From Plantibacter flavus (GTDB lineage: Bacteria; Actinomycetota; Actinomycetes; Actinomycetales; Microbacteriaceae): a DNA stretch of 64,000 nt. The DNA lies in the NCBI RefSeq assembly GCF_002024505.1, contig NZ_CP019402.1:806001-870000 (forward strand), written 5' to 3'. The notes beneath the pieces were generated by a model. The model did no database searches. It was not told where the DNA came from and saw nothing but the letters and a program-made list of their open reading frames with translations. Below are positions 1 to 64,000 of the stretch, piece after piece (the first letter of the stretch is position 1; each line of letters opens with the position of its first letter). Made by a program: the position numbers and the translations under genes.

Positions 1-3000
1 CAGCCCGACACCGACGCGGTCGACGAGCACCCCTCGGCAGCCGTCGCTCCGGCGCCCGCTGACGATGACCGGACCCGAGTCCTGCCGGTCGTCGGCGACA
101 CCGATGCCCAGGCCGCTGCTTCGTCGGTGGCTGCGCCGGTCCCGGCCGAGCCCCAGTGGTCCGCGCCCTCCGTGCCCTCCGTGCCGGATGCGCCGGCGGC
201 TCAGACGCACGCTGAACCGACGCCTGCTCCGGTCGAACCGCTGCCCGCTCCCCTCGAGCAGACGACCGCTGCCGCCGAGCCGACCCCCGCCGCGCCGGCC
301 ACTGCTCCCGGTGAATTCGCGAGCGAGGCCGAACTCCTCGCCTGGTGGCAGAACCAGGTGCCGAACCCGGCCGACGACACGACAGCGGTCCCCGCACCCC
401 CGGCGCCGGATGCACCCAGCGCGGAGCCCGCCGCACCCGCCACGCCTGCAGCCCCGGCCGACCCGATGCCCGAGGAAGCTCCCGTCCGGTCGGAGGGTCT
501 GCGTCACCCGAACGCCCTCGAGCTCCCGGTCGTCCCGCCGACCCCTGCCCCGGCATCGCCGGTGCCGCCCGCTCGCAACGAGCTGACGGTCGACACCGAC
601 TCCGTCCTCCAGCACGCGCCCGCCGGCACCTTCCGGCCCGCGCCGACGAACCCGGTCGTCCTGCCACCCGTCGCCGACGAGCCCTGGAGCCTCGGCGGCA
701 GCGACGACATCGACGCCGACCCAGCAGCCCCCGAGGACGTCTCGACGGCCGTCCTGCCCACGGCCCGAGCACTCGCGGCCGACGACCCGGCGGCCTGGGC
801 CGCGGTCGAGGCGGAGGAGATCGGCGCGACCACCGCCACCTCGTCGCCCGACGGTGGCACTCCCGCCGCACCGCTGCCGCCCGCCGCCCCGCCGGTGACG
901 CCGTCGCCCACCGCCGCGGACCGCGATGTGCCGTCCGGCTCCGCGTCGACACCCGACGCCGAGGTGCAGGACGACGATCTGCCGGAGGGCTCCTGGAGCC
1001 TCTCCGAGACGTTCGGCGACGACGTCCTCGGCGGAGAGACCGTCGAGGTCCGTGACACGACGATCGACGCTTCGACGCCCCTCGCCGCACGCCCCGACGA
1101 GGCCACGGCCGATGAACCGGCTGCCGACGAGCCAGCTACCGACGACGTCTGGACAGCCGAGCCGGCGCCTGCCGAGGCCTCCACACCGCGGACGGACCCT
1201 TTGGCCTGGTTGACGGAACCGTTCGGTGAGACGTTCGGCGCCGCGCCCGCGGCACCGGACGAGCAGCCGTCCGAGGAACCGCAGGCGGAGCCGGTCGACG
1301 AGGCGCCCCAGCAGTTCGACTCCGCAGACGAGTCCGGCATCGCCACCGTCACCGAGGAGGCGACGTCCCCGTCCGCGAGCGAGCCGGTCCAGCCGACCGC
1401 CGACTCGGACCCCGAGCCCGCATCCGACGGCATCGTCGCTTCCGAGCCGATCACCCCCGCGGCACCGTTCCGCTGGGACACGGTCGCAGCGGCGTCGCCC
1501 GCGAGTGCAGCGGAGCCGACCTCGCCAGCCGACGTCCCGTGGCCCGAGACGGTCCCCGACGTCGACGCCGAGCCGCTCGATGAGACGCGGCCGTTCGACA
1601 GCCTCGGCGGTCCGGGCTTCTCGGCCCTTGCGGGTGCCGCAGCCGCAGCAGCAGCCGTTCCTCCGGCGCCGACACCCGCCACCGATGCCGAGCCCGGCCG
1701 TGATGACGCGCCGGTCGACGACGACGCGACGGACACCGCCGACGTCCCCCCGGCCTTCGGCCCGCCGACCCCGAAGGCCGAGCGTTCCATCACGGAGCTC
1801 ATCTCCCTCGACGGCGTGCAACCCGAACCCACGGTCAGCCCCTTCGGCACCGCGCCGTTCGTGTGGGACCTCGCGCCGAACGACGCCCTCGACCCGCTCG
1901 TACACGCGGCTCCCACGACCCAACCCATCCCGGTCCCGCCGGTGGAGTGGGAGGGCGCCGAGTCGTCAGCCGTGAGCGCGGAGTCCCCCTCGGAGCTCGC
2001 GCTCGAGGGCGAGGTGCCCGATGCCGCGTTCATCGCCGGCGACGTCCAGCCCTTCGCTCCGGGCCTCGCCGCCGTCACGCTCGGTCGTCCGCTCGTCGAC
2101 GGACCCGGTGACGAGTTCGCCAGCTGGACCGACGACGCGACCGAGACCGAGAGCTCCGCGCCGGACGCCGCACCGATCGTCCCCGCCGCGAACGACACGG
2201 TCGACCTCTTCCCGACGCTGTCCCTCGGTGGGTTCGATGCAGCCGTCGCGGCCGGTGGCCTCGCCGCCGCAGGGGCCGCAACCGCTGCCGGCGCAGCTTC
2301 CGGCATCGACTCGGGCGACGACACCGACGACGCTGAGACCACGGCCGAGCGCGTCGCTGACTCCGCGCCCGCGACGGCACCGACCCCGGTGGCTGAGACT
2401 CCTGCTCTCGAGACCCCGACGTTCGCCGTCGACCCGGAAGAGCTCGACGACGAGTTCGACGAGGAGATCGTCGAGTTCGACGCCGCCCCACTCGCTGCGG
2501 CGGGCGTGACACCGCTTCCGTCGTTCGTGCCGGACGGGGCCGTCGCCGACGGTGCGACCGATTCCACCACGGATGCCGCCGCGTCGGATGCCCCGCTCGC
2601 TGACGAGGTCTCGATCGACCCTGAGCCGATCGGCGAGCCCGAGCCGGTCAGCGAGGAGCTGCGGCTCGAGTCGCTGTTCGACCTCGGACCCGAGACGGAT
2701 GCGGTCGAGGTCGCCTCGGCCGATGACGCCGCGGCCGACGGTGAGCCGGCTGCCACGCCGCCCGCCGACACCGAGCAGGCCGACGACACGGCCACGGCCG
2801 CGCCGTCCGATCAACCAGACGCCACCGCCACGGCGGAGGCGGCCTCGGCACGGTCGCTCGCCGACGCCTTCGCCGCCGAGGGTGGCTGGTCGCTCCAGGC
2901 CGACGCGATCGCCGACCCCGATCTCCCGCTCGCCCCCGTCCCGGGCCTCGTCGCCGCCGACGGCACCGATGTCGACGGCACGGATCCCGACGACGACACC

Positions 3001-3546
3001 GGCGGGTCCCGGCGGAACGGGGCCCACGCCGCCGGAGACGACGACAGCGCTTCACACAGCTCCCCGACGGCTGAGCCGGATGTCGCCTCGGACACCGCGC
3101 CCACACCAGTGACCCCCGCCTCGGTGTCCGTCTTCGGCGCACACGCCGCGGCAGTCCCGTCGCAGGGGCCGATCGCGAACGTGCCGCAGACGGCGCCGGC
3201 CGCGCTCCCGGGCGAGACGGTCGCGTTCCCGGAACTCGACGGCGCGAGCGCGCTCACGACCCCGGCCGCGGCTGCGGGTATCGTCGGCGCCACCTTGCCA
3301 CCGCAGGCCACGCAGTCCGCGCCCGACCGCGATCTCCCCGAATACCGCGGAGAGCACGCGGATCAGGGCATCCCGAAGGCGCTGCTCTGGGCGGTCGTCG
3401 GCCTAGGCGCCGCCGTGCTGCTCCTGCTCGCGTTCTACTTCGGAACGCTCGTCGGTGCCGCGAAGGCGGCCGGTGCGGCTGCGGACGCCACGATGCCGAG
3501 CGTGTCCGCAGGATGGTCGACGGCCGGAGCCCCGGACGCCGTTTGA
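1..3546 (+). CDS. Giant acidic Ala/Pro/Asp-rich membrane-anchored protein, 5' end missing
   Basis: The frame is open from base 1, so the gene starts upstream; 1181 residues are present. A GTG at 127 is an internal codon, not a convincing start. Nearly the whole protein is low-complexity sequence rich in Ala, Pro, Asp, Glu, Thr and Val, which predicts disorder and strong negative charge. Short aromatic motifs interrupt it: WSL at 685, 994 and 2887, and PFRWD/PFVWD at about 1465 and 1855. Near the C-terminus (about 3370-3460) one hydrophobic helix, ALLWAVVGLGAAVLLLLAF, is followed by a short Ala/Gly-rich tail. It could be a single-pass protein with a long cytoplasmic or extracytoplasmic disordered arm. 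I do not recognise a family, and any folded N-terminal domain lies outside the window. Confidence 0.8.
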   Translation, partial: QPDTDAVDEHPSAAVAPAPADDDRTRVLPVVGDTDAQAAASSVAAPVPAEPQWSAPSVPSVPDAPAAQTHAEPTPAPVEPLPAPLEQTTAAAEPTPAAPATAPGEFASEAELLAWWQNQVPNPADDTTAVPAPPAPDAPSAEPAAPATPAAPADPMPEEAPVRSEGLRHPNALELPVVPPTPAPASPVPPARNELTVDTDSVLQHAPAGTFRPAPTNPVVLPPVADEPWSLGGSDDIDADPAAPEDVSTAVLPTARALAADDPAAWAAVEAEEIGATTATSSPDGGTPAAPLPPAAPPVTPSPTAADRDVPSGSASTPDAEVQDDDLPEGSWSLSETFGDDVLGGETVEVRDTTIDASTPLAARPDEATADEPAADEPATDDVWTAEPAPAEASTPRTDPLAWLTEPFGETFGAAPAAPDEQPSEEPQAEPVDEAPQQFDSADESGIATVTEEATSPSASEPVQPTADSDPEPASDGIVASEPITPAAPFRWDTVAAASPASAAEPTSPADVPWPETVPDVDAEPLDETRPFDSLGGPGFSALAGAAAAAAAVPPAPTPATDAEPGRDDAPVDDDATDTADVPPAFGPPTPKAERSITELISLDGVQPEPTVSPFGTAPFVWDLAPNDALDPLVHAAPTTQPIPVPPVEWEGAESSAVSAESPSELALEGEVPDAAFIAGDVQPFAPGLAAVTLGRPLVDGPGDEFASWTDDATETESSAPDAAPIVPAANDTVDLFPTLSLGGFDAAVAAGGLAAAGAATAAGAASGIDSGDDTDDAETTAERVADSAPATAPTPVAETPALETPTFAVDPEELDDEFDEEIVEFDAAPLAAAGVTPLPSFVPDGAVADGATDSTTDAAASDAPLADEVSIDPEPIGEPEPVSEELRLESLFDLGPETDAVEVASADDAAADGEPAATPPADTEQADDTATAAPSDQPDATATAEAASARSLADAFAAEGGWSLQADAIADPDLPLAPVPGLVAADGTDVDGTDPDDDTGGSRRNGAHAAGDDDSASHSSPTAEPDVASDTAPTPVTPASVSVFGAHAAAVPSQGPIANVPQTAPAALPGETVAFPELDGASALTTPAAAAGIVGATLPPQATQSAPDRDLPEYRGEHADQGIPKALLWAVVGLGAAVLLLLAFYFGTLVGAAKAAGAAADATMPSVSAGWSTAGAPDAV

Positions 3547-3570
3547 CGATGCACCCGACGTCGTCGCGGG

Positions 3571-4611
3571 TCAGGCGACGTCGATGACGGTCACACCCGC
3601 AGAGCGGTCGCCGGAGGCGAGGGCGACGAGTGCTGCCGGTGCCTCGTTGAGGCCGATGCGGTGTTCGATGAGGTCCTGGGGGCGCAGCGCGCCGCTCGCG
3701 ACGAGGTCGAGCAGTTCCGAGTAGTCGGAAGCCGGCATGCCGTGGCTGCCGTGCAGTGACAGCTCCTGCGAGATGATGCGCGGCAGCGGGAGTGTCGGTT
3801 CGCTCGAGAACAGGCCGATCTGCACCTGACGGCCCATCGGTGCCAGCGCGAGGAGGCTGAGGCGCATCGTGGACTCACGTCCGAGGGCTTCGACCGACAC
3901 CTGCACGCCCATGGGTGCGGCTTCGGCGATGCGCGCGAGGACGGCGGCCTCGTCGAGACCGCTCGAGTCGATCGTGTGCGTGACGCCGATCGACGCCGCG
4001 CGCGCCAGGGCCGAGGCGTCGATGTCGACGGCGATGACCTCGGCACCGAGCGCGACGCCGATCATGGCCGCACTCAGCCCCACGCCGCCGCAGCCGACGA
4101 CGAGCAGGCGCTCCCCGCTGCGGAGCCCGGCGCGGTGGACGAGCCCGCGGAAGGCCGTCGCGAACCGGCACCCGAGGAGGGCGGCGGCACCGGCGTCGAG
4201 GGACTCCGGCACCGGGATGAGGTTCACGTCCGCGTCGTGCAGGGCGACGAGCTCGGCGTAGGAACCCCAGTGGGTGAAGCCTGGCTGCGTCTGGTTCGGG
4301 CAGACCTGCCCGTTCCCGGCGAGGCACTGGGCGCAGCGTCCGCACGCGCACACGAAGGGCACCGTGACGCGGTCGCCCACGCGGAACCGCTCGACGGCGG
4401 GGCCGACCGCATGGATGCGCCCGACGAGTTCGTGGCCGGGCACGTGGGGGAGGGCGATGCCGTCGTCGTGCCCGAGCCAGCCGTGCGCATCGCTCCGGCA
4501 GAGACCCGTGGTCTCCACGCGCACGACGACGCCGGCGTCGGACGGCACCGGATCCGGCACGTCGCGGACCTCGGGCTCGGCGGTGAACTGGTCGTAGACG
4601 ACGGCGCGCAT
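3571..4611 (-). CDS. Zinc-dependent alcohol dehydrogenase (MDR family)
   Basis: A 346-residue NAD(P)-dependent, zinc-containing medium-chain dehydrogenase, full length for the family. Catalytic zinc ligands are visible as C38 and the H60-E61 pair in PGHE. The structural zinc lobe has the four cysteines C90, C93, C96 and C104 in the usual CxxCxxCx7C spacing. The nucleotide-binding fold has GCGGVG near residue 174. The ATG is preceded by GAGGA. It converges on the giant acidic protein gene with a 24-base gap. The substrate cannot be told from sequence; a primary or secondary alcohol is likely. Confidence 0.93.
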   Translation of the reverse strand: MRAVVYDQFTAEPEVRDVPDPVPSDAGVVVRVETTGLCRSDAHGWLGHDDGIALPHVPGHELVGRIHAVGPAVERFRVGDRVTVPFVCACGRCAQCLAGNGQVCPNQTQPGFTHWGSYAELVALHDADVNLIPVPESLDAGAAALLGCRFATAFRGLVHRAGLRSGERLLVVGCGGVGLSAAMIGVALGAEVIAVDIDASALARAASIGVTHTIDSSGLDEAAVLARIAEAAPMGVQVSVEALGRESTMRLSLLALAPMGRQVQIGLFSSEPTLPLPRIISQELSLHGSHGMPASDYSELLDLVASGALRPQDLIEHRIGLNEAPAALVALASGDRSAGVTVIDVA

Positions 4612-4673
4612 GGAAGTCCTCGGTGCGTGGCGGGGCGGGAACGGAACGGTGGGGATGATGGTGGCCGAACGGC

Positions 4674-5468
4674 CTAGATCTCGACCTCGACGGGCTCCGT
4701 CACGAGGTCGATGACGCCGCTCAGGATCTCGTTCGGACGGAACGGGTAGCGGTTGATCTCGGCCTCGTCACTGATGCCCGTGAGCACGAGGATCGTGTGG
4801 AGACCGGCCTCGATGCCCGCGACGATGTCGGTGTCCATGCGGTCGCCGATCATGCCGGTGTTCTCCGAGTGCGCGCCGATCTTGTTGAGCGCCGATCGGA
4901 ACATCATCGGGTTCGGCTTTCCGACGACGTAAGGCTCCATGCCGGTGGCCTTCGTGATGAGCGCCGCGATGGCACCGGTCGCCGGAAGCGGACCGTCCTT
5001 GCTCGGTCCGGTCGCGTCCGGGTTCGTCACGATGAAGCGCGCGCCTCCGGCGATGAGGCGGATCGCCTTGGTGATGGCCTCGAACGAGTAGTTGCGGGTC
5101 TCGCCGACGACCACGTAGTCGGGGTTCGTCTCCGTCATGGTGAAGCCGGCCTCGTGGATGGCCGTGGTGATCCCGGCCTCCCCGATGACGAACGCCGAGC
5201 CGCCCGGCTCCTGCTCGGCCAGGAAGGCGGCCGTCGCGAGCGCGGAGGTCCAGATGAACTCCTCGGGCACGTCGAGCCCGGACGCGCGCAGCCGGGCGCT
5301 CAGGTCGCGCGGGGTGAAGATCGAGTTGTTGGTGAGCACCAGGAAGGGCGTCCGCTGATCCTGCCACTGCTGCAGGAGCGCGGCGGCACCCGGGAGGGCG
5401 TGGTTCTCATGGACCAGCACGCCGTCCATGTCGGTGAGCCAGCATTCGACCTCGTCGCGTCGTGACAT
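4674..5468 (-). CDS. HAD-IIA family phosphatase (NagD-like)
   Basis: 264 residues. HAD motif I is DMDGVLV near the N-terminus, motif II is in LVLTNNS, motif III is the lysine of GKPNPMMF, and motif IV is IGDRMDTDI, so all catalytic parts are present. The large insert between motifs II and III is the HAD-IIA cap. The frame stays open upstream, but the ATG at 5468 has a strong GGAGGAACGC ribosome site and begins right before motif I, so I chose it. NagD-type enzymes hydrolyse small phosphate esters such as nucleotides or sugar phosphates; the substrate here is unknown. Confidence 0.92.
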   Translation of the reverse strand: MSRRDEVECWLTDMDGVLVHENHALPGAAALLQQWQDQRTPFLVLTNNSIFTPRDLSARLRASGLDVPEEFIWTSALATAAFLAEQEPGGSAFVIGEAGITTAIHEAGFTMTETNPDYVVVGETRNYSFEAITKAIRLIAGGARFIVTNPDATGPSKDGPLPATGAIAALITKATGMEPYVVGKPNPMMFRSALNKIGAHSENTGMIGDRMDTDIVAGIEAGLHTILVLTGISDEAEINRYPFRPNEILSGVIDLVTEPVEVEI

Positions 5469-5575
5469 GCGTTCCTCCAGGTGCTCCGTGCGGGCTGCGC
5501 GAGCGCTGCGCCGCGGGGGTGGCGCGGCGTCGGGCCCGGACCTCCAGTGTGGCACGGCGCGGGTAGGGTTGGCTG

Positions 5576-6244
5576 GTGCCAGAGACCCCGCTCCACCCGG
5601 ACGACCCGGTCGCCGGCCCCGATCAGGCCGAGAGCCCGACGGCCGGCGTCGGTCCATGGCAGGGGGAGTGGCCGGACGACCCCTGGTACGACCCCGAGCT
5701 GCTGCGCGAGGGCGACACCCGGAACGTCGTCGACCGCTACCGCTACTGGTCGATGGAGGCCATCGTCGCCGACATCGACGACCACCGCCATCCGTTCCAC
5801 GTCGCCATCGAGAACTGGCAGCACGACATGAACATCGGGTCGATCGTGCGCACCGCCAACGCGTTCGCCGCCGACACCGTGCACATCGTCGGGCGCCGAC
5901 GGTGGAACAAGCGCGGAGCCATGGTGACCGATCGCTACCAGCACGTCGAGCACCACGTCGACGTCGCGGCGCTCGTCGCCTGGGCGTCGGCGGCCGAGCT
6001 GCCGATCATCGCGATCGACAACGTGCCGGGGTCGGTCCCGATCGAGACGTTCCGCCTTCCCGAGCGGTGCCTCCTGCTCTTCGGGCAGGAGGGGCCTGGG
6101 CTCTCACCGGAGGCGCTCGCCGCTGCCGACGCGGTGCTCGAGATCACCCAGTTCGGGTCGACGAGATCGATCAACGCCTCCGCGGCGGCAGCCGTCGCGA
6201 TGCACGCCTGGGTCATGCAACACGTCTCCTTCGACGCGTCTTGA
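5576..6244 (+). CDS. TrmH/SpoU-family RNA 2'-O-methyltransferase
   Basis: 222 residues beginning at GTG. The C-terminal two thirds is a SPOUT (trefoil-knot) methyltransferase domain. Motif 1 is NIGSIVRTANAF, with the catalytic arginine of the SpoU family. Motif 2 is LLLFGQEGPGLS and motif 3 is ITQFGSTRSINASAA, which together form the S-adenosylmethionine pocket. The first 45 residues are acidic and Pro-rich and probably unstructured. The gene is divergent from the NagD-like gene. Members methylate ribose 2'-OH groups in tRNA or 23S rRNA; which target applies here is not visible. Confidence 0.92.
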   Translation: MPETPLHPDDPVAGPDQAESPTAGVGPWQGEWPDDPWYDPELLREGDTRNVVDRYRYWSMEAIVADIDDHRHPFHVAIENWQHDMNIGSIVRTANAFAADTVHIVGRRRWNKRGAMVTDRYQHVEHHVDVAALVAWASAAELPIIAIDNVPGSVPIETFRLPERCLLLFGQEGPGLSPEALAAADAVLEITQFGSTRSINASAAAAVAMHAWVMQHVSFDAS

Positions 6245-6430
6245 TCGGGTTGGCCCCCGTCCGCGGGTGGTTTCGAACGGCACCCGTGTGCGTACCTCAG
6301 GAACACCTCAAGATTCCCTCAATTGCCCCCGAGGTCCCCCAAAGTGCCGACACCCCCCGGCATACTGTCTAGCGGAGCAACACTCCACCGCTGAACCCGA
6401 ATCCCTCCGGCACCCGAAGCCACCGAGGGC

Positions 6431-6458
6431 CACCGCACGGACCCGAATCCGTGCGGTG
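6431..6458 (+). promoter_or_regulatory. Leader hairpin of the small secreted protein gene
   Basis: A perfect 11-bp stem (CACCGCACGGA with TCCGTGCGGTG) around a six-base CCCGAA loop, ending 33 bases before the ATG at 6492. It sits between a likely promoter region and the start codon, and the upstream gene ended about 190 bases earlier. A leader structure is therefore more likely than a terminator for that gene. A role in mRNA stability or translation is inference. Confidence 0.45.
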
Positions 6459-6491
6459 CGAATCGGCGGTCACCCGAAGGATGAATCGAAG

Positions 6492-6812
6492 ATGAAGCAC
6501 CGCTCTGCCCTGGGAGTCTCGCCCGAACGAGGAACCCACCCGTCCAAGGTCCGTGGCGTCGCCGCGCTCGCCGTCCCCGCCGCCCTCGCGGTCGCCCTCA
6601 TCGTCGGCGTCGCCGCGCCGGCTCAGGCCGACGCCCGGGTCGACGAGGCGTCGAGCTCGATCAGTGCGACGCAGCCCGGCTCGAGCGAGCTCATCGCTCC
6701 GGCCGGCGCGTTGTTCGCATCGCTCCTCATCTGGGGGGCCGGAGCCGCCTTCGCGACGCGTCGTCGGATGCTCGCCGAACAGCGCGAGGAGGCGTCGCTG
6801 CTCTCCCGCTGA
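6492..6812 (+). CDS. Small exported/membrane protein of unknown function
   Basis: 106 residues. The N-terminus has basic residues, then a hydrophobic stretch (VAALAVPAALAVALIVGVAA) ending at AQA, a good signal peptidase I site near residue 45. A short Ser/Thr-rich segment of about 20 residues follows. A second hydrophobic helix (IAPAGALFASLLIWGAGAAF) and a basic/acidic tail RRRMLAEQREEASLLSR end the protein. This is a type I topology: short outside domain, one anchor, cytoplasmic tail. The open frame extends upstream to 6267, but that part looks non-coding; the ATG at 6492 follows GAAGG. Function not recognised. Confidence 0.7.
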   Translation: MKHRSALGVSPERGTHPSKVRGVAALAVPAALAVALIVGVAAPAQADARVDEASSSISATQPGSSELIAPAGALFASLLIWGAGAAFATRRRMLAEQREEASLLSR

Positions 6813-6902
6813 GCAGCGCGCTGCACCCGCAGCTGATCGCCGTGGCCCGAACCACGACGCTCAGCTGCTCCAGACGGAACGCGCCCGTTCCGTCGCACCG
6901 GT

Positions 6903-6934
6903 GGCCGCCGGGAGTCCCCCCACTCCCGGCGGCC
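6903..6934 (+). terminator. Intrinsic terminator-like hairpin
   Basis: Perfect 13-bp stem GGCCGCCGGGAGT / ACTCCCGGCGGCC with a six-C loop, 90 bases after the stop of the small membrane protein gene. There is no clear T-tract, which is common for terminators at this GC content. Confidence 0.6.
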
Positions 6935-7175
6935 TCCGGTGTTTCCGGGGTGTGTCGGCGGGGTCTTCGCACCGGACGAACGCCGGTCCTTCCGGTGGCT
7001 CGACGACCGTTCCGAGAATCTGCCGCGTTCCGCGTCATGATCGCGCCTCCGGTCGATCACTCAAGGGAGTGCAACGCTGTCGGGCGGACCCGAACCCGGA
7101 TCGACGCGGCGCTCAGACGCCGACGTCGAACGATGCCCGACCCGAATGGGCGTCGCACGCAGCAGGCCGACCACA

Positions 7176-7218
7176 CGCGCCGGAGCGTCGTCCGACCCGA
7201 GGACGACGCTCCGGCGCG
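7176..7218 (-). terminator. Terminator of the TetR-ABC-YhgE operon
   Basis: An 18-bp perfect stem with a seven-base loop, starting about 25 bases after the stop codon of the YhgE/Pip gene on the minus strand. Its length and position make it a strong intrinsic terminator candidate despite the lack of a T-tract. Confidence 0.7.
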
Positions 7219-7242
7219 GGCTCCTGCGCGCTCGATGGCTGC

Positions 7243-9120
7243 CTAGCCGATGAGGCTCGGCCGGAGGTCGCGCAGCGTCCTGGCGTGCGTCATCCGCGTC
7301 ACGCCGATCGCCGAGAGGCTCAGTGCGATCGCCAGCCAGGCCAGCAGGACTCCGGCGTCCTGCAGGGCGGCGTCCATCCGTCCCCCGTACATCAACTGGC
7401 GCATGCCGTCGACGGCGTAGGACATCGGGAGCACATGGTGCAGTGCGGCCAGCGGCGCCGGGAGTGTCTGCCACGGGAACGTGCCTCCGGCCGTGACGAG
7501 CTGGGCGACCATGAGCACGAGGCCGAGGAACTGTCCGACGCTGCCGAACCACACGTTGAGCGTCAGGATGATCGCCGCGAAGGTGAGGGACGCGAGCGCC
7601 ATCATCCCGTAGGTCGCGAGCGGGTTGTGGACCTCGAAGTGCAGGGCGCCGGCGAGGATCCCGAACAGCGCGACCATCTGGATCGTGCCGAGGAGGCCGG
7701 GCGTGAGCCAGCCGGCGACGGTCACCTTGATGGGGCTGTGGAGCGCCGTGATCGCGCGCCGCGAGACCGGCTTGACGATGAGGAAGAGCGCGTAGATGCC
7801 GATCCAGGCGGCGAGGCTGACGAAGAACGGCGCGAGTCCCGCTCCGTAGGTGCCCGCGCTCGTCACGGAGGAGTTGGTCAGCTTGACCGGGTCGGCGATC
7901 GTCTTGGCCTGGAGTTCGCGGGAGTCCGCGGTGGTCGCTGGGATGGCGTCCGCGCCGGACTGCAGACCGTCGCGGAGGGTGACGATGCCGTCACGGAGGG
8001 TGCCGAGGCCCGTCTGCAGGGTCGTGAGGCCGGTCTGCAGCGACGCCGCGCCGTCGGCGGCCTGCTGCGTCCCCGAGGCGAGCGCGGGCATCGCGTCACT
8101 CAGCGTCCGGGCGCCTCCGGCGACCTGCTGGGCACCGCTGTTGAGCTGGTCGACCTGTGAGACGACGGTCTGGACGCGCTCGTTCGCCGTCGTGGCGTCG
8201 GCTGCCACCGGGTCGAGGAGCGCCAGCACCTGGGCGATCTGCTCGGGGGTGAAACCGTTCTCCGCGAGCGTCTGTGAGATCTGGGCGCGGGCCGTGGGGA
8301 TCGAGTCGACGAGTCGCTGGGCGGCTGCTCCGACCTCGTCACCCTTGCCGGCGAGGGTCGACGTCCCGGACGCGACCTGCTCGGCACCCGAGGCCAGCTG
8401 ATCGGTCTGCGAGGGCAGGCTGGCCGTCCCCGCGGCGATCTGGGCCGTGCCGGACGCGAGGGTCGCAGCGCCGGCCTGGGCGGTCCCGGCGCCGTCGAAG
8501 GCCTGCTGTGCGCCGTCGGCCAGCTGCGTCGCGCCCGAGGTGGCGTCGACGAGCTTCGTCTTGATCGTGTCGAGCGCGATGAGGAACCGGCCGGCGGCCT
8601 GGCGGTTCACCGTCTGCACGATGGTCGCTTTGATCTGCTTGACGGCCTGCTCGCCGATGGTCGTCGCCAGGTAGCTGTTGGCGTCGTTCGTCGTGAGCTG
8701 CACCGTCGCCTGCTGCGGGGCGTCGCCCGACGCGGAGGTGAGGGAGGTCGAGAAGTCGGCGGGGATCGTGACGCTGAAGTCGAAGGTCCCGTCGTTCACC
8801 CCCCGGGCGGCGTCGGCCGCGCTGACCTCGTGCCAGGCGAACGAGCCGTCCTCGATGAGCTGGTCGGCGATGTCGTCGCCGTAGTTCTCCGTCTCGCCGG
8901 TCGCGTCGCCGGTGGTGTCGTCGGTCGCCGGCGCACCGGTGTCCTCGACGACGAGCGCCACGGGCACCTGGTCGAGCTTGGCGTACGGGTCCTGGTTCGC
9001 CCAGAGGTACAGGCCGCCGTAGAGCAGCGGGACGCACATGAGGGCGACGAGGGCGAGCCGCGACATGGGCGTGGCCCACAGGCGGGACAGTTCGGCGCGG
9101 ATCATCGCGAAGATCTTCAC
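7243..9120 (-). CDS. YhgE/Pip-type membrane protein (ABC-2 fold)
   Basis: 625 residues. One N-terminal membrane helix (about residues 18-40) is followed by a large extracytoplasmic region. It begins with the YhgE/Pip N-terminal domain and continues as Ala/Gly/Gln-rich repeats of the type QLASGAEQVASGTSTLAG, which predict long helices. Five or six C-terminal membrane helices resemble the ABC-2 permease fold. Family members include a Lactococcus phage infection protein and components tied to membrane transport; the reaction is not established. It is last in an operon with a degenerate ABC ATPase and a TetR regulator, which suggests regulated export or envelope maintenance. A second member lies at 37821-39863. 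Confidence 0.88.
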   Translation of the reverse strand: MKIFAMIRAELSRLWATPMSRLALVALMCVPLLYGGLYLWANQDPYAKLDQVPVALVVEDTGAPATDDTTGDATGETENYGDDIADQLIEDGSFAWHEVSAADAARGVNDGTFDFSVTIPADFSTSLTSASGDAPQQATVQLTTNDANSYLATTIGEQAVKQIKATIVQTVNRQAAGRFLIALDTIKTKLVDATSGATQLADGAQQAFDGAGTAQAGAATLASGTAQIAAGTASLPSQTDQLASGAEQVASGTSTLAGKGDEVGAAAQRLVDSIPTARAQISQTLAENGFTPEQIAQVLALLDPVAADATTANERVQTVVSQVDQLNSGAQQVAGGARTLSDAMPALASGTQQAADGAASLQTGLTTLQTGLGTLRDGIVTLRDGLQSGADAIPATTADSRELQAKTIADPVKLTNSSVTSAGTYGAGLAPFFVSLAAWIGIYALFLIVKPVSRRAITALHSPIKVTVAGWLTPGLLGTIQMVALFGILAGALHFEVHNPLATYGMMALASLTFAAIILTLNVWFGSVGQFLGLVLMVAQLVTAGGTFPWQTLPAPLAALHHVLPMSYAVDGMRQLMYGGRMDAALQDAGVLLAWLAIALSLSAIGVTRMTHARTLRDLRPSLIG

Positions 9121-9190
9121 AGGAGGTCCTTCTGGGGACGGGTGGTGCGGGATGAGGTGGTGGCTGGACGGTGGTGGTGCACGGTGTGCG

Positions 9191-9847
9191 TCACGACCAG
9201 TCCTGCTGGAAGAGGGGGACGAGTTCGTCCGTGGCGTTCTCGGACACCGGGGCGTCCGCGGTGGCGTTGATGGCTGTCGCCGAAGCGTCGCCGGCGATCA
9301 CGAGGACGCCGTAGCCGCGGGCGGCGAGCTTGCGGGCGAGGTTCCACCACTCGAGCGGGTCGCCGCCGTGGCGGTCGGGGGAGACGAGGACGAGTGCGGT
9401 GACGTCCTCCCGGAGGACCGCGAGCTCGGTGAGGAGCCGCACGCGGTCGGTCGGCGCGACGGTCGAGATCGGCTGCTTCGCGAGGTGTGCGAGGTCGAGC
9501 GACTCGAGGAACCGCGCGACGGCGAAGGGGTGGCTCGCCCGGCCGGCGAACATGAGCTCCTCGGCGACGACGCCGGAGACCGCGACGCCGCTGGCCGGTT
9601 CGGAGACGTCGGGCGCGTCGATGAGGGCGATCACGCGGCGCATCGTCTTGCGGTCGGTCGCTCCGTCGACGAGGACGGTCCCGGTGTCGGGCTTCATCCG
9701 GCCGGAGGCGATGAGGCCGAGGACGGTCGGCCGCTGCTCGGTCTCGGCGCGGGCGAAGGTCGCCTCGCCCGTCCGGAAGGAGAGGGAGGTCGGCTCGAGG
9801 ACGATGCCGCCCTTGCCCTTGGAGACGCCGTCGAGTTCAACGCGCAT
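9191..9847 (-). CDS. Degenerate ABC-type nucleotide-binding domain protein
   Basis: 218 residues that follow the ABC ATPase layout but lack its catalytic motifs. The N-terminal strand MRVELDGVSKGKGG and the segment LIASGRMKPDTGTVLVDG match the regions around Walker A in ABC proteins. The Walker A loop itself is AETEQRPTVL, with no GKS/T. The usual LSGGQ is TVAPTDRV, and the Walker B region reads TALVLVSPDRHG without the glutamate. ATP hydrolysis is therefore unlikely. Its ATG lies inside the end of the TetR gene (11-base overlap), with AGGAG just upstream, so the two are translationally coupled. It probably partners the YhgE/Pip protein encoded 70 bases downstream. Other starts further upstream lack support. 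Confidence 0.75.
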   Translation of the reverse strand: MRVELDGVSKGKGGIVLEPTSLSFRTGEATFARAETEQRPTVLGLIASGRMKPDTGTVLVDGATDRKTMRRVIALIDAPDVSEPASGVAVSGVVAEELMFAGRASHPFAVARFLESLDLAHLAKQPISTVAPTDRVRLLTELAVLREDVTALVLVSPDRHGGDPLEWWNLARKLAARGYGVLVIAGDASATAINATADAPVSENATDELVPLFQQDWS

Positions 9848-10532
9848 GGGAGGGCTCCTCGTTCGTGCCGGTGCCGGCGGTGTGCCGGTGGGTGCCTGCG
9901 TGTCCGGTGTCGGCGCGGTCGGCGACCGCCGTGGCGTCCTGCCACGACAGACCGACAGCCCCGAGCGTGGCGAGCATGACGAGGCGGCGGCCGGCGCTCG
10001 TCGAGAGGCCGGACCGGGTCGCCTCTTCGAGCACCCCGACGGCCGTGCTCTCGACGAGTCGGGCGAGGACGCCGGCGTCGATGTCGGGGCGGATGGAACC
10101 GTCCGCGACACCGGCCTCGACGGTGCGGAGGAGGAGGGTCCGAACGGGTTCGAGGGCTGCCGCCGTGACGGCGCGGAGCGGCCCGCGGACGGCGAGCGGC
10201 GCCATGATCCGGACGTGGTCCACCTGGGCCCAGAGGACGTCGCCGATGAGCGCGATGGTGGTGAGCGGGTCCTCGCCTCGGACGGCCGTGATCGACGCGG
10301 CGACGCGCTCGGCCCCAGCCACGACGACGGCGTTCACGAGCTCGTCGCGCGTGGCGAAGTGTCCGTACACCGAACGGCGGGTGAGGCCGGCGGCGGCCGC
10401 GATGGTCTCGAGGCTGGCGTCGGGGTCGCTGCGGAGCGCCAGGCGGGCGGCTTCGAGCAGCGCGAGGCGGTTCTCCGCGGCGTCGCGACGAGGGGCGCGC
10501 GACCCGCTAGCAGGCGCTTGGGTGGTGGTCAT
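9837..10532 (-). CDS. TetR-family transcriptional regulator
   Basis: 231 residues. The N-terminal helix-turn-helix reads SLETIAAAAGLTRRSVYGHF at about residues 42-62, the classic TetR pattern, followed by an all-helical ligand domain. A His/Thr-rich tail ends the protein. The ATG at 10532 has no ribosome site and begins seven bases after a good -10 box, so the mRNA is probably leaderless. A palindrome overlaps the -35 box, which fits autorepression. The gene heads the operon with the degenerate ATPase and the YhgE/Pip protein and probably controls it. Confidence 0.9.
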   Translation of the reverse strand: MTTTQAPASGSRAPRRDAAENRLALLEAARLALRSDPDASLETIAAAAGLTRRSVYGHFATRDELVNAVVVAGAERVAASITAVRGEDPLTTIALIGDVLWAQVDHVRIMAPLAVRGPLRAVTAAALEPVRTLLLRTVEAGVADGSIRPDIDAGVLARLVESTAVGVLEEATRSGLSTSAGRRLVMLATLGAVGLSWQDATAVADRADTGHAGTHRHTAGTGTNEEPSHAR

Positions 10533-10539
10533 GACAGCG

Positions 10540-10568
10540 ATCGTACTATCTTGCACAGCGGTGTGCAA
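10540..10568 (-). promoter_or_regulatory. Leaderless promoter with TetR operator
   Basis: On the minus strand TTGCAC (10568-10563), a 17-base spacer and TACGAT (10545-10540) form a near-consensus promoter. Seven bases separate the -10 from the ATG of the TetR gene, so transcription should begin at or next to the start codon. The palindrome TTGCAC-N6-GTGCAA at 10551-10568 covers the -35 box and the spacer, the usual place for an autorepressor. Confidence 0.7.
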
Positions 10569-10657
10569 TATCGATGTCGGAGGATGCGGCGAGCTCTCAG
10601 CGAGGGCTGCCAGCTTCCTCCCACGCCGGGCTCCGGGAACGGAGCTATGGTTGAACG

Positions 10658-11134
10658 ATGACCGGTGAGAATCTGATGGCAACCCCTCCGACACTGCTGC
10701 CGGACGACAGCGCCACCGATGCCGAGTTCCACGCGGCCGTCGGTTCGATCGAGGCGCTGGCGGACCTCCTCGCGGCCCACCCCCGCTCCTCGCTCGGCTG
10801 GGCGCTCCTCGCCGACGCCGTCCACGACCCGCAGTCGCCGATCCCCGGCTACGCGGCCGCGCGGGTCGGGTACCACCGCGGCCTGGACTCGCTCCGTGCC
10901 GCCGGCTGGCGCGGTCAGGGCCCGATCCCGTGGTCGCACGCGCCGAACCGCGGGGTGTTGCGCTCGCTCTACGCGCTCCGCCGCTCCGCGAAGGCGATCG
11001 GCGAGACCGAAGAGGTCGAGCGTCTCGACGCCTTCCTGCGCGAGGCCGACCCCACCGCGTCGGAGGAGATCGAGTACCTCGTCGCGGCGGCGGCACCGCC
11101 GACCTCCGCGATCGTCATCCTCGGCTCCGACTAG
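10658..11134 (+). CDS. DUF3151 family protein
   Basis: 158 residues. The pattern LLPDD, AHPRSSLGWALLADA, AARVGYHRGLDSLRAAGWRG, GPIPWSHAPNRG and LRSLYALRRSAKAIGE is characteristic of the actinobacterial DUF3151 family. The helical pairs look like TPR-type repeats. It is a soluble cytoplasmic protein of unknown role. It is divergent from the TetR operon, and the ATG follows an untidy leader. Confidence 0.88.
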   Translation: MTGENLMATPPTLLPDDSATDAEFHAAVGSIEALADLLAAHPRSSLGWALLADAVHDPQSPIPGYAAARVGYHRGLDSLRAAGWRGQGPIPWSHAPNRGVLRSLYALRRSAKAIGETEEVERLDAFLREADPTASEEIEYLVAAAAPPTSAIVILGSD

Positions 11135-11177
11135 CCCTTCGACAGGCTCAGGGACCGGGGCGCGGCTCAGGGACCGG
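11134..11177. repeat. Dispersed repeat, type CCCTTCGACAGGCTCAGGG
   Basis: A 24-base copy at 11134-11157 followed by a partial copy (GGCTCAGGGACCGG) at 11164-11177, between two convergent genes. Related copies are at 15664-15687 (inverted) and 41557-41621. The sequence is an imperfect palindrome and resembles widespread intergenic repeats of Microbacteriaceae. Confidence 0.7.
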
Positions 11178-11181
11178 CGCC

Positions 11182-11934
11182 CTACAGGCCGAGCGACTCC
11201 AGGTACGCCGCCGTGTCCTGCCAGCCGTGCACGGCCACCGACGGCACCCCGAGCGCGAGGACCGGGTAGTCGTTGCCGCCCTCGTCGAGACGGTCGCCGA
11301 CGAAGACCATCTCCTCCAGCGGGATGCCCGTGTGCTCGGCGAGCCGCGTCATGCCGAACGCCTTGTCGACGCCCGCCATGGTGATGTCGACGGAGGTCGA
11401 GCCGCCGGAGCGGACCTCGAGGTCGGGGAGCAACGCCTGCACGGCGGCGCGCAGCGACTCCTTCTTCGCGCCGTCGGGGTCCCAGGCGGTCTTCTCGGCG
11501 ACCGGCGCTGCCTGCCCGAGGGCGGAGAAGGTGATCTGCGAGCCGCGGTCCTCGAGGATCGGTCCCCAGGTCTCGTCGGCCCAGAGGCCGAGTCGCTTGG
11601 CCTCGGTCTCGAGCGCGCCCATGGCGCGGGCCTTCTGGTCGTCGGTGAGGTCGTGCTTGTAGACGGTGACCCACGCGGTGCCGTCGAAGCGGTCGTACCG
11701 GGTGCCGCAGGTGGGCATGAGGTGCAGTCGGCCGAGGGCCTCGGGCGACGCGGCTCCGAGCCGGTCGAGCACCTGGTTCTGGAACTGCACGATCTGGCCG
11801 CCCGAGATGATGCACACCGAGGTGCGTTCGAGGAGCGCGACGAACAGTTCGGCCATGCGAGGGTCGAGCGCGGACTTCGACGGGGCGAGGGTGTCGTCGA
11901 GGTCGAAGGCGACGAGGCGCGGCAGGGAGGTCAT
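11182..11934 (-). CDS. HAD-IIB family hydrolase (phosphomannomutase/sucrose-phosphatase-like)
   Basis: 250 residues. HAD motif I is FDLDDTLAPS at about residues 9-18, motif II is IISGGQ, and motif IV is FVGDRLDEGGNDYP. The cap sits between motifs II and III, as in HAD-IIB enzymes. The segment SQITFSALGQ is typical of eukaryotic-type phosphomannomutase-like members. It probably handles a phosphosugar; whether it is a phosphatase or mutase cannot be decided here. It lies alone between convergent DUF3151 and divergent purA. Confidence 0.88.
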   Translation of the reverse strand: MTSLPRLVAFDLDDTLAPSKSALDPRMAELFVALLERTSVCIISGGQIVQFQNQVLDRLGAASPEALGRLHLMPTCGTRYDRFDGTAWVTVYKHDLTDDQKARAMGALETEAKRLGLWADETWGPILEDRGSQITFSALGQAAPVAEKTAWDPDGAKKESLRAAVQALLPDLEVRSGGSTSVDITMAGVDKAFGMTRLAEHTGIPLEEMVFVGDRLDEGGNDYPVLALGVPSVAVHGWQDTAAYLESLGL

Positions 11935-12089
11935 GGGTTCCGTTCGGTCGGTCGAGAGGACGGTCGTCGAGGGCGATCGGCAGGCAGGACGGCCGCCCGA
12001 GGCCTGAACATCCCCTCATGGTATCGAGCGCAGCCCGGGACTCGGTGCCCGTGACCCTCCTCCGGTACGATGGAGGGGTGCGTGCACGA

Positions 12090-12116
12090 GACGCCCGCCC
12101 GCAGAGGGTGGGCGTC
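12090..12116 (+). promoter_or_regulatory. purA leader hairpin
   Basis: GACGCCC(G)CCC and GGG(T)GGGCGTC pair into an 11-bp stem with one G-U pair and a five-base loop, ending 70 bases before the purA start. A TACGAT -10-like box lies at about 12066-12071. Whether the hairpin attenuates purA is unknown. Confidence 0.35.
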
Positions 12117-12186
12117 CGGCCTGTCAGGGCGTGGTTCCCCAGCGGATCCGCCGGGCACACGAGAATCCGGAAGGGGCGGCATCCAG

Positions 12187-13473
12187 ATGCCAGCAATCGT
12201 GATCGTCGGCGCCCAGTGGGGCGACGAAGGCAAGGGGAAGGCCACCGACCTGCTCGGTGACCGCATCGACTACGTCGTGAAGTTCAACGGCGGCAACAAC
12301 GCGGGGCACACGGTCGTCATCGGTGACGAGAAGTACGCGCTCCACCTCCTGCCGTCCGGCATCCTGACGAGCGGCGTCGTCCCCGTCATCTCCAACGGTG
12401 TCGTCATCGACATCGAGGTGCTGTTCCACGAGCTCGAGGCGCTCCAGGCCCGCGGCATCGACGTCTCGCGCCTCCTCGTGAGCGCCAACGCGCACGTCAT
12501 CACCCAGTACCACCGCACCATCGACAAGGTGACGGAGCGCTTCCTCGGCAAGCGTCAGATCGGCACCACCGGCCGTGGCATCGGCCCGGCCTACGCCGAC
12601 AAGATCAACCGCGTCGGCATCCGCATCCAGGACCTCTTCGACGAGAACATCCTGCGCCAGAAGGTCGAGGGCGCCCTCGACCAGAAGAACCACCTGCTGG
12701 TCAAGGTCTTCAACCGCCGCGCCATCACGGTCGACGAGATCGTGGCCGACCTCCTCGCCTACGCCGAGCGACTCCGCCCGATGGTGGCCGACACCGCGCT
12801 CGTCCTGAACGAGGCGCTCGACGACGGCAAGATCGTCCTCTTCGAGGGTGGGCAGGCCACGATGCTCGACGTCGACCACGGCACCTACCCCTTCGTCACC
12901 TCCTCCAACGCGACCTCGGGTGGTGCGGCCACCGGCTCCGGTGTCGCCCCGAACCGCCTCGACCGCGTCATCGGCATCGTCAAGGCCTACACGACCCGCG
13001 TCGGCGCCGGCCCGTTCCCGACCGAGCTGTTCGACGAGTCCGGCGACTACCTCCGCTCGAAGGGCTTCGAGTTCGGCACGACGACCGGCCGCCCGCGTCG
13101 CGTCGGCTGGTACGACGCCCCGATCGCCCGGTACGCGGCGCGCATCAACGGCGTCACCGACTTCGTCCTGACGAAGCTCGACATCCTCGACGACCTCGCC
13201 ACCATCCCGGTGTGCGTCGCCTACGAGGTCGACGGCGTCCGGGTCGACGAGGTGCCGGTCTCGCAGACCGACTTCCACCACGCCGTCCCGATCTACGAGG
13301 AGTTCCCCGGCTGGCAGGAGGACATCACCGGTGTCCGCCGCTTCGAGGACCTCCCGAAGAACGCCCAGGACTACGTGCTGGCGCTCGAGGCGATGAGCGG
13401 TTCGCGCATCTCCGCGATCGGTGTGGGTCCCGGCCGCGACGCGATCGTCGTGCGTCACGACCTCGTCGACTGA
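12187..13473 (+). CDS. purA: Adenylosuccinate synthetase
   Basis: 428 residues, the usual length. It joins IMP and aspartate using GTP, the first committed step from IMP to AMP. The phosphate loop is GDEGKGK at residues 12-18 with catalytic D13, and H41 sits in NNAGHT, matching the E. coli numbering. The segments [34 protein letters not shown] and [11 protein letters not shown] are all family signatures. The frame is open further upstream, but the ATG at 12187 matches the known N-terminus and follows GGAAGGGG. PurL, another purine enzyme, lies 39 kb away on the other strand. Confidence 0.98.
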
Positions 13474-13506
13474 CCCGAGCAGCGAACGACGAGCGTCGAA
13501 CGCGCC

Positions 13507-13800
13507 ATGGTGGACGAATCCAGTCAGCCGTCCCTGCCCGGGCTGCCACCGGTCGAGGAGCTCACGAGCGGTGAGGTCAAGCCTCGCCCGGCGGTGCGTG
13601 CCCAGCGCGACACCGGATCGCTCGACCCACGGGTCCGGCGCGCCCTGGCGACGCTCGACGACGATCCCGACCTCTCGCTCGTCACCCTCGCGAACGCGCT
13701 CGGGATCACCCGTGCGACGCTCATCCGGATCGTGCGTGAGGCGATCGGCATGACCCCGAAGGAGTACGCGGCAGGCGTCCGTGCCCGCCGCGCCTCCTGA
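13507..13800 (+). CDS. Small protein with one AraC-like helix-turn-helix
   Basis: 97 residues. About 40 disordered, Pro-rich residues precede a single helix-turn-helix, LSLVTLANALGITRATLIRIV, followed by GMTPKEYAAGVRARR. This matches the first HTH half of an AraC C-terminal domain. A full AraC regulator has two such units plus a sensor domain, so this is a minimal or truncated form. It starts 33 bases after purA and may share its transcript. DNA binding is plausible but unproven. Confidence 0.65.
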   Translation: MVDESSQPSLPGLPPVEELTSGEVKPRPAVRAQRDTGSLDPRVRRALATLDDDPDLSLVTLANALGITRATLIRIVREAIGMTPKEYAAGVRARRAS

Positions 13801-13836
13801 GCGGGCGCCGATGTCAGACGGCGCAGGTGGGAGACT

Positions 13837-14958
13837 GTGGGGGTGAGCGACGACAACCCCTACCTCCTGCTCGGTTCCTACACCTCGGAGGCCGACGGCA
13901 CCGGTGCCGGCATCAGCCTGCTGCGCCAGGACGAGGCGGGCACCCTCCGCCTCGTGCAGTCGTCGGAGGCGCAGTCGCCGTCCTTCCTCACCCTGCACCC
14001 GACGCTGCCGATCGTCTACGCCGCGAGCGAGTCGACCGGGGCCGTCGAAGCGTTCAAGCGCTCCGGCGAGTTCGGGCTCGCGCCGTTCGGCAAGCCCATC
14101 GAAGCCGGCGACTCCGTGTGCCACGTCGCGACGGTCCCAGGTGCCGACGTCCTCATCGCGAGTTGCTACGGCGACGGTCGGGTCGTGACCGTCCCGCTCG
14201 CGGAGAACGCGGCGTTCGCCGGCGACCCGCGTCTCGGCGAGGCGTCCGTCGACCCCTGGGCGTCGCCCACCGCGCTCGCTGCGGAGTCCGCGGACGCTGG
14301 CGAGGACGCGCTCACGCTCCTCGCGCTGGAGGCCGCTGTCGGCGAGGCCATGCCGTCCCGACCGTCGCGCGCGCACGCCTCGGCGCTCCTCCCGGACGGC
14401 CGCATCGCGACCACCGACCTCGGCCACGACACGGTCCGCATCTGGCAGCTCCGTGGGTCGCGGTTGGTGCTCGACCACACCGTCGTGTTCCCGCGCGGCA
14501 CGGGTCCGCGACACCTCGTCGTCCACCCGAGCGGGCACCTCCACGTCATCACCGAGTACTCGGTCGAGGTCTTCACGCTCGGTGTCGACGGCACCGACGG
14601 GCACTGGCACATCCTCGCGGCGACCGTCGCGACCTCGGAGGGCGTGTCCGAGGGCGACACGGGTGCCGAGATCAGCCTCGCCGCCTCGCGGGAGCAGCTG
14701 CACGTCGGCGTCCGCGGGAGCGACCGCATCGCCACCCTGCGGGTCACCGGCGACGGTTCGCGGGTCGAGGCCGTGGCCGACGTCGAGTGCGGTGGGACGA
14801 TGCCGCGCCACCACCGGGAGTCGGGTCGCTTCCTGCACGTCGCGAACCAGCTGTCGAACTCCATCGCGAGCTTCCGGCTCGACGAGCGCACGGGGGTCCC
14901 GACGACACTCCTCGGGACGCTCGACGCCGGTTCGCCCACCTGCCTCATCCTCGCCTGA
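13837..14958 (+). CDS. Lactonase-family seven-bladed beta-propeller (Pgl-like)
   Basis: About 373 residues; GTG at 13837 or GTG at 13843, the second having GGTGGGAG at a suitable distance. The repeated beta-propeller pattern and the elements LLGSYTSEADGTGAGI, HASALLPDGRIATTDLGHD and GPRHLVVHPSGHLHVITEYS match the 6-phosphogluconolactonase (YbhE) family, as does the closing HHRESGRFLHVANQ. There is no signal peptide, so the protein acts in the cytoplasm. The family hydrolyses 6-phosphogluconolactone or related lactones; the exact substrate is inferred. Confidence 0.87.
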   Translation: MGVSDDNPYLLLGSYTSEADGTGAGISLLRQDEAGTLRLVQSSEAQSPSFLTLHPTLPIVYAASESTGAVEAFKRSGEFGLAPFGKPIEAGDSVCHVATVPGADVLIASCYGDGRVVTVPLAENAAFAGDPRLGEASVDPWASPTALAAESADAGEDALTLLALEAAVGEAMPSRPSRAHASALLPDGRIATTDLGHDTVRIWQLRGSRLVLDHTVVFPRGTGPRHLVVHPSGHLHVITEYSVEVFTLGVDGTDGHWHILAATVATSEGVSEGDTGAEISLAASREQLHVGVRGSDRIATLRVTGDGSRVEAVADVECGGTMPRHHRESGRFLHVANQLSNSIASFRLDERTGVPTTLLGTLDAGSPTCLILA

Positions 14959-15007
14959 CCGCGAGACCGGTCCTCGCCCGACGCCCGTCACCGGATACGG
15001 TGGAGCG

Positions 15008-15640
15008 GTGACCGCACGACGCCCTGAGCCCCGCCCCATCGACGGCCGGACCATCCGCCTCGAACCGCTTGAACGCGCGCACTATCCGGAGCTGTTCACG
15101 GCGATCGCACACCCGGAGGTCTTCGCCGGTGGCTACGGCGGCGGGCCTGCGGGGTTGCCGACGACGCAGGCCGAGTTCGACGCCTTCGCCGACGGCTACT
15201 TCACGACCGGCGTGCGCAACACCTACGTCATCCGTCTCGTCGGCGGCGAGCACGACGGGCTCCTCGTCGGCACGTCCACGCTCGGCGACTTCGACGAGCC
15301 GGGGGAGGCCGCCCACCTCGGTTGGACGGCGTACGACCCGCGCGTCTGGGGCACCGCCGTCAACGCCGAGACGAAGCTGCTGCTCCTCGGGCTCGCGTTC
15401 GACGCGGGCTTCGGCCGGGTCAAGATCCAGGCCGACGAGCGCAACGAGCGCTCGCGCACGGCGATCCTGCGCCTCGGGGCCACGTTCGAGGGCCTCATCC
15501 GCCGGGACAAGCAGCGGGCCGACGGCACGTGGCGGACCACCGCGCTGTTCTCCGTGATCGCCGAGGAGTGGCCGGAGGTCCGGTCCGGTCTCGAGGAGCG
15601 CCTCGCCAGGAGCCCCGGCCCAGTGGCCCTCCGCGGCTGA
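15008..15640 (+). CDS. GNAT-family N-acetyltransferase (RimJ/RimL-like)
   Basis: 210 residues from GTG at 15008. The start IDGRTIRLEPLERAHYPELFTAIA and the segment AEAAHLGWTAYDP-like (EAAHLGWTAYDPRVWGTAVN) with RVKIQADERNERSRTAILRLG match the RimJ/RimL branch of GNAT acetyltransferases. The fold uses acetyl-CoA. It follows the lactonase gene by 49 bases and may be co-transcribed with it. The acceptor substrate is unknown. Confidence 0.85.
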   Translation: MTARRPEPRPIDGRTIRLEPLERAHYPELFTAIAHPEVFAGGYGGGPAGLPTTQAEFDAFADGYFTTGVRNTYVIRLVGGEHDGLLVGTSTLGDFDEPGEAAHLGWTAYDPRVWGTAVNAETKLLLLGLAFDAGFGRVKIQADERNERSRTAILRLGATFEGLIRRDKQRADGTWRTTALFSVIAEEWPEVRSGLEERLARSPGPVALRG

Positions 15641-15663
15641 CGCGGCCCCGGAGCCCCCCCGCC

Positions 15664-15687
15664 CGGTCCCTGAGCTTGTCGAAGGGC
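15664..15687. repeat. Dispersed repeat, inverted copy
   Basis: The reverse complement of the repeat at 11134-11157, with one changed base (TGAGCTTGTC instead of TGAGCCTGTC). It lies between the GNAT gene and the ABC importer operon. Confidence 0.7.
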
Positions 15688-15817
15688 ACTGTTCACCTGC
15701 GCGACACCGGCAGGCCCCGATCGCGCTACGTCGCGACCCTAGCTTGTCCTCCAGACGACGGACGCGGTATCCGACGGCCCGACAGCACGGGCGGCCGCCG
15801 ACGTCACTGGAGGAACC

Positions 15818-16942
15818 GTGAACACCAGGCGTATGACCGCCCTCGCCATCGTCGCGCTCGCAGCGACCGCGCTCACCGCATGCTCCGCCGGGGCGGACAC
15901 CGGAGCCGGCTCCGACGTCGACGCCAAGACGGCGACCTCCGCCGAGGACTTCGGCGGGATGGACGCGCTCGTCGAGGCGGCGAAGGCCGAGGGCCAGCTG
16001 AACGTCATCGCCCTCCCCGACACCTGGGCGAACTACGGGAAGATCATCTCCGCGTTCGAGGACAAGTACGACATCACGGTCAACTCGGCCGACCCCGACG
16101 TCTCGAGCGCCGAGGAGATCACGGCCGCGAAGAACCAGCAGGGCCAGGACACCGCTCCCGACGTCTTCGACCTCGGCTCCGCCGTCGCCCTCGACAACCT
16201 CAAGCAGTTCGCGCCCTACCAGGTCGCCAACTGGGACGACATCCCGGAGGGTTCGAAGGAGAAGACCGGCCTGTGGGTGTACGACTACACCGGCCTCGTC
16301 TCCATCGGCTACGACGCGGACGCCGTCCCCGCACCGAAGTCGCTCGACGACCTCCTCGGCTCCGAGTTCGCGGGCAAGGTCGCGCTGAACGGCGACCCGA
16401 CCCAGGCCGGTGCCGCCGCAGCCGGCGTCTACCTCGCCGCCCTGCAGTCCGGTGGTTCGGCCGACGACATCCAGCCCGGTGTCGACTTCTTCCAGAAGCT
16501 CAACCAGGCGGGCAACTTCCTGCCCCTCGACCCGACCCCGGCGACGATCGCCTCGGGTGAGACCCCAGTCGTGATCGACTGGAGCTACAACAACCTCGCC
16601 GCCGCGACCGAGAACGAGGGCCAGCGCAACTGGAAGACCACCGTCCTCCCGGGTTCGGCCGTCGGCAGCTACTACAACCAGGCCATCAACGTGGACGCGC
16701 CGCACCCCGCGGCCGCGCGACTCTGGCAGGAGTTCATCTTCAGCCCCGAGGCGCAGAACCTGTACCTCGCCGCCGGCGCGTACCCGTCGACCCTCGCCGC
16801 GATGGTCGAGGCCGACACCGTCGACCAGAAGGCGCTCGACGCCGTGGGCGAGATGCCCGCGGACCTCGTGCAGTTCACGCCCGAGCAGACCGAGCAGGCC
16901 ACCTCGCTGCTCGCCGAGAAGTGGGCGGCAGCGATCTCCTGA
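15818..16942 (+). CDS. ABC importer substrate-binding lipoprotein (PotD/AfuA class)
   Basis: 374 residues. The N-terminus MNTRRMTALAIVALAATALTAC ends in a lipobox (LTAC), so the protein is a lipid-anchored binding protein. The rest is a two-lobed solute-binding fold of the spermidine/iron/phosphonate class (type II), with the family-like segment TGLWVYDYTGLVSIGYDAD. It is the first of four overlapping genes, SBP, two permeases and ATPase, the order seen in PotABCD- and PhnSTUV-type systems. The ligand (polyamine, Fe(III), 2-aminoethylphosphonate or thiamine) cannot be fixed. GAGGAAC precedes the GTG-free ATG start. Confidence 0.9.
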   Translation: MNTRRMTALAIVALAATALTACSAGADTGAGSDVDAKTATSAEDFGGMDALVEAAKAEGQLNVIALPDTWANYGKIISAFEDKYDITVNSADPDVSSAEEITAAKNQQGQDTAPDVFDLGSAVALDNLKQFAPYQVANWDDIPEGSKEKTGLWVYDYTGLVSIGYDADAVPAPKSLDDLLGSEFAGKVALNGDPTQAGAAAAGVYLAALQSGGSADDIQPGVDFFQKLNQAGNFLPLDPTPATIASGETPVVIDWSYNNLAAATENEGQRNWKTTVLPGSAVGSYYNQAINVDAPHPAAARLWQEFIFSPEAQNLYLAAGAYPSTLAAMVEADTVDQKALDAVGEMPADLVQFTPEQTEQATSLLAEKWAAAIS

Positions 16943-17910
16943 TGACCACCTCCGCCACCCGGCGGAGTGAGGCGGGGTCGGCACACGCCGGCCCCGCCGT
17001 CTCGCTCCCGCCGACCGACGCATCGGACGCTTCGGCCGAACCCGCTGCGGCGCGCCCCCGCCGCCGTCCGCGCTGGGCGCTCCTCGGCCTGACGCCGTTC
17101 GCGCTGTACGCCCTGCTCTTCCTCGCGGTCCCGACGTTCCTCGCCCTCGCCACCGGCTTCTTCGACGGCGACGGCGCGTTCACGCTCGACAACCTTACGG
17201 CGCTCGCCGAACCGGCGGTCCTCGGGGCCTTCGCCAGCTCCTTCTGGGTCTCCGCCGTCACTGCGGTCGCCGGAGCCGTCGTCGGAGCCCTCGTCTGCTA
17301 CGCGCTCCTCGCGGTCCGGCCCGACGGACTCATCCGCACCTTCGTCGATGCGGCTTCGAGCGTCCTCGCCCAGTTCGGTGGCGTCATGCTCGCCTTCGCC
17401 TTCATCGCGACCATCGGCATCCAAGGCCTCGTCACCGTGTTCCTCAAGGACCGCCTCGGGGTCGACCTCTTCGCCGACGGCGTGTGGCTCTACCAGGTCC
17501 CGGGCCTCCTCCTGCCGTACCTGTACTTCCAGGTGCCGCTCATGGTCATCACCTTCATGCCGGCGATGGAGGGGTTGAAGCGGACCTGGTCCGAGGCGAA
17601 CGCGACCCTCGGCGGCACCCGCTTCACCTACTGGACCCGGATCGCGATGCCGATCCTCGCCCCCTCCTTCCTCGGGTCGCTCCTGCTGTTGTTCGCGAAC
17701 GCGTTCTCGAGCTATGCGACCGCCGCCGCGCTCATCAGCCAGGGGGCGCAGATCGTGCCACTCCAGATCCGCGGTGCCCTCATCAGCGAGACCGTCCTCG
17801 GCCGGGAGAACCTCGCCGGTTCGCTCGCGATCGGGATGATCGTCGTGATGGTCGTCATGATGACGGCCTACTCCGCCCTCCAGGCGCGGACGGAACGGTG
17901 GCAGCGATGA
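16942..17910 (+). CDS. ABC importer permease 1 (PotB/PhnU-like)
   Basis: 322 residues, starting at the ATG that overlaps the SBP stop by one base (TGATG). About 40 Ala/Pro-rich cytoplasmic residues precede six membrane helices. The EAA loop is present as ...GLKRTWSEANATLGGTRFTYWTRI, which contacts the ATPase. The neighbouring permease and ATPase complete the transporter. The GTG at 16921 is in frame, but it lies inside the SBP and has no better support. Confidence 0.92.
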   Translation: MTTSATRRSEAGSAHAGPAVSLPPTDASDASAEPAAARPRRRPRWALLGLTPFALYALLFLAVPTFLALATGFFDGDGAFTLDNLTALAEPAVLGAFASSFWVSAVTAVAGAVVGALVCYALLAVRPDGLIRTFVDAASSVLAQFGGVMLAFAFIATIGIQGLVTVFLKDRLGVDLFADGVWLYQVPGLLLPYLYFQVPLMVITFMPAMEGLKRTWSEANATLGGTRFTYWTRIAMPILAPSFLGSLLLLFANAFSSYATAAALISQGAQIVPLQIRGALISETVLGRENLAGSLAIGMIVVMVVMMTAYSALQARTERWQR

Positions 17911-18719
17911 GCGCCGTCCGCGACTCGGCCACGCCGTCGAAGCTCGCGAGCCGGATCATCCTCGTCGTCGTCGCGGTGGTGTTCGCCGTCCCGATCCTGT
18001 CGATGGTCGAGTTCACCCTGCGCGCCGGGATCGACGGCGGCCACGACCTCGGCCACTGGGCTGCGATCCTCGACCCGGAGAACTCGCGGAAGTACCGGGT
18101 GCTCTTCCAGGGCATCGGCAACTCCGTCGTGCTCGCCGCGGTGACCGTGCTGATCGTCGTGGTGCTCCTGCTGCCGACGATGATCCTCGTCAAGCTCCGC
18201 TTCCCGAAGCTGCAGCGGGTCCTCGAGTTCGTCTGCATCATCCCGATCACCGTGCCGGCCATCGTGCTCGTCGTCGGACTCGCGCCGGTCTACTCGGTCG
18301 TGGCCAGGCTGCTCGGCAGTGCGCCGTGGACGCTCGCGTTCGCGTACGGGATCACGGTGCTGCCGTACGCCTACCGGGCGATCGCCGCGAACCTGCAGTC
18401 GGTCGACGTCGGCACCCTCGCCGAGGCCGCGCGCACGCTCGGCGCCGGCTGGGGGACCGTCCTCGTCCGCGTCCTGCTGCCCAACCTGCGTAGCGGCGTG
18501 CTGACGGCGTCGGTCATCTCGGTCGCCGTCGTCCTCGGTGAGTACACGATCGCCTCGCTCCTCGGACGCAACACGCTGCAGACCTCGCTCGTGCAGCTGT
18601 CGAAGAGCGATCCCTTCGTCGCGGTGGCCTTCGCCCTGCTGGCGCTCGCCTTCGCTTTCGTCCTGCTGTTCATCATCGGCCGCGTCGGATCGATCCGCCG
18701 CATCAGGGAGACACCATGA
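17907..18719 (+). CDS. ABC importer permease 2 (PotC/PhnV-like)
   Basis: 270 residues with six predicted membrane helices. The EAA loop reads TLAEAARTLGAGWGTVLVRVLLPNL at its core positions 18418-18490. The ATG overlaps the stop of permease 1 (ATGA) and the 3' end overlaps the ATPase start in the same way, so all four proteins should be made in step. Its partner is the permease encoded just upstream. Confidence 0.93.
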   Translation: MSAVRDSATPSKLASRIILVVVAVVFAVPILSMVEFTLRAGIDGGHDLGHWAAILDPENSRKYRVLFQGIGNSVVLAAVTVLIVVVLLLPTMILVKLRFPKLQRVLEFVCIIPITVPAIVLVVGLAPVYSVVARLLGSAPWTLAFAYGITVLPYAYRAIAANLQSVDVGTLAEAARTLGAGWGTVLVRVLLPNLRSGVLTASVISVAVVLGEYTIASLLGRNTLQTSLVQLSKSDPFVAVAFALLALAFAFVLLFIIGRVGSIRRIRETP

Positions 18720-19813
18720 CCACCATCGACCAGTCGGCACCGGCAGCGACGCCCGGAGACGGACGCCCGGCCGGCGCGGCGGTGCGGTTCGATCGCGTCG
18801 TGAAGGACTACGGCTCGGGTGCCCGTGCCCTCGACGGCGTGAGCCTCGACCTCGCGCCCGGTGAGTTCGTCGCGCTGCTGGGGCCGTCGGGGTGCGGGAA
18901 GACGACCGCGCTCCGCAGCCTGGCGGGGCTCGAGGACATCACCTCGGGGAGCGTGCTCATCGACGGGGTCGACGTCGTGTCCGTGCCGACGAACAAGCGC
19001 GACCTCGGCATGGTGTTCCAGTCGTACTCGCTGTTCCCGCACCTCACGGTGCTCGAGAACGTCGAGTTCGGCCTGCGCATGCGGAAGGTGCCGGCGGCCG
19101 AGCGACGGACGCGTGCCGCCGAGAGCCTCGACCTCGTCGGCCTCGGCCACCTCGCCGCCCGCTACGCCCACCAGCTGTCGGGCGGGCAGCAGCAGCGCGT
19201 CGCCCTCGCCCGGGCGTTGGTCACGCGTCCTCGGGTCCTCCTCCTCGACGAGCCGCTCAGCGCACTCGACGCTAAGGTGCGCGTCCAGTTGCGTGACGAG
19301 ATCCGTCGGATCCAGTCGGAGCTGCGGATCACGACCCTCTTCGTCACGCACGACCAGGAGGAGGCGCTCGCCGTCGCCGACCGGGTCGCCGTCATGCGTG
19401 CCGGCGTCATCGAGCAGATCGGGACGCCGGAGGAGCTCTACTCGCGGCCGTCGTCGCCGTTCGTCGCGGAGTTCATCGGCCTGAGCAACCGGATCCCGGG
19501 TGTGCTCGTGCCCGGTGGGGTCGAGGTGCTCGGACAGGTGCTCCCGGTGATCGGCGAGCAGCCGGGGGATCGTGCCGTCGTCGCGCTCGTCCGGCCTGAG
19601 GACGTCGTGTTCACCGACGCGACGGAGCCCGCGGTCGGGTCTGCTGCGGTCGTGCTCACGTCCAGCTTCCTCGGCCCGGTGCGTCGCACGACCGTCGAGC
19701 TGCCGGACGGCACGCTGGTCGCGGTGCAGCACGGCGCGACGGAACGACTGGAGGCGGGGGAGTCCGTCCGCATCCGCTTCGCCGGTCGTCCCGTCCCGGT
19801 GCAGACGGCCTGA
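18716..19813 (+). CDS. ABC importer ATPase (PotA/FbpC-like)
   Basis: 365 residues. Walker A is GPSGCGKTT, the signature is LSGGQQQR and Walker B is VLLLDEPLSALD, all intact. The Q-loop reads MVFQSYSLFPH. The C-terminal 110 residues form the TOBE (OB-fold) regulatory domain, with LVRPEDVVF and the SSFLGPVRRTTVEL strand. It energises the two permeases encoded immediately upstream. Length and domain order are normal for the PotA class. Confidence 0.95.
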   Translation: MTTIDQSAPAATPGDGRPAGAAVRFDRVVKDYGSGARALDGVSLDLAPGEFVALLGPSGCGKTTALRSLAGLEDITSGSVLIDGVDVVSVPTNKRDLGMVFQSYSLFPHLTVLENVEFGLRMRKVPAAERRTRAAESLDLVGLGHLAARYAHQLSGGQQQRVALARALVTRPRVLLLDEPLSALDAKVRVQLRDEIRRIQSELRITTLFVTHDQEEALAVADRVAVMRAGVIEQIGTPEELYSRPSSPFVAEFIGLSNRIPGVLVPGGVEVLGQVLPVIGEQPGDRAVVALVRPEDVVFTDATEPAVGSAAVVLTSSFLGPVRRTTVELPDGTLVAVQHGATERLEAGESVRIRFAGRPVPVQTA

Positions 19814-19835
19814 GGCCCCTCACCGGCGGGGGCGG

Positions 19836-20990
19836 CTATGCCTTCGCGTTCTGCCGTGGCACGACGACCTGCTTGATGATCAGCAGGATCGACGCCGTCA
19901 CGGGGATGGAGACGAGGGCGCCGAGCAGCCCGATGAGCGAACCGCCGACCATCGCGCCGATGACGACGAGGGCGCCGGGCACCGAGACCGCCTTGTTCAT
20001 GACCCGCGGCGTCAGCACGTACGACTCGATCTGCATGTAGACCAGGTAGTAGACGATGACGACGAGTGCCGTCGTCGGTGAGTCGAACAGCCCGACGGTC
20101 GCGACGATGACGGTCGCGATGATCGAGCCGACGAGCGGGATGAGCGTCACGAAGAAGATGACGACGGCGAGGATCCCGGCGTACGGCACCCCGACGATGA
20201 GCATCATGATGAGCCCGAGGACGGCGTTGATCCCGGCCAGCACCACCATGCCGCTCACGTACCCGCCGATCGAGGCGGTGATCTGGTCGGTGATCGACAC
20301 GACGCGCGGCCGGGAGCGACGGGGCACGAGCGAATAGAACGCGTTCTTCATCGCCTGCATGGACGCGAGGAAGTAGAGCGCGAGGACGAGGGCGATGAAG
20401 CCGCCGAAGAAGCCGTTCGCGATGCCGACGCCGAGGTTGAGCGCGCCGCCCGCCAGGACCACCCACGTCTTCGGGTCGGCGGCCACCCCGTAGAGCCAAT
20501 CGAGCGCGCCCTGGAGATCGACGCCCGGACCGAGGTAGTCGCTCAGGGACCGGAACCACTCCTGGTCCTGGATGCCGGTGAGGAAGGCGGGGGCGTTGCT
20601 CACCAGCTCGACGGCCTGCCGGGTGACGACGGGGATGACGAGGGCCAGGAGGAGCGCGAGCAGGACGGCGAAGGCGGCGAAGACGATCGCGATGGCGAAC
20701 GGGCGCTTGATGCCTCGTGCCTCGAGTCGGACGACGACCGGGTCGAGGCCGAGGGCGATGAAGAGTCCGACCGCGATGGAGACGAGGATGGTCGACAGCG
20801 AGCCGAGGGTGAGGACGAGCAGGATGGCCGCGAGGGCACCGAGTGCTCCGACGAAGCCGATCGCGAAGGGGCGCTGGAGGGTCGTCCTGACGGTGGTCGT
20901 CACCTCGGCCGGGCGGTGGGCGCGGAACCGGACACGCTGCTGACGTGCCGCCGGACGCAGCTGCTGGTGGCGATGGGGCGTACTCGTCAT
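19836..20990 (-). CDS. AI-2E family transporter (PerM-like)
   Basis: 384 residues with about eight membrane helices. The family-typical block VPYAGILAVVIFFVTLIPLVGSIIA lies in the C-terminal half at about 20100-20190, and the soluble middle segment between helices 3 and 4 is present. The family includes the E. coli TqsA autoinducer-2 exporter and Na+/H+ antiporters, so the name does not prove AI-2 transport. I chose the ATG at 20990; the open frame beyond it looks non-coding. It converges on the PotA-like ATPase gene with a 22-base gap. Confidence 0.88.
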   Translation of the reverse strand: MTSTPHRHQQLRPAARQQRVRFRAHRPAEVTTTVRTTLQRPFAIGFVGALGALAAILLVLTLGSLSTILVSIAVGLFIALGLDPVVVRLEARGIKRPFAIAIVFAAFAVLLALLLALVIPVVTRQAVELVSNAPAFLTGIQDQEWFRSLSDYLGPGVDLQGALDWLYGVAADPKTWVVLAGGALNLGVGIANGFFGGFIALVLALYFLASMQAMKNAFYSLVPRRSRPRVVSITDQITASIGGYVSGMVVLAGINAVLGLIMMLIVGVPYAGILAVVIFFVTLIPLVGSIIATVIVATVGLFDSPTTALVVIVYYLVYMQIESYVLTPRVMNKAVSVPGALVVIGAMVGGSLIGLLGALVSIPVTASILLIIKQVVVPRQNAKA

Positions 20991-21117
20991 GCCGCAAGCG
21001 TATTGCCCACCGCCCGTTTGCCCGACAGCTGTCGTGGTACCGGAGGATGAGACCGGGTCCCGCAGGATCACCCGGCTGCGGGATGTGTCGGGTGTTCGCC
21101 TTCAGGACGATGGGAAC

Positions 21118-21432
21118 ATGTCATCGATCACCCGCTCGCACGCCGTCCACACCCGGGTCACCGCACCGCTGCGGGCGGTCCCGCTGACGGAGCCGATGCC
21201 GGGCCGGCGGGACGAGGCCGCGGAGCAGGGAGTGGTCGCCGAGCGCGTCAGCGCCACTGCACACGTCGCCGCGGGCGCTGCCGGGGTCGACCTCACCACC
21301 TCGGTCGAGCCGACCCAGACGCCCGCGGCCGCAGCCGGCGGGACCGACGCCGGAACAGGTCTCCGCTTCCTCGGCGCAGGCTGGGCAGCCGACGCGGCGG
21401 TCTTCGCCCAGTACCGCCGCCGCGGCAACTGA
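21118..21432 (+). CDS. Small unknown protein, 104 residues
   Basis: Codon use is strongly GC-rich at third positions along the whole frame, which supports real coding. The protein is Ala/Thr/Val-rich with no signal peptide or membrane helix, and it ends in GAGWAADAAVFAQYRRRGN. I recognise no family. It lies divergent from the AI-2E-type gene and 100 bases before a MacB-type ABC pair; a functional link to either is unproven. Confidence 0.5.
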   Translation: MSSITRSHAVHTRVTAPLRAVPLTEPMPGRRDEAAEQGVVAERVSATAHVAAGAAGVDLTTSVEPTQTPAAAAGGTDAGTGLRFLGAGWAADAAVFAQYRRRGN

Positions 21433-21463
21433 CCGCGAGGTCCACGCCGGGTCCACCTCGCGG
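21433..21463 (+). promoter_or_regulatory. Inverted repeat before the MacB-type ABC genes
   Basis: CCGCGAGGT (21433-21441) and ACCTCGCGG (21455-21463) are perfectly inverted around 13 bases. It begins at the stop codon of the small unknown gene and could be a weak terminator or an operator for the ABC genes starting at 21535. Confidence 0.35.
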
Positions 21464-21534
21464 ATGACCCGGGCGGCGGAGCTTGCATCGCCCGGCCGAC
21501 GCGCTGCGGGACACCCGCCGCCGACGATGGGAGC

Positions 21535-22466
21535 ATGAACACTTCGATCCTCTCCGCTCGCGGACTCACGAAACAGTACGGGCCGACCGTCGCCCTCGCC
21601 GGCGTCGACCTCGACATCCTCCCCGGTGAGTCGGTCGCCATCATGGGTGCCTCCGGCTCCGGCAAGACCACGCTCATGCATGCGCTCGCCGGGATCGTCA
21701 CCCCGACACCGGCTCGATCGCCTTCAGCACCCCGACGGGCGTCGTCCGCGTCGACCAGCTCGACGAACGCCACCGCTCGCAGCTGCGGCGCGAGTCCTTC
21801 GGCTTCGTCTTCCAGCAGGGCCTGCTCATCCCCGAGCTGACCGCCGTCGAGAACGTCGCGATCGCCCTGATGCTCGGCGGTACACCGCGGATCGCCGCCG
21901 AGTCGAGTGCGGCAGCGTGGCTCGCCGCCCTCGGACTGGCCGGCATGGAGACCCGTCGGATCGGCGAACTGAGCGGTGGTCAGGCGCAGCGCGTCGCGAT
22001 CGCCCGCGCTCAGGTGACCGGTGCGCCGATCGTCTTCGCCGACGAGCCGACCGGCGCGCTCGACTCCCGGACCTCCGCCGACGTCATGGGGGCGCTGCTC
22101 CACGCGACCACCGGGCAGGGACGCACGCTCGTCCTCGTGACGCACGACGAGACGGTCGCCGCGCGGTGCTCTCGGATCATCCGCCTCGCCGACGGTCGGA
22201 TCATCGGGCAGCCGGGCGGGGTCGGCGCACCGACCCCGGCGCAGCGGTTCGCGAGCGGGCAGGCACCCGTGCCGCAGCAGGCGCAGCAGCCGTACCCGCC
22301 GCAGCAGCCCCCGTACCAGCAGCAGCCCGCCGGGCAGCCGTTCCCGCAGCAGCCGTACCCCCAGCCTGCTGCGCAGCCGTACCCCCAGCCCGCTGCGCAG
22401 CCGTACCCGCCGCAGACCTACCCGGGTCAGGCGACCGGTGTCGTCCCGAACGGAGCCCGACCGTGA
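21535..22466 (+). pseudogene. MacB/LolD-type ABC ATPase with a one-base frameshift
   Basis: The first frame encodes MNTSILSARGLTKQYG and an intact Walker A (GASGSGKTT). It leaves the family pattern at the four-C run 21701-21704 and stops at 21840. The frame one base earlier then continues correctly: FVFQQGLLIPE (Q-loop), LSGGQAQR signature and IVFADEPTGALDS (Walker B), ending at 22466. Adding one C would give an uninterrupted protein of about 310 residues. The tail after the ATPase fold is unusual: about 75 residues rich in Pro, Gln and Tyr, with an eight-residue tandem repeat QPYPQPAA. The FtsX-like permease gene overlaps its stop. The shift may be a recent mutation or a sequencing error. 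Confidence 0.85.
22350..22397 (+). repeat. 24-bp tandem repeat in the ABC ATPase tail
   Basis: Two copies of a 24-base unit (22350-22373 and 22374-22397) differing at one base, plus a partial third copy. Each encodes QPYPQPAA. The repeat lies in a Pro/Gln-rich C-terminal extension that ordinary MacB-type ATPases lack. Confidence 0.8.
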
Positions 22467-23857
22467 CCGCCGCACTCGGGGTCGCACCGACCCGGATCCC
22501 GGTCCCCGCCGGCAGCGGTCGGAGTCCCGTCGTCCGTCTCACCTGGATGCTCGCTCGCCCCGGCGCGCAGAGCCCTGCGACGATCGTGCTCCCGGCGGTC
22601 GCGTTCGCCGTGACCACCGCACTCGTCCTCACGGTGCTCGGCGGCGCGATGATGTTCTGGCGGTGGACCGGTGAGACGGCCTTCGTCTACCAGGTACTCA
22701 GCGTGCTTGCGCTGGCCCTGCTGCTCGTCCCGCTCGGCTCGCTCGGCGGGGCCGCCGCGCGGCTCTCCGCACGGCGCCGCGACGACCGACTCGCCACCCT
22801 CCGACTCCTCGGCGCGACACCCGGCACGGTCACGGCGATGACCGTCCTCGAGTCGGCCGGGGTCGCCCTGCTCGGTGCGTTCGCCGGGATCCTGCTGTAC
22901 CTCGGCATGCTGCCGCTCGTCGGGCTCATCCCGTTCGGTGGTTCCCCGATCGGGGTCGAGGGCGTCTGGGTCGGTGTCCCGATCATCGCCGCGGTGGTCC
23001 TCGGGGTCGTGCTGCTCGCAGCAGCGAGCGCCGCCATCGGGCTCCGCGCCGTGAACGTGAGTCCGCTCGGCGTCCGCACGAAGCAGCAGGCGCCGACCGT
23101 GCACTGGCTGCGCATCGTCGTCGGGGTCGTCGTCGTGATCGTCGCCTACGGCATGCTCTCCGTCGTGACGGGGTTGCAGGAGGTAGCCGCCATCATCGCC
23201 GTGCTGGGCGTCGGGTTCGCAGCCGGTGTGGGCGTGCTCGGATTGATCGGCCCCTGGGTGGTCGGGATGATCGGCCGTGGGTCGGCCAAGCGTGCCAAGA
23301 CACCTGAGCGGCTCCTCGCTGCACGCACGATCCTGGAGTCGCCGAAGGCGGCGTGGCGTCAGGTCAGCGGCGTGGCGATGACGAGTTTCGTCGCCGTCGT
23401 CGCGGGGACCGGTGTGGCGCTCATGGATGCCGCCGGCGGTTCCGACCTCGACCGCGAGAGCGCCATCCTCATCGACGACATCCGCACCGGCGTGATCATC
23501 ACGCTCGTCGCGTCGTTCCTCATGGTCGCGTGCTCCGTCGGGGTGAACCAGGCCTCGGCGGTCCTCGACCGCCGCGACCTCTACGTCAGCCTCGACCGCC
23601 TGGGGGTGCCGCGGGACGTGATGGAACGGGCTCGCGGTCGCGCGGTCATGCTGCCCCTGCGGGTGGTCGCGCTGGGCTCGGCCGGACTGGGCGTCCTGCT
23701 CGTCCTGCCGATGGCCAGCATCAGTGTCATCCTCGCCCCGCTGTCGGTCCTCGTCATCGTCGGGTGCTTCGCCGGTGGCATCGGGCTCGTGTGGGCTGCC
23801 CTTCGCGCGACCCGTCCGGTCGTCTCCGGGGTGCTCCGAGCGCCCGAGCGCGTCTGA
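22463..23857 (+). CDS. FtsX-like ABC permease
   Basis: 464 residues from a GTG that overlaps the ATPase stop (GTGA). About eight to ten hydrophobic helices are present. The block ARRRDDRLATLRLLGATPGTV is the cytoplasmic coupling segment of FtsX/MacB-type permeases. The second half carries a similar DLYVSLDRLGVPRDVM segment, so the protein looks like two fused FtsX halves. The large outside domain of MacB is missing. It should work with the ATPase encoded upstream, which is frameshifted here, so the pair may be inactive. Confidence 0.85.
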   Translation: MTAALGVAPTRIPVPAGSGRSPVVRLTWMLARPGAQSPATIVLPAVAFAVTTALVLTVLGGAMMFWRWTGETAFVYQVLSVLALALLLVPLGSLGGAAARLSARRRDDRLATLRLLGATPGTVTAMTVLESAGVALLGAFAGILLYLGMLPLVGLIPFGGSPIGVEGVWVGVPIIAAVVLGVVLLAAASAAIGLRAVNVSPLGVRTKQQAPTVHWLRIVVGVVVVIVAYGMLSVVTGLQEVAAIIAVLGVGFAAGVGVLGLIGPWVVGMIGRGSAKRAKTPERLLAARTILESPKAAWRQVSGVAMTSFVAVVAGTGVALMDAAGGSDLDRESAILIDDIRTGVIITLVASFLMVACSVGVNQASAVLDRRDLYVSLDRLGVPRDVMERARGRAVMLPLRVVALGSAGLGVLLVLPMASISVILAPLSVLVIVGCFAGGIGLVWAALRATRPVVSGVLRAPERV

Positions 23858-23874
23858 CCGCCCGGCCCGCACGA

Positions 23875-23931
23875 CGAGAGCGCCCGTTCCGTCCCCTGCA
23901 TGACGCGGGGAGGACGGAACGGGCGCTCTCG
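23875..23931. terminator. Bidirectional terminator
   Basis: A perfect 20-bp stem (23875-23894 with 23912-23931) around a 17-base loop, between the converging FtsX-like and aztD genes. The position and size fit a two-way terminator. Confidence 0.75.
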
Positions 23932-23942
23932 GTGAGGTCGGG

Positions 23943-25190
23943 TCAGCCCGTGACGACCGCGATCTCGTTCGGGACGCCGGGCAGCTCACCCGTCGTGATG
24001 TCGCCGGACGCGAGATCCACGGCGTGGATCGACTTCGTCGCCGGGTCGGTCACGTAGGCGACACCGTCCTGAACGACGAGCGCCGGGTGGGCGTCCTGCC
24101 ACTCGGCCGGCGGCTCCCAGGCGTCGATGACCTCGATGGTGTCGGTGACGGCACCCGTCTGCTCGTCGAGGATGTGCAGCGAACCGTCGTTGCCGAGCAC
24201 GACGACCTCGTCGTTCGGCCCTCGGGCGACGTCGCGCCAGGTGTAGCCGACGCCCTCCGGCAGGTCGACGATCTTCGTCGTCTTCGCGACCGTGTCGGTG
24301 AACGCGAGCTGGCGGAGGTCGTAGCCCTCGGCGTCCGGGTCGCTGTTGTAGTCGCCGACCGCGATGGAGGACGTCTCGCTGACGTACTGGTTGCCCGTGC
24401 GCCCGTAGGCGTCCGGCGCCTGGATCTTCGTGAAGACGCCGCTGTCGTAGACGAGCACGCCGTCGCTGCAGCCGAACACGACGACCTCGTCCTTGACGGT
24501 GCCTTCACCGTGCACCGACGGGCACTGCTCGTTGCGGGCGATCTCGGTGCGCGAGTCGTCGAGCACGCGGACACCGGTCCGGGCGTCCGAGGTGCCGATC
24601 GTGGACAGCACGGTGCCGTCCTCGAGCTCGATGGCGACACCGTGGTGCGCGGCCTCCGACGGGATGGTCTCGGTCTCGGGCAGCTCGTCGGTGGCCTCGA
24701 GGAGGTCGGCGCTGTCGAAGATCGTCGTGTCGCCGGAGCCGTCGGCGAACAGGATGGTCTTGTCGGCGTGACGGACGACGTGGCCTGCGGTGTCGGCGGG
24801 GAAGACGAGGTCGGTCAGGACCGGGTCGGCCTGCTTCGAGGTGCCGTCCTCGTCCGTCCACGTCCCGGTGTCGAGGACCTGGAAGCCCTTCGTCGTGGTG
24901 ACGAGCACGTGCCGCCCGTCGCCGGCGGCGTTCACCCGGTTGAAGCCGTCGAGGGGGAGGTCGCCGACCACCTCGAGGGAGGCGGCGTCGAGGACGAGGA
25001 GGCCGCCGTCGTAGGTGAGGGTGATCCGACGCTGCGGGTCGGCGGAGGTCGACGCGGTCGCGTCGGGCGCGGAGCCGCTCGCGGTCGAGCAACCGGTGAG
25101 GAGGAGGGCCGCGGCGGTGCCGAGGGCGAGGAACGGGACCCGGCCGCGCTTCAGGCGCGATGCCCGGGGACTGCGGTGCTGCTGCTGCAT
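23943..25190 (-). CDS. aztD: AztD-like zinc metallochaperone lipoprotein, copy 1
   Basis: 415 residues. A signal sequence ends at the lipobox LLTGC near residue 34, so this copy is probably lipid-anchored. The rest is a beta-propeller with the pattern ITLTYDGGLLVLD, GDGRHVLVTTTKGFQVLDTG and QCPSVHGEG...VVVFGCSDGVLVY. In the characterised Paracoccus system AztD binds zinc in the periplasm and passes it to AztC. It is the last gene of a minus-strand zinc operon, 28 bases after aztC. A second copy is upstream; the two share the paired cysteine pattern but differ in His-rich segments. Assignment rests on fold pattern and neighbours. Confidence 0.8.
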   Translation of the reverse strand: MQQQHRSPRASRLKRGRVPFLALGTAAALLLTGCSTASGSAPDATASTSADPQRRITLTYDGGLLVLDAASLEVVGDLPLDGFNRVNAAGDGRHVLVTTTKGFQVLDTGTWTDEDGTSKQADPVLTDLVFPADTAGHVVRHADKTILFADGSGDTTIFDSADLLEATDELPETETIPSEAAHHGVAIELEDGTVLSTIGTSDARTGVRVLDDSRTEIARNEQCPSVHGEGTVKDEVVVFGCSDGVLVYDSGVFTKIQAPDAYGRTGNQYVSETSSIAVGDYNSDPDAEGYDLRQLAFTDTVAKTTKIVDLPEGVGYTWRDVARGPNDEVVVLGNDGSLHILDEQTGAVTDTIEVIDAWEPPAEWQDAHPALVVQDGVAYVTDPATKSIHAVDLASGDITTGELPGVPNEIAVVTG

Positions 25191-25218
25191 GGTTTCCTAT
25201 CGGTTCGTGAACGCCCGC

Positions 25219-26151
25219 TCAGGGCGAGAGTCCGGTGGCGATGCGCTCGGTGTTCGCGCGCATCATGGTGAGGTAGGTGGGGGCGTCGCCCGACTCGGCG
25301 GTCAACGACTCGGTGAACAACGGGACGACGGCGACGTCGACGTCCGCCTCGTCGGCGAGCACCTGCACGAGCCGGTCGGGTTGCGAGGAGTCGGCGAAGA
25401 TCGTCCGGACGCCGGCCTCCTCGATCGCGGTCGACAGCTCGTCGAGGTCCGAGGCGCTGGGGGCCGCGAGCGTGGTGCCGCTCGGGATCACGGCGCCGAT
25501 GACCTGGAGGTCGTAGCGGGCGGCGAGATACCCGAACACGTGATGGTTGGTGACGAGCTTCCGCTGCTCGGCCGGGATGGCGGCGAACGCCTCGGCCATC
25601 TCGGCGTCGAGCGCCTCGAGCCCGGCCGTGTACGTGGCGGCGTTCGCCTGCAGCTCGGCCGCGTCGAGCGTGGGGATCTCCTCGAGCAACGCCTCGGTGA
25701 CCCCGTCCACGACCGACGTCATCTGCGTCGGGTCGGTCCAGAAGTGCGGATCGGTCGCGCCCGACTCGGTCTCGAGGACGTCGACGAGCGAGCCGGCCTC
25801 GACGATCGGCACCCCCTCGTCGGCCGCGGTCTCCAGGTGTCGGGTGAGTCCCTCCTCGAGTCCCAGGCCGTTCGACACGAGCAGCTGCGCACCGGTGATG
25901 CGTGCCGCCTGCCGTGCGGAGATCTCGAAGGAGTGCGGATCGGCGTCGGGCGGCATGAGGGTCATGACCTCGGCCTGGTCACCGACGAGTTCACCGACGA
26001 CGTCGCCGAGGATGTTCGTGGTCACGACGACGAGTGGGCGGTCATCGGCGCTCGCCGCACAGCTCGTCAGGCCGGTTCCGAGCACGAGGCCGGCCGCGAG
26101 GACGGCGGTCGTGCGCAGGAGGGCTGTCGTCCGGGGGATGGTCGCTCGCAT
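25219..26151 (-). CDS. aztC: Zinc ABC importer substrate-binding protein (AztC/ZnuA class)
   Basis: 310 residues. Signal sequence and lipobox (LTSC) near residue 25. It is a cluster A-I metal-binding protein. Candidate ligands are the histidines in PDADPHSF and TDPHFWTDP, the pair in VTNHHVFGYLAARY, and the aspartate in FADSSQP. The long His-rich loop of classical ZnuA is absent, as expected for AztC, which receives zinc from AztD. It starts two bases after the stop of the upstream aztD copy. Manganese cannot be excluded, but AztD neighbours favour zinc. Confidence 0.88.
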   Translation of the reverse strand: MRATIPRTTALLRTTAVLAAGLVLGTGLTSCAASADDRPLVVVTTNILGDVVGELVGDQAEVMTLMPPDADPHSFEISARQAARITGAQLLVSNGLGLEEGLTRHLETAADEGVPIVEAGSLVDVLETESGATDPHFWTDPTQMTSVVDGVTEALLEEIPTLDAAELQANAATYTAGLEALDAEMAEAFAAIPAEQRKLVTNHHVFGYLAARYDLQVIGAVIPSGTTLAAPSASDLDELSTAIEEAGVRTIFADSSQPDRLVQVLADEADVDVAVVPLFTESLTAESGDAPTYLTMMRANTERIATGLSP

Positions 26152-26153
26152 GG

Positions 26154-27479
26154 TCAGCGTCCCGTCTCGGCGAGGAACGCCGGTACCGTGTCGAAGGTGA
26201 AGGTGCGGGCGATCCGCGCGGCGTCGCCGTAGTCGATCTCGGAGACGGTGCGCGTGCCCGGGGTGTTCAGGTAGGCGCGGTTCTGGTCGACCTCCAGCTG
26301 GACGCCCATGGCGAGGTCGGCTGCACCGACGAGTGCGGCCGCGGTCCCCGTCACGGCGCCGGTGGCACCGTCGAGGACGAGGAGGTCGCCGGTCGTCGTG
26401 AGGCCCACGACGTGCTGGTCGCGGTCGTCGACGGCGGTGACCAGCTGCAGGGGTGCGGGGGTCGGCAGCAGCGCCCAACTACGTTCGCGGGTGTCGAGCA
26501 GCCAGGCGCCGGAGGTGCCGGCGACGGCGGCGACCGTCGGACGGCCGGGACGCGCGTGGAAGGACGTCGCGCGGTCGTCGGCGGCGACAGCCTGTGGATA
26601 GGGGATCGCCTCGAACGTGGGGACCGGGTCGGCCTCGCTCGAGCTGCGGTCGACGAGGGCGAGGACCGCGCCCTCCGCGCAGCCGATGACGACGCCGACG
26701 TTCGTCGTGATGCTGCCGGCCGGATCGGTGCACCCGGCGAGCACCGCGTCGGCAGCGGTCACGGACGCCGACGAAGGGTCGAGGAGGTCGCCGTCGACGC
26801 CATGGAGATGCAGCTTCCCGCTCCCGTCGGTCGCGACGACGGTCTCGCCGATCGGCACGGTGAGCCCGGGAGCACCGGGCGAGGTCCGGATCCGACCGGA
26901 CTGCGTGATGTCGCCCGTGCCGAGTGCGGCGGTGTCGAGCAGGAGTGTCTCGCCCGAACCGGCGAACCGCACGGCGGTGGTCGTCGAACCGGCGGTGATC
27001 GTCGCTGGTCCGTCGCCCTCGATCTCGCCGACGACCCGCGCCTCGGCGCGGTAGTAGTGCTGGTGGTCCTCATGATCGACCGTCCACACACCGGTGTCGA
27101 TGATCGTCACGGTGCCGGTGGGCTCGGACTGCGCGGCGACGAACCGGCCGTCGCCCGTGAGCGCCGAGATCGGGCCGAGCTCGGCGAGCGTCGTGCGCTC
27201 CTCGCTGAGCAGGTCGGTCAGCTCGACGGTGCCGTCGACGTCGGCGGTCGCGAGGTGTAGTTGCGGCTCGGGGAGCTCACTCGCGCCCTCGACGTAGCCG
27301 TGTCCGCGCGGTTCGTCCGAGGCCGACGCGGTGGGTGATGCCGACCCCTGCGGCGCGCAGGCGCTGAGGGTCAGTGCGAGGGCGCCGAGAGTGAGCGCGG
27401 TGCGTGTGACGCGGGGGAGCCGGTCGTCGGTCGGGCGGGAGCCGCCTGGTCGGATGGTCGGTCGGAGGAGTCGGTGCAC
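26154..27479 (-). CDS. aztD: AztD-like zinc metallochaperone lipoprotein, copy 2
   Basis: 441 residues from GTG at 27479, which has GGAAAG upstream and places the signal sequence ALTLGALALTLSAC correctly. The start lies inside aztB, overlapping it by 109 bases in another frame. The body is a beta-propeller like the other AztD copy, with LAGCTDPAGS...VVIGCAEGAVLAL as the shared cysteine pattern. A distinctive metal-binding-like segment DHEDHQHYY lies at about residue 135. The His-rich loop suggests this copy carries the main zinc site. It sits between aztB and aztC and is probably co-transcribed with them. Confidence 0.78.
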   Translation of the reverse strand: MHRLLRPTIRPGGSRPTDDRLPRVTRTALTLGALALTLSACAPQGSASPTASASDEPRGHGYVEGASELPEPQLHLATADVDGTVELTDLLSEERTTLAELGPISALTGDGRFVAAQSEPTGTVTIIDTGVWTVDHEDHQHYYRAEARVVGEIEGDGPATITAGSTTTAVRFAGSGETLLLDTAALGTGDITQSGRIRTSPGAPGLTVPIGETVVATDGSGKLHLHGVDGDLLDPSSASVTAADAVLAGCTDPAGSITTNVGVVIGCAEGAVLALVDRSSSEADPVPTFEAIPYPQAVAADDRATSFHARPGRPTVAAVAGTSGAWLLDTRERSWALLPTPAPLQLVTAVDDRDQHVVGLTTTGDLLVLDGATGAVTGTAAALVGAADLAMGVQLEVDQNRAYLNTPGTRTVSEIDYGDAARIARTFTFDTVPAFLAETGR

Positions 27480-28369
27480 GGTGCGCTTTCCAGGTGGGTC
27501 GGTTCGGAGAGGTGGTCGTCGGGGTGGTCGAGGTGTCGGTCGGTGGGCCGCCGGAGCCGTCCGACGAGCGCCCGCGCGCCCCAGGACACCGTGGCGAGCA
27601 GGATCGAGCAGGCGGCGATGGACGCTCCGGCCGCGGTGTCGCCGTACCAGGAGAGGAGCAGGCCGAGCAGCACGGCGAGGCCGCCGAAGCCCGAGGCGAG
27701 CAGCATGATGAGCGGTATGCGACGCGCCCAATGGGCCGCGGCGACGGCCGGCCCGAGGAGGAGGGCCACGACGAGCAGCGTGCCGACGGCACTGTAGGAG
27801 GCGACGACCGCGAGGGTCACGAGGCCGACGAGCATCGCGTGGGCGAGTCTCGGCCGGAGGCCCATGGTCTGCGCGACCCGGCGGTCGAAGGCGAGCGCGA
27901 CGAACGGGCGGTGGAAGGCGACCGCGACGCCCACGGTGACGAGAAGGGCGATGGCGAGGCCCGCCAGGTCCGCGGGCCGGATGGCGAGGATGTCGCCGAA
28001 GAGGATCGCCGTGAGGTCCGTGGCGAACGATCTGCTCGACGACACGATGATGACCCCGAGGGCCAGCATGCCGACGAAGAGGAGACCGATCGAGGTGTCG
28101 TGGGACAGCCTCCCGCGCCGCGAGACGAGGCTGACGCCGGCGGTCATGACGACTGCGCTGAAGGCTGCGCCGGCGACCGGCGGCAGGCCGAGGAGCGCGG
28201 CGGTGGCGACGCCGGGCAGCATGCCGTGGGCCATCGCCTCCCCGAGGAACGCGAGGCCGCGGAGGACGACCCAGGTGCCCACGACACCGCAGACGGCCGC
28301 CACCAGCAGACCGCCGACGAGGGCGCGCAGGAGGAAGGCCGCGGTGAACGGCTCGGTGATCCAGGTCAT
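27371..28369 (-). CDS. aztB: Zinc ABC importer permease (AztB/ZnuB class)
   Basis: 332 residues, with eight or so membrane helices of the metal ABC-3 permease family. Typical blocks are LRGLAFLGEAMAHGMLPGVA and GLRPRLAHAMLVGLVTLAVVASYSAVGTLLVVALLLGPA (27730-27870). The usual family length is near 285. The extra C-terminal tail contains HLDHPDDHLSEPTHLE and may bind metal, but part of it is read through the start of the next gene. It begins 50 bases from divergent aztA, with a Zur-like box between them. Confidence 0.9.
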   Translation of the reverse strand: MTWITEPFTAAFLLRALVGGLLVAAVCGVVGTWVVLRGLAFLGEAMAHGMLPGVATAALLGLPPVAGAAFSAVVMTAGVSLVSRRGRLSHDTSIGLLFVGMLALGVIIVSSSRSFATDLTAILFGDILAIRPADLAGLAIALLVTVGVAVAFHRPFVALAFDRRVAQTMGLRPRLAHAMLVGLVTLAVVASYSAVGTLLVVALLLGPAVAAAHWARRIPLIMLLASGFGGLAVLLGLLLSWYGDTAAGASIAACSILLATVSWGARALVGRLRRPTDRHLDHPDDHLSEPTHLESAPCTDSSDRPSDQAAPARPTTGSPASHAPRSLSAPSH

Positions 28370-28385
28370 GGTCGAGCACTCTACA

Positions 28386-28400
28386 TGAAAACGATTCTCA
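28386..28400. promoter_or_regulatory. Zur-like operator between aztB and aztA
   Basis: TGAAAACGATTCTCA is an AT-rich imperfect palindrome that closely matches the actinobacterial Zur consensus (TGAAAATNATTTTCA). It is centred in the 50-base gap between the two start codons, so one bound repressor could shut off both directions. The sequence TATTGA at 28402-28407 is a possible -10 box for aztA. Confidence 0.75.
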
Positions 28401-28419
28401 ATATTGATAGGGTCGTGGC

Positions 28420-29112
28420 ATGCGATCCACGACGAGCACCCCTCGCCCTCCGACGGCAGGTCGACCCGTCGTGTCCGGCATCCGACTCCGCGACGTGACG
28501 GCCGAGTACGACGGCGCGCGCGTCCTGCACGGGATCTCGGTCGAGGTCGGCGTGGCCGCCATCACCGTCGTCACCGGGGCGAACGGGGCGGGGAAGTCGA
28601 CGCTGCTCGCGGTGATCGCGGGCCTGCACCGACCGAGCTCGGGCGGCGTCGACGGCCTCGACGGTCGGTCCGCCGCCTACGTCCCGCAACGCAGTGCCGT
28701 GCCCGAGCGCTTCCCGGTCACGGTGCGCGATGTCGCATCGATGGGACGCTGGCCGACGCTGCGTCGCTGGTGGGGTCGACTCGGGGCGAGGGACCGCCGC
28801 ATCGTCGACGAGAGCCTCGCCCGCCTCGACGTCCTGCACCTCGCCGGACGCTCCTTCGGTGAGCTGTCGGGTGGACAGCGCCAGCGGGTCCTCGTCGCGC
28901 AGGCGCTCGCGCGTGAGGCCGACCTCCTGCTGCTCGACGAACCGACCGTCGGTCTCGATCGTGCGGCTGGGCTGGCGATCCGCGAGGTGCTCCGGGCGGA
29001 GGCCGACCGTGGCGCGACGGTGGTGGAGGTGAGCCACGATCCGGTCGCGGTCGCCGAGGCCGACGCGCGGCTGCATCTCGAGGCCGGCTGTCTCGTCGAG
29101 GCTCCGCGGTGA
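28420..29112 (+). CDS. aztA: Zinc ABC importer ATPase (AztA/ZnuC class)
   Basis: 230 residues. Walker A GANGAGKST, signature LSGGQRQR and Walker B LLLLDEPTVGLD are all intact. The Q-loop is YVPQRS, and the segment SMGRWPTLRRW is typical of metal-type ATPases. It is transcribed away from aztB across a 50-base gap with a Zur-like box, so expression should rise under zinc shortage. It supplies energy to AztB. Confidence 0.92.
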   Translation: MRSTTSTPRPPTAGRPVVSGIRLRDVTAEYDGARVLHGISVEVGVAAITVVTGANGAGKSTLLAVIAGLHRPSSGGVDGLDGRSAAYVPQRSAVPERFPVTVRDVASMGRWPTLRRWWGRLGARDRRIVDESLARLDVLHLAGRSFGELSGGQRQRVLVAQALAREADLLLLDEPTVGLDRAAGLAIREVLRAEADRGATVVEVSHDPVAVAEADARLHLEAGCLVEAPR

Positions 29113-29173
29113 ACCGGCTGGGGATCGCCCGGCGACCCGTCTACCGCCCCGGGCGCGTTGCTAGAGTTTTCGC

Positions 29174-29518
29174 ATGAGCCAGGCCGAGCAGCAACCCGAA
29201 CCCACGACCGGCGCCGCTGCGGCGGACGACCAGGCGGCCACCGAGCGATTGGGTCGCCTGCGGAGCAGCATCGACAACATCGACGCGGCGCTCGTCCACC
29301 TGCTGGCCGAGCGGTTCAAGTGCACCCAGGAGGTCGGTCGTCTGAAGGCCGAGCACGACATGCCCGCGAGCGATCCGGCGCGCGAACAGCGGCAGATCAC
29401 CCGTCTCCGGGCGCTCGCCGAAGAGTCGCACCTCGACCCGGCCTTCGCCGAGAAGTGGTTCAACTTCGTCGTCGCCGAGGTCATCCACCACCACGAGCGT
29501 CTCGCCAACCAGCACTGA
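29174..29518 (+). CDS. Chorismate mutase (AroQ class)
   Basis: 114 residues. It converts chorismate to prephenate for phenylalanine and tyrosine. R30, R47 and K58 have the same spacing (17 and 11) as the active-site R11, R28 and K39 of E. coli chorismate mutase. The segment IDNIDAALVHLLAERFKC is a family signature. The first 20 residues are a disordered extension. There is no signal peptide, so it is the cytoplasmic form. It starts 61 bases after aztA. Confidence 0.92.
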   Translation: MSQAEQQPEPTTGAAAADDQAATERLGRLRSSIDNIDAALVHLLAERFKCTQEVGRLKAEHDMPASDPAREQRQITRLRALAEESHLDPAFAEKWFNFVVAEVIHHHERLANQH

Positions 29519-29538
29519 TCCCGCGTGTTCCCTTCGGC

Positions 29539-29702
29539 CAGCGCGGTGCGCTGACGCGAGCGCGGGTCTGTGGCGTGAGTGCGGGTCTCCGGAGGGTCGC
29601 GCCCACGCGCGTGGCCCGCGGTGAAGCCCGTTCGCGTGCGATCAGGCCCGTCCGCCCACACTCGGCCCGATTCGCTCGCGGTCGCGTCGGCGCACCGCGC
29701 TG
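29539..29702. repeat. Palindromic mosaic element A
   Basis: The core CAGCGCGGTGCGCTG (29539-29553) and a one-mismatch inverted copy (29688-29702) bound a 164-base non-coding stretch. The interior carries GCGAGCGCGGGTCT-type blocks and CGGGTCTCCGGAGGG, shared in inverted form with elements B and C. Confidence 0.75.
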
Positions 29703-29776
29703 GCACCTCGGGTGAGCCAGGGCAAGGGGTGACGCTTCTTCGGGCGGTGTCCAGCGTCCTACGCCATCATGAGTCC

Positions 29777-30718
29777 ATGACCTGGAACGCCGACTCCCTG
29801 CCCGATCAGACCGGACGCGTCGTCCTCGTCACCGGAGCGAACGCCGGCCTCGGCTTCTGGACGAGTCTCGGGCTCGCACGAGCGGGCGCGGAGGTCGTGC
29901 TCGCGTCGCGGAGTGCGACCAAGACCCAGGCGGCGATGCGCGCGATCCGGGTGAAGGTGCCCGACGCCCGGCTCAGCCACCTCCCCTTCGACACCTCCTC
30001 GCTCGATTCGGCGCGCGCGGCGGGTGAGCGACTCGCGGACCTCGACCGTCTCGACGCCCTCGTCGCGAACGCCGGGATGGTGCACATGCCGAAGGAGCGG
30101 CAGGAGACGGCCGACGGCATCGAGCTGGTCTTCGCGACGAACGTCGTGGGCCACGCCGCCCTGCTCGCCGAAGCCCTGCCGGTGTTGCAGCGCACAGCGG
30201 ACGCCCACGATTCCGCGCCGCGCGTCGTGCTCCTCGGAAGCCTCTCCACCCTGCTCGTCCGGTTCCACGGCGATGACCTGCAACTCCGCGACGGGTACAG
30301 CGGCTGGCAGGCGTACGCCCAGTCCAAGATCGCCCTCTCGTCGCTCGGCTTCGAGCTCGACCGTCGGCTCGCGGCGTCGCACAGCACCGTCCGGGCCCTC
30401 GTCGCACACCCCGGCTACTCGGTCAACGGACTCGACCGTCGCGTCCCCGGCGTCAACGAGCCGACCCGTGGGCGACGCTTCTCCGACACCCTGCAGTCCG
30501 TCTACGCGCAGAGCAAGCAGCGGGGTGCCGAGCCGACCCTCCGAGCGGTCACCGACGAGGCGGCCGACGGAGGTTGGTTCTACGGTCCCCGGTGGTTGAC
30601 GAAGGGCGACGCCGTCCGACAGACGCCGGCAGCGATCACGACCGATCGAGACGTCGCGTCGGCGCTCTGGACCGACCTCGAGCGGCTCATCGGGACGCCC
30701 ATCCTCCCGACCTCGTAA
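29777..30718 (+). CDS. Short-chain dehydrogenase/reductase
   Basis: 313 residues. The nucleotide-binding motif TGANAGLG is near residue 20, the structural NAG motif is in ALVANAGMVH, the catalytic serine is in LLGSLST and the catalytic pair is YAQSK. Length and the region after the active site resemble the retinol dehydrogenase/protochlorophyllide reductase-like branch. The ATG at 29777 begins right before the fold; the open frame upstream crosses repeat element A and is not coding. The substrate is unknown. Confidence 0.9.
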   Translation: MTWNADSLPDQTGRVVLVTGANAGLGFWTSLGLARAGAEVVLASRSATKTQAAMRAIRVKVPDARLSHLPFDTSSLDSARAAGERLADLDRLDALVANAGMVHMPKERQETADGIELVFATNVVGHAALLAEALPVLQRTADAHDSAPRVVLLGSLSTLLVRFHGDDLQLRDGYSGWQAYAQSKIALSSLGFELDRRLAASHSTVRALVAHPGYSVNGLDRRVPGVNEPTRGRRFSDTLQSVYAQSKQRGAEPTLRAVTDEAADGGWFYGPRWLTKGDAVRQTPAAITTDRDVASALWTDLERLIGTPILPTS

Positions 30719-30728
30719 CCGCAGCCGT

Positions 30729-30910
30729 CAGCGCACCGCGCCGGCACGAGCGCGGGGGAATCGGCCCCAGCGCGGTGCGCTCGCGTGACGGCGCCTCAAC
30801 CGGCGTGACTGCGGGCCATGGCGCCGAGCGCACCCCTCCGGAGACCCGCGCTCGCGCCACAGACCCGCGCTCGCGCCACAGACCCGCGCTGACGTCAGCG
30901 CACCGCGCTG
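30729..30910. repeat. Palindromic mosaic element B
   Basis: Three copies of the core (30729-30743, 30768-30782, 30896-30910) in alternating orientation fill the gap between the SDR and the FadR-type gene. The right half holds three 19-base tandem units starting at 30842. The block CCCTCCGGAGACCCGCGCTC is shared with element C. Confidence 0.78.
30842..30898. repeat. Three 19-bp tandem repeats inside element B
   Basis: AGACCCGCGCTCGCGCCAC occurs at 30842-30860 and again at 30861-30879; the third unit (30880-30898) keeps the first 11 bases and then changes. Confidence 0.8.
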
Positions 30911-30923
30911 GCGCAACCAGAGC

Positions 30924-31616
30924 TCAGTCGGCGGGGGTGGCCGGCGGTTGGAGGACGCGCAACCACTCCTCGGTCTGGGCGACATGCGCTGATGCCGCCC
31001 CGGCGGCCCCGACGGGGTCGCGCGAGATGATCGCCTCGGTCATCGCCCGGTGACCGCGGTTGCTGACCCGACGCAGCTCATCGCCGGCGGGCAGGCTGAA
31101 GACGTCGTAGGCACGTGATCGCGACCGGAAGACCTGGAGCAGAGCTGTCAGCGTGGCGTTCCCGGCCGTCCGTGCGATGAGTTCGTGGAACCGGTGGTCA
31201 AGCTCGCTCGACTCAGCGGGGTCGGTCGTGCGTTCCATCGCCTCCACGAGCTCGGCGAGTTCGGCGCGCACCTCGTCGCTCGCGCGGGCAGCGGCCTGCG
31301 AGGTGGCATGGGTCTCGAGTACCCGCCGCAGCTCGTACATCTGCAGGAGACCGTCGAGGGGGAGGAGATCGACCGTGAGCGACAGGCTGCCGATGATCTC
31401 CTCGGGCCGGAGCATCGACACGTAGGTGCCCGAGCCGTGCCGCGACTCGATGATCCCGAGGGCGGCCAGCATGCGGACGGCCTCACGGAGGGACCCGCGT
31501 GACACGCCGAGTTCGTCGCAGAGCTCGTTCTCGGCCGGGAACCGCTGCCCCGCCACGAGTCGTCCCGACGCGATCATGTGTCGCAGGCCGTGGAACGCGG
31601 TGTCGACTGCGGACAT
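30924..31616 (-). CDS. GntR/FadR-family regulator (FCD domain)
   Basis: 230 residues. The winged helix reads AENELCDELGVSRGSLREAV with the wing GIIESRHGSGTYV, typical of FadR-type GntR proteins. The helical FCD ligand domain follows, with metal/ligand-site histidines in LDHRFHELIARTAGN and later His residues. The ATG at 31616 has AGGAGGAG just upstream; an in-frame start ten codons earlier is weaker. It is divergent from the PLP enzyme-ABC importer operon and is its likely repressor, through palindromes in the 237-base gap. Confidence 0.92.
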   Translation of the reverse strand: MSAVDTAFHGLRHMIASGRLVAGQRFPAENELCDELGVSRGSLREAVRMLAALGIIESRHGSGTYVSMLRPEEIIGSLSLTVDLLPLDGLLQMYELRRVLETHATSQAAARASDEVRAELAELVEAMERTTDPAESSELDHRFHELIARTAGNATLTALLQVFRSRSRAYDVFSLPAGDELRRVSNRGHRAMTEAIISRDPVGAAGAASAHVAQTEEWLRVLQPPATPAD

Positions 31617-31691
31617 GCGGCTCCTCCTCAGGGGTCGTCCCGCCATCGTAGCGGCCCGTCACCGGTGATCCGCGAGCCGCCGCGGACCATG

Positions 31692-31792
31692 AGACATCCG
31701 ATGACTCCACCTTCGAAGACCAAGTCATCCGATGAGTCGATCCGGAAACGACCTGAGCGATCACTTGTAACACGACAGAAACCCAAGTCATC
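31692..31792. promoter_or_regulatory. Operator cluster for the FadR-type regulator
   Basis: Two imperfect 15-base palindromes, AGACATCCGATGACT (31692-31706) and AGTCATCCGATGAGT (31723-31737), are exactly 31 bases apart. A half-site AGTCATC lies at 31786, another 63 bases on. Between them TTGTAACACGA (31765-31775) fits the general FadR-type pattern TNGTNNNACNA. All are in the divergent promoter region. Confidence 0.6.
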
Positions 31793-31853
31793 AAACGTTG
31801 CCCCTATGGTTATCGGACAATCCACTGCATAATCGACTCGGAGGAACGTCACT

Positions 31854-33086
31854 GTGGACACTCGCACCATCGCACGGCCAGCGCCGCTCACGCTCGGCGA
31901 CGGCCGACCGGCAACGGCCGGGTGGACGCTGGATCCGACCAAGCGCCACATCAACCACGGATCCTTCGGGGCGGTCCCGATCGTCGCGCAGGAGCACCAG
32001 CAGGCCCTCCGCCGCGAGATGGAGGCCGCACCCCTCACCTGGTTCCCGGCCCTCCCCGCCAAGGTCGGCGCCGCCCGTGTCGGGGTCGCCGACTTCCTCG
32101 GGGCGTCGGTCGACCAGCTCGCCATGGTTCCGAACGCGAGCGCCGGGGCGAGCGTCGTCTTCTCCAGCCTCCCCGTGCAGCGCGGCCTCGAGATCATCGT
32201 CACCGACCACGGCTACGGCGCCGTCACGATGGGAGCGGAGCGCCTCGCGCGACGCTGGGGCGGCACCGTCCGGACCGCCCGTATCCCGCTCGACGCCGAC
32301 GCGCAGACCGCCCACGACGCCGTCGTCGCCGAGTTCAGCAACCGCACGGCCCTCATCGTGATGGACCAGATCACCTCGCCGACCGCCCGACTCCTGCCGG
32401 TCCAGCAGATCGCCGCCACCGCCCGCGCCGCCGGCATCCCCACGCTCGTCGACGCCGCCCACGTGCCCGGCCTCTACGCCGATCCCATGCGCGACCTCGA
32501 CTGCGACTTCTGGGTCGGCAACCTGCACAAGTTCGGGTGCGCCCCGCGCGGTGCCGCCGTCCTCGTCGCCCGCAGCCCGCTCGCGCAGGAGCTCTACCCG
32601 CTCATCGACTCCTGGGGCTCCCCGTACCCGTTCCCGCAGCGCTTCGACACCCAGGGCACGGTCGACGTCACGAGCTACCTCGCCGCGGCGACCTCGCTCG
32701 GGTTCATCGAGGACGTCTGGGGCTGGTCGGCCGCCAGGGACTACATGACCGAGCTCGCCGACTACGCGGTCGAGGTGGTCGCCGACGCCGTGACCGCCAT
32801 CACCGGCGAGGACAGCCACGTCGACGTGGGCATGCCCGTCAACGCCCTCCGGCTCGTCAAGCTCCCGACCGGCCTCGCGACGACCCACGCGACCGCGGAC
32901 GGGCTCCGCGACCGCGTCTCCGCCGAGCTCGGTGTCGAGGGCGCGTTCACGAGCCTCGACGGGATCGGCTACGTCCGACTCTCCACCCACGTCTACAACA
33001 CCCCCGAGGACTTCGAACACTTCGCCGAGCACGCCGTCCCGGTGCTCGCGCGATGGGCCGAGGAGGAGCGCGCTGCCGCGAGCTGA
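31854..33086 (+). CDS. PLP-dependent aminotransferase class V-fold enzyme (isopenicillin N epimerase-like)
   Basis: 410 residues from GTG, with GGAGGAA upstream. The fold-type I motifs are NHGSFGAVP near residue 34, the PLP-ring aspartate in VDAAHVPG and the Schiff-base lysine K226 in GNLHKFGCAP. This pattern matches the isopenicillin N epimerase-like branch, which includes epimerases, desulfurases and C-S or C-N lyases. It is the first gene of an operon with a CUT1-type ABC importer, so the imported compound may be its substrate or a precursor. No beta-lactam genes are near, so the family name should not be read as function. Confidence 0.88.
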   Translation: MDTRTIARPAPLTLGDGRPATAGWTLDPTKRHINHGSFGAVPIVAQEHQQALRREMEAAPLTWFPALPAKVGAARVGVADFLGASVDQLAMVPNASAGASVVFSSLPVQRGLEIIVTDHGYGAVTMGAERLARRWGGTVRTARIPLDADAQTAHDAVVAEFSNRTALIVMDQITSPTARLLPVQQIAATARAAGIPTLVDAAHVPGLYADPMRDLDCDFWVGNLHKFGCAPRGAAVLVARSPLAQELYPLIDSWGSPYPFPQRFDTQGTVDVTSYLAAATSLGFIEDVWGWSAARDYMTELADYAVEVVADAVTAITGEDSHVDVGMPVNALRLVKLPTGLATTHATADGLRDRVSAELGVEGAFTSLDGIGYVRLSTHVYNTPEDFEHFAEHAVPVLARWAEEERAAAS

Positions 33087-33193
33087 GCGCGGACCCGCCC
33101 GACCCGACATCACCACACCTGCACCACCGCACCGGCACCACAGCATCCCCCCCCGCAGCACCCCCACCAGCACCACTCAAAGGAGAAGCGAGC

Positions 33194-34492
33194 ATGAGGA
33201 AGTCACGCGCAACGGCCGCCATCGGCCTGTCCGTCGTCACCGGCCTCGCCCTGTCGGCCTGTGCCGGCGGCGCGAGCGACGGCACCGTCACCCTGCAGAT
33301 GGTCGAGAGCCTGACCAACCCCGCCCGGACCGAGGTCCTGAAGTCGCTCATCGCGGACTTCGAGGCCGACAACCCGAAGATCAAGGTCGAGCTCATCTCG
33401 CCGCCGACCGACCAGGCCGACCAGAAGATCACCCAGATGCTGCAGTCCGGCTCCGGCGTCGACGTGCTCGAGGTCCGCGACATCACCGTCGGCCCGTTCT
33501 CCACCAACGGCTGGCTCGACGACATGAGCGGCGAGCTCGAGGACTGGAAGGGCTGGGACGACCTCACCGACAACGCGACGAAGTACGCGAAGGGCGAGGA
33601 CGGCAAGGTCTACTACGTGCCCTACGGTTTCTATGGTCTGAGCCTGTTCTACCGCACCGACCTCATCAAGGAGGCCGGCTTCGACGGGCCCCCGACGAGC
33701 TGGGACGACCTCCTCGAGCAGGCCTCGGCGATCCAGGACCCCTCGAAGAACCAGTTCGGCTACGCCTTCCGTGGCGGCACCAATGCGAACAGCAACGTCG
33801 TCGCGGCCATCGAGGCCTACGTCGCCGACGACCTCGACACCGAGAACGCGTTCAAGCTGACCAACGGCGACACGATCTTCTCCGCACCGGAGGCGCTCGA
33901 CGCCGTCAACACCTACTTCGACCTCTTCAAGGAGGCCTCGCCGCCGTCGTCCGTCGCGTGGGGCTACCCCGAGATGGTCGAAGGCTTCTCGAACGGCTCG
34001 ACCGCGTTCCTCCTGCAGGACCCCGAGGTCATCGCGACCGTCGAGCAGTCCGAGGCGATCACGGCCGATCAGTGGAGCACCGCTCCGCTGTTGACCGGTC
34101 CGACCGGCAAGGCCGCGCAGCCCATGGCGACCGCGGGCTGGGGCACGGCGGCGTCGAGCGAGCACAAGGCCGAGGCCGCGAAGCTCATCGAGTTCCTCTC
34201 CGAGGACAAGCAGGCCACCACCTTCGCCCAGGAGAACAGCCTCGTCCCGATCGTCAAGAGCGCGGCGGACAGCGACTTCTACAAGACCGGCCCGTGGGCC
34301 AGCTACGTCACGATGAACGAGAACCCGGACACCTACCTGAGCGTCACGCAGCCGCGCGGCTCCTCCTGGTGGACCGAGTGGATCCAGAAGTCCGACTCGG
34401 AGATCCAGCAGGTCCTCATCGGCCAGCTGACGCCGGAGAAGCTCCTCGCGGGCTGGGACGAGTACTGGACCGAGAAGTGGAAGAGCGAGTAA
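33194..34492 (+). CDS. CUT1-type ABC substrate-binding lipoprotein
   Basis: 432 residues. The lipobox LSAC follows a short signal sequence, and the ATG has AGGAGAAG upstream. The body is a family 1 extracellular solute-binding fold (MalE/UgpB class), with VYYVPYGFYGLSLFYRTDL and a C-terminal Trp-rich stretch. The usual ligands are oligosaccharides, but some relatives bind glycerol phosphodiesters or amine compounds. It lies 107 bases after the PLP enzyme gene and six bases before the first permease gene. Confidence 0.92.
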   Translation: MRKSRATAAIGLSVVTGLALSACAGGASDGTVTLQMVESLTNPARTEVLKSLIADFEADNPKIKVELISPPTDQADQKITQMLQSGSGVDVLEVRDITVGPFSTNGWLDDMSGELEDWKGWDDLTDNATKYAKGEDGKVYYVPYGFYGLSLFYRTDLIKEAGFDGPPTSWDDLLEQASAIQDPSKNQFGYAFRGGTNANSNVVAAIEAYVADDLDTENAFKLTNGDTIFSAPEALDAVNTYFDLFKEASPPSSVAWGYPEMVEGFSNGSTAFLLQDPEVIATVEQSEAITADQWSTAPLLTGPTGKAAQPMATAGWGTAASSEHKAEAAKLIEFLSEDKQATTFAQENSLVPIVKSAADSDFYKTGPWASYVTMNENPDTYLSVTQPRGSSWWTEWIQKSDSEIQQVLIGQLTPEKLLAGWDEYWTEKWKSE

Positions 34493-34498
34493 CCGTCC

Positions 34499-35479
34499 AT
34501 GACGACCACCACTGACGAAGCGGGTCGCACGCAGCAGCGTGCGACCCCGACACCCCCGGCCGGTCCCTCGCGGACCGCCGGTGGGCGTCGGCGGCGCACC
34601 TTCACGGTGCGCCGCGGCTTCGGCCTCCTCGCCTTCCTCGCCCCCGCGTTCATCTTCGTGGCGATCTTCATCTACTACCCGATGATCGCCGGCTCGCAGA
34701 TGGCGTTCCGTAACTGGAACCTCGCCAACCTCACCGACACCTCGTGGGTGGGCTTCGCCAACTTCCTGGCCGTCTTCGCCGACCCGGCCTTCGGCAGGGT
34801 CGTCGCGAACACCGTGCTCTGGGTGGTGGCCTCGATCGTCCCGCAGTTCGTCATCGGCTTCGGCATCGCCCTGTGGCTGCGACGGAGGTTCCGTTTCCGC
34901 GGTCTCTACCAGGCGATGATCTTCTTCCCGTGGGCCATCTCGGGCTTCCTCATCGGCATCCTGTTCCGCTGGATGTTCAACAGCGAGTTCGGCGTGATCA
35001 ACGACCTGCTCCAGAAGGTCGGGTTGATCGACACCCCGATCCCGTGGTTGGCCGACCCGAACACCGCGATGTTCGCCGTCATCGTCGCGAACGTCTGGTA
35101 CGGCGTCACGTTCTTCGCGATCATGATCCTCGCCGCGCTGCAGTCGGTGCCGGAGGACCTCTTCGAGGCCGCAGCGCTCGACGGCGCGGGCAAGGCGCGC
35201 ATGCTCTTCCAGATCACGATCCCGTACATCCGTACGACGCTCGCCCTCACGGTGCTGCTCCGGGTCATCTGGATCTTCAACTTCCCCGACATCATCTACG
35301 GCATGACGGGCGGTGGTCCGGCGAATCAGACCCACATCCTCACCACCTGGATGATCGCGACCACCCAGCGCGGCGACTACGGCCGGGCCTCCGCGATCGG
35401 ACTCATCGTCGTCGCGATCCTGCTGGTGTTCACCGCGTTCTACCTGCTGTCCATGCGTGAGAAGAAGGTGAAGGCATGA
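34499..35479 (+). CDS. CUT1-type ABC permease 1 (MalF/UgpA-like)
   Basis: 326 residues. About 40 disordered, basic residues precede six membrane helices. The EAA loop is in DLFEAAALDGAGKARMLFQI, and MTGGGPANQT is a hallmark of MalF-type sugar permeases. Its gene overlaps the next permease gene by four bases. No ATPase gene is in the operon, so a shared ATPase such as MsiK elsewhere is likely. Confidence 0.94.
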   Translation: MTTTTDEAGRTQQRATPTPPAGPSRTAGGRRRRTFTVRRGFGLLAFLAPAFIFVAIFIYYPMIAGSQMAFRNWNLANLTDTSWVGFANFLAVFADPAFGRVVANTVLWVVASIVPQFVIGFGIALWLRRRFRFRGLYQAMIFFPWAISGFLIGILFRWMFNSEFGVINDLLQKVGLIDTPIPWLADPNTAMFAVIVANVWYGVTFFAIMILAALQSVPEDLFEAAALDGAGKARMLFQITIPYIRTTLALTVLLRVIWIFNFPDIIYGMTGGGPANQTHILTTWMIATTQRGDYGRASAIGLIVVAILLVFTAFYLLSMREKKVKA

Positions 35480-36312
35480 TCGACCAGGAGACCCGGACGG
35501 CGAAGGTCGTCAAATTCCTCTTCCTCGGGCTCTGGCTCGTCATCACGGTGTTCCCGCTGTACTGGATCGTCGTCACCTCGTTCAAGAAGCCGGGCGCGAT
35601 CTTCTCCTACCCGCTGACGTACTGGCCGGAGGTGTTCTCGATCGAGAACTATCTCGGTCTGTTCAGCAAGGCGCAGTTCGGCACCTACGTCGTCAACAGC
35701 CTCATCGTGGCGACGATCGCAGCCCTCGTGGCGACCTTCATCTCGATGTTGTCGGCCTACGTGTTGGCGCGGTTCGAGTTCCGGAGCAAGGGAGCGATCC
35801 TGCTGGCGTTCCTCGCCACGCAGATGATCCCGTCGTTCATCGCACTCGGCCCGCTCTACCTGCTGATGACGCAGCTCAAGCTCGTCGACAACCGGTTCGG
35901 GCTCATCCTCATCTACATCGCGGTGTGCATCCCGTTCTGCACCGTCATGCTCCGAGGGTTCTTCGAGAACATCCCCGACGCCCTCGAGGAGGCGGCCATG
36001 ATCGACGGCTGCTCGCGGTTCGGCGCGCTCTTCCGGGTGCTCGTCCCGGTGCTGAAGCCCGGGATCGTCGCGGCGTTCATCTTCAACTTCGTGAACTGTT
36101 GGAACGAGCTGTTCCTCTCGGTGACGCTCATCAACAGCGATGCGAACAAGACGATCCCGACGGCGCTCAACGGCTTCATCACGAGCTACAACATCGACTG
36201 GGGCTCCATGTCGGCGGCCGCCGTGCTGACGATCATCCCGACGATGGTGCTGTTCGCGTTCGCGAGCCGGTACATCGTGCAGGGCCTGACCGCGGGAGCG
36301 GTGAAGGGCTGA
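35476..36312 (+). CDS. CUT1-type ABC permease 2 (MalG/UgpE-like)
   Basis: 278 residues with six membrane helices. The EAA loop DALEEAAMIDGCSRFGALFR and the segment FVNCWNELFLSVTLI are typical of MalG-type permeases. It ends the operon and is followed after 30 bases by a strong hairpin. The partner is the permease gene overlapping its start. Confidence 0.94.
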   Translation: MIDQETRTAKVVKFLFLGLWLVITVFPLYWIVVTSFKKPGAIFSYPLTYWPEVFSIENYLGLFSKAQFGTYVVNSLIVATIAALVATFISMLSAYVLARFEFRSKGAILLAFLATQMIPSFIALGPLYLLMTQLKLVDNRFGLILIYIAVCIPFCTVMLRGFFENIPDALEEAAMIDGCSRFGALFRVLVPVLKPGIVAAFIFNFVNCWNELFLSVTLINSDANKTIPTALNGFITSYNIDWGSMSAAAVLTIIPTMVLFAFASRYIVQGLTAGAVKG

Positions 36313-36342
36313 ACCCGCTCATTCGCCCGAACATGGGCGAAC

Positions 36343-36380
36343 CGACGCCCGTTCGCCCATTCCTGGGCGAGCGGGCGTCG
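36343..36380 (+). terminator. Terminator of the PLP enzyme-ABC operon
   Basis: A 17-bp stem with one U-G pair and a TTCC loop, 30 bases after the last permease stop. A second weaker copy of TCGCCC/GGGCGA lies just upstream. Confidence 0.7.
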
Positions 36381-36457
36381 TCACGGGCGGCCCTCGGTGA
36401 ATCTGGAAGCCCGCTGATAGTTTGACGCTCTAGCGAACTGCAGGTGGAAGATGAACC

Positions 36458-37450
36458 ATGTTCGGTTCGAAGCAGACGACGAGGTCACTCCGCTACGCCC
36501 GCTACGGCGGGCCCGACGTACTCGAGTTCATCGAGTCCGAGATGCCGCATCCCAGATGGGGCGAGGTCGTGGTCGACGTCCTCGCAAGCGGCATCAACCA
36601 CATCGAGGCGTTCGTCCGCGAGGGGCACCTCGCCGAGACGGTGCCGATCGAGCTGCCGACGGGACAGGGGAGCGACTTCGCCGGGTTGGTCCGCGAGGTC
36701 GGAACCGGGGTCGAGGGCTGGAAACGCGGCGACGAGGTGATCGGGCACGCCGTCCGCGGCGCGCACGCCACTCAGGTCGTCGTCCCGGCGTCGTCCCTCG
36801 TCCGCAAGCCGAAGCGCGTGAGCTGGGAGGAGGCCGGCGGGCTCTACCTCGCTGGACTGACGGCGCTGGACACGCTCGACGGGCTGCACCTCAAGCAGGG
36901 CGACACCCTCGTCATCTCGGCGGCGGCCGGCGGCGTCGGGAACATCGAGGCGCAACTGGCGAAGTTCGCGGGCGTGCGGGTCATCGGCACCTGCGGTGAG
37001 CGCAATCACGACTTCCTCCGTGAACAGGGCGTCAAACCGGTCGTCTACGGCGAGGGCATGGCTGATCGGATCCGCACGCTCGCGCCAGAGGGCGTGACGG
37101 CGTTCATCGACAACTTCGGTCAGGACGGTCAAGAGCTCGCGTTCGAACTCGGTGTCCCGCCGGAGAAGTACCGGTCGAGCGAGGATCGGAAGGCCATCGA
37201 GCTCGCCGCACTCGAGCCGGACGAGGAGTTCTCGGCGCACGCCACGAAGCAGCTGCAACGCCTCGCGGACTACGCCGCCGACCACGCGTTGAAGGTCGTC
37301 GTCTCGGCGTTCTACCCGTTCGACCTGATCATCGACGCGTTCGAGGATCTCGAGCGGTTGCACGCGCGGGGCAAGATCATCGTCGGCATGCGTCCGGCGA
37401 ACCCGGAGCGCATCGTCAAACAGCGAGACCTGCACGACGCCAGGCCCTGA
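36458..37450 (+). CDS. NADP-dependent quinone oxidoreductase-like protein (MDR)
   Basis: 330 residues. It is a zinc-free medium-chain dehydrogenase: the alcohol dehydrogenase zinc ligands are absent and the nucleotide site is AAAGGVGNIEAQLAK. The start RYARYGGPDVLEFIE is typical of quinone oxidoreductase/crotonyl-CoA reductase-like members. GGTGGAAG precedes the ATG at 36458. It has its own leader between the terminator at 36343-36380 and repeat element C. The substrate is unknown. Confidence 0.88.
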   Translation: MFGSKQTTRSLRYARYGGPDVLEFIESEMPHPRWGEVVVDVLASGINHIEAFVREGHLAETVPIELPTGQGSDFAGLVREVGTGVEGWKRGDEVIGHAVRGAHATQVVVPASSLVRKPKRVSWEEAGGLYLAGLTALDTLDGLHLKQGDTLVISAAAGGVGNIEAQLAKFAGVRVIGTCGERNHDFLREQGVKPVVYGEGMADRIRTLAPEGVTAFIDNFGQDGQELAFELGVPPEKYRSSEDRKAIELAALEPDEEFSAHATKQLQRLADYAADHALKVVVSAFYPFDLIIDAFEDLERLHARGKIIVGMRPANPERIVKQRDLHDARP

Positions 37451-37457
37451 CGACGGT

Positions 37458-37620
37458 CAGCGCGGTGCGCTGGCCCGAGACGTCGGGTTCCGGCGCCAGC
37501 GCGGTGCGCTGAACCGAGATGCACGGTTCCGGCCTAGGCGCGGGTCTCGCGCATGAGCGCGACCCTCCGGAGACCCGCGCTCGCGCGTGTGGGGCGCGCT
37601 CGCGTCAGCGCACCGCGCTG
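37458..37620. repeat. Palindromic mosaic element C
   Basis: Three cores: two direct (37458-37472, 37497-37511) and one inverted (37606-37620). The block CCCTCCGGAGACCCGCGCTC near 37564 matches element B. The element fills the space between the quinone oxidoreductase-like gene and a 46-codon gene on the other strand. Confidence 0.78.
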
Positions 37621-37645
37621 GCGACCGGAAAGGAAGGGCGGTCGG

Positions 37646-37786
37646 CTAGTTGAAGATGAAGCCGAGGACGGTCGCGCCGCCTCCACCGAGGACGAGCGCG
37701 ACGACGAGGACCCAGGCGATGAGCCGCTGACGACGCTTGCGCTGCTCGCCCCATTCGGCCAGTTCCCGGTCTTCGCTGCTGCTCAT
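37646..37786 (-). CDS. 46-residue single-pass membrane protein
   Basis: The frame from ATG at 37786 to TAG at 37646 encodes MSSSEDRELAEWGEQRKRRQ, a charged cytoplasmic head, followed by one 23-residue hydrophobic helix (LIAWVLVVALVLGGGGATVL) ending GFIFN. The positive-inside rule places the N-terminus in the cytoplasm. Third positions are GC-rich and GGCTGGGG precedes the start. It lies between element C and the YhgE/Pip gene. I do not recognise a family. Confidence 0.6.
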   Translation of the reverse strand: MSSSEDRELAEWGEQRKRRQRLIAWVLVVALVLGGGGATVLGFIFN

Positions 37787-37820
37787 CACCCCAGCCTACC
37801 GGCGGGGTGCTCGCCCGGCA

Positions 37821-39863
37821 TCAGGTGACGGCCGGGACGAGGGCCTTCACCGACGTGGTCCTCGCCCGGGCGATCGCGAACGTCGTGGCGGCGAGCGATC
37901 CGAGGAGCCAGAGGACGAGGCCGACGACGCCGGCCGCTGCTCCCGCGTCACCGATCGCGATCGCCTGCAGACCGCCGAGAGCCGGTGCGATCGGCAGGAA
38001 CGCGAGGATCTGGTCCAGCACCTGCGGAGCGGTCGCGATGATCCCGGTCGCCAGACCGACGAGCGCGACGATCATCGAGATGAACCGACCTGCACCACCG
38101 AACAGGGCGTTCAGTGCCTGGTTGGCGGCGGCGAAGACGAGCCCTGCGAGGACGGCGACCCCGGCGAAGCCGAGCCAGCCGCCCGCGTCGAGGTCCAGCA
38201 GCGGTGCGGTGATGACGGCGACGAGTAGGCCCTGCAGCATCCCGATCGCTCCGGCCGGGACGAAGGCCCCGAGCGCGAGCCGCAGCGATGAGCGGGTGGA
38301 TCCGAACGCCCGCACGGGCACCGGCCGCAGCACGAGGAAGCTCGCGAGCGCACCCAGCCAGAGGGCGAGGACGGCGTAGAAGGGAGCGCTGTTCGTGCCA
38401 AAGGACACCGTCGCCGAATCGCCGGCCGAGACCGGGTCGGCGACGACGTCCGCGAGCGTCTGTCGGTCGGAGCTCGTGTAGGTCGGCAGGCTGTCGACCG
38501 CGCTCTGCAGACCGGACGCGAGCGAGGTGATTCCGCCGGACAGGGTGCCGGCGCCCGAAGCGAGCTGGTTCGACGCGTCGGCGAGCTGGGTCGTACCGGT
38601 CGCCGACTGCGCCGCGCCGTCGGCGAGTGCGGACGCCCCCGTCTGCAGTTGCGTCGTCCCGGAGGCGGCTTTGGACGCACCATCGGCGAGGCCTGCCGCT
38701 CCGGCCGCGATCTGCGCCGCCGCGGTGTTGATCTTGGCGATGCCGTCGACGAGTGCGGGCATGCCGGAGGAGAACTGCTTGGTCGTCGTCGCCAGCGATG
38801 TGGTGCCGGGATACCCGGTCGAGACGTCGCCGTCGGTGAGGGCGGTGGCGGTGCCGACGGTCGTGAGGATGTCCTTGCACAGCGTCGGGTCGATCGCCGT
38901 CAGCGCTGCCGCCTTCACCGGGTCCAGGCAGCGAGCCGCCACGGACGTCGCCGCAGCCTTCGTCGCGTCGGCGACGCGGGAGGTTCCGGTCGCCGCCTCG
39001 GCGAGCCCATTGGCCCCACCGACCAGCCCCGGGTTGTCCGCGCTCCCGTCACCCTGCGTCCCGGCGTACAGCGTCGCCGCTCCGCTGGCGAGCTGGCTCG
39101 CGCCGCCGCTCAGTTGCGACGCACCGGACGAGAGCTGCGTGGCGCCGTCGGCCAGCGCATCCACCCCGTCGCTCAGCTGCGTCGCACCCGACGACAACTG
39201 CGTCGCGCCCGTGGCCAGCTGCGTGGTGCCGTTCGCGAGTTGCTGCGCACCCTGCGCGAGCGAGAGTCCGCCCGTCGAGAGTTGCTTCGCACCGTCGGCG
39301 GCCTCACCGAGCTGGTCGTGGAGGGTGTTGAACCCGACGTAGACGTTCTCGAGGTAGGTGGTGGTGAGCTGCCGACCGAGGAGCGAAGCCGCGGTCTGCG
39401 TGATCGTCTGGGAGATGGCGTCGTCGACGAGCTTGCTGCGGTCGCTCGTCGTGACGTCGAGGCGGGCGCGCTCGGCGTCGGCGGCGTCGCCGGAGAACGA
39501 GGTCGCGGCCTTCGAGAAGTTCTCCGGGATCGTCACGACCGCCGTGTACGAACCGTCGGCGAGGCCGGCCTTCGCGTCGGACGCGTCGGTGATGACCCAG
39601 GTGTAGTTGGTCTTCTGGTCGCCGTCGACGAGGCCCGCGGAGAGCTGGCGTCCGAGCGGCACGGTCTGGCCGTCGACGGTGACCGGCTTGTCGTCGTTCA
39701 CGATGGCGGCGGTCACCTGACCGAGTCGTTCCGTCGGGTTCCACAGGGCCCAGACGAGTCCACCCGCGATGACGAGCGGCACGAGGATGAGGCCGATGAT
39801 CGAGACGACCGTGATGCCCTTGCCGGAGCGGGCCCGTTCGAGGCGGTTCAGGATGGTGCTCAT
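37821..39863 (-). CDS. YhgE/Pip-type membrane protein, second copy
   Basis: 680 residues with the same plan as the protein at 7243-9120. There is one N-terminal helix, a YhgE/Pip domain, and a long extracytoplasmic section of repeats such as QLSSGATQLSDGVDAL, predicted to form extended helices. About six ABC-2-type membrane helices end the protein. The start overlaps the stop of the MMPL gene by four bases, so the two are made together. Two cysteines in the outside domain (in ARCLDPVK and PTLCKDIL) may form a disulphide. The role is probably envelope export or lipid handling, by association with MMPL. Confidence 0.88.
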   Translation of the reverse strand: MSTILNRLERARSGKGITVVSIIGLILVPLVIAGGLVWALWNPTERLGQVTAAIVNDDKPVTVDGQTVPLGRQLSAGLVDGDQKTNYTWVITDASDAKAGLADGSYTAVVTIPENFSKAATSFSGDAADAERARLDVTTSDRSKLVDDAISQTITQTAASLLGRQLTTTYLENVYVGFNTLHDQLGEAADGAKQLSTGGLSLAQGAQQLANGTTQLATGATQLSSGATQLSDGVDALADGATQLSSGASQLSGGASQLASGAATLYAGTQGDGSADNPGLVGGANGLAEAATGTSRVADATKAAATSVAARCLDPVKAAALTAIDPTLCKDILTTVGTATALTDGDVSTGYPGTTSLATTTKQFSSGMPALVDGIAKINTAAAQIAAGAAGLADGASKAASGTTQLQTGASALADGAAQSATGTTQLADASNQLASGAGTLSGGITSLASGLQSAVDSLPTYTSSDRQTLADVVADPVSAGDSATVSFGTNSAPFYAVLALWLGALASFLVLRPVPVRAFGSTRSSLRLALGAFVPAGAIGMLQGLLVAVITAPLLDLDAGGWLGFAGVAVLAGLVFAAANQALNALFGGAGRFISMIVALVGLATGIIATAPQVLDQILAFLPIAPALGGLQAIAIGDAGAAAGVVGLVLWLLGSLAATTFAIARARTTSVKALVPAVT

Positions 39864-42712
39864 GCGTCGACCTTCGATTCAGCGATGGCGGTGGGAGTGG
39901 ACGTGGTGGTGGAGGCGGTGCGGTCGAGGTCGAGCACCTCGGCCGTCGTGGTCGGCAGGACGTCGGCGAGCGAGGACGCGTCAGCGGTGCCGACGACGAT
40001 CGTGAGCGGCCGGCGCGTGCGCTCCGCGGCCCTGGTCGCCGTCAGGAGGCGCTCGTACAGTCCGCGTCTCGTGTCGTCGTCCGGCACGGTGTCGACCCCG
40101 TCGAGGACGATGACGGCGGGGCGTTCGGCCAGCGCCGTGGCGAGTGTCCCGACGGGTTCGCCGTGGTCGAGACGGACGTACGCGACGCGGGACCGCACCG
40201 CCCCGGCGCGGACCGGCAGGACCAGACCGGCGACCTTGAGGCGGCCGTGGTCGGGTTCGAGGCGACCGGCCAGTGTCAGCAGGAGGGCGGTGACCGAGAC
40301 CGGGCGCGTGCCCTGCACCGCGAGCACGCCGCCGACGGCGACGGTCGTGTCGACGTCCTCGTACAGCGGTCCGTCCGCACCGGCCAGGGTGACTCCCGCG
40401 GCGGCGATGGCGACCTCGTCACCGTTGCGCCACTCGCGCAGCTCGAGTTCGCGCTGCAGCCCCTCGCCCTCGACGTCGAAGGACGGCAGGATGCGGTCGA
40501 GCCACTTCGGCAGGTACCAGGCGTGGTCGCCGAGGAGCGCGAGCACCGCCGGCACGAGGGTCATGCGCACGATGAACGCGTCGACGAAGACGCCGACCGC
40601 GAGCCCGAGGGCGATGGGCTTGATGTTCGTGTCGCCCTCGGGCACGAAGGCGGCGAAGACCGCGAACATGATGACGGCCGCGGCGGTGACGACCTTCGCC
40701 GAGCCGAGGAAGCCGGTCTCGACGGATCGCTTCGCGAGTCCTGAATGGACGAAGTCCTCGCGCATCCGGGAGACGAGGAAGACCTCGTAGTCCATCGCGA
40801 GCCCGAACAGGACACCCATGAGGATGATCGGCATGAAGCTGATCACCGGACCGGTCCTCGCGACGTGGAGGGCCTCGGCGAACACGCCGTGCTCGAAGAC
40901 GAGGGCCACGACGCCGAACGACGCGGCGACCGACAGCAGGTAGCCGAGGGTCGCCTTGATCGGGACCCAGATGGAGCGGAAGACCATCGTCAGGAGCACG
41001 AGCGAGAGGCCGACGACGATGAGGCCGAAGGGGAGGAGGGCGCCGCCGAGGCGGTCGGAGATGTCGATGCCGATGGCCGTGAACCCGGTGACCTGGAGGT
41101 CGACGCCGTACTCGTCCTGGAAGTACTGGTGCAGTCCCCGGATCTCGGCGACGAGGTCCTTCGTCGCCTGGGAGTCGGGACTGCCGCTCGGGATGACCTG
41201 GATGATGCCGGTGTCGGCCGTCGCGTTCGGGGTGGCGAGCGGGACGGCGGCGACGCCGTCGAGTCCCTCGATCTCCTGCTTGAGGTCGGCCATGAGTCCG
41301 AGCGGGTCGGTACTGCCGACGATGCCGCCGGTGACGATGAGCGGCCCGTTGAAGCCCTCACCGAAGTGCTCGGAGACGAGGTCGTACGTCGTGCGGGCTC
41401 CGTCGCCCTCCGGCAGCGAACCGGCGTCGGGGAGCGCGAGTCGGAGCGACAGGGCGGGGATGGCGAGGGCGCCCAGGACGGCGACGACGGCGACGATCGT
41501 GACGATGGGGAGTCGCGTGACGCCTCGCACCCAGCCGAGGAAGAAGCGGTTGGGGTGCCCTTCGACAGGCTCAGGGGCCGCGGTGTGGTGCTCAGGGACC
41601 GCGGTGTGGTGCTCAGGGACCGAGGCCTGTGGGACGTCGACCGGCTCGGCGGCGCCCCGGGCCGCCGCGCGCTTCCTGGCCCGCCTGGCCTTCGGCCGGA
41701 GGCGCTCGCCGGCGAAGCCGAGCATGGCCGGGATGAGGCTGAGCGAGATGACGACCGCGATCGCGACGCCGACCGCCGCGGCGACACCCATCGTCGTGAG
41801 GAACGGGATGTTCGCGACCGCGAGCCCGAGGAGGGCGATGATGACCGTGAGGCCCGCGAAGATGACGGCGGAACCGGCCGTCGCGGTCGCGCGGGCGGCC
41901 GACTCGGCAGGGTCGAGCCCGCTGCGCAGACCGTCCTGGTGTCTCGAGATGATGAACAGCGCGTAGTCGATGCCGACGGCCAGGCCGAGCATGAGCGCGA
42001 GCATCGGCGTCGTGGAGGAGATCGGCCCGAAGACCGTCGCCACGAAGATGAGCGCCATCGAGATGCCGACCCCGAGCAGGGCGGTGATGAGCGGCATGCC
42101 CGCGGCGAGGAAGGAGCCGAAGGTGAGGATGAGGACGACGAGCGCGACGACCACGCCGACGAGCTCGATGACACTCAACGTCGGGAGGCTGTTGCTGAAC
42201 AGCTGCCCGCCGAGGGAGGACTCCGCGCCGGCGGGGAGCGCTTTCGCGAGGCTCGCCTCCGCGTCCTCGACGTCACGGATGGTGGCGGCGGTGATGTCGG
42301 TCTGCGCCCCGTCGAACTGGATCGAGATGAGCGCCGCCCGCTGATCCTCCGAGACCGCCCCCGTCACGTTCTCGTCGAACGGGGAGACCGCCTGCTCCAC
42401 CTGCCCGATGTCGCCCAGGGCGGTGACGGCGTCGTCGATCGCCGATCGGACCCCGGCGTCCTCGACGGTGTCGCCCTCCGGTGCGACGACGATGATCTGC
42501 GCCGAGGCGCCGGCCACCTGCGGGAAGGTGTGGTCGAGCGAGTCGAGCGCCTCCTGCGACTCCGTGCCGGGGATGGAGAAGGCGTTGTCGGTGCCCTGGT
42601 TGAAGAGCAGCGCGCCGCCACCCGCGAGGGCGAGCACGGCGATCCAGAGGATCAGCACGAGCCTGCGGGCGCCGAACGCCCAGCGGCCGAGGGTGTAGAG
42701 CAGTGAGGACAC
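39860..42712 (-). CDS. MMPL-family RND transporter fused to a degenerate ABC ATPase domain
   Basis: 950 residues from GTG with AGGAG upstream. Residues 1-720 form an MMPL transporter: two sets of membrane helices, each preceded by an outside domain, with the proton-relay region PMLALMLGLAVGIDYALFII and the second-half match ILMGVLFGLAMDYEVFLVSR. Residues of about 745-930 look like an ABC nucleotide-binding domain. GGVLAVQGTRPVSVTALLLT replaces Walker A, TLAGRLEPDHGRLKVAG follows, and PAVIVLDGVDTV resembles Walker B. No GKS/T or LSGGQ is present. A linker between the halves encodes PEHHTAVPEHHTAAPEPVEG from an inserted repeat. Such a fused ATPase-like domain is unusual for MMPL proteins. Confidence 0.87.
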   Translation of the reverse strand: MSSLLYTLGRWAFGARRLVLILWIAVLALAGGGALLFNQGTDNAFSIPGTESQEALDSLDHTFPQVAGASAQIIVVAPEGDTVEDAGVRSAIDDAVTALGDIGQVEQAVSPFDENVTGAVSEDQRAALISIQFDGAQTDITAATIRDVEDAEASLAKALPAGAESSLGGQLFSNSLPTLSVIELVGVVVALVVLILTFGSFLAAGMPLITALLGVGISMALIFVATVFGPISSTTPMLALMLGLAVGIDYALFIISRHQDGLRSGLDPAESAARATATAGSAVIFAGLTVIIALLGLAVANIPFLTTMGVAAAVGVAIAVVISLSLIPAMLGFAGERLRPKARRARKRAAARGAAEPVDVPQASVPEHHTAVPEHHTAAPEPVEGHPNRFFLGWVRGVTRLPIVTIVAVVAVLGALAIPALSLRLALPDAGSLPEGDGARTTYDLVSEHFGEGFNGPLIVTGGIVGSTDPLGLMADLKQEIEGLDGVAAVPLATPNATADTGIIQVIPSGSPDSQATKDLVAEIRGLHQYFQDEYGVDLQVTGFTAIGIDISDRLGGALLPFGLIVVGLSLVLLTMVFRSIWVPIKATLGYLLSVAASFGVVALVFEHGVFAEALHVARTGPVISFMPIILMGVLFGLAMDYEVFLVSRMREDFVHSGLAKRSVETGFLGSAKVVTAAAVIMFAVFAAFVPEGDTNIKPIALGLAVGVFVDAFIVRMTLVPAVLALLGDHAWYLPKWLDRILPSFDVEGEGLQRELELREWRNGDEVAIAAAGVTLAGADGPLYEDVDTTVAVGGVLAVQGTRPVSVTALLLTLAGRLEPDHGRLKVAGLVLPVRAGAVRSRVAYVRLDHGEPVGTLATALAERPAVIVLDGVDTVPDDDTRRGLYERLLTATRAAERTRRPLTIVVGTADASSLADVLPTTTAEVLDLDRTASTTTSTPTAIAESKVDA
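41557..41621. repeat. Dispersed repeat inside the MMPL coding region
   Basis: A 24-base copy of the CCCTTCGACAGGCTCAGGG repeat (41557-41580) followed by two 21-base direct repeats (41580-41600, 41601-41621) that each end in CTCAGGGACC. They are read in frame as a His/Pro/Glu linker in the MMPL protein. Confidence 0.8.
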
Positions 42713-42776
42713 GCGTCGCTCCTAGGGAGGTCGGCGCTGCTTGCAGGCGAGCCGACGGAGAGGTTCGGACAGGATC

Positions 42777-42826
42777 GATACAGCGGTGTATCCGATACAC
42801 GACTGTATTGGATACAGTGGTGTATC
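42777..42826. promoter_or_regulatory. Three tandem TetR operators
   Basis: GATACA-N4-TGTATC occurs at 42777-42792 and 42811-42826, with GATACA-N4-TGTATT at 42794-42809 between them. The three start exactly 17 bases apart. They lie in the 151-base gap between the MMPL gene and the divergent TetR gene. Confidence 0.85.
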
Positions 42827-42863
42827 GGCAAGAAGTCGGTCGAGCTGTCAGTAAGGTGTCAGG

Positions 42864-43550
42864 ATGCGCGTGCACGAAGCGGTCGAATCCCCGGGCGACG
42901 AAGCGCCGGTCGAGTCCGCGCGTCGGCAGCGGACGCGCGAGCGGCTCGTCGACGCCGCCTACGAGGTCTTCGCCGAGTTCGGCGTGCACGCCGCCTCCGT
43001 CGAGCAGATCAGCGAGCGCGCAGGCTTCACCCGCGGCGCCTTCTACTCCAACTTCGACTCGAAGGAGGAGCTGTTCTTCGCCCTCGAGTCACGCGAGAAC
43101 CAGCTCCGACTCGACCGCCTGGAGGCTGGACTGCAGGCGGTCAGCCCGTCGCTCCTCGACGCAGCGGGCCGCTACACCGAGGGCTCGCTCGAGGCCCTGA
43201 TCCGTGCCTTCCTCGAGCTCCAGCCCGATGACCGCCGCTGGTGCCTCGTCCAGTCGGAGTTCCGGATGCTGGCGATGCGCGACGCCGACGTCGCCGCCCG
43301 CTACCTCCAGCACCAGGAGAGCGCGGGCCGGCAGCTCGCCGCGTGGCTCGACCAGGCGGCCGGACTCGCGCACGTCCGGTTCACGATCCCGACGCCCGAC
43401 ATCGCGAACATCGTCGTCGCCCTCTACGAGTCGGCCATCCAGACGGCCGTGCTCATGGACCCGGACGGCGACGAGGGCTCACCGCGCGAGCTCGCGATGC
43501 GCACGCTCCCGGCCATCGTCCGCGCCCTCACCGAGTCGACCGCCGACTGA
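42864..43550 (+). CDS. TetR-family regulator of the MMPL-YhgE operon
   Basis: 228 residues. The helix-turn-helix reads SVEQISERAGFTRGAFYSNF at about residues 46-66, followed by a helical ligand domain with NIVVALYESAIQTAVLM. It is divergent from the MMPL gene, and the gap holds three identical-spaced palindromes, so it most likely represses both directions. It ends two bases before the convergent VOC gene. Confidence 0.92.
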   Translation: MRVHEAVESPGDEAPVESARRQRTRERLVDAAYEVFAEFGVHAASVEQISERAGFTRGAFYSNFDSKEELFFALESRENQLRLDRLEAGLQAVSPSLLDAAGRYTEGSLEALIRAFLELQPDDRRWCLVQSEFRMLAMRDADVAARYLQHQESAGRQLAAWLDQAAGLAHVRFTIPTPDIANIVVALYESAIQTAVLMDPDGDEGSPRELAMRTLPAIVRALTESTAD

Positions 43551-43552
43551 CC

Positions 43553-44008
43553 TCAGGCCGACTCGCCGGGCCGATCCGGCTGCAGCGCCTGGGCCAGCAT
43601 GACGATGATGCCGCTCGGCCCGCGCACATAGCTGAGCTTGTAGACGCCCTGATAGTCCGCCACGCCGCGGAGCGGGTGGCAGCCGTGTTTCGCGGCGATG
43701 GCGAGCGCCTCGTCGATGTCGTCGACGGCGAATGCGACGCGGTGCATGCCGATATCGTTCGGCAGGGTCGGCTCGGTCTCGATCGCGTCCGGGTGGAGGT
43801 ACTCGAAGAGTTCGAGACGACCGTGACCGTCCGGGGTCTGGAGCATGGCGATCCTGGCGTGGTTGCCGTCGAGGCCCACGGCCGTGTCGGCCCACTCGCC
43901 GCTCACCGTGTCCCGGCCGACCACGGTGAGGCCGAGGTCCGTAAAGAATGCGATCGTCGCCTCGAGGTCGCGGACCGCGATCCCGACGTTCTCGAGTCTG
44001 ATGTCCAT
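43553..44008 (-). CDS. VOC-family protein (glyoxalase/bleomycin-resistance fold)
   Basis: 151 residues. One VOC module: the first half begins LENVGIAVRDLEATIAFFTDLG, and the second has IGMHRVAFAVDDIDEALAIAAKHG. The likely metal ligands are the histidine in GMHRVAF and the glutamate in RLELFEYL. The ATG at 44008 is chosen; a GTG three codons earlier is possible. Function may be a lactoylglutathione-lyase-like or dioxygenase-like reaction; sequence alone does not decide. Confidence 0.82.
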   Translation of the reverse strand: MDIRLENVGIAVRDLEATIAFFTDLGLTVVGRDTVSGEWADTAVGLDGNHARIAMLQTPDGHGRLELFEYLHPDAIETEPTLPNDIGMHRVAFAVDDIDEALAIAAKHGCHPLRGVADYQGVYKLSYVRGPSGIIVMLAQALQPDRPGESA

Positions 44009-44029
44009 GGGCTGCACGCTACCCGGCCG

Positions 44030-44067
44030 CGCGGGCCCGATCCAGGGTCTCCTGGAACGGGCCCGCG
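44030..44067 (-). terminator. Terminator of the MacAB-like export operon
   Basis: CGCGGGCCCG pairs with CGGGCCCGCG, and inside them TCCAGG pairs with CCTGGA around a GTCT loop. That makes 16 pairs with one A-A mismatch, 27 bases after the permease stop. Confidence 0.75.
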
Positions 44068-44094
44068 TCGGAGCGGTTCGTCCTCCGGCCCGAC

Positions 44095-45291
44095 TCAGCC
44101 GCTGAGGGCCGAGGTCGGTGGCGTCCTGGCCGCGCGGATCGCCGGGTAGAGGCCGGCGATCGCACCGATCGCCAGGGTCGCGCCGACGCCCGCGAGCAGC
44201 ACCTCCGGCGGCACCGCCGTCGGCCAGTCGTTCACCGCGGCGACGACACTCGTGACGCCGGTGCCGAGCGCGGCGCCGGCGACCCCGCCGAGGGCGGAGA
44301 GCAGGAGGGCCTCGGTGAGGAACTGGGACCGGATGTGGCCCCGCGTGGCCCCGAGGGCGCGACGGAGGCCGATCTCGCGCCGGCGCTCCAGGACCGAGAT
44401 GACCATCGTGTTCGCGACGCCGATGCCCCCGACGAGCAGGGCGACGGAACCGAGTCCGAGGAGGAGCCCGGTGAAGGCTTGATCTGCGGCCTGCTTCGCG
44501 GCAAGGGCGTCGGACGGCCTGGACACCTCCACCTCCTCGGGTGCCGCGGGGTTCACGGTGCGGGGGAGGAGCTCGCGGACCGCCTCGACGCGATCATCGG
44601 CGGACCGCTCGTACACCGTGGTCGGTTTGCCGTCGTACCCGAACAGCTCGGCGGCAGCCGTCTCGCCGATCATCGCGGTGGTGTCGAGTTCCGGGGCGAG
44701 TTCCAGGGGATCCAGGATGCCCACCACGGTGAAGTACTGCTCGCCGAGCTGGATCTTCGTGCCGACCGTCGTGATGCCGAGACGTTCGGCGGCTTTCGAC
44801 CCCAGGACGACGGCTGGATAGCTTCCCGTCGCCCGGTTCAGCCACTCGCCGGAGGCGAGCCTCCCACCGACGACGTCGAGCAGGCTCTCCGTGACCGCCA
44901 CCGCCCCGAGCCCGCCGCTCGACGCGCGGTCGATCAGGCTGTTGCGGTAGACGAGTACGTCCTGCAACGACGCTGCCGAGCCGGCCTGTTCGACGCCGTC
45001 GATCAGCCCGACCTTGCCGACGGTGTTCTCGGGGAGAGTGGCCGCCTCGCCGAACAGGTTCTGGCCCGGCTGGACGGTGAGGAGGTTCGTCCCGAGGGCC
45101 GAGAGCTGCGCCTGCAGTTTCGCCTGACTGGACGAGGAGATACCGACGACGGCGATCATCGCCGCGATGCCGATCGCGATCCCCAGCGCGGAGAGGACCG
45201 CACGCGTCGGCCGAGCCCGGAGACCGGTCGTCCCGAGCCGGAGGATGTCGCGGCCGAGGAGCCGTGACCGGCGGTCGTGGTCGGGGTGCAT
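44095..45291 (-). CDS. MacB-like ABC permease
   Basis: About 398 residues. One N-terminal helix (AVLSALGIAIGIAAMIAVVG), an outside MacB domain of about 200 residues, and three C-terminal FtsX helices starting LLLGLGSVALLVGGIGVANTM. The coupling segment RRREIGLRRALGATRGHI is intact. An ATG at 45306 overlaps the ATPase stop, but the ATG at 45291 has AAGGAG at the ideal distance, so I prefer it. It works with the ATPase and adaptor encoded upstream in an exporter. Confidence 0.92.
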   Translation of the reverse strand: MHPDHDRRSRLLGRDILRLGTTGLRARPTRAVLSALGIAIGIAAMIAVVGISSSSQAKLQAQLSALGTNLLTVQPGQNLFGEAATLPENTVGKVGLIDGVEQAGSAASLQDVLVYRNSLIDRASSGGLGAVAVTESLLDVVGGRLASGEWLNRATGSYPAVVLGSKAAERLGITTVGTKIQLGEQYFTVVGILDPLELAPELDTTAMIGETAAAELFGYDGKPTTVYERSADDRVEAVRELLPRTVNPAAPEEVEVSRPSDALAAKQAADQAFTGLLLGLGSVALLVGGIGVANTMVISVLERRREIGLRRALGATRGHIRSQFLTEALLLSALGGVAGAALGTGVTSVVAAVNDWPTAVPPEVLLAGVGATLAIGAIAGLYPAIRAARTPPTSALSG

Positions 45292-45302
45292 ACCCTGCTC
45301 CT

Positions 45303-46034
45303 TCATGCCGCCCGCCCCGAATCGCTCACGATCCTGCCGTCGCGGATCGCCACCTGGCGGGGGAGTCGCGCAGCGAGTTCGGCGTCGTGCGTGATCACGA
45401 CGATGGTCGTGCCGGCCTCGTGGAGTTCGTGCAGCAGTTCGACGATGCTCGCGCCGGACACGGAGTCCAGGTTGCCGGTGGGTTCGTCGGCGAGGAGCAA
45501 CGGCGGGTCGCCGACCACGGCGCGTGCGATCGCGACCCGCTGGCGCTCACCGCCGGAGAGCTGCGTCGGGCGGTGGCCGAGACGATGGCCGAGGCCGACG
45601 CGTTCCAGGGCGACGACCGCGCGACGACGGCGCTCGGCCCGGGGGACCCCGGCGTAGATGAGGCCGTCGGCGACGTTGTCGACCGTGGTCGAGCCGTCGG
45701 CGAGGTGGAACTGCTGGAAGACGAAGCCGATGCGGTAGGCGCGCAGGGCCGACAGCTTCGCGTCGGCGAGGCGTCCGACGTCCGAACCCGCGATGCGGGC
45801 GGTCCCACTGGTCGGTCGGTCGAGCGTCCCGATGAGGTTGAGCATCGTCGACTTCCCGGAGCCGCTCGGTCCGACGATGGCGACGAACTCGCCCTCCTCG
45901 ATCGTCAGGTCGACACCCGCGAGCGCGAGCGTGGGCGGCTCACCGTACTCGCGGGTGACGCCCTCGAGGTGGATGATCGGTGGGCCGGCCGGCCGCTCGG
46001 CTGCGGCGGACGAGGCCGTCATGGTGTCGGTCAT
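45303..46034 (-). CDS. MacB/LolD-type ABC ATPase
   Basis: 243 residues. Walker [11 protein letters not shown]-loop FVFQQFHLADG, signature LSGGERQR and Walker B LLLADEPTGNLDS are intact. The ADEPTGNLD form is diagnostic for the LolD/MacB/FtsE branch. Its start overlaps the adaptor stop and its end overlaps the permease, so the operon is translationally coupled. Confidence 0.95.
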   Translation of the reverse strand: MTDTMTASSAAAERPAGPPIIHLEGVTREYGEPPTLALAGVDLTIEEGEFVAIVGPSGSGKSTMLNLIGTLDRPTSGTARIAGSDVGRLADAKLSALRAYRIGFVFQQFHLADGSTTVDNVADGLIYAGVPRAERRRRAVVALERVGLGHRLGHRPTQLSGGERQRVAIARAVVGDPPLLLADEPTGNLDSVSGASIVELLHELHEAGTTIVVITHDAELAARLPRQVAIRDGRIVSDSGRAA

Positions 46035-47095
46035 GACACCGGCACCACGACGTCGAGACCCTCACGGATCCCGTCACCCGAGACCTCGACCCGACCATCG
46101 GCGAACAGACCGGTCGTGACCGGGACCTGACGGTGCTCCCCCTTCCCCTCGACGACCTCGACGCCGAACGTCTTGTCGTCGATCGCGATGAGCGCCTCCA
46201 CCGGGACGGAGAGGACGTTCTCGCGTCGTTCCGTCGGGAAGCCGACCGTCACGGTCGCGCGTTGCAGATCGGCCGCGGCCGCCGGATCGTCGAGCGTGAT
46301 GCCGACCGGGATCGTGACCTTCTTCTGTCCGTCGCCATCCGACTCGGTGGGGACGCCGACATCGGTCACCGTGCCGGTGGTGGTCTGCCCGCCGGGAAGG
46401 TTGACGTCGACCTTGGTCCCGACGACACCGAGACGCTGATCCGCGAGCTTCAGCGGGACGTCGATGCGCTTGTTCAGGGACGATACGGTGACGATCTTGT
46501 CGGACGCGGCGGTGCCGACCGCGGCGTCGATCGAGGCGATCCGGACGTCGCCGGGCATGAAGACCACCGATCCGAGTTCCAGGCGTCCGGTCTCCTCGAG
46601 CCCGAGCGCCTCCTGCCACCGTTCGATGGCGCGCGCGGTCGAGGACGCGAACTCGTCGTCCGGCTCGCGGTCGAAGTACCCGAGGGCGGCGAGGCTGGTC
46701 TCGAGTTGCCGCACGTCCGGTCCGTCGCTCATCCCGGACTCGAACGACCGCCAGGCGGGCAACGGTCCGTGCAGAAGCGAGACCGGGACGTTGTCGACGG
46801 CGTACAGGGTTCCGCCGAGCGACACCGTGCTGCCGGGGGCCGGCACCGCCGTGACGATGCCGGCCCCGCCGCCGATGGTCCGCTGGTCGGCGTAGTCGAG
46901 CGTGCCCGTCGCCTGGGTCGTGCCGGCGAGGTCGCCGGCGGTGATCGGCGCGGTGCCCGTTCGGACGGTGTTCGAGGGCTCTTCCTGACTGGTCGCCTCG
47001 GCCGAGGAGAGCACGGCGATGCTCGCGACGGCGCCGCCCGAGATCAGGACGGCGCCGACGCAGAGGGCTGCGATGATCCGGCGGCGGTCGGTCAT
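46031..47095 (-). CDS. Membrane-fusion adaptor with peptidoglycan-binding domain
   Basis: 354 residues. One N-terminal helix anchors the protein. A PG_binding_1 domain follows at about residues 125-170 (GPDVRQLETSLAALGYFDRE). Beta-barrel segments typical of RND/MacA adaptors come next (VSVPVEALIAIDDKTFGVEVVE at its core, 46140-46220). In Gram-positives such proteins link the MacB-like exporter to the cell wall. Both ends overlap neighbouring genes by four bases. Confidence 0.9.
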   Translation of the reverse strand: MTDRRRIIAALCVGAVLISGGAVASIAVLSSAEATSQEEPSNTVRTGTAPITAGDLAGTTQATGTLDYADQRTIGGGAGIVTAVPAPGSTVSLGGTLYAVDNVPVSLLHGPLPAWRSFESGMSDGPDVRQLETSLAALGYFDREPDDEFASSTARAIERWQEALGLEETGRLELGSVVFMPGDVRIASIDAAVGTAASDKIVTVSSLNKRIDVPLKLADQRLGVVGTKVDVNLPGGQTTTGTVTDVGVPTESDGDGQKKVTIPVGITLDDPAAAADLQRATVTVGFPTERRENVLSVPVEALIAIDDKTFGVEVVEGKGEHRQVPVTTGLFADGRVEVSGDGIREGLDVVVPVS

Positions 47096-47622
47096 CGGTC
47101 CGTCGAGCCGAGTGAGCTGCCGTTGCTCATGTCGAGGCCGCAGGCGTCGAGCACGTCTTCAGGCACGTCGCTCGGAATGTTCATCGCCTCACCCTTCACC
47201 GGGTCGGGGACGTCGATGCCGTTCTCGCGGAAGCACTCGGCCATCTGGAGCTGTTCTTCGAACCGGTCCGAGACGGGCACGTCGCCGCCCGCCGGTGCGG
47301 GCGGGGCTCCGAGCTTGTCGGTGCACGTCTTGGAAGCAGCGGTGAAGGCTTCCGGGTCCGCATCGCCGAGACTGATCGCGGCGCCGGAGCCGTCCTTGCC
47401 GGGGTCGGGCATGTCCACGCCCTCGTCGCGCATGCAGGAGGCGAAGGCGAGCTGCCAGTCCTCGAAGCTCTGAACCGTGGACGGCGTCTTCGAGCCCGGC
47501 TCGGATCCGGGTGAGCCCGATGCGCACGCGGCCAACGATCCGATGAGGAAGGGGATCGCGATGAGGGCGGCGAGTCTGCCGGCCGGACGGCGGACGGAAC
47601 GGGTGATGGTGATGTCGGACAT
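47092..47622 (-). CDS. Lipoprotein with twin Cys/PDP repeats
   Basis: 176 residues from ATG at 47622 with AGGAG upstream. A signal sequence ends in the lipobox LAAC near residue 32. Two copies of a motif follow: ASCMRDEGVDMPDP and AECFRENGIDVPDP, each followed about 30-40 residues later by a further cysteine (KTC, DAC). This suggests two small disulphide-bonded units. It is the first gene of the MacAB-like operon, so it may be a sensor or accessory of the exporter. The family is known from actinobacteria but has no function I can name. Confidence 0.8.
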   Translation of the reverse strand: MSDITITRSVRRPAGRLAALIAIPFLIGSLAACASGSPGSEPGSKTPSTVQSFEDWQLAFASCMRDEGVDMPDPGKDGSGAAISLGDADPEAFTAASKTCTDKLGAPPAPAGGDVPVSDRFEEQLQMAECFRENGIDVPDPVKGEAMNIPSDVPEDVLDACGLDMSNGSSLGSTDR

Positions 47623-47687
47623 CTGCACTCCTCAGTGGGTGGGGCTGACTGGTGACGACCAGTCCACTCGGCGGCGCGTTGTCCGGG

Positions 47688-47707
47688 CGTCAAGGAAAAC
47701 GTTGACG
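47688..47707. promoter_or_regulatory. Inverted repeat in the exporter/two-component divergent region
   Basis: CGTCAA (47688-47693) and TTGACG (47702-47707) are perfectly inverted around eight bases. A further GAACGTC follows at 47714. The gap separates the MacAB-like operon from its likely response regulator gene, so this may be the regulator's binding site. Confidence 0.5.
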
Positions 47708-47812
47708 TTCTCTGAACGTCCCGAACGGCACGATAGATAACCGACACTCGGGGGTTGCTCGATCGGCGTCCGTACGATCCCGGAGTCACCACACCCCATC
47801 GAGAGGAACATC

Positions 47813-48475
47813 ATGCGCGTCCTGGTTGCCGAGGACGAGGTCTACCTGGCCGAGGCGGTCCGAGCCGGCCTCCGGCAGGAGGCGATCGCCGCGGACGTCG
47901 TCCACGATGGCGACGCAGCGCTCGAGGCACTCACGATCAACGACTACGACGTCCTGCTCCTCGATCGGGACCTGCCGGGCACCCACGGCGATGACGTGTG
48001 CCGAACGGTGGTCGCCGAGCATCCCGGTGTGCGCGTCATGATGCTGACGGCGGCACGTCGACTCGACGACACCGTGTCCGGCCTCGGCCTCGGCGCCGAC
48101 GACTACCTGGTGAAACCGTTCGAGTTCCCGGAGCTCGTGGCCAGGCTCCGCGCGCTCGCCCGGCGCACGGCGGAGTCGCGCCCTCCGGTCCTCGAGCGCG
48201 CGGGAGTGCGACTCGACCCGTTCCGGCGGGAGGTCTTCCGCGACGGCGTGTACGTGAAGCTGTCGCGGAAGGAGTTCGCGGTCCTCGAGCAGCTGCTGCT
48301 CGCCGACGGCGGGGTCGTGAGCGCCGAGACCCTCCTCGAGAAGGCCTGGGACGAGAACGTCGACCCGTTCACGAACACCATCCGCGTGACCATCTCGAAC
48401 CTCCGCCGACGCCTCGGCTCGCCGTGGGTGATCACGACCGTCCCGGGCGCGGGCTACCGGATCGAGGGCGACTGA
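47813..48475 (+). CDS. OmpR-family response regulator
   Basis: 220 residues. The receiver domain has the acidic pair E7/D8, phosphoacceptor D51 in LLLDRDLPG, T79 and K101. The winged-helix DNA-binding domain runs from about residue 130 (KLSRKEFAVLEQLL) to the end (TVPGAGYRIEGD). The histidine kinase gene starts on its stop codon. It is divergent from a MacAB-like export operon, the common arrangement when such pairs sense envelope-active compounds. Confidence 0.95.
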   Translation: MRVLVAEDEVYLAEAVRAGLRQEAIAADVVHDGDAALEALTINDYDVLLLDRDLPGTHGDDVCRTVVAEHPGVRVMMLTAARRLDDTVSGLGLGADDYLVKPFEFPELVARLRALARRTAESRPPVLERAGVRLDPFRREVFRDGVYVKLSRKEFAVLEQLLLADGGVVSAETLLEKAWDENVDPFTNTIRVTISNLRRRLGSPWVITTVPGAGYRIEGD

Positions 48476-49809
48476 TGCCCCGTTCCGACGCCGCGGGGTT
48501 GCTCAGCCGCCCGAACCGCTTGACGGTGCGCACGCGTTTGACGCTGACGTACGCGTTGCTGTTCACGGTCGCGGGCTCGATCATGCTCGCGCTCATCTAC
48601 GCCTTCATGCGGTACGTCCCGACGTACGCGATCACCGCGGTGCGGGCCGATGCGGCCATGGACGGCGCGACCTGGCTGCAGGCGACCGTGCCGACCGAGG
48701 CCGCCGGGGCGGCCACCTATCAGCCGGTGGAGGGGCTGACCTCGGCGAACGGTGCAGCGGCACTCGTCGTCTCGGACCAGAGCGACATCCTGAACACGCT
48801 CCTCGTCTGGTCGCTCATCGTGCTCGTCGTCCTCGCGGCGGCGAGCGCGTGGGGCGGATGGATCCTGTCGGGCCGGCTGCTGCGTCCGCTGCACGAGATC
48901 AACGTGGCCGCGCAGCGGGCGGCGACCGGATCCTTCGACCATCGGGTCGCCCTCGCCGGCCCACGGGACGAGATCACCGACCTCTCCGACACCTTCGACC
49001 ACATGCTCGAGCGGCTCGACCGCTCGTTCCGAGCCCACCAACGGTTCGCCGCGAACGCCTCGCACGAGCTGCGGACCCCGCTCGCGACGACCCAGGCGAT
49101 GCTCGATGTCGCGGCGACCAGCGACGACCTCGACGAACAGACCGTCAGGGGACTCATCGCCCGACTTCGTGAGACGAACACGCGCAGCATCCAGACCGTC
49201 GAGGCCGTCCTCGACCTCGCCGACCTCGAGCACTCGGAGCTGCGGGGTGAGACCGTGGCACTCGGAGAGCTGGCCTCCGAGGCCTGCGTCGCCGCGGCCT
49301 CAGCAGCTCGAGCGCGCGGGATCGACTGCACGGCCGAGGTGCAGGACCTCGCGGTCTGGGGTGACGAGGCCATGCTGCATCAGCTGTGCGGGAACCTCCT
49401 GCAGAACGCCGTCCGGCACAACGTCGACGGCGGCTTCGTGCACGTCTCGGTGCGCCGGTCGGGCGGGCCGTCGGGCGGTGCGGTCGTCCTCCGGGTCGAG
49501 AACTCCGGCGAGTCGATCCCGGCGGACGTGGTCGCGAGGCTCACCGAACCGTTCTACCGCGCCGGCGGCCGGGTCGCGCGCGGTCCGGAGCGGTCACGCG
49601 GGCTCGGACTCGCCATCGTGGAGAGCATCGCCGAGGTGCACGGGGCTGCGCTCGAGCTCACCGCGCGGTCGGAGGGTGGGCTGGTGGTGACGGTCACGTT
49701 CCCGCCGCACCGCCCGGACATGGATGCGGCGGCGTCAGCTCAGCGCGCCGTGACGACGCGCTCGCCGCGGGCCCACACGAAGAAGCCGGCGAGGGTGAAC
49801 GCCCCGTAG
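48475..49809 (+). CDS. Sensor histidine kinase
   Basis: 444 residues, starting on the overlapping TGATG. Two membrane helices (about residues 20-42 and 105-130) flank a short outside segment. A HAMP domain leads to the H-box FAANASHELRTPL with H197. The N-box is GNLLQNAVRHN, and the G-box GLGLAIVESIAEVHG completes the ATPase. The last 40 residues after the catalytic domain are basic and overlap pnuC tail to tail by 70 bases. It phosphorylates the response regulator encoded upstream. Confidence 0.94.
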   Translation: MPRSDAAGLLSRPNRLTVRTRLTLTYALLFTVAGSIMLALIYAFMRYVPTYAITAVRADAAMDGATWLQATVPTEAAGAATYQPVEGLTSANGAAALVVSDQSDILNTLLVWSLIVLVVLAAASAWGGWILSGRLLRPLHEINVAAQRAATGSFDHRVALAGPRDEITDLSDTFDHMLERLDRSFRAHQRFAANASHELRTPLATTQAMLDVAATSDDLDEQTVRGLIARLRETNTRSIQTVEAVLDLADLEHSELRGETVALGELASEACVAAASAARARGIDCTAEVQDLAVWGDEAMLHQLCGNLLQNAVRHNVDGGFVHVSVRRSGGPSGGAVVLRVENSGESIPADVVARLTEPFYRAGGRVARGPERSRGLGLAIVESIAEVHGAALELTARSEGGLVVTVTFPPHRPDMDAAASAQRAVTTRSPRAHTKKPARVNAP

Positions 49810-50405
49810 AACAGGTACATCGACGCCGAGACCCAGTACCCGGCGCCGAACAGGAGCGGCACGCCGACCAGGTCGACCGCGACCCAGATGAGCCAGAACT
49901 CCACCCAGCGTTTCGCCATCCCCCAGGTCGCGAGGAGGGATCCCATGAAGATCCAGGCGTCGGCCCAGACCGGCTCGTAGGAACCGAGTGCCCGGAACAC
50001 GGGGACCAGGAGCAGCGTGCCACCGAACAGGAGGCCGACGAGGACGAGCCGCACCCGCCAGCCGGCCCAGCGGGGTCGGATCACGGCGACCGGACCGGTC
50101 GTCGCCTCGACCCGTTCGACCCGTCGCCACTGCACCCAGCCGTAGATCGACACGACGATGAACATGAGCTGGCGGCCCGCCTGTCCCAGCAGGTTGGTCG
50201 GGTTCGGCGTGTGGAAGACCGCGCCGAGGAAGACGGTCAGGAGGAGCGCGTTGCCGATGATGCCGACGGGCCAGGCCCAGGCGCGGCGACGCATACCGCC
50301 GAGGGCGCTCGCCAGGCCGAACAGGTTGCCGACGACCTCCCGCCAGAGGACCACCTGGTCGCCGACTCGGAACGTCGCATCGAAGAGCCAGAGGAGGGTC
50401 CCCAC
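49740..50405 (-). CDS. pnuC: PnuC-type nicotinamide riboside transporter
   Basis: 221 residues from GTG with GGAGGA upstream. Seven or so membrane helices carry the family pattern EVVGNLFGLASALGG, GNALLLTVFLGAVF, SIYGWVQWRR and the closing DLVGVPLLFGAGYWVSASMYLFY (49800-49870). PnuC proteins admit nicotinamide riboside for NAD synthesis by facilitated diffusion. It stands alone between the kinase gene and a GntR regulator gene. Confidence 0.92.
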   Translation of the reverse strand: MGTLLWLFDATFRVGDQVVLWREVVGNLFGLASALGGMRRRAWAWPVGIIGNALLLTVFLGAVFHTPNPTNLLGQAGRQLMFIVVSIYGWVQWRRVERVEATTGPVAVIRPRWAGWRVRLVLVGLLFGGTLLLVPVFRALGSYEPVWADAWIFMGSLLATWGMAKRWVEFWLIWVAVDLVGVPLLFGAGYWVSASMYLFYGAFTLAGFFVWARGERVVTAR

Positions 50406-50475
50406 TGCAGTCCTCCGATCGGTCCGTGGCCAGATGATGCGCGGTCACGCGACCGACGGTCCACCGTACAACGTG

Positions 50476-50507
50476 CAGAGCCGCCTCCCGATCGGGAGGC
50501 GGCTCTG
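50476..50507 (-). terminator. Perfect-palindrome terminator of the GntR gene
   Basis: A 32-base perfect palindrome with 16-base arms centred on CGATCG, 31 bases after the GntR stop on the minus strand. In RNA it forms a 14-bp stem with a GATC loop. Confidence 0.75.
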
Positions 50508-50538
50508 TGACGGTCCGCCGTTCGACAGCGTTCGCCGG

Positions 50539-51225
50539 CTAGCTCTCGGCGGGCAATGCTCCACCGGCGGCGATGACCTGCTCGAGGAAGGCGTCGGTGG
50601 CCTCGGCCTGCTTGCGCATGACGCGCTCGGCGTCCTCGGCGCTGCGCGCTTCGGCGGCCGCGACCAGTCCGGTGACGTACGCGGCGAAGATGTCCCACTG
50701 GAAGAAGTCGATCGTCGGCAGCGAGGTGTAGGTCACCCGGGTGTTCATCTGACGGGCGACCTGCTGCAGCAGCGAGTTGCCCGAGCGCTCGACCATGAAG
50801 TCGGCGAAGGCGGAGGACGACCGGAGGACGTGCTTGTCACGCGCTTCGATGTCCGCGAGCACCGCGTCGCCGAGCTCGCGGAACGCCGCGACGTCCTCGT
50901 CGGTGAACTGCGGGATGCTCCACCGCGCGCTGAGCTCGTGGAAGCCGTTCAGGAGGCGCAGTGCTTCCGCGTACTGCTCGGCGGTGGGCTTCGCGACGCG
51001 GGTGTACCGCTGCGGGGCGGTCTCGACCAGTCCGATGTCGGCGAGCTTGCTGATCGCTTCGCGGATCGGGGTCCTCGAGACACCGAGCCACTTCTCGAGC
51101 TCCTCGTCATTGAGGCGTTCCCCGGGCTCGAGGGTGCCGTCCTCGATGGCGGTCAGGAGCTGCTCGAAGACGATGTCGCGCAGGAGCTTCCGAGGGCTCG
51201 TCTCGACGGTTTTGGGAACAGGCAT
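50539..51225 (-). CDS. GntR-family regulator (FCD domain)
   Basis: 228 residues. The winged helix reads LNDEELEKWLGVSRTPIREAI with wing GLVETAPQRYTRVA. A helical C-terminal ligand domain follows; it looks like an FCD domain but lacks the clearest metal-site histidines. The ATG at 51225 has GGAG upstream. A palindrome TATCCAA-N6-TTGGATA lies about 50 bases before the start, a likely autoregulatory site. Target genes are unknown. Confidence 0.87.
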   Translation of the reverse strand: MPVPKTVETSPRKLLRDIVFEQLLTAIEDGTLEPGERLNDEELEKWLGVSRTPIREAISKLADIGLVETAPQRYTRVAKPTAEQYAEALRLLNGFHELSARWSIPQFTDEDVAAFRELGDAVLADIEARDKHVLRSSSAFADFMVERSGNSLLQQVARQMNTRVTYTSLPTIDFFQWDIFAAYVTGLVAAAEARSAEDAERVMRKQAEATDAFLEQVIAAGGALPAES

Positions 51226-51271
51226 GGGACTCCGATCGTCGAGCTGGGATATGACCAGTTCAGAATACCGA

Positions 51272-51291
51272 TATCCAAGGTGTGTTGGATA
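51272..51291 (-). promoter_or_regulatory. GntR-type operator
   Basis: TATCCAA (51272-51278) and TTGGATA (51285-51291) are perfect inverted repeats around GGTGTG. On the minus strand the TTGGAT formed by 51278-51273 can serve as a -35 box, with TCATAT about 18 bases on as -10. Confidence 0.6.
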
Positions 51292-51406
51292 GTTTTGTGC
51301 CTCATGTGTTGTAGAACATGCCGGATGCACAGGTGTCGTCGGGCGCGCTGAGCCTTGCTATCCTGACGCGCACGGGTTGACCTGGAACGGCAGGAAGGTG
51401 GGACGC

Positions 51407-51847
51407 ATGTCGGCGGATTCGGCGGCCAGCAGACCCCGCCATCGGCGGATCCATCTCTTCCAGACGCTCGGGGCGCTGTTGGGCGGTGTGACGCGCGTGA
51501 CCGTGCCCGTCCTCGAGGACGCCGACCGAGCGGTGCTCGTCGCCGAGTTGGACGAGGTGTCGCGAGTGATCGGCCTGCAGGACCCGGTCGCCTACGCCGA
51601 CCTCTCGTGGCCGCTCATGGACCATCTCGTCGCCCTCTGCCCGAATCGCATCCTGGTCACGACCGCTCGCGACGCACTCGCGCTGCTGTCGCCGCAGCTG
51701 GAGGTCACCGCCGACACCGACTGGCTCGATTGGCCGTCGCTCGCGGTCGACTTCCCGATCCTTCGGGACGCGGTCGCGGAGGGCGACGCGATCGCCGCGG
51801 AACTGGCCGTGGAACGACTGTGGGGGATGGCCGCGACGCTTCCGTGA
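51407..51847 (+). CDS. Unknown protein, 146 residues
   Basis: The ATG at 51407 has GGAAGGTGGGA upstream. The protein is soluble, with a basic start (ASRPRHRRIHLFQTLG) and a mixed alpha/beta middle (AVLVAELDEVSRVIGLQDP). It then has LSWPLMDHLVALCPNRILVTTARDALALL and a C-terminal helix. Third positions are GC-rich throughout. I recognise no family. It is divergent from the GntR gene across a palindrome and may be its target. Confidence 0.55.
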   Translation: MSADSAASRPRHRRIHLFQTLGALLGGVTRVTVPVLEDADRAVLVAELDEVSRVIGLQDPVAYADLSWPLMDHLVALCPNRILVTTARDALALLSPQLEVTADTDWLDWPSLAVDFPILRDAVAEGDAIAAELAVERLWGMAATLP

Positions 51848-51862
51848 AGCATTCCAAATGCT
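51848..51862. promoter_or_regulatory. Palindrome after the 146-residue gene
   Basis: AGCATT-CCA-AATGCT begins at the stop codon, followed directly by GATATGCT, a further half-site or -10-like sequence. The next 160 bases up to the purL terminator hold no coding frame I can support. Confidence 0.4.
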
Positions 51863-52025
51863 GATATGCTGAAGTCGTCGCTTGCGACACCACTGCCGGA
51901 GACGCCGGTCAGGACATTCGGGTTCCCGGCCTGAGCGCCCGGTGGTGAGTCGGGTGGGTGGGTTTCGGGTATCCGCCCACCCGGCGTATCGAGCCCCATC
52001 CAACAACGACACAGCCCCGACAGCG

Positions 52026-52061
52026 ACACAGCCCCCACGCCGTCGGGCGCAGGGGCTGTGT
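52026..52061 (-). terminator. purL terminator
   Basis: ACACAGCCCC (52026-52035) pairs with GGGGCTGTGT (52052-52061) around a 16-base loop, starting 14 bases after the purL stop on the minus strand. Confidence 0.6.
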
Positions 52062-52074
52062 GGAGTCGGGTCGC

Positions 52075-54408
52075 TCAGCCGATGACCGGGCCGAACCGCT
52101 CGGGGAGCACGCTCTTCGACACCCGACGCAGTTCGGAGACCGGGATGGTCAGGACGTCCTGGATCTCGAGGGCGGGCTCGGTCGCGTCGCCGACGGCCGA
52201 GGCGTCGGTCACGCCGATGCGGAGCACCGGGTAGCCGCGGCCCTCGCACAGGCCCTGGAACTTGACGTCGTCCTCGCGCGGCACCGAGACGATGACGCGT
52301 CCGGTGGACTCGGAGAAGAGCGCCGTCGTGAGGTCGACGCCGTCGCGCGCGAGCAGCTCACCGAGGAAGACCCGGGCACCGACACCGAAGCGCATGACGC
52401 TCTCCGCGAGCGCCTGTGCGAGACCGCCGTCGGAGAGGTCGTGGGCGGAGGACACGAGGCCCTCCTTGGCCGCGGCGTGCAGCAGCTCGGCCAGCGTCTT
52501 CTCGCCGGCGAGGTCGACCTTCGGTGGCAGACCACCCAGGTGGTCGTGGATCGTCCCGGCCCAGGCAGAGCCGTCGAGCTCGAGTGACGTGGTGCCGAGG
52601 AGGTAGAGGTTGTCGCCCTCGTCCTGCCAGCCGCTCGGGATGCGGCGCGCGACGTCGTCGATCACGCCGAGGACGCCGACGACGGGCGTCGGGAAGATCG
52701 GGACGTCGCCCGTCTGGTTGTAGAACGACACGTTGCCGCCGGTGACGGGCACGCCGAGCTCGAGGCAGGCGTCCGACAGGCCGGCGACGGCCTCGGAGAA
52801 CTGCCACATGACCTCGGGGTTCTCCGGCGAGCCGAAGTTCAGGCAGTCGGTGACGGCGGCCGGGACGGCACCGGTGACGGCGACGTTGCGGTAGGCCTCC
52901 GCGAGCGCGAGCTGTGCACCCTGGCGCGGGTCGAGCTGGCAGTAGCGGCCGTTCGCGTCGGTCGCGATGGCGAAGCCGAGGCCGGACTCCTCGTCGACGC
53001 GGATCATGCCGCCGTCGTCGGGGAAGGACAGCGCGGTGTTGCCCATCACGTAGTAGTCGTACTGGTTGGTGATCCAGCTCTTGTCCGCGAGGTTCGCCGA
53101 TCCGAGGAGGGAGCGGAACTGCTGCTCCAGCTCGGCAGGGGCGTCGGTGCGGGGGAGGGCCGAGGCGGAGTCGGCCTGCAGTGCGTCGATCCAGGTGGGG
53201 TAGGCGACCGGGCGCTCGTAGACCGGGCCGTCGACCGCGACGGTCGAGGGGTCGACGTTGACGATCTCCTCGCCGTGCCAGTTGATGACGAGGCGGCCGG
53301 TGTCGGTGACCTCACCGAGCACCGAGGTCTCGACGTCCCACTTGTCGGTGACGGCGAGGAACGCGTCGAGCTTGCCCGGCTCGACGACGGCCATCATGCG
53401 CTCCTGCGACTCCGACATGAGGATCTCCTCGGGCGTCAGCGAGGGGTCGCGCAACAGCACGTGCGACAGCTCGACGAACATGCCGCCGTCGCCGTTGGCC
53501 GCGAGCTCGCTCGTCGCGCAGGAGATGCCGGCGGCACCGAGGTCCTGGATGCCCTCGACGAGGCTGTCGCGGTAGAGCTCGAGGCAGCACTCGATGAGCA
53601 CCTTCTCGGCGAACGGGTCGCCGACCTGGACGGCCGGACGCTTCGTCGGGCCGTTCGCGTCGAAGGAGTCGGACGCGAGGATGGAGGCGCCGCCGATGCC
53701 GTCGCCACCGGTGCGGGCACCGAAGAGGACGATCTTGTTGCCGACACCCGAGGCGTTGGCGAGGCGGAGGTCCTCGTGACGCAGGACGCCGACCGACAGG
53801 GCGTTGACCAGCGGGTTGCCCTGGTACACCTTGTCGAAGTAGGTCTCGCCACCGATGTTCGGCAGGCCCAGGCAGTTGCCGTAGGAGGAGATGCCGGCGG
53901 TGACGCCGTGCACGACGCGTGCGGTGTCGGGGTGGTCGATGTCGCCGAAACGGAGCTGGTCCATGACGGCGACCGGTCGGGCACCCATCGAGATGATGTC
54001 GCGGACGATGCCGCCGACGCCCGTGGCCGCACCCTGGAAGGGCTCGATGTAGGAGGGGTGGTTGTGGCTCTCGACCTTGAAGGTCACGGCCCAGCCCTCG
54101 CCGACGTCGATGACGCCGGCGTTCTCGCCCATGCCGACCATGAGGTTCTTCTTCATGTCGTCGGTGACCTTCTGGCCGAACTGGCGCAGGTAGATCTTGC
54201 TGGACTTGTAGGAGCAGTGCTCGCTCCACATGACCGAGTACATGGCGAGCTCGCCGCTCGTGGGACGACGGCCGAGGATCTCGCGGATCTTCGCGTACTC
54301 GTCGGCCTTCAGCCCGAGGGCGCCGTAGGGCTGCTCGCGGTCCGGTGTCGCGACGGCGTTCTCGACGGTGTCGGCGACGGCGGAGCTGGTGGGGGTGGTG
54401 GTCGTCAC
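52075..54408 (-). CDS. purL: Phosphoribosylformylglycinamidine synthase subunit II
   Basis: 777 residues, the small PurL form that works with separate PurS and PurQ. It converts FGAR to FGAM using ATP and ammonia from glutamine. Signatures include [26 protein letters not shown] (catalytic His), [12 protein letters not shown] and [15 protein letters not shown] at 54408 is chosen because it begins shortly before the conserved [17 protein letters not shown]; the frame beyond looks non-coding. PurS and PurQ genes are not in the window. Confidence 0.96.
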
Positions 54409-54649
54409 GAGGGCAGGACTCCAAAGGAAGTGGTGGGATGCCGGACCCACCAATCTTAGCGGCGTGCAGCGACGAACAGATCCTCGGATGGGCGTCGGAG
54501 GTCGACGCCGATTCGTCACGGTGCGGTGCAGGATTCGAGGTCTCTTCATGAGCTTCGAGATCGACCGTGACGATCGGTGCGATGGTTGCGTCCTATCACC
54601 AACGAAGCGATCAACCGCTCGCTCGAGACGAACCAGGAAGGGCAACACC

Positions 54650-55108
54650 ATGTCGAACACCACCAACTCCCCGAAGCCCACCGTCACGAAGGGTGTCGTC
54701 GGCGAGAACAACGCCGCCACGCAGACGAACACCCACGGCAAGACGGTCATCGACAACGGCGTGGTCGCGAAGATCGCCGGCATCGCAGCCCGCGAGGTCC
54801 GCGGCGTGCACGCCCTCGGTGGTGGCGCAGCCCGTGCCTTCGGTGCCATCCGCGACGCCATCGGCTCCTCCGACCTGTCGCAGGGCATCCGCGTCGAGGT
54901 CGGCGAGACCCAGGTCGCCGTCGACGTCGTGATCGTCGCCGACTACCCGGTGGACCTGCAGGCCGTCGCGAGCGAGGTCCGCGCCTCGATCATCCGCGCG
55001 ATCGAGCAGTTCGTCGGCATGGAGGTCACCGAGGTCAACGTGACCGTCAGCGACGTCTTCATCCCGTCCGACGACGAGGACCAGAACGCCGAGGCGCGAG
55101 TCCAGTGA
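54650..55108 (+). CDS. Asp23/Gls24 family envelope-stress protein
   Basis: 152 residues. The Asp23 fold is clear: [28 protein letters not shown], then [20 protein letters not shown] and [27 protein letters not shown] precedes the ATG. The first 35 and last 15 residues are disordered. In staphylococci Asp23 is tethered to the membrane by AmaP and responds to cell-wall stress; an AmaP-like gene ends this operon. It is the first of five overlapping genes. Confidence 0.93.
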
Positions 55109-55296
55109 CCGCCACCAACACCGGCATCCTGATCGGAGCCGTCCTCGCACTCAGCTGGGTCGCCTTCGGGTTCTGGGCGTTCGTGTTCGTCGCGGTCGCG
55201 ATGGGGATCGGCGCCCTCGTGGCCCGGATCGTCACCGGCCAGACCGACCTAAACGCGATCGTCGACGCCGTCCGCGGGAAGCGCGTCTCGTCATGA
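55105..55296 (+). CDS. DUF2273-like small membrane protein
   Basis: 63 residues from GTG overlapping the Asp23 stop (GTGA). Two hydrophobic helices, TGILIGAVLALSWVAFGF and AFVFVAVAMGIGALVARI, are separated by a tight turn and followed by a short tail. The position next to Asp23 and AmaP matches the DUF2273 protein of Firmicute loci, supporting the call. Confidence 0.82.
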   Translation: MTATNTGILIGAVLALSWVAFGFWAFVFVAVAMGIGALVARIVTGQTDLNAIVDAVRGKRVSS

Positions 55297-55706
55297 CCAC
55301 CGCCGTCCTCGACCGGGGAGTCCCCTCGGTCGCCGAAGCGCCCGTCGTGCACCCGCACGGCGGGCCGGGCCGGACGCGGATCACCGCGAAGGCCCTCGAG
55401 CACGTCGCCGTGAACATCGCGGCCGAGTCGCTCGGGGTCCCGGCGGGACGTGTGAAGGTCGAGCTCGCCGACGACCAGGGCGCGCTCGCGCTCATCGTCA
55501 CCTCGCCGATGCGTGCGATCCCACTGTCGCGCGTCTCGGCCGCCCCCGATGCGCTCCAGCGCTCAGGGGGCTCCATCGTCGAGCGCGTCTCGGCCGCCAC
55601 CGGTGCCATCGCCGCTCGCGTCGAGCAGCTGTCCGGTTCGAGCGTCTCGCGCGTCTCCATCCGCGTGAGCGGACTCGAGATCGACCAGGAAGGACGCGTC
55701 TCATGA
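55293..55706 (+). CDS. Second Asp23-like protein
   Basis: 137 residues. The segment RITAKALEHVAVNIAAESLGVPAGRVKVELADD resembles the Asp23 domain (55373-55475), then LALIVTSPMRAIPL and SSVSRVSIRVSGLEI follow its second half. It is more divergent than the first Asp23 gene. Start and stop overlap both neighbours by four bases. Confidence 0.75.
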   Translation: MTTAVLDRGVPSVAEAPVVHPHGGPGRTRITAKALEHVAVNIAAESLGVPAGRVKVELADDQGALALIVTSPMRAIPLSRVSAAPDALQRSGGSIVERVSAATGAIAARVEQLSGSSVSRVSIRVSGLEIDQEGRVS

Positions 55707-56317
55707 CCGCCACCGCCACCGCAGCCACGACCCCGGCCGCCGGCCCGACGAGGGTGCTCCGGCGCCTGGCTCGCCGCGAACTGCACTCGCCGCGCTCGAC
55801 CGCCGCGATCCTCCTCGCGGTCCTGCTCGTGCTCGTCGCGCTCTGGATCGCCGTGGAGACGGTGCTCGCCCTCATCGGCGTCCGCCCGCTCCTCGTCGCC
55901 CCGGGTGAGATCCCGGGAGCCGCGGCGAGCCTGCCGTCGACGCAACCGGTCATCCTCGGTGTCGCGGGGGCACTCGTGCTCCTGCTCGGAGTGGTCCTCA
56001 TCGGGATCGCGCTCGGCCCGGGACGTCGTCACCGCCACCTGTTGTCGACCGGGCGCGTACTCGCGGTCGTCGACGACGAGGTCATCGCGTCGGCCCTCGC
56101 GCAGCGCGCTTCGACGACGGCTGCCACGCATCCTGATGGCACCTCCGTGGCCGTCGGGCGGCGGACCGCAGCGATCCGGATCACCCCGGCCAGCGGCATG
56201 AGCGTCGACCGGTCCGAAGTCGACCGCGCCGTCGCCGCAGACCTCGACGCGTTCGGCCTGCAGCCGTCGCTCCGGGCGACCACCTCCATCTCGTCGAACG
56301 GGAAGGTCGGACAGTGA
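55703..56317 (+). CDS. DUF6286-type membrane protein
   Basis: 204 residues. Two membrane helices (AAILLAVLLVLVALWIAVET and PVILGVAGALVLLLGVVLIG) are followed by a soluble domain with GRVLAVVDDEVIASALAQRA. This order is known from actinobacterial Asp23 loci. The soluble part may act like a further Asp23-type domain at the membrane. It overlaps both neighbouring genes. Confidence 0.78.
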   Translation: MTATATAATTPAAGPTRVLRRLARRELHSPRSTAAILLAVLLVLVALWIAVETVLALIGVRPLLVAPGEIPGAAASLPSTQPVILGVAGALVLLLGVVLIGIALGPGRRHRHLLSTGRVLAVVDDEVIASALAQRASTTAATHPDGTSVAVGRRTAAIRITPASGMSVDRSEVDRAVAADLDAFGLQPSLRATTSISSNGKVGQ

Positions 56318-56937
56318 ACTCCACCAACCGCGGACTGAACCGTCTGCTCATCCTCCTCATCGGACTCGTGTTCGTCGTGATCGGGGCGGCGGCGCTCGCC
56401 GTCGTCACCGTGCCCGTCGTCGCCGACTGGTGGCGCGACAATCGGGCCGCCGTGCTCGACACGATCGACGGCTGGTTCGCCTGGAACCCGTTCGCAGCGG
56501 TGTCCAGCGCGGACGCCGGTCAGACGGCCCCGGTCCTCGTCCCGATCGCCGGGATCGTGCTGCTCGTGGTCGTCGCCGCCCTGCTCATCTCGTTCGTCCT
56601 GCGTCAGGGTCGTGGCCGTTCCGGCGTCGTGCATCGCGCGACCGTCGAGCACGGCGACATCGTGCTCGAGACGGACGCCGCGGCCAACGCGCTCGGCGAT
56701 GCCCTCGACGACACCGAAGCGTTCTCGTCCGTCCGCGTCTCCGCCTGGGACGTGAACCGGGCGCAGGCGCTCAAGGTCGCCGTCACCTGCCGGCGCGGCG
56801 TCTCGCCCCGCACGGCGGTGGAGACCGTCAGCACGGCGGTGGAGTCGCTCGACCGCCTGCTCGGCGTCGAGCTCCCCGTCCTCGTCGAGGTCGGTGGCGG
56901 CTTCCGCGCCGCCAAGCCGAAGGGCGTCGTCCAGTGA
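56314..56937 (+). CDS. amaP: AmaP-like membrane anchor of Asp23
   Basis: 207 residues from GTG. Two membrane helices (LLILLIGLVFVVIGAAALAV and VPIAGIVLLVVVAALLISFV) flank an outside loop. A cytoplasmic domain follows with VEHGDIVLETDAAANALGDAL and VTCRRGVSPRTAVETVS, and resembles Asp23. The arrangement matches the alkaline-shock membrane anchor protein of other Gram-positives. It ends the five-gene overlapping run. Confidence 0.8.
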   Translation: MNSTNRGLNRLLILLIGLVFVVIGAAALAVVTVPVVADWWRDNRAAVLDTIDGWFAWNPFAAVSSADAGQTAPVLVPIAGIVLLVVVAALLISFVLRQGRGRSGVVHRATVEHGDIVLETDAAANALGDALDDTEAFSSVRVSAWDVNRAQALKVAVTCRRGVSPRTAVETVSTAVESLDRLLGVELPVLVEVGGGFRAAKPKGVVQ

Positions 56938-57088
56938 CCGTCACTGATCCGGACATGCCGGTGCAATTGCAAGCCCCCGTCCGAATCGGCTGATCCGCAG
57001 CCGCGCGTCGCAGAATGCCAGTGTCGCGGGATGAACCATCGGGACACATCAACGCCCCACGGCGATCCGTGGGAGAGGGAACAACATC

Positions 57089-57307
57089 ATGGGTAAGAAG
57101 ATCCTCCTCATCATCGTCGGCCTCATCGCCTTCGGTGCCTACACGCTCGGCGCGAAGGCCGGACGCACCCGGTACCGCGAGATCAAGCACGCCGCAGAAG
57201 AGTTCTGGAACGACCCTCGGGTCGAGAAGGCGCGCAAGAAGGCCGTGAAGAACGCGAAGAAGGCCACGGCGAAGGCTCAGAAGGAAGTCCAGAAGAAGCT
57301 CCACTGA
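57089..57307 (+). CDS. YtxH-like small membrane protein
   Basis: 72 residues. One N-terminal helix (ILLIIVGLIAFGAYTLGA) is followed by AGRTRYREIKHAAEEFWNDP and a Lys/Ala-rich helix (KARKKAVKNAKKATAKAQKE) with 15 or so lysines. This resembles YtxH-type stress proteins. A strong ribosome site (GGGAGAGGGAA) suggests high expression. It lies 151 bases after amaP and may belong to the same envelope-stress response. Confidence 0.75.
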   Translation: MGKKILLIIVGLIAFGAYTLGAKAGRTRYREIKHAAEEFWNDPRVEKARKKAVKNAKKATAKAQKEVQKKLH

Positions 57308-57334
57308 GCCCCTTCGCCCGTCCGTCCTCGGGCA

Positions 57335-57378
57335 GAACGCCGCCCGCTCGCCCCAGTCTGGGAGAGCGGGCGGCGTTC
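57335..57378. terminator. Bidirectional terminator
   Basis: A 15-bp perfect stem (57335-57349 with 57364-57378) between the converging YtxH-like and amino acid ABC genes; the loop can pair further (CCCA with TGGG). Confidence 0.75.
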
Positions 57379-57382
57379 GTGC

Positions 57383-58159
57383 TCACAACACTTTCGACAG
57401 GAACGCGCGTGTCCTGGCGTGCTGCGGATTGGCGAGCACCTCGCGGGGCGCTCCCGTCTCCACGACCACGCCGCCGTCCATGAACACGAGCGAGTCGGCC
57501 ACCTCTCGGGCGAACCCCATCTCGTGCGTCACGACGATCATCGTCATGCCGTCCTTCGCGAGCCCCTTCATGACGTCGAGGACCTCGCCGACCAGCTCCG
57601 GATCGAGTGCCGAGGTCGGCTCGTCGAACAGCATGAGCTTCGGATCCATCGCGAGGGCCCGCGCGATCGCGACCCGCTGCTGCTGACCGCCCGACAGGTG
57701 ACCGGGGTATGCAGCCGCCTTGTCGCTCAGACCGACCCGGTCCAGGAGTTCCCGGCCGCGCTGCTCGGCGACCGCTCGCCGTTGACGCTTCACCTGCATG
57801 GGCGCCTCGATGATGTTCTCGAGCGCCGTCATATGCGGGAACAGGTTGAACCGCTGGAACACCATACCGATGTCGCGCCGCTGCTTCGCCGCCTCCTTGG
57901 GCTTCAACTCGTAGAGCTTGTCGCCTCGCTCGCGGTAGCCGATGAGGTCCCCCTCGACGAGCAACCGTCCGCCGTCGACACGCTCCAGGTGGTTGATGCA
58001 GCGCAGGAAGGTCGACTTGCCGGAGCCCGACGGCCCGACCAGGCACATGACCTCGCCGCGTCGTACCGTCAGGGAGATGTCCTTGAGGACCGTGTTCGAG
58101 CCGAAGGACTTCACCACGCCCTCCGCGCGGACCATGTCGATCGTGTCCGTGATCGTCAT
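57383..58159 (-). CDS. Polar amino acid ABC ATPase (GlnQ-like)
   Basis: 258 residues from ATG at 58159, with GGAGAA upstream. Walker [11 protein letters not shown]-loop [13 protein letters not shown], signature LSGGQQQR and Walker [15 protein letters not shown] are intact. The [12 protein letters not shown] and [13 protein letters not shown] forms place it in the GlnQ/HisP branch. It ends the operon with permease, binding protein and amidohydrolase. Confidence 0.95.
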
Positions 58160-59127
58160 CGTCGTTCTCCGCTCTCGCCGTCGGTTGGGCTCTGCTTGGC
58201 GCGCGCCTCCGCCTCCTGGACCTGGATGGCCTCGGTCGTGACGGGTGCCCCCGCGTCGATCCGGGTGAGGCCGCGCGCGAACCGCTTCTCCAGGAAGTAC
58301 TGCCCCACCATCAGGATCGAGGTGAACAGCAGGTACCAGAGCGACGCGACGATGAGCAACGGGATCGGGTTGAACGTCTCGGACGAGATGTCCCGCGATC
58401 TCGTGTAGAGCTCCTGCGTGAACGGGACGGCCGTCACGAGCGACGTGGTCTTGAGCATCGAGATCACCTCGTTGCCGGTCGGCGGGATGATGATCCGCAT
58501 CGACTGCGGCAGGATGACCCGCCGCATCGTCTGCGCCCAGCTCATCCCGAGCGCCGTCGACGCCTCCTCCTGTCCGCGGTCCACCGACAGCAGACCGGCG
58601 CGCACGATCTCCGACATGTAGGCGGCCTCGTTGAGTGCCAGCCCGATGACGGCGATCCAGAACGTGTTCAGCGCGGCATCGGTCGGCAGCTGCGCGATCG
58701 GCGGGAGGAAGGGCAGTCCGATGTTGAGCGTCGGATAGATCGTCGCGAGCAGGCCCCAGAAGACCAGCTGCACGTAGACCGGCGTCCCGCGGAACAGCCA
58801 GACGAAGCCCCACGCGATGGCCTTGAGCACCGGGTTCGGCGACAGCCGCATGATCGCGAGCACGACGCCGAGGACGATGGCGCCGATCATCGAGTACACC
58901 GTCAGCTGCAGCGTGATGAGCGCTGCCATGGTGATCCGCCGGTCGAAGACGTACTTGCCGACGGCCGGCCAGTCGTACGCCGGCCGCGTCGCCGCGTCGA
59001 CCACGAACGCGACGAGCAACAGCACGATGATGACGGCGAACACGTTCCGCCAGGGATGGCGGAGCTTGACGACCTTCAACGGCACCGGGGGCGCGGACGC
59101 CGTCCCGGTGATTCTGGAGTCGCTCAC
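58156..59127 (-). CDS. Polar amino acid ABC permease
   Basis: 323 residues from GTG, two bases after the binding-protein stop. It has one extra N-terminal helix, then the HisM/GlnP fold with five helices. The EAA loop is in [20 protein letters not shown] and [17 protein letters not shown] is a family block. Only one permease gene is present, so it probably works as a homodimer. A 40-residue disordered tail ends the protein. Confidence 0.93.
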
Positions 59128-59129
59128 GG

Positions 59130-60023
59130 TCAGCTCGTCGCGCCGTTGATGTCGATCTTGTCGAGGGCGCCGGACTCGACGCCCCACTTGCTCAGGATCG
59201 AGCCGTAGGTGCCGTCGTCCATGAGGGACTGCAGGGCGGCCTGGAGGGCCTTGCCGAGGTCGCCACGGTCCTTCGCGATCGGCATGCCGTAGAGGAACGT
59301 CGAGTAGACGTCACCGGAGAGTTCGAGCTTGCCGTCGCTCTGCTGGACGGCGTACTGCACGACCGGGGAGTCGGCGGTCATCGCGTCGGCGCGGCCGAGT
59401 GTGACTGCAGCCGTGGCCTCGTCCTGCGTGTCGTAGCCGAGGGCCTCGATCGCCGGCTTACCGGCGTCGGTGCAGGCCTGCGACTTGGCGGGGACGTCGT
59501 CGAGGGCCTCCGTCGTGCCGTTCTGGACGGCGACCTTCAGCCCGCAGGCGTTGTCGGGGTCGACGGACTTGCCCGCCAGGGTCGCCCACTGGATCCCGGC
59601 CGTGTAGTAGTCGATCATGTCGACCTGCTGCTGACGCTCCTTGGTGTCGAAGAACGACGACAGCCCGACGTCGTACTTGCCACCGGTGATGCTCGGGATG
59701 ATGTTGTCGAACTTCGCCACCTGGTAGTCGGTGGTGAGGCCGAGCTTGCCGGCCATCGCGTCGGCGAGCTCGATCTCCCAACCGATCGGGTCGCCGTTCG
59801 CGTCCTTGAACTCATTGGGCGCGTAGGTCGCGTCGGTGCCGAGGATGAGCTTGCCGGCCTGACGGATGTCGTCGGGGAGGAGCGCCTCGGCGGCCTTGTC
59901 GACGGTCACCGCGGCGGTGGAGCCGGTGGCGTCGGGCGTGGCGACCTCGTTGTTGACGCAGCCGGTGAGCAGCAGCGCGGCGGCGGCCGTGAGTGCGGCC
60001 GGGAGCAGGTATCGGTTCTTCAT
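59130..60023 (-). CDS. Polar amino acid-type ABC binding lipoprotein
   Basis: 297 residues. The lipobox LLTGC follows a signal sequence; AAGGAA precedes the ATG. The family 3 binding fold is shown by [37 protein letters not shown] and [20 protein letters not shown]. Two cysteines may pair. The upstream amidohydrolase ends one base before the start, so ligand and enzyme are probably linked, for example an N-acylated or amide compound. Confidence 0.92.
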
Positions 60024-60024
60024 G

Positions 60025-61728
60025 TCAGGTTCCTTGCTCGGTTGATGTGGTGGTGGAGGTGAAGACGCGGCGTCCGGCGATCCAGGTCCCGACGGTCCTG
60101 GTGTGCGCGATCTCGGTGGTGGGGCCGGCGAACGGGTCACGGTCGACGAGGACGAGGTCTGCGACGGCGCCGACCTCGATCACGCCGGTGTCGTCGCGGT
60201 GGTCGATCCGGTTGGACCCGTGCGTGTACGCGGCGATCGCCGCTCGGAGCGTCAGCGACTGTCCTGGGTTGAGCGGTTCGGGGTGGTGGTCGGGATCGTC
60301 GGCCGGCAGCGTGCGGTTGACCGCCACATGCAGGGCCTGCCACGGGTCGGGGGTCGTGACGGGCCAGTCCGATCCGGCACAGAGCAGGGTGCCGAGTCGT
60401 GCCGCATCGCCGAACGGATACTGCCAGGAGGCGCGTTCGTCGCCGAGCAGCGGCAGGTTCAGCTCGACCATCTGGGGCTCCCACGTGGCCCAGAGCGCCT
60501 GCATGTTCATCGTGACGCCGAGTCGGGCGAACCGCGGCAGGTCGTCGGGATGGACGATCTGCACGTGCGCGATGTGGTGCCGGTTGTCGCTCTCGCCGTT
60601 GCGCTCCCGCGCGGCCTCGAGGGCGTCGAGGCACTCGCGGACCGCCCGGTCGCCGATCGCGTGGAAGTGGACCTGGAACCCCGCGGCGTCCAGCCTCGTG
60701 ACCGCCTCGACGAGGATCGCGGGCTCCAGGAAGGAGATGCCGCGTTCGGGCGCGGTGTCTCCGCAGTGACAGGTGCGCAGGTAGGGGTCGATCATCGCGG
60801 CGGTCCGGTTCTCGGGGATGCCGTCCTGCATGATCTTGACGGTGCCCGCGGTGAAGCGCCCGGTCGTCGTCCCGAGGGCCGCGGCGCGGCGCGCGATCGC
60901 GTCGCGGCGAGCGATGAGTTCGTCGATCTGCTCGAGTCCACGATCCCGGTCCCACCAGAGCGCCCCCACGACGTCGCTCATGAGCAACCCGTCCGCCATC
61001 GCCTGCAGGTAGGCGTCGCTCGTATCGGTGTGGCTGCCGTAGTCGCCGACGATCGCGTCCTGCCAGCCGGTGACGCCGAAGCCGTGGAGGGTCTGCTGGG
61101 CTGCGACGAGGGCGGCCGCGACGTCCTCGTCGGTGTCGACGGGGACGAACCGGGACACGAGCGAGCGGGCACCCTCGTGGAGCATGCCGTTCGGGGTGCC
61201 GTCCGCGTCCCGTTCGATCCGGCCGTCGGCGGGGTCCGGTGTGGTGTGGTCGACGCCGGCGAGGCGGAGCGCCTCGGTGTTCACCCAGGCTCCGTGGTGA
61301 TCGCGATTCTGGAGGAAGACGGGCCGGTCCGGCACCACTCGGTCGAGCTCCGCGGCGAGCGGGGTGCCGCCGGGGAAGGCGGCCTGTTGCCAGCCGCCGC
61401 CGACGATCCACGGGCGCTCGGGGTGGGCCTCGGCGTAAGCGGCGATCGTGGCGAGGTATCCCTCGGGGGTGCGCTCGCCCGACAGATCGCACGCGAGCTG
61501 TTCGAGTCCGGCCTCGATCGGGTGGACGTGCGCGTCCACGAAGCCGGGGAGCAGGAGACCGTCTCGGAGGTCTACGATCTCGGTGTCGGGACCGATCGCC
61601 GCGTGTGCGTCAGCGTCGAGGGCGACGATCCGGCCGTCGGAGATGGCGACGGCACCGTTCTGCGGCGTGAGCAGGGCGTTCCGGAAGACGGTGCCTCCGG
61701 TGAAGACCGTGTCCGCGTTGCTCGTCAT
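60025..61728 (-). CDS. YtcJ-like metal-dependent amidohydrolase (Amidohydro_3)
   Basis: 567 residues, full length. The metal motif is H67-x-H69 in GFVDAHVHP, and other ligand candidates are in FHAIGDRAVRE, HHIAHVQ and the aspartate of CAGSDWPV. The C-terminal segment VGAVADLVLVDRDPF closes the small beta domain. AGGTGAT precedes the ATG. YtcJ-type enzymes hydrolyse amides or deformylate N-linked groups. It is first in an operon with a polar amino acid importer. Confidence 0.92.
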   Translation of the reverse strand: MTSNADTVFTGGTVFRNALLTPQNGAVAISDGRIVALDADAHAAIGPDTEIVDLRDGLLLPGFVDAHVHPIEAGLEQLACDLSGERTPEGYLATIAAYAEAHPERPWIVGGGWQQAAFPGGTPLAAELDRVVPDRPVFLQNRDHHGAWVNTEALRLAGVDHTTPDPADGRIERDADGTPNGMLHEGARSLVSRFVPVDTDEDVAAALVAAQQTLHGFGVTGWQDAIVGDYGSHTDTSDAYLQAMADGLLMSDVVGALWWDRDRGLEQIDELIARRDAIARRAAALGTTTGRFTAGTVKIMQDGIPENRTAAMIDPYLRTCHCGDTAPERGISFLEPAILVEAVTRLDAAGFQVHFHAIGDRAVRECLDALEAARERNGESDNRHHIAHVQIVHPDDLPRFARLGVTMNMQALWATWEPQMVELNLPLLGDERASWQYPFGDAARLGTLLCAGSDWPVTTPDPWQALHVAVNRTLPADDPDHHPEPLNPGQSLTLRAAIAAYTHGSNRIDHRDDTGVIEVGAVADLVLVDRDPFAGPTTEIAHTRTVGTWIAGRRVFTSTTTSTEQGT

Positions 61729-61886
61729 ATCACCTGCTCGAAGCGTCGGTGGTGCCGTCTGGCCGGCGCGTCATCCTCGGCGCGCTAGCGGTATCGAGAG
61801 CATAACCCGGATCGAGGTGACGGATTCGTGCGTCGGATCGCGTTTCTGCAACGGAATCCTTCAGCCGGAGTGTCAGCGCACGCGAA

Positions 61887-61914
61887 CGGGCCCGGAGCGT
61901 GCGCTCCGGGCCCG
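61887..61914 (-). terminator. Terminator of the NmrA/QorB-like gene
   Basis: CGGGCCCGGAGCG and CGCTCCGGGCCCG pair around a TG centre, 27 bases after the stop codon on the minus strand. Confidence 0.7.
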
Positions 61915-61941
61915 GCTGATTGCAGGAGATGTCGACGCGGC

Positions 61942-62799
61942 TCAGGCGACGAGCGTGCGCAAGCCCTCGACCAGCGGCGTCGTGGGGTGGCCGATCAACC
62001 GACCGAGGTCGCCGCTCGTCTCGGCGAGGAGGCCGTCGCGGGTGTTGCCGTCGAGCGCGACGACGAAGCCCGCGGTGCCCTCGTCGAGACCGGCCGCCAG
62101 CAAGGCCTTCATGTGGTCCTCGGGCGAGAGGTCCTGGTAGACGACCTCTCGGCCGACGACCTCGCCGATCGCCTGCGCCAGCTCGGGGTGCGACCACGCG
62201 ACGTCGCCGGCGAGCTCGTAGGCCTTGCCCTCGTGGCCGTCGGTGGTGAGGACGACGGCGGCCGCCTCCGCGTAGTCGGTGCGAGACGCGCTCGACACGA
62301 GACCGTCGCCGACGCTCCCGACGAACGATCCGGTCGCCTTGGCCTGGTCGACGGACTGGCCGTAGTTCTCGGTGTACCAGCCGTTGCGGAGGATGGTGAA
62401 GGGGAGACCGGACGCGTGGATGAGCTCCTCGGTCGCCTTGTGCTCGGGGGCGAGGATCAGCGGGGAGGTGTCGGCCCGGAGCGCGCTCGTGTAGACGAGG
62501 CGGGCGACGCCGGCGCGCTTGGCGGCGTCGATGACGGCTGCGTGCTGGGCGACGCGCTGGCCGACCTCGCTCCCGGAGACGAGCAGCAGGGTGTCGCCGG
62601 CCTCGAGGACGGCGTCGAGGGTGGCCGGGTCGGTGAAGTCGACCTTCGCGGTGCGGACGCCCTGTGCGGCGAGATCGGCCAGTGCCTCGGTCCGGCGGCC
62701 GGTGGCGACGATGGTGGCGGGGTCGGTGCCGCGGGCGAGCAGGTGCTCGACGACGAGGTGGCCGAGGTGGCCGGTGGCTCCGGTGACGACGAGAGACAT
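61942..62799 (-). CDS. NmrA/QorB-like NAD(P)H-binding reductase
   Basis: 285 residues from ATG at 62799, with AAGGA upstream. The start SLVVTGATGHLGHLVVEHLLARG carries the glycine-rich nucleotide site. The segment FTILRNGWYTENY is shared with NmrA and the E. coli quinone reductase QorB (YtfG). As in E. coli ytfG-ytfH, it is divergent from an HxlR regulator gene. It probably reduces quinones or acts as a redox sensor. Confidence 0.88.
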   Translation of the reverse strand: MSLVVTGATGHLGHLVVEHLLARGTDPATIVATGRRTEALADLAAQGVRTAKVDFTDPATLDAVLEAGDTLLLVSGSEVGQRVAQHAAVIDAAKRAGVARLVYTSALRADTSPLILAPEHKATEELIHASGLPFTILRNGWYTENYGQSVDQAKATGSFVGSVGDGLVSSASRTDYAEAAAVVLTTDGHEGKAYELAGDVAWSHPELAQAIGEVVGREVVYQDLSPEDHMKALLAAGLDEGTAGFVVALDGNTRDGLLAETSGDLGRLIGHPTTPLVEGLRTLVA

Positions 62800-62866
62800 G
62801 TGAGGGTCCTTTCGATGGGGTTCGCTGAGGAGGAACCCGCTTCCGATCACATTACTTCCCGATCTG

Positions 62867-62893
62867 CAGTACCCACTTTGAGGTAAGCTACTG
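62867..62893. promoter_or_regulatory. HxlR-type operator in the divergent promoter
   Basis: Nested inverted repeats CAGTA...TACTG (62867-62871, 62889-62893) and TACC-N8-GGTA (62870-62873, 62882-62885) lie in the 116-base gap between the reductase and its regulator. Confidence 0.6.
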
Positions 62894-62915
62894 TCCGACG
62901 AGTAAGGAATGAGTC

Positions 62916-63287
62916 ATGACGAGCGTGGACACGCAGCTGGGAAGACGCCCTGGATTCACCGACGGCATCCTGCCTGCCGCATGCCCCTCGCGCACGGTGC
63001 TCGACCACGTGACCAGCAAGTGGGGCGTCCTCGTCCTCCTGGCGCTGTCCGACGGCACCCATCGCTGGGGTGAGCTGCGACGGGTGGTCCAGGGCATCAG
63101 CGAGAAGATGCTGGCCCAGACACTCCGGACGCTCGAGGAGGACGGCCTCGTCGTCCGCGTCGCGCACCCCGAGATCCCGCCCCGTGTCGAGTACAGCCTG
63201 AGTGACCGCGGTCGCGACCTCAACGAGCACCTGATGCCCTTGATGGCGTGGATCGACCACAACGCGTCAGAGATCCTCGGGCGCTAG
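62916..63287 (+). CDS. HxlR-family regulator (YtfH-like)
   Basis: 123 residues. The winged helix has LDHVTSKWGVLVLLAL, WGELRRVVQGISEKMLAQTL and the wing VVRVAHPEIPPRVEYSLS, all typical of HxlR. The conserved N-terminal cysteine (AACPSRTVLDH) is the redox-sensing residue in relatives such as YodB, HypR and QorR. It is divergent from the QorB-like gene and probably its redox-responsive repressor. Its stop overlaps the convergent kinase gene by four bases. Confidence 0.92.
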   Translation: MTSVDTQLGRRPGFTDGILPAACPSRTVLDHVTSKWGVLVLLALSDGTHRWGELRRVVQGISEKMLAQTLRTLEEDGLVVRVAHPEIPPRVEYSLSDRGRDLNEHLMPLMAWIDHNASEILGR

Positions 63288-64000
63288 GCGGTCCGGCCGA
63301 GCGCGGTGAGGACGTCGACGAGTGTCGACGGGTCGCCGACGTTGCCCGGGACGACCACGTAGAGCTTCTCCTCGTGCTCGGGTGTCACCACACTCCACAC
63401 CGAGACCCCGGGCAGCACCTGTCCGAGGACGCGAGCGCGTCGTGCACCGAGTCCGACCCGGGCGACCTCGGCGGAGGTGATGCCGCCCTTCGACACGACG
63501 ACCTCAACCGATCGTCGGAGCGCAGCGGTCGCCGACGTCAGTGCGATCATCACCCGCTCACCGTGGTCGAGCGTGTTGTGCGAGGCGTCCCGTTCCCGCT
63601 CGGACGAGATCGCGGCGAACCCCGTCGCGGTGAGTCTCGCTCGAGCGGCCTCCGCCACGGCCCGCCCGGTGGCGACGGCATCCTGGAGGGCGTCGCTCGT
63701 GGGGACGATCTCGGCGGGACCGAACGCCGCCTCGACGGGCGCGAGCTGTCGCGTCGCACCGATGATGTGGGAGCCGCAGACGAGGAGCGCGGCGACCGGC
63801 TCCGCGACGAGCGGCGAGGGCAGGAGGCCGTCGCTCTCGACGCCCGCGATGGCTGCAGCGAGGGGTGACGCGGACCGGACGACCACGTCGGCTCCGTCGG
63901 CCCACGCCGCCGTGATGGCCTGCGCGATGATCCGCACGTCGTCTCCGGTCTCCGCGTCCGGAAGGAGCACCGTTCCGGGAACGGCATCACGGAGAGCTGC
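63284..64000 (-). CDS. Four-carbon acid sugar kinase, C-terminal part
   Basis: The frame is open to the window edge, so the N-terminus lies beyond base 64000; 238 residues are visible. The segment VVSKGGITSAEVARVGLGARRARVLGQVLPGV (63405-63500) and LVCGSHIIGATRQ match the C-terminal nucleotide-binding domain of the DUF1537/OtnK family, which phosphorylates four-carbon acid sugars such as erythronate or threonate. An aldolase or epimerase partner gene, if any, is outside the window. Confidence 0.85.
   Translation of the reverse strand, partial: AALRDAVPGTVLLPDAETGDDVRIIAQAITAAWADGADVVVRSASPLAAAIAGVESDGLLPSPLVAEPVAALLVCGSHIIGATRQLAPVEAAFGPAEIVPTSDALQDAVATGRAVAEAARARLTATGFAAISSERERDASHNTLDHGERVMIALTSATAALRRSVEVVVSKGGITSAEVARVGLGARRARVLGQVLPGVSVWSVVTPEHEEKLYVVVPGNVGDPSTLVDVLTALGRTA

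Follow-up and report, generated by a model that had tools for sequence, protein, structure and literature searches.

An ABC ATPase-like protein without its hydrolytic motifs is a conserved gene neighbor of YhgE/Pip membrane proteins in Actinobacteria

The window, a 64,000-nt stretch of the Plantibacter flavus genome, contains two gene modules in which a YhgE/Pip membrane protein is paired with a protein or domain that has the predicted fold of an ABC nucleotide-binding domain (NBD) and has lost the motifs of ATP hydrolysis (Table 1). This pseudo-NBD stands alone at locus 1 and forms the C-terminal part of an MMPL (RND) transporter at locus 2. The interpretation that we favor, and consider probable, treats actinobacterial YhgE/Pip as an ABC-2-type permease with a retired NBD that has been retained to serve in docking or as an adaptor; in the fused form, a proton-driven MMPL may provide the energy. 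No description of a module of pseudo-NBD and YhgE/Pip was found in the open-access literature searched.

Table 1 Positions in the window of the features of the two YhgE/Pip loci
Feature	Positions	Strand	Remarks
Locus 1
Putative TetR operator, TTGCACA-N4-TGTGCAA	10551..10568	(.)	Core TGCACA-N4-TGTGCA occurs once in the genome
TetR-family regulator, 231 aa	9837..10532	(-)	PF00440 30.0 bits (cut-off 24); shares 11 nt with pseudo-NBD gene
Pseudo-NBD, 218 aa (P0001)	9191..9847	(-)	Predicted ABC NBD fold without hydrolytic motifs
Degenerate Walker A, AETEQRPT, residues 34-41	9725..9748	(-)	
GRM, residues 49-51	9695..9703	(-)	Arg50 is the post-Walker-A Arg
ABC signature remnant VAPTD	9446..9460	(-)	APTD in place of SGGQ
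Walker B/D-loop remnant SPDRHGGDP, residues 156-164	9356..9382	(-)	In place of DEPTxGLDP
YhgE/Pip membrane protein, 625 aa, ABC-2-like permease	7243..9120	(-)	TIGR03061, TIGR03062, PF12698
YhgE/Pip loop, residues 450-465, KPVSRRAITALHSPIK	7726..7773	(-)	Carries Arg conserved in partnered YhgE
Locus 2
Second YhgE/Pip, 680 aa	37821..39863	(-)	TIGR03061 130.6 bits (cut-off 96.15)
MMPL (RND superfamily) transporter, 950 aa, C-terminal pseudo-NBD	39860..42712	(-)	PF03176 294.7 bits (cut-off 20.5)
Pseudo-NBD domain of MMPL, residues 746-950 (205 aa)	39863..40477	(-)	GTRPVSVTALLLTLAGR at P-loop position
Clustered palindromes, GATACA-N4-TGTATC type, putative operators	42777..42826	(.)	Between MMPL gene and divergent tetR
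Second TetR-family regulator, 228 aa, divergent	42864..43550	(+)	PF00440 58.2 bits (cut-off 24)

Structure prediction for the 218-residue protein, a check named beforehand in the preliminary description, recovered the ABC NBD fold (pLDDT 84.8) and so did not refute the proposed ABC layout; the top structural matches of the model were EcfA and LptB. The motif losses claimed in that description were found as it had stated them: AETEQRPTVL occupies the place of Walker A (residues 34−43) with Pro at the Lys position, and APTD and Ser stand at the aligned positions of LSGGQ and the Walker B Glu. At the alignment position of the H-loop His there is a Gly, and the Walker A pattern GxxGxGK[ST] is not matched. 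The protein went unmatched by PF00005 (ABC_tran, cut-off 25 bits) even at E ≤ 1; that cut-off was passed by 6 of 10 other partners scanned (for example, L052 with 59.2 bits). Database names for some partners are "ABC transporter ATP-binding protein" or "ATP-binding cassette domain-containing protein," and for others "hypothetical protein"; the ATP-binding names are misleading.

Homologues of the 218-residue protein numbered 1381 at E ≤ 0.01. In an alignment of 35 sequences (P0001 plus 34 of the 120 homologues listed), mean conservation over residues 1−196 was 0.776, and the 8-mers of the dead P-loop segment (mean 0.975), PDRHGGDP (0.993), and AEELMFAG (0.989) were among the highest. E35, T36, R39, P40, and P157−G162 were invariant. 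Conservation of the dead motifs, together with the 1381 homologues, ruled out a pseudogene or frameshift artefact. Matches of P0001 and its profile to PDB chains named "Rab family protein" were judged spurious, comprising several short repeated stretches (best 9.9e-6), and Pfam matches to LSDAT_prok and Resolvase were below cut-off and set aside.

A census of 204 partner domains, including 90 domains from 80 named loci that were found through the pseudo-NBD itself, revealed no catalytic Glu, no SGG at the signature, and no H-loop His; the signature columns were gaps in 19 of the 204 rows (MMPL-fused forms) and Walker A was a gap in one (L109). SGG strings occurred elsewhere in some of these domains, never at the signature position. 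The P-loop Lys was present in 9; the nine partners that retain a G-x4-GK[ST] P-loop might still bind ATP. The residues that replace the P-loop vary by lineage (GSGRT, GHT, QRT, RPT). An Arg after Walker A was common to 203 of the 204 domains and offers a simple tag for finding the pseudo-NBD family. The 50 non-partner ABC domains from the same loci had the Glu in 49, the Lys in 46, the His in 43, and the post-Walker-A Arg in 1. In a tree made by a "quick" method from 71 of the 130 rows offered (114 partners and 16 live references; 60% identity filter), all 58 partner representatives, fused and stand-alone, were split off together from the 13 live ABCs with an SH-aLRT of 99. The split kept an SH-aLRT of 98 with the motif columns removed; the order among partners was poorly resolved.

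At locus 1, the genes are arranged as previously described: the pseudo-NBD gene starts with an ATG 11 nt within the reading frame of TetR, and the YhgE/Pip gene follows downstream. The YhgE/Pip protein scored above both family cut-offs (TIGR03061, 173.9 bits, cut-off 96.15; TIGR03062, 210.3 bits, cut-off 102.2) and above those of the ABC-2 models PF12698 (82.2 bits, cut-off 31.6) and PF01061, with weak matches to DrrB-type models. YhgE/Pip has an extracellular heptad-repeat region (TIGR03057). Single-sequence phmmer at E ≤ 0.01 found no PDB relative of this protein (P0002). The operator-like site of tetR 1 is conserved at the sequence level; a genome-wide search for further copies of its core, TGCACA-N4-TGTGCA, found none, leaving the single occurrence at locus 1.

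The preliminary description also stated that the same three parts occur twice in the window. A TetR, an ABC-like part, and a YhgE/Pip are indeed present at locus 2; the ABC-like part there is no separate gene, being the C-terminal 205 aa of the MMPL protein. This fusion had been missed in the first reading of the sequence. The fused domain is likewise predicted to have an ABC NBD fold, and its signature-bearing helical part is absent. The alignment of such MMPL C-terminal domains covered 30 of 31 domains. The MMPL and YhgE genes share 4 nt, and the YhgE/Pip protein passed TIGR03061 and fell short of TIGR03062 (86.6 bits, cut-off 102.2). With the MmpL3 model NF052608 the MMPL protein scored 202.4 bits, below the cut-off of 1400. 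No pseudo-NBD domain was present in three other MMPLs of the genome (756, 882, and 958 aa), which lie outside both YhgE loci; these controls are the three strong PF03176 matches, and the weaker PF03176 places of the genome were only partly covered.

The preliminary description had named a survey of YhgE/Pip neighborhoods as a second check, and this showed the pairing to be conserved. In 296 genomes of the host's class, 107 of 116 YhgE/Pip genes above the TIGR03061 cut-off had a partner directly upstream, of which 82 were stand-alone and 25 were fused C-terminally to an MMPL (RND) transporter; the 80 named loci found via the pseudo-NBD were left out of this evidence. With the window counted in, which adds one stand-alone and one fused partner, 109 of 118 genes were partnered, and the gap between the two genes had a median of 3 nt (n = 109). 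This frequency and spacing, against 136 ABC_tran matches in the 4.2-Mb genome, ruled out a chance neighborhood. The pairing spans 13 family codes. The partnerless genes above cut-off were 9 of 118 (L115, L134, two at L135, two at L136, L143, L155, and L158), and 11 of the 12 additionally fetched YhgE places below cut-off also had no partner. Among the loci fetched, no single ORF joined an ABC-like domain to a YhgE N-terminal domain. An NBD-like partner was absent at all 8 non-actinobacterial plasmid YhgE/Pip loci (6 Firmicutes and 2 Deinococcus). Because none of these eight has an adjoining NBD gene, we conclude that an NBD is not intrinsically needed by YhgE/Pip, a point against the interpretation favored here.

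Residues 450−465 of the locus 1 YhgE/Pip form what we take to be the TM2−TM3 loop, at the coupling-helix position of ABC-2 permeases. The loop Arg was present in 84 of 85 NBD-partnered and 17 of 26 MMPL-partnered proteins, and in 3 of 9 actinobacterial and 1 of 8 non-actinobacterial proteins without a partner; these counts are not corrected for phylogeny and were made without the named loci, the three short ORFs L036, L145, and L264, and the 11 proteins below cut-off that have no partner. The 9 MMPL-partnered proteins that lack the Arg and the 3 partnerless actinobacterial proteins that have it run counter to a link between loop and partner, itself an indirect sign of NBD binding to the permease.

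The YhgE/Pip family counts phage receptors among its members, as well as relatives of a type VII secretion system (T7SS) component. The actinobacterial proteins belong to the same TIGR03061/TIGR03062 family as Firmicutes YhgE/Pip (L. lactis PIP, E. faecalis PIP_EF, B. subtilis YhgE); they differ from those of the 8 plasmid loci in the partner and the loop Arg. The gene order resembles that of DrrAB-type ABC-2 exporters, in which the NBD gene comes immediately before the gene for a permease of the ABC-2 fold. Among 10 partners scanned, both less and more decayed, DrrA was the best NCBIfam match for 2 (L052 and L074), the rest matching other ABC models or none. The modules differ from DrrAB in that none of the 204 partner domains has the Walker-B Glu, an SGG signature, or the H-loop His, and in the large heptad-repeat region of the permease. 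The window's MMPL resembles MMPL/MmpL RND transporters over PF03176 and differs from the genome's other three in bearing a pseudo-NBD.

Several other explanations of the module were considered. One holds that YhgE/Pip is a cell-envelope scaffold or secretion-related part like EsaA/YueB of type VIIb secretion, with the pseudo-NBD as its cytoplasmic anchor. In its favor are weak TIGR03929 (EsaA) matches of 46.5 and 62.3 bits, the extracellular heptad-repeat region, and speculation by the PIP_EF authors on cooperation with T7SSb (PMC4999554). The EsaA matches are below the cut-off of 122, and the MMPL fusion points to transport; we consider this explanation unlikely. The former ATP site could instead have been rebuilt for another ligand or protein, making the module a sensor or regulator of YhgE/Pip and not a docking scaffold. 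The strong constraint on the residues invariant in the 35 homologues is as expected for such a site, but the lineage-specific P-loop replacements imply no single ligand site in common and the domain is partly missing in the window's MMPL version, and we find this account improbable.

When two NBDs dimerize, one must contribute Walker A and the other the signature to each ATP site; in asymmetric ABC transporters, of which one NBD is degenerate (TM287/288, TmrAB, CFTR), the second NBD completes one working site. The module could be such an ATP-driven exporter, sharing their degenerate motifs and using a live NBD encoded elsewhere; the 136 PF00005 matches in the genome put live ATPases at hand, and the P-loop Lys survives in 9 of the 204 partner domains. 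The pseudo-NBD, however, lacks both Walker A and signature, so its dimer with a live NBD would have no complete site. None of the 136 matches lies inside 7243−10532 or 37821−43550, so the two modules encode no live NBD, and the signature-bearing part is missing from the window's MMPL form. We regard an exporter of this kind as quite unlikely. Decay of an ABC transporter toward loss would account for the missing catalytic motifs; it is contradicted by the strong conservation of the dead motifs, the pairing across family codes, and the conserved operator-like site, and is almost certainly wrong.

In the favored interpretation, that of a retired NBD kept as an adaptor, the pseudo-NBD has kept the ABC fold and would bind YhgE/Pip by docking on the cytoplasmic TM2−TM3 loop, and be unable to hydrolyze ATP in vitro. 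At locus 1 it may cap and stabilize, or gate, YhgE/Pip under the control of the dedicated TetR. This form has no apparent energy source, and the stand-alone pair therefore may carry out no transport at all. At locus 2 the old NBD, as the MMPL/RND tail, would tether YhgE/Pip physically to a pump. Proton drive is assumed for this MMPL from its family, and the energy once taken from ATP would now be supplied by the proton-driven MMPL. The substrate is perhaps a lipophilic or envelope-active compound. The earlier proposal that the ATPase-like protein is a structural or regulatory partner gains support, being consistent with the lost hydrolytic motifs and the conserved pairing. As a possibility that we advance tentatively, the fused form may represent a hybrid class of transporter that links a proton-driven RND (MMPL) pump to the ABC-2-type permease YhgE/Pip, with a retired ABC NBD as the adaptor, and the stand-alone pair may be its widespread ATP-independent sister form in actinobacteria.

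A dead partner domain that is at times fused to another type of pump suggests a former engine turned into a docking part. Its near-constant presence in actinobacteria would mean that YhgE/Pip has an ABC-2 permease as its ancestor, or still acts as one, and that its energy source has changed. What replaced ATP is a question to which the MMPL fusion offers an answer open to direct testing.

The Plantibacter flavus genome is a single contig of 4.21 Mb (window, 806001-870000), and across the whole genome the YhgE/Pip model TIGR03061 had no match at E ≤ 0.001 beyond the YhgE/Pip genes of locus 1 and locus 2. Each locus also has a TetR gene and encodes a predicted ABC nucleotide-binding domain (NBD) fold, stand-alone in locus 1 and fused to an MMPL transporter in locus 2.

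Features of the two YhgE/Pip loci (window positions)
Feature	Position	Strand	Remark
Locus 1 TetR	9837-10532	-	
Locus 1 218-aa protein	9191-9847	-	start 11 nt inside tetR frame
Locus 1 YhgE/Pip	7243-9120	-	
Locus 2 TetR, divergent	42864-43550	+	
Locus 2 MMPL transporter, 950 aa	39860-42712	-	
Locus 2 YhgE/Pip	37821-39863	-	4-nt overlap with MMPL gene

The preliminary description had read the recurrence of these parts as suggesting a functional unit, and the pairing extended well beyond the window. A search of 296 actinobacterial (class) genomes with the 218-aa protein gave 20 strong matches outside its own genome (E ≤ 1.1e-19), all 20 with a YhgE/Pip ORF directly downstream. In the reverse survey, TIGR03061 matched in 106 of the 296 genomes, and in 88 the score exceeded the cut-off (96.15 bits). 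Neighborhoods were compared for the window's two genes and for every over-cut-off place in the other genomes (116); a partner lay directly upstream on the same strand in 109 of these 118 (83 ABC-like, 26 MMPL), and nine had no ABC-like or MMPL partner there. The median partner-YhgE/Pip distance was 3 nt. With all class loci pooled, 13 family codes had stand-alone partners and seven had MMPL partners. For plasmids, 12 loci were hand-picked from 57 records: a partner was present in 4/4 actinobacterial loci (Arthrobacter twice, Tsukamurella, Rhodococcus) and in 0/8 non-actinobacterial loci (Deinococcus twice, Listeria, Enterococcus, Roseburia, Bacillus badius, Staphylococcus, Leuconostoc).

Several other arrangements were observed. 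Four Leifsonia loci (L186, L188, L201, L211) carry an MMPL-pseudoNBD-YhgE and a TetR-pseudoNBD-YhgE module within the same ~10 kb, and L052 and L109 each have two tandem pseudo-NBD/YhgE pairs with tetR in between. In two class genomes of family f1 (L135, L136), tandem YhgE/Pip-like ORFs with tetR nearby lack an ABC-like or MMPL partner, and in the alignment one ORF per pair is gapped across the TM2-TM3 loop. Short (~420-580 aa), partnerless YhgE-N-terminal-like proteins of families f10, f24, and f25 (L155, L158, L161-L166, L168-L172) may represent a separate branch of the family.

The C-terminal domain of the MMPL protein corresponds to the stand-alone pseudo-NBD. Predicted from 30 MMPL C-domains only, the structure of residues 746-950 (pLDDT 90.8) matched ABC NBDs (5x41_C, E 2.3e-10), and the domain's profile matched the EcfA sequence (1.9e-11). 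Compared with the GKT-bearing fused forms (L128, L130-L132), the domain is shorter, as it lacks the part with the signature. A tree built from 71 representatives separated all 58 partners, fused and stand-alone alike, from the 13 live ABCs (SH-aLRT 99); support was 98 without the columns of Walker A, the signature, Walker B, and the H-loop, and 95 without motif columns and two long rows. Three other MMPLs of the genome (756, 882, and 958 aa), all strong MMPL-profile matches, lacked the domain. The 958-aa protein (L277, about 600 kb) has a C-terminal extension that starts with the same DVEG; its C-terminus is different, without an ABC-like domain.

Motifs were counted in 204 partner domains (82 plus 26 from class genomes, two from the window, four from plasmids, and 90 from named loci). 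None had the catalytic Glu, the H-loop His, or SGG at the signature position, where 19 rows were gapped; the P-loop Lys was kept in nine. An Arg directly after the Walker-A helix ([AG]GR) was found in 203, the remaining row being a gap. Among 50 non-partner ABC domains from the same loci, some of them live references used elsewhere and two truncated before Walker A, 49 had the Glu, 46 the Lys, 43 the His, and one the post-Walker-A Arg. P-loop decay is stepwise: GKT/GKS, then GSGRT or GGGRS (the commonest outside Microbacteriaceae), GHT, QRT, and RPT (Microbacteriaceae); GKT/GKS occurs in nine forms, fused and stand-alone. Of ten partners scanned, six scored above the cut-off of Pfam ABC_tran (59.2 bits for L052), one was just under, and three had no match; the best model was the DrrA exporter ATPase for two (L052, L074) and other ABC models for others, and L073, L049, and L032 matched no ABC model at E 1e-4. 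Six Cryobacterium loci (L202, L205, L209, L212, L213, L218) have a second pseudo-NBD/YhgE pair beside the first on the opposite strand; its NBD has GSGRT and FFDQVE, so that a Gln naturally takes the place of the catalytic Glu. The L253 and L255 partners are publicly annotated as 'ABC transporter ATP-binding protein' or 'ATP-binding cassette domain-containing protein' despite absent hydrolytic motifs.

Both YhgE/Pip proteins of the window exceeded the cut-off for ABC-2 membrane family PF12698, and that of locus 1 also for PF01061. The TM2-TM3 loop of ABC-2 (ABCG-like) permeases holds the coupling helix, which makes contact with the NBD, and at that place YhgE/Pip proteins have a conserved Arg-Ala-Leu-like motif. 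With the window's two proteins included, the loop Arg was present in 84/85 NBD-partnered and 17/26 MMPL-partnered proteins; among partnerless ones, it was present in 3/9 actinobacterial and 1/8 non-actinobacterial (Fisher p 9e-9, and 1.5e-4 for actinobacteria alone, uncorrected for kinship). This distribution is what would be expected if the partner docked at the loop, short of proof.

A TetR gene was nearby in 62/82 class stand-alone and 21/26 class MMPL modules. Of 58 Microbacteriaceae loci in which tetR adjoins the pseudo-NBD gene, 55 carry the palindrome TGCACA-N4-TGTGCA upstream of tetR; it has no further occurrence in the 605 kb of those loci and is single in the whole P. flavus genome (window 10552-10567). 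TetR 1 thus looks like a dedicated autorepressor of the locus 1 operon. In locus 2, the interval between MMPL and tetR holds clustered palindromes of another kind.

The pairing, fold, and coupling-loop pattern probably reflect an ABC-2 transporter whose NBD, past ATP hydrolysis, would be retained as a docking subunit. ATP drive via this subunit is unlikely, because an NBD without Walker A and signature cannot complete an ATP site, whether or not it pairs with a live NBD. As RND pumps, MMPL proteins are driven by protons; the fusion may thus supply a replacement engine, with the dead NBD as adaptor. A published hint comes from Saccharopolyspora hirsuta: Table 2 of PMC9782250 lists two possibly adjacent genes as induced by cholesterol, YhgE/Pip gene F1721_04135 by 3.82-fold and MMPL gene F1721_04140, a neighboring locus number, by 3.33-fold. 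PMC4999554 gives the YhgE/PIP domain as without known function. Among the open-access matches listed, titles and abstract beginnings described neither the pairing nor the MMPL fusion. We class the pseudo-NBD and YhgE/Pip module as a degenerate ABC-2 system; beside it, a candidate RND-pseudoNBD-permease hybrid is the bolder case.
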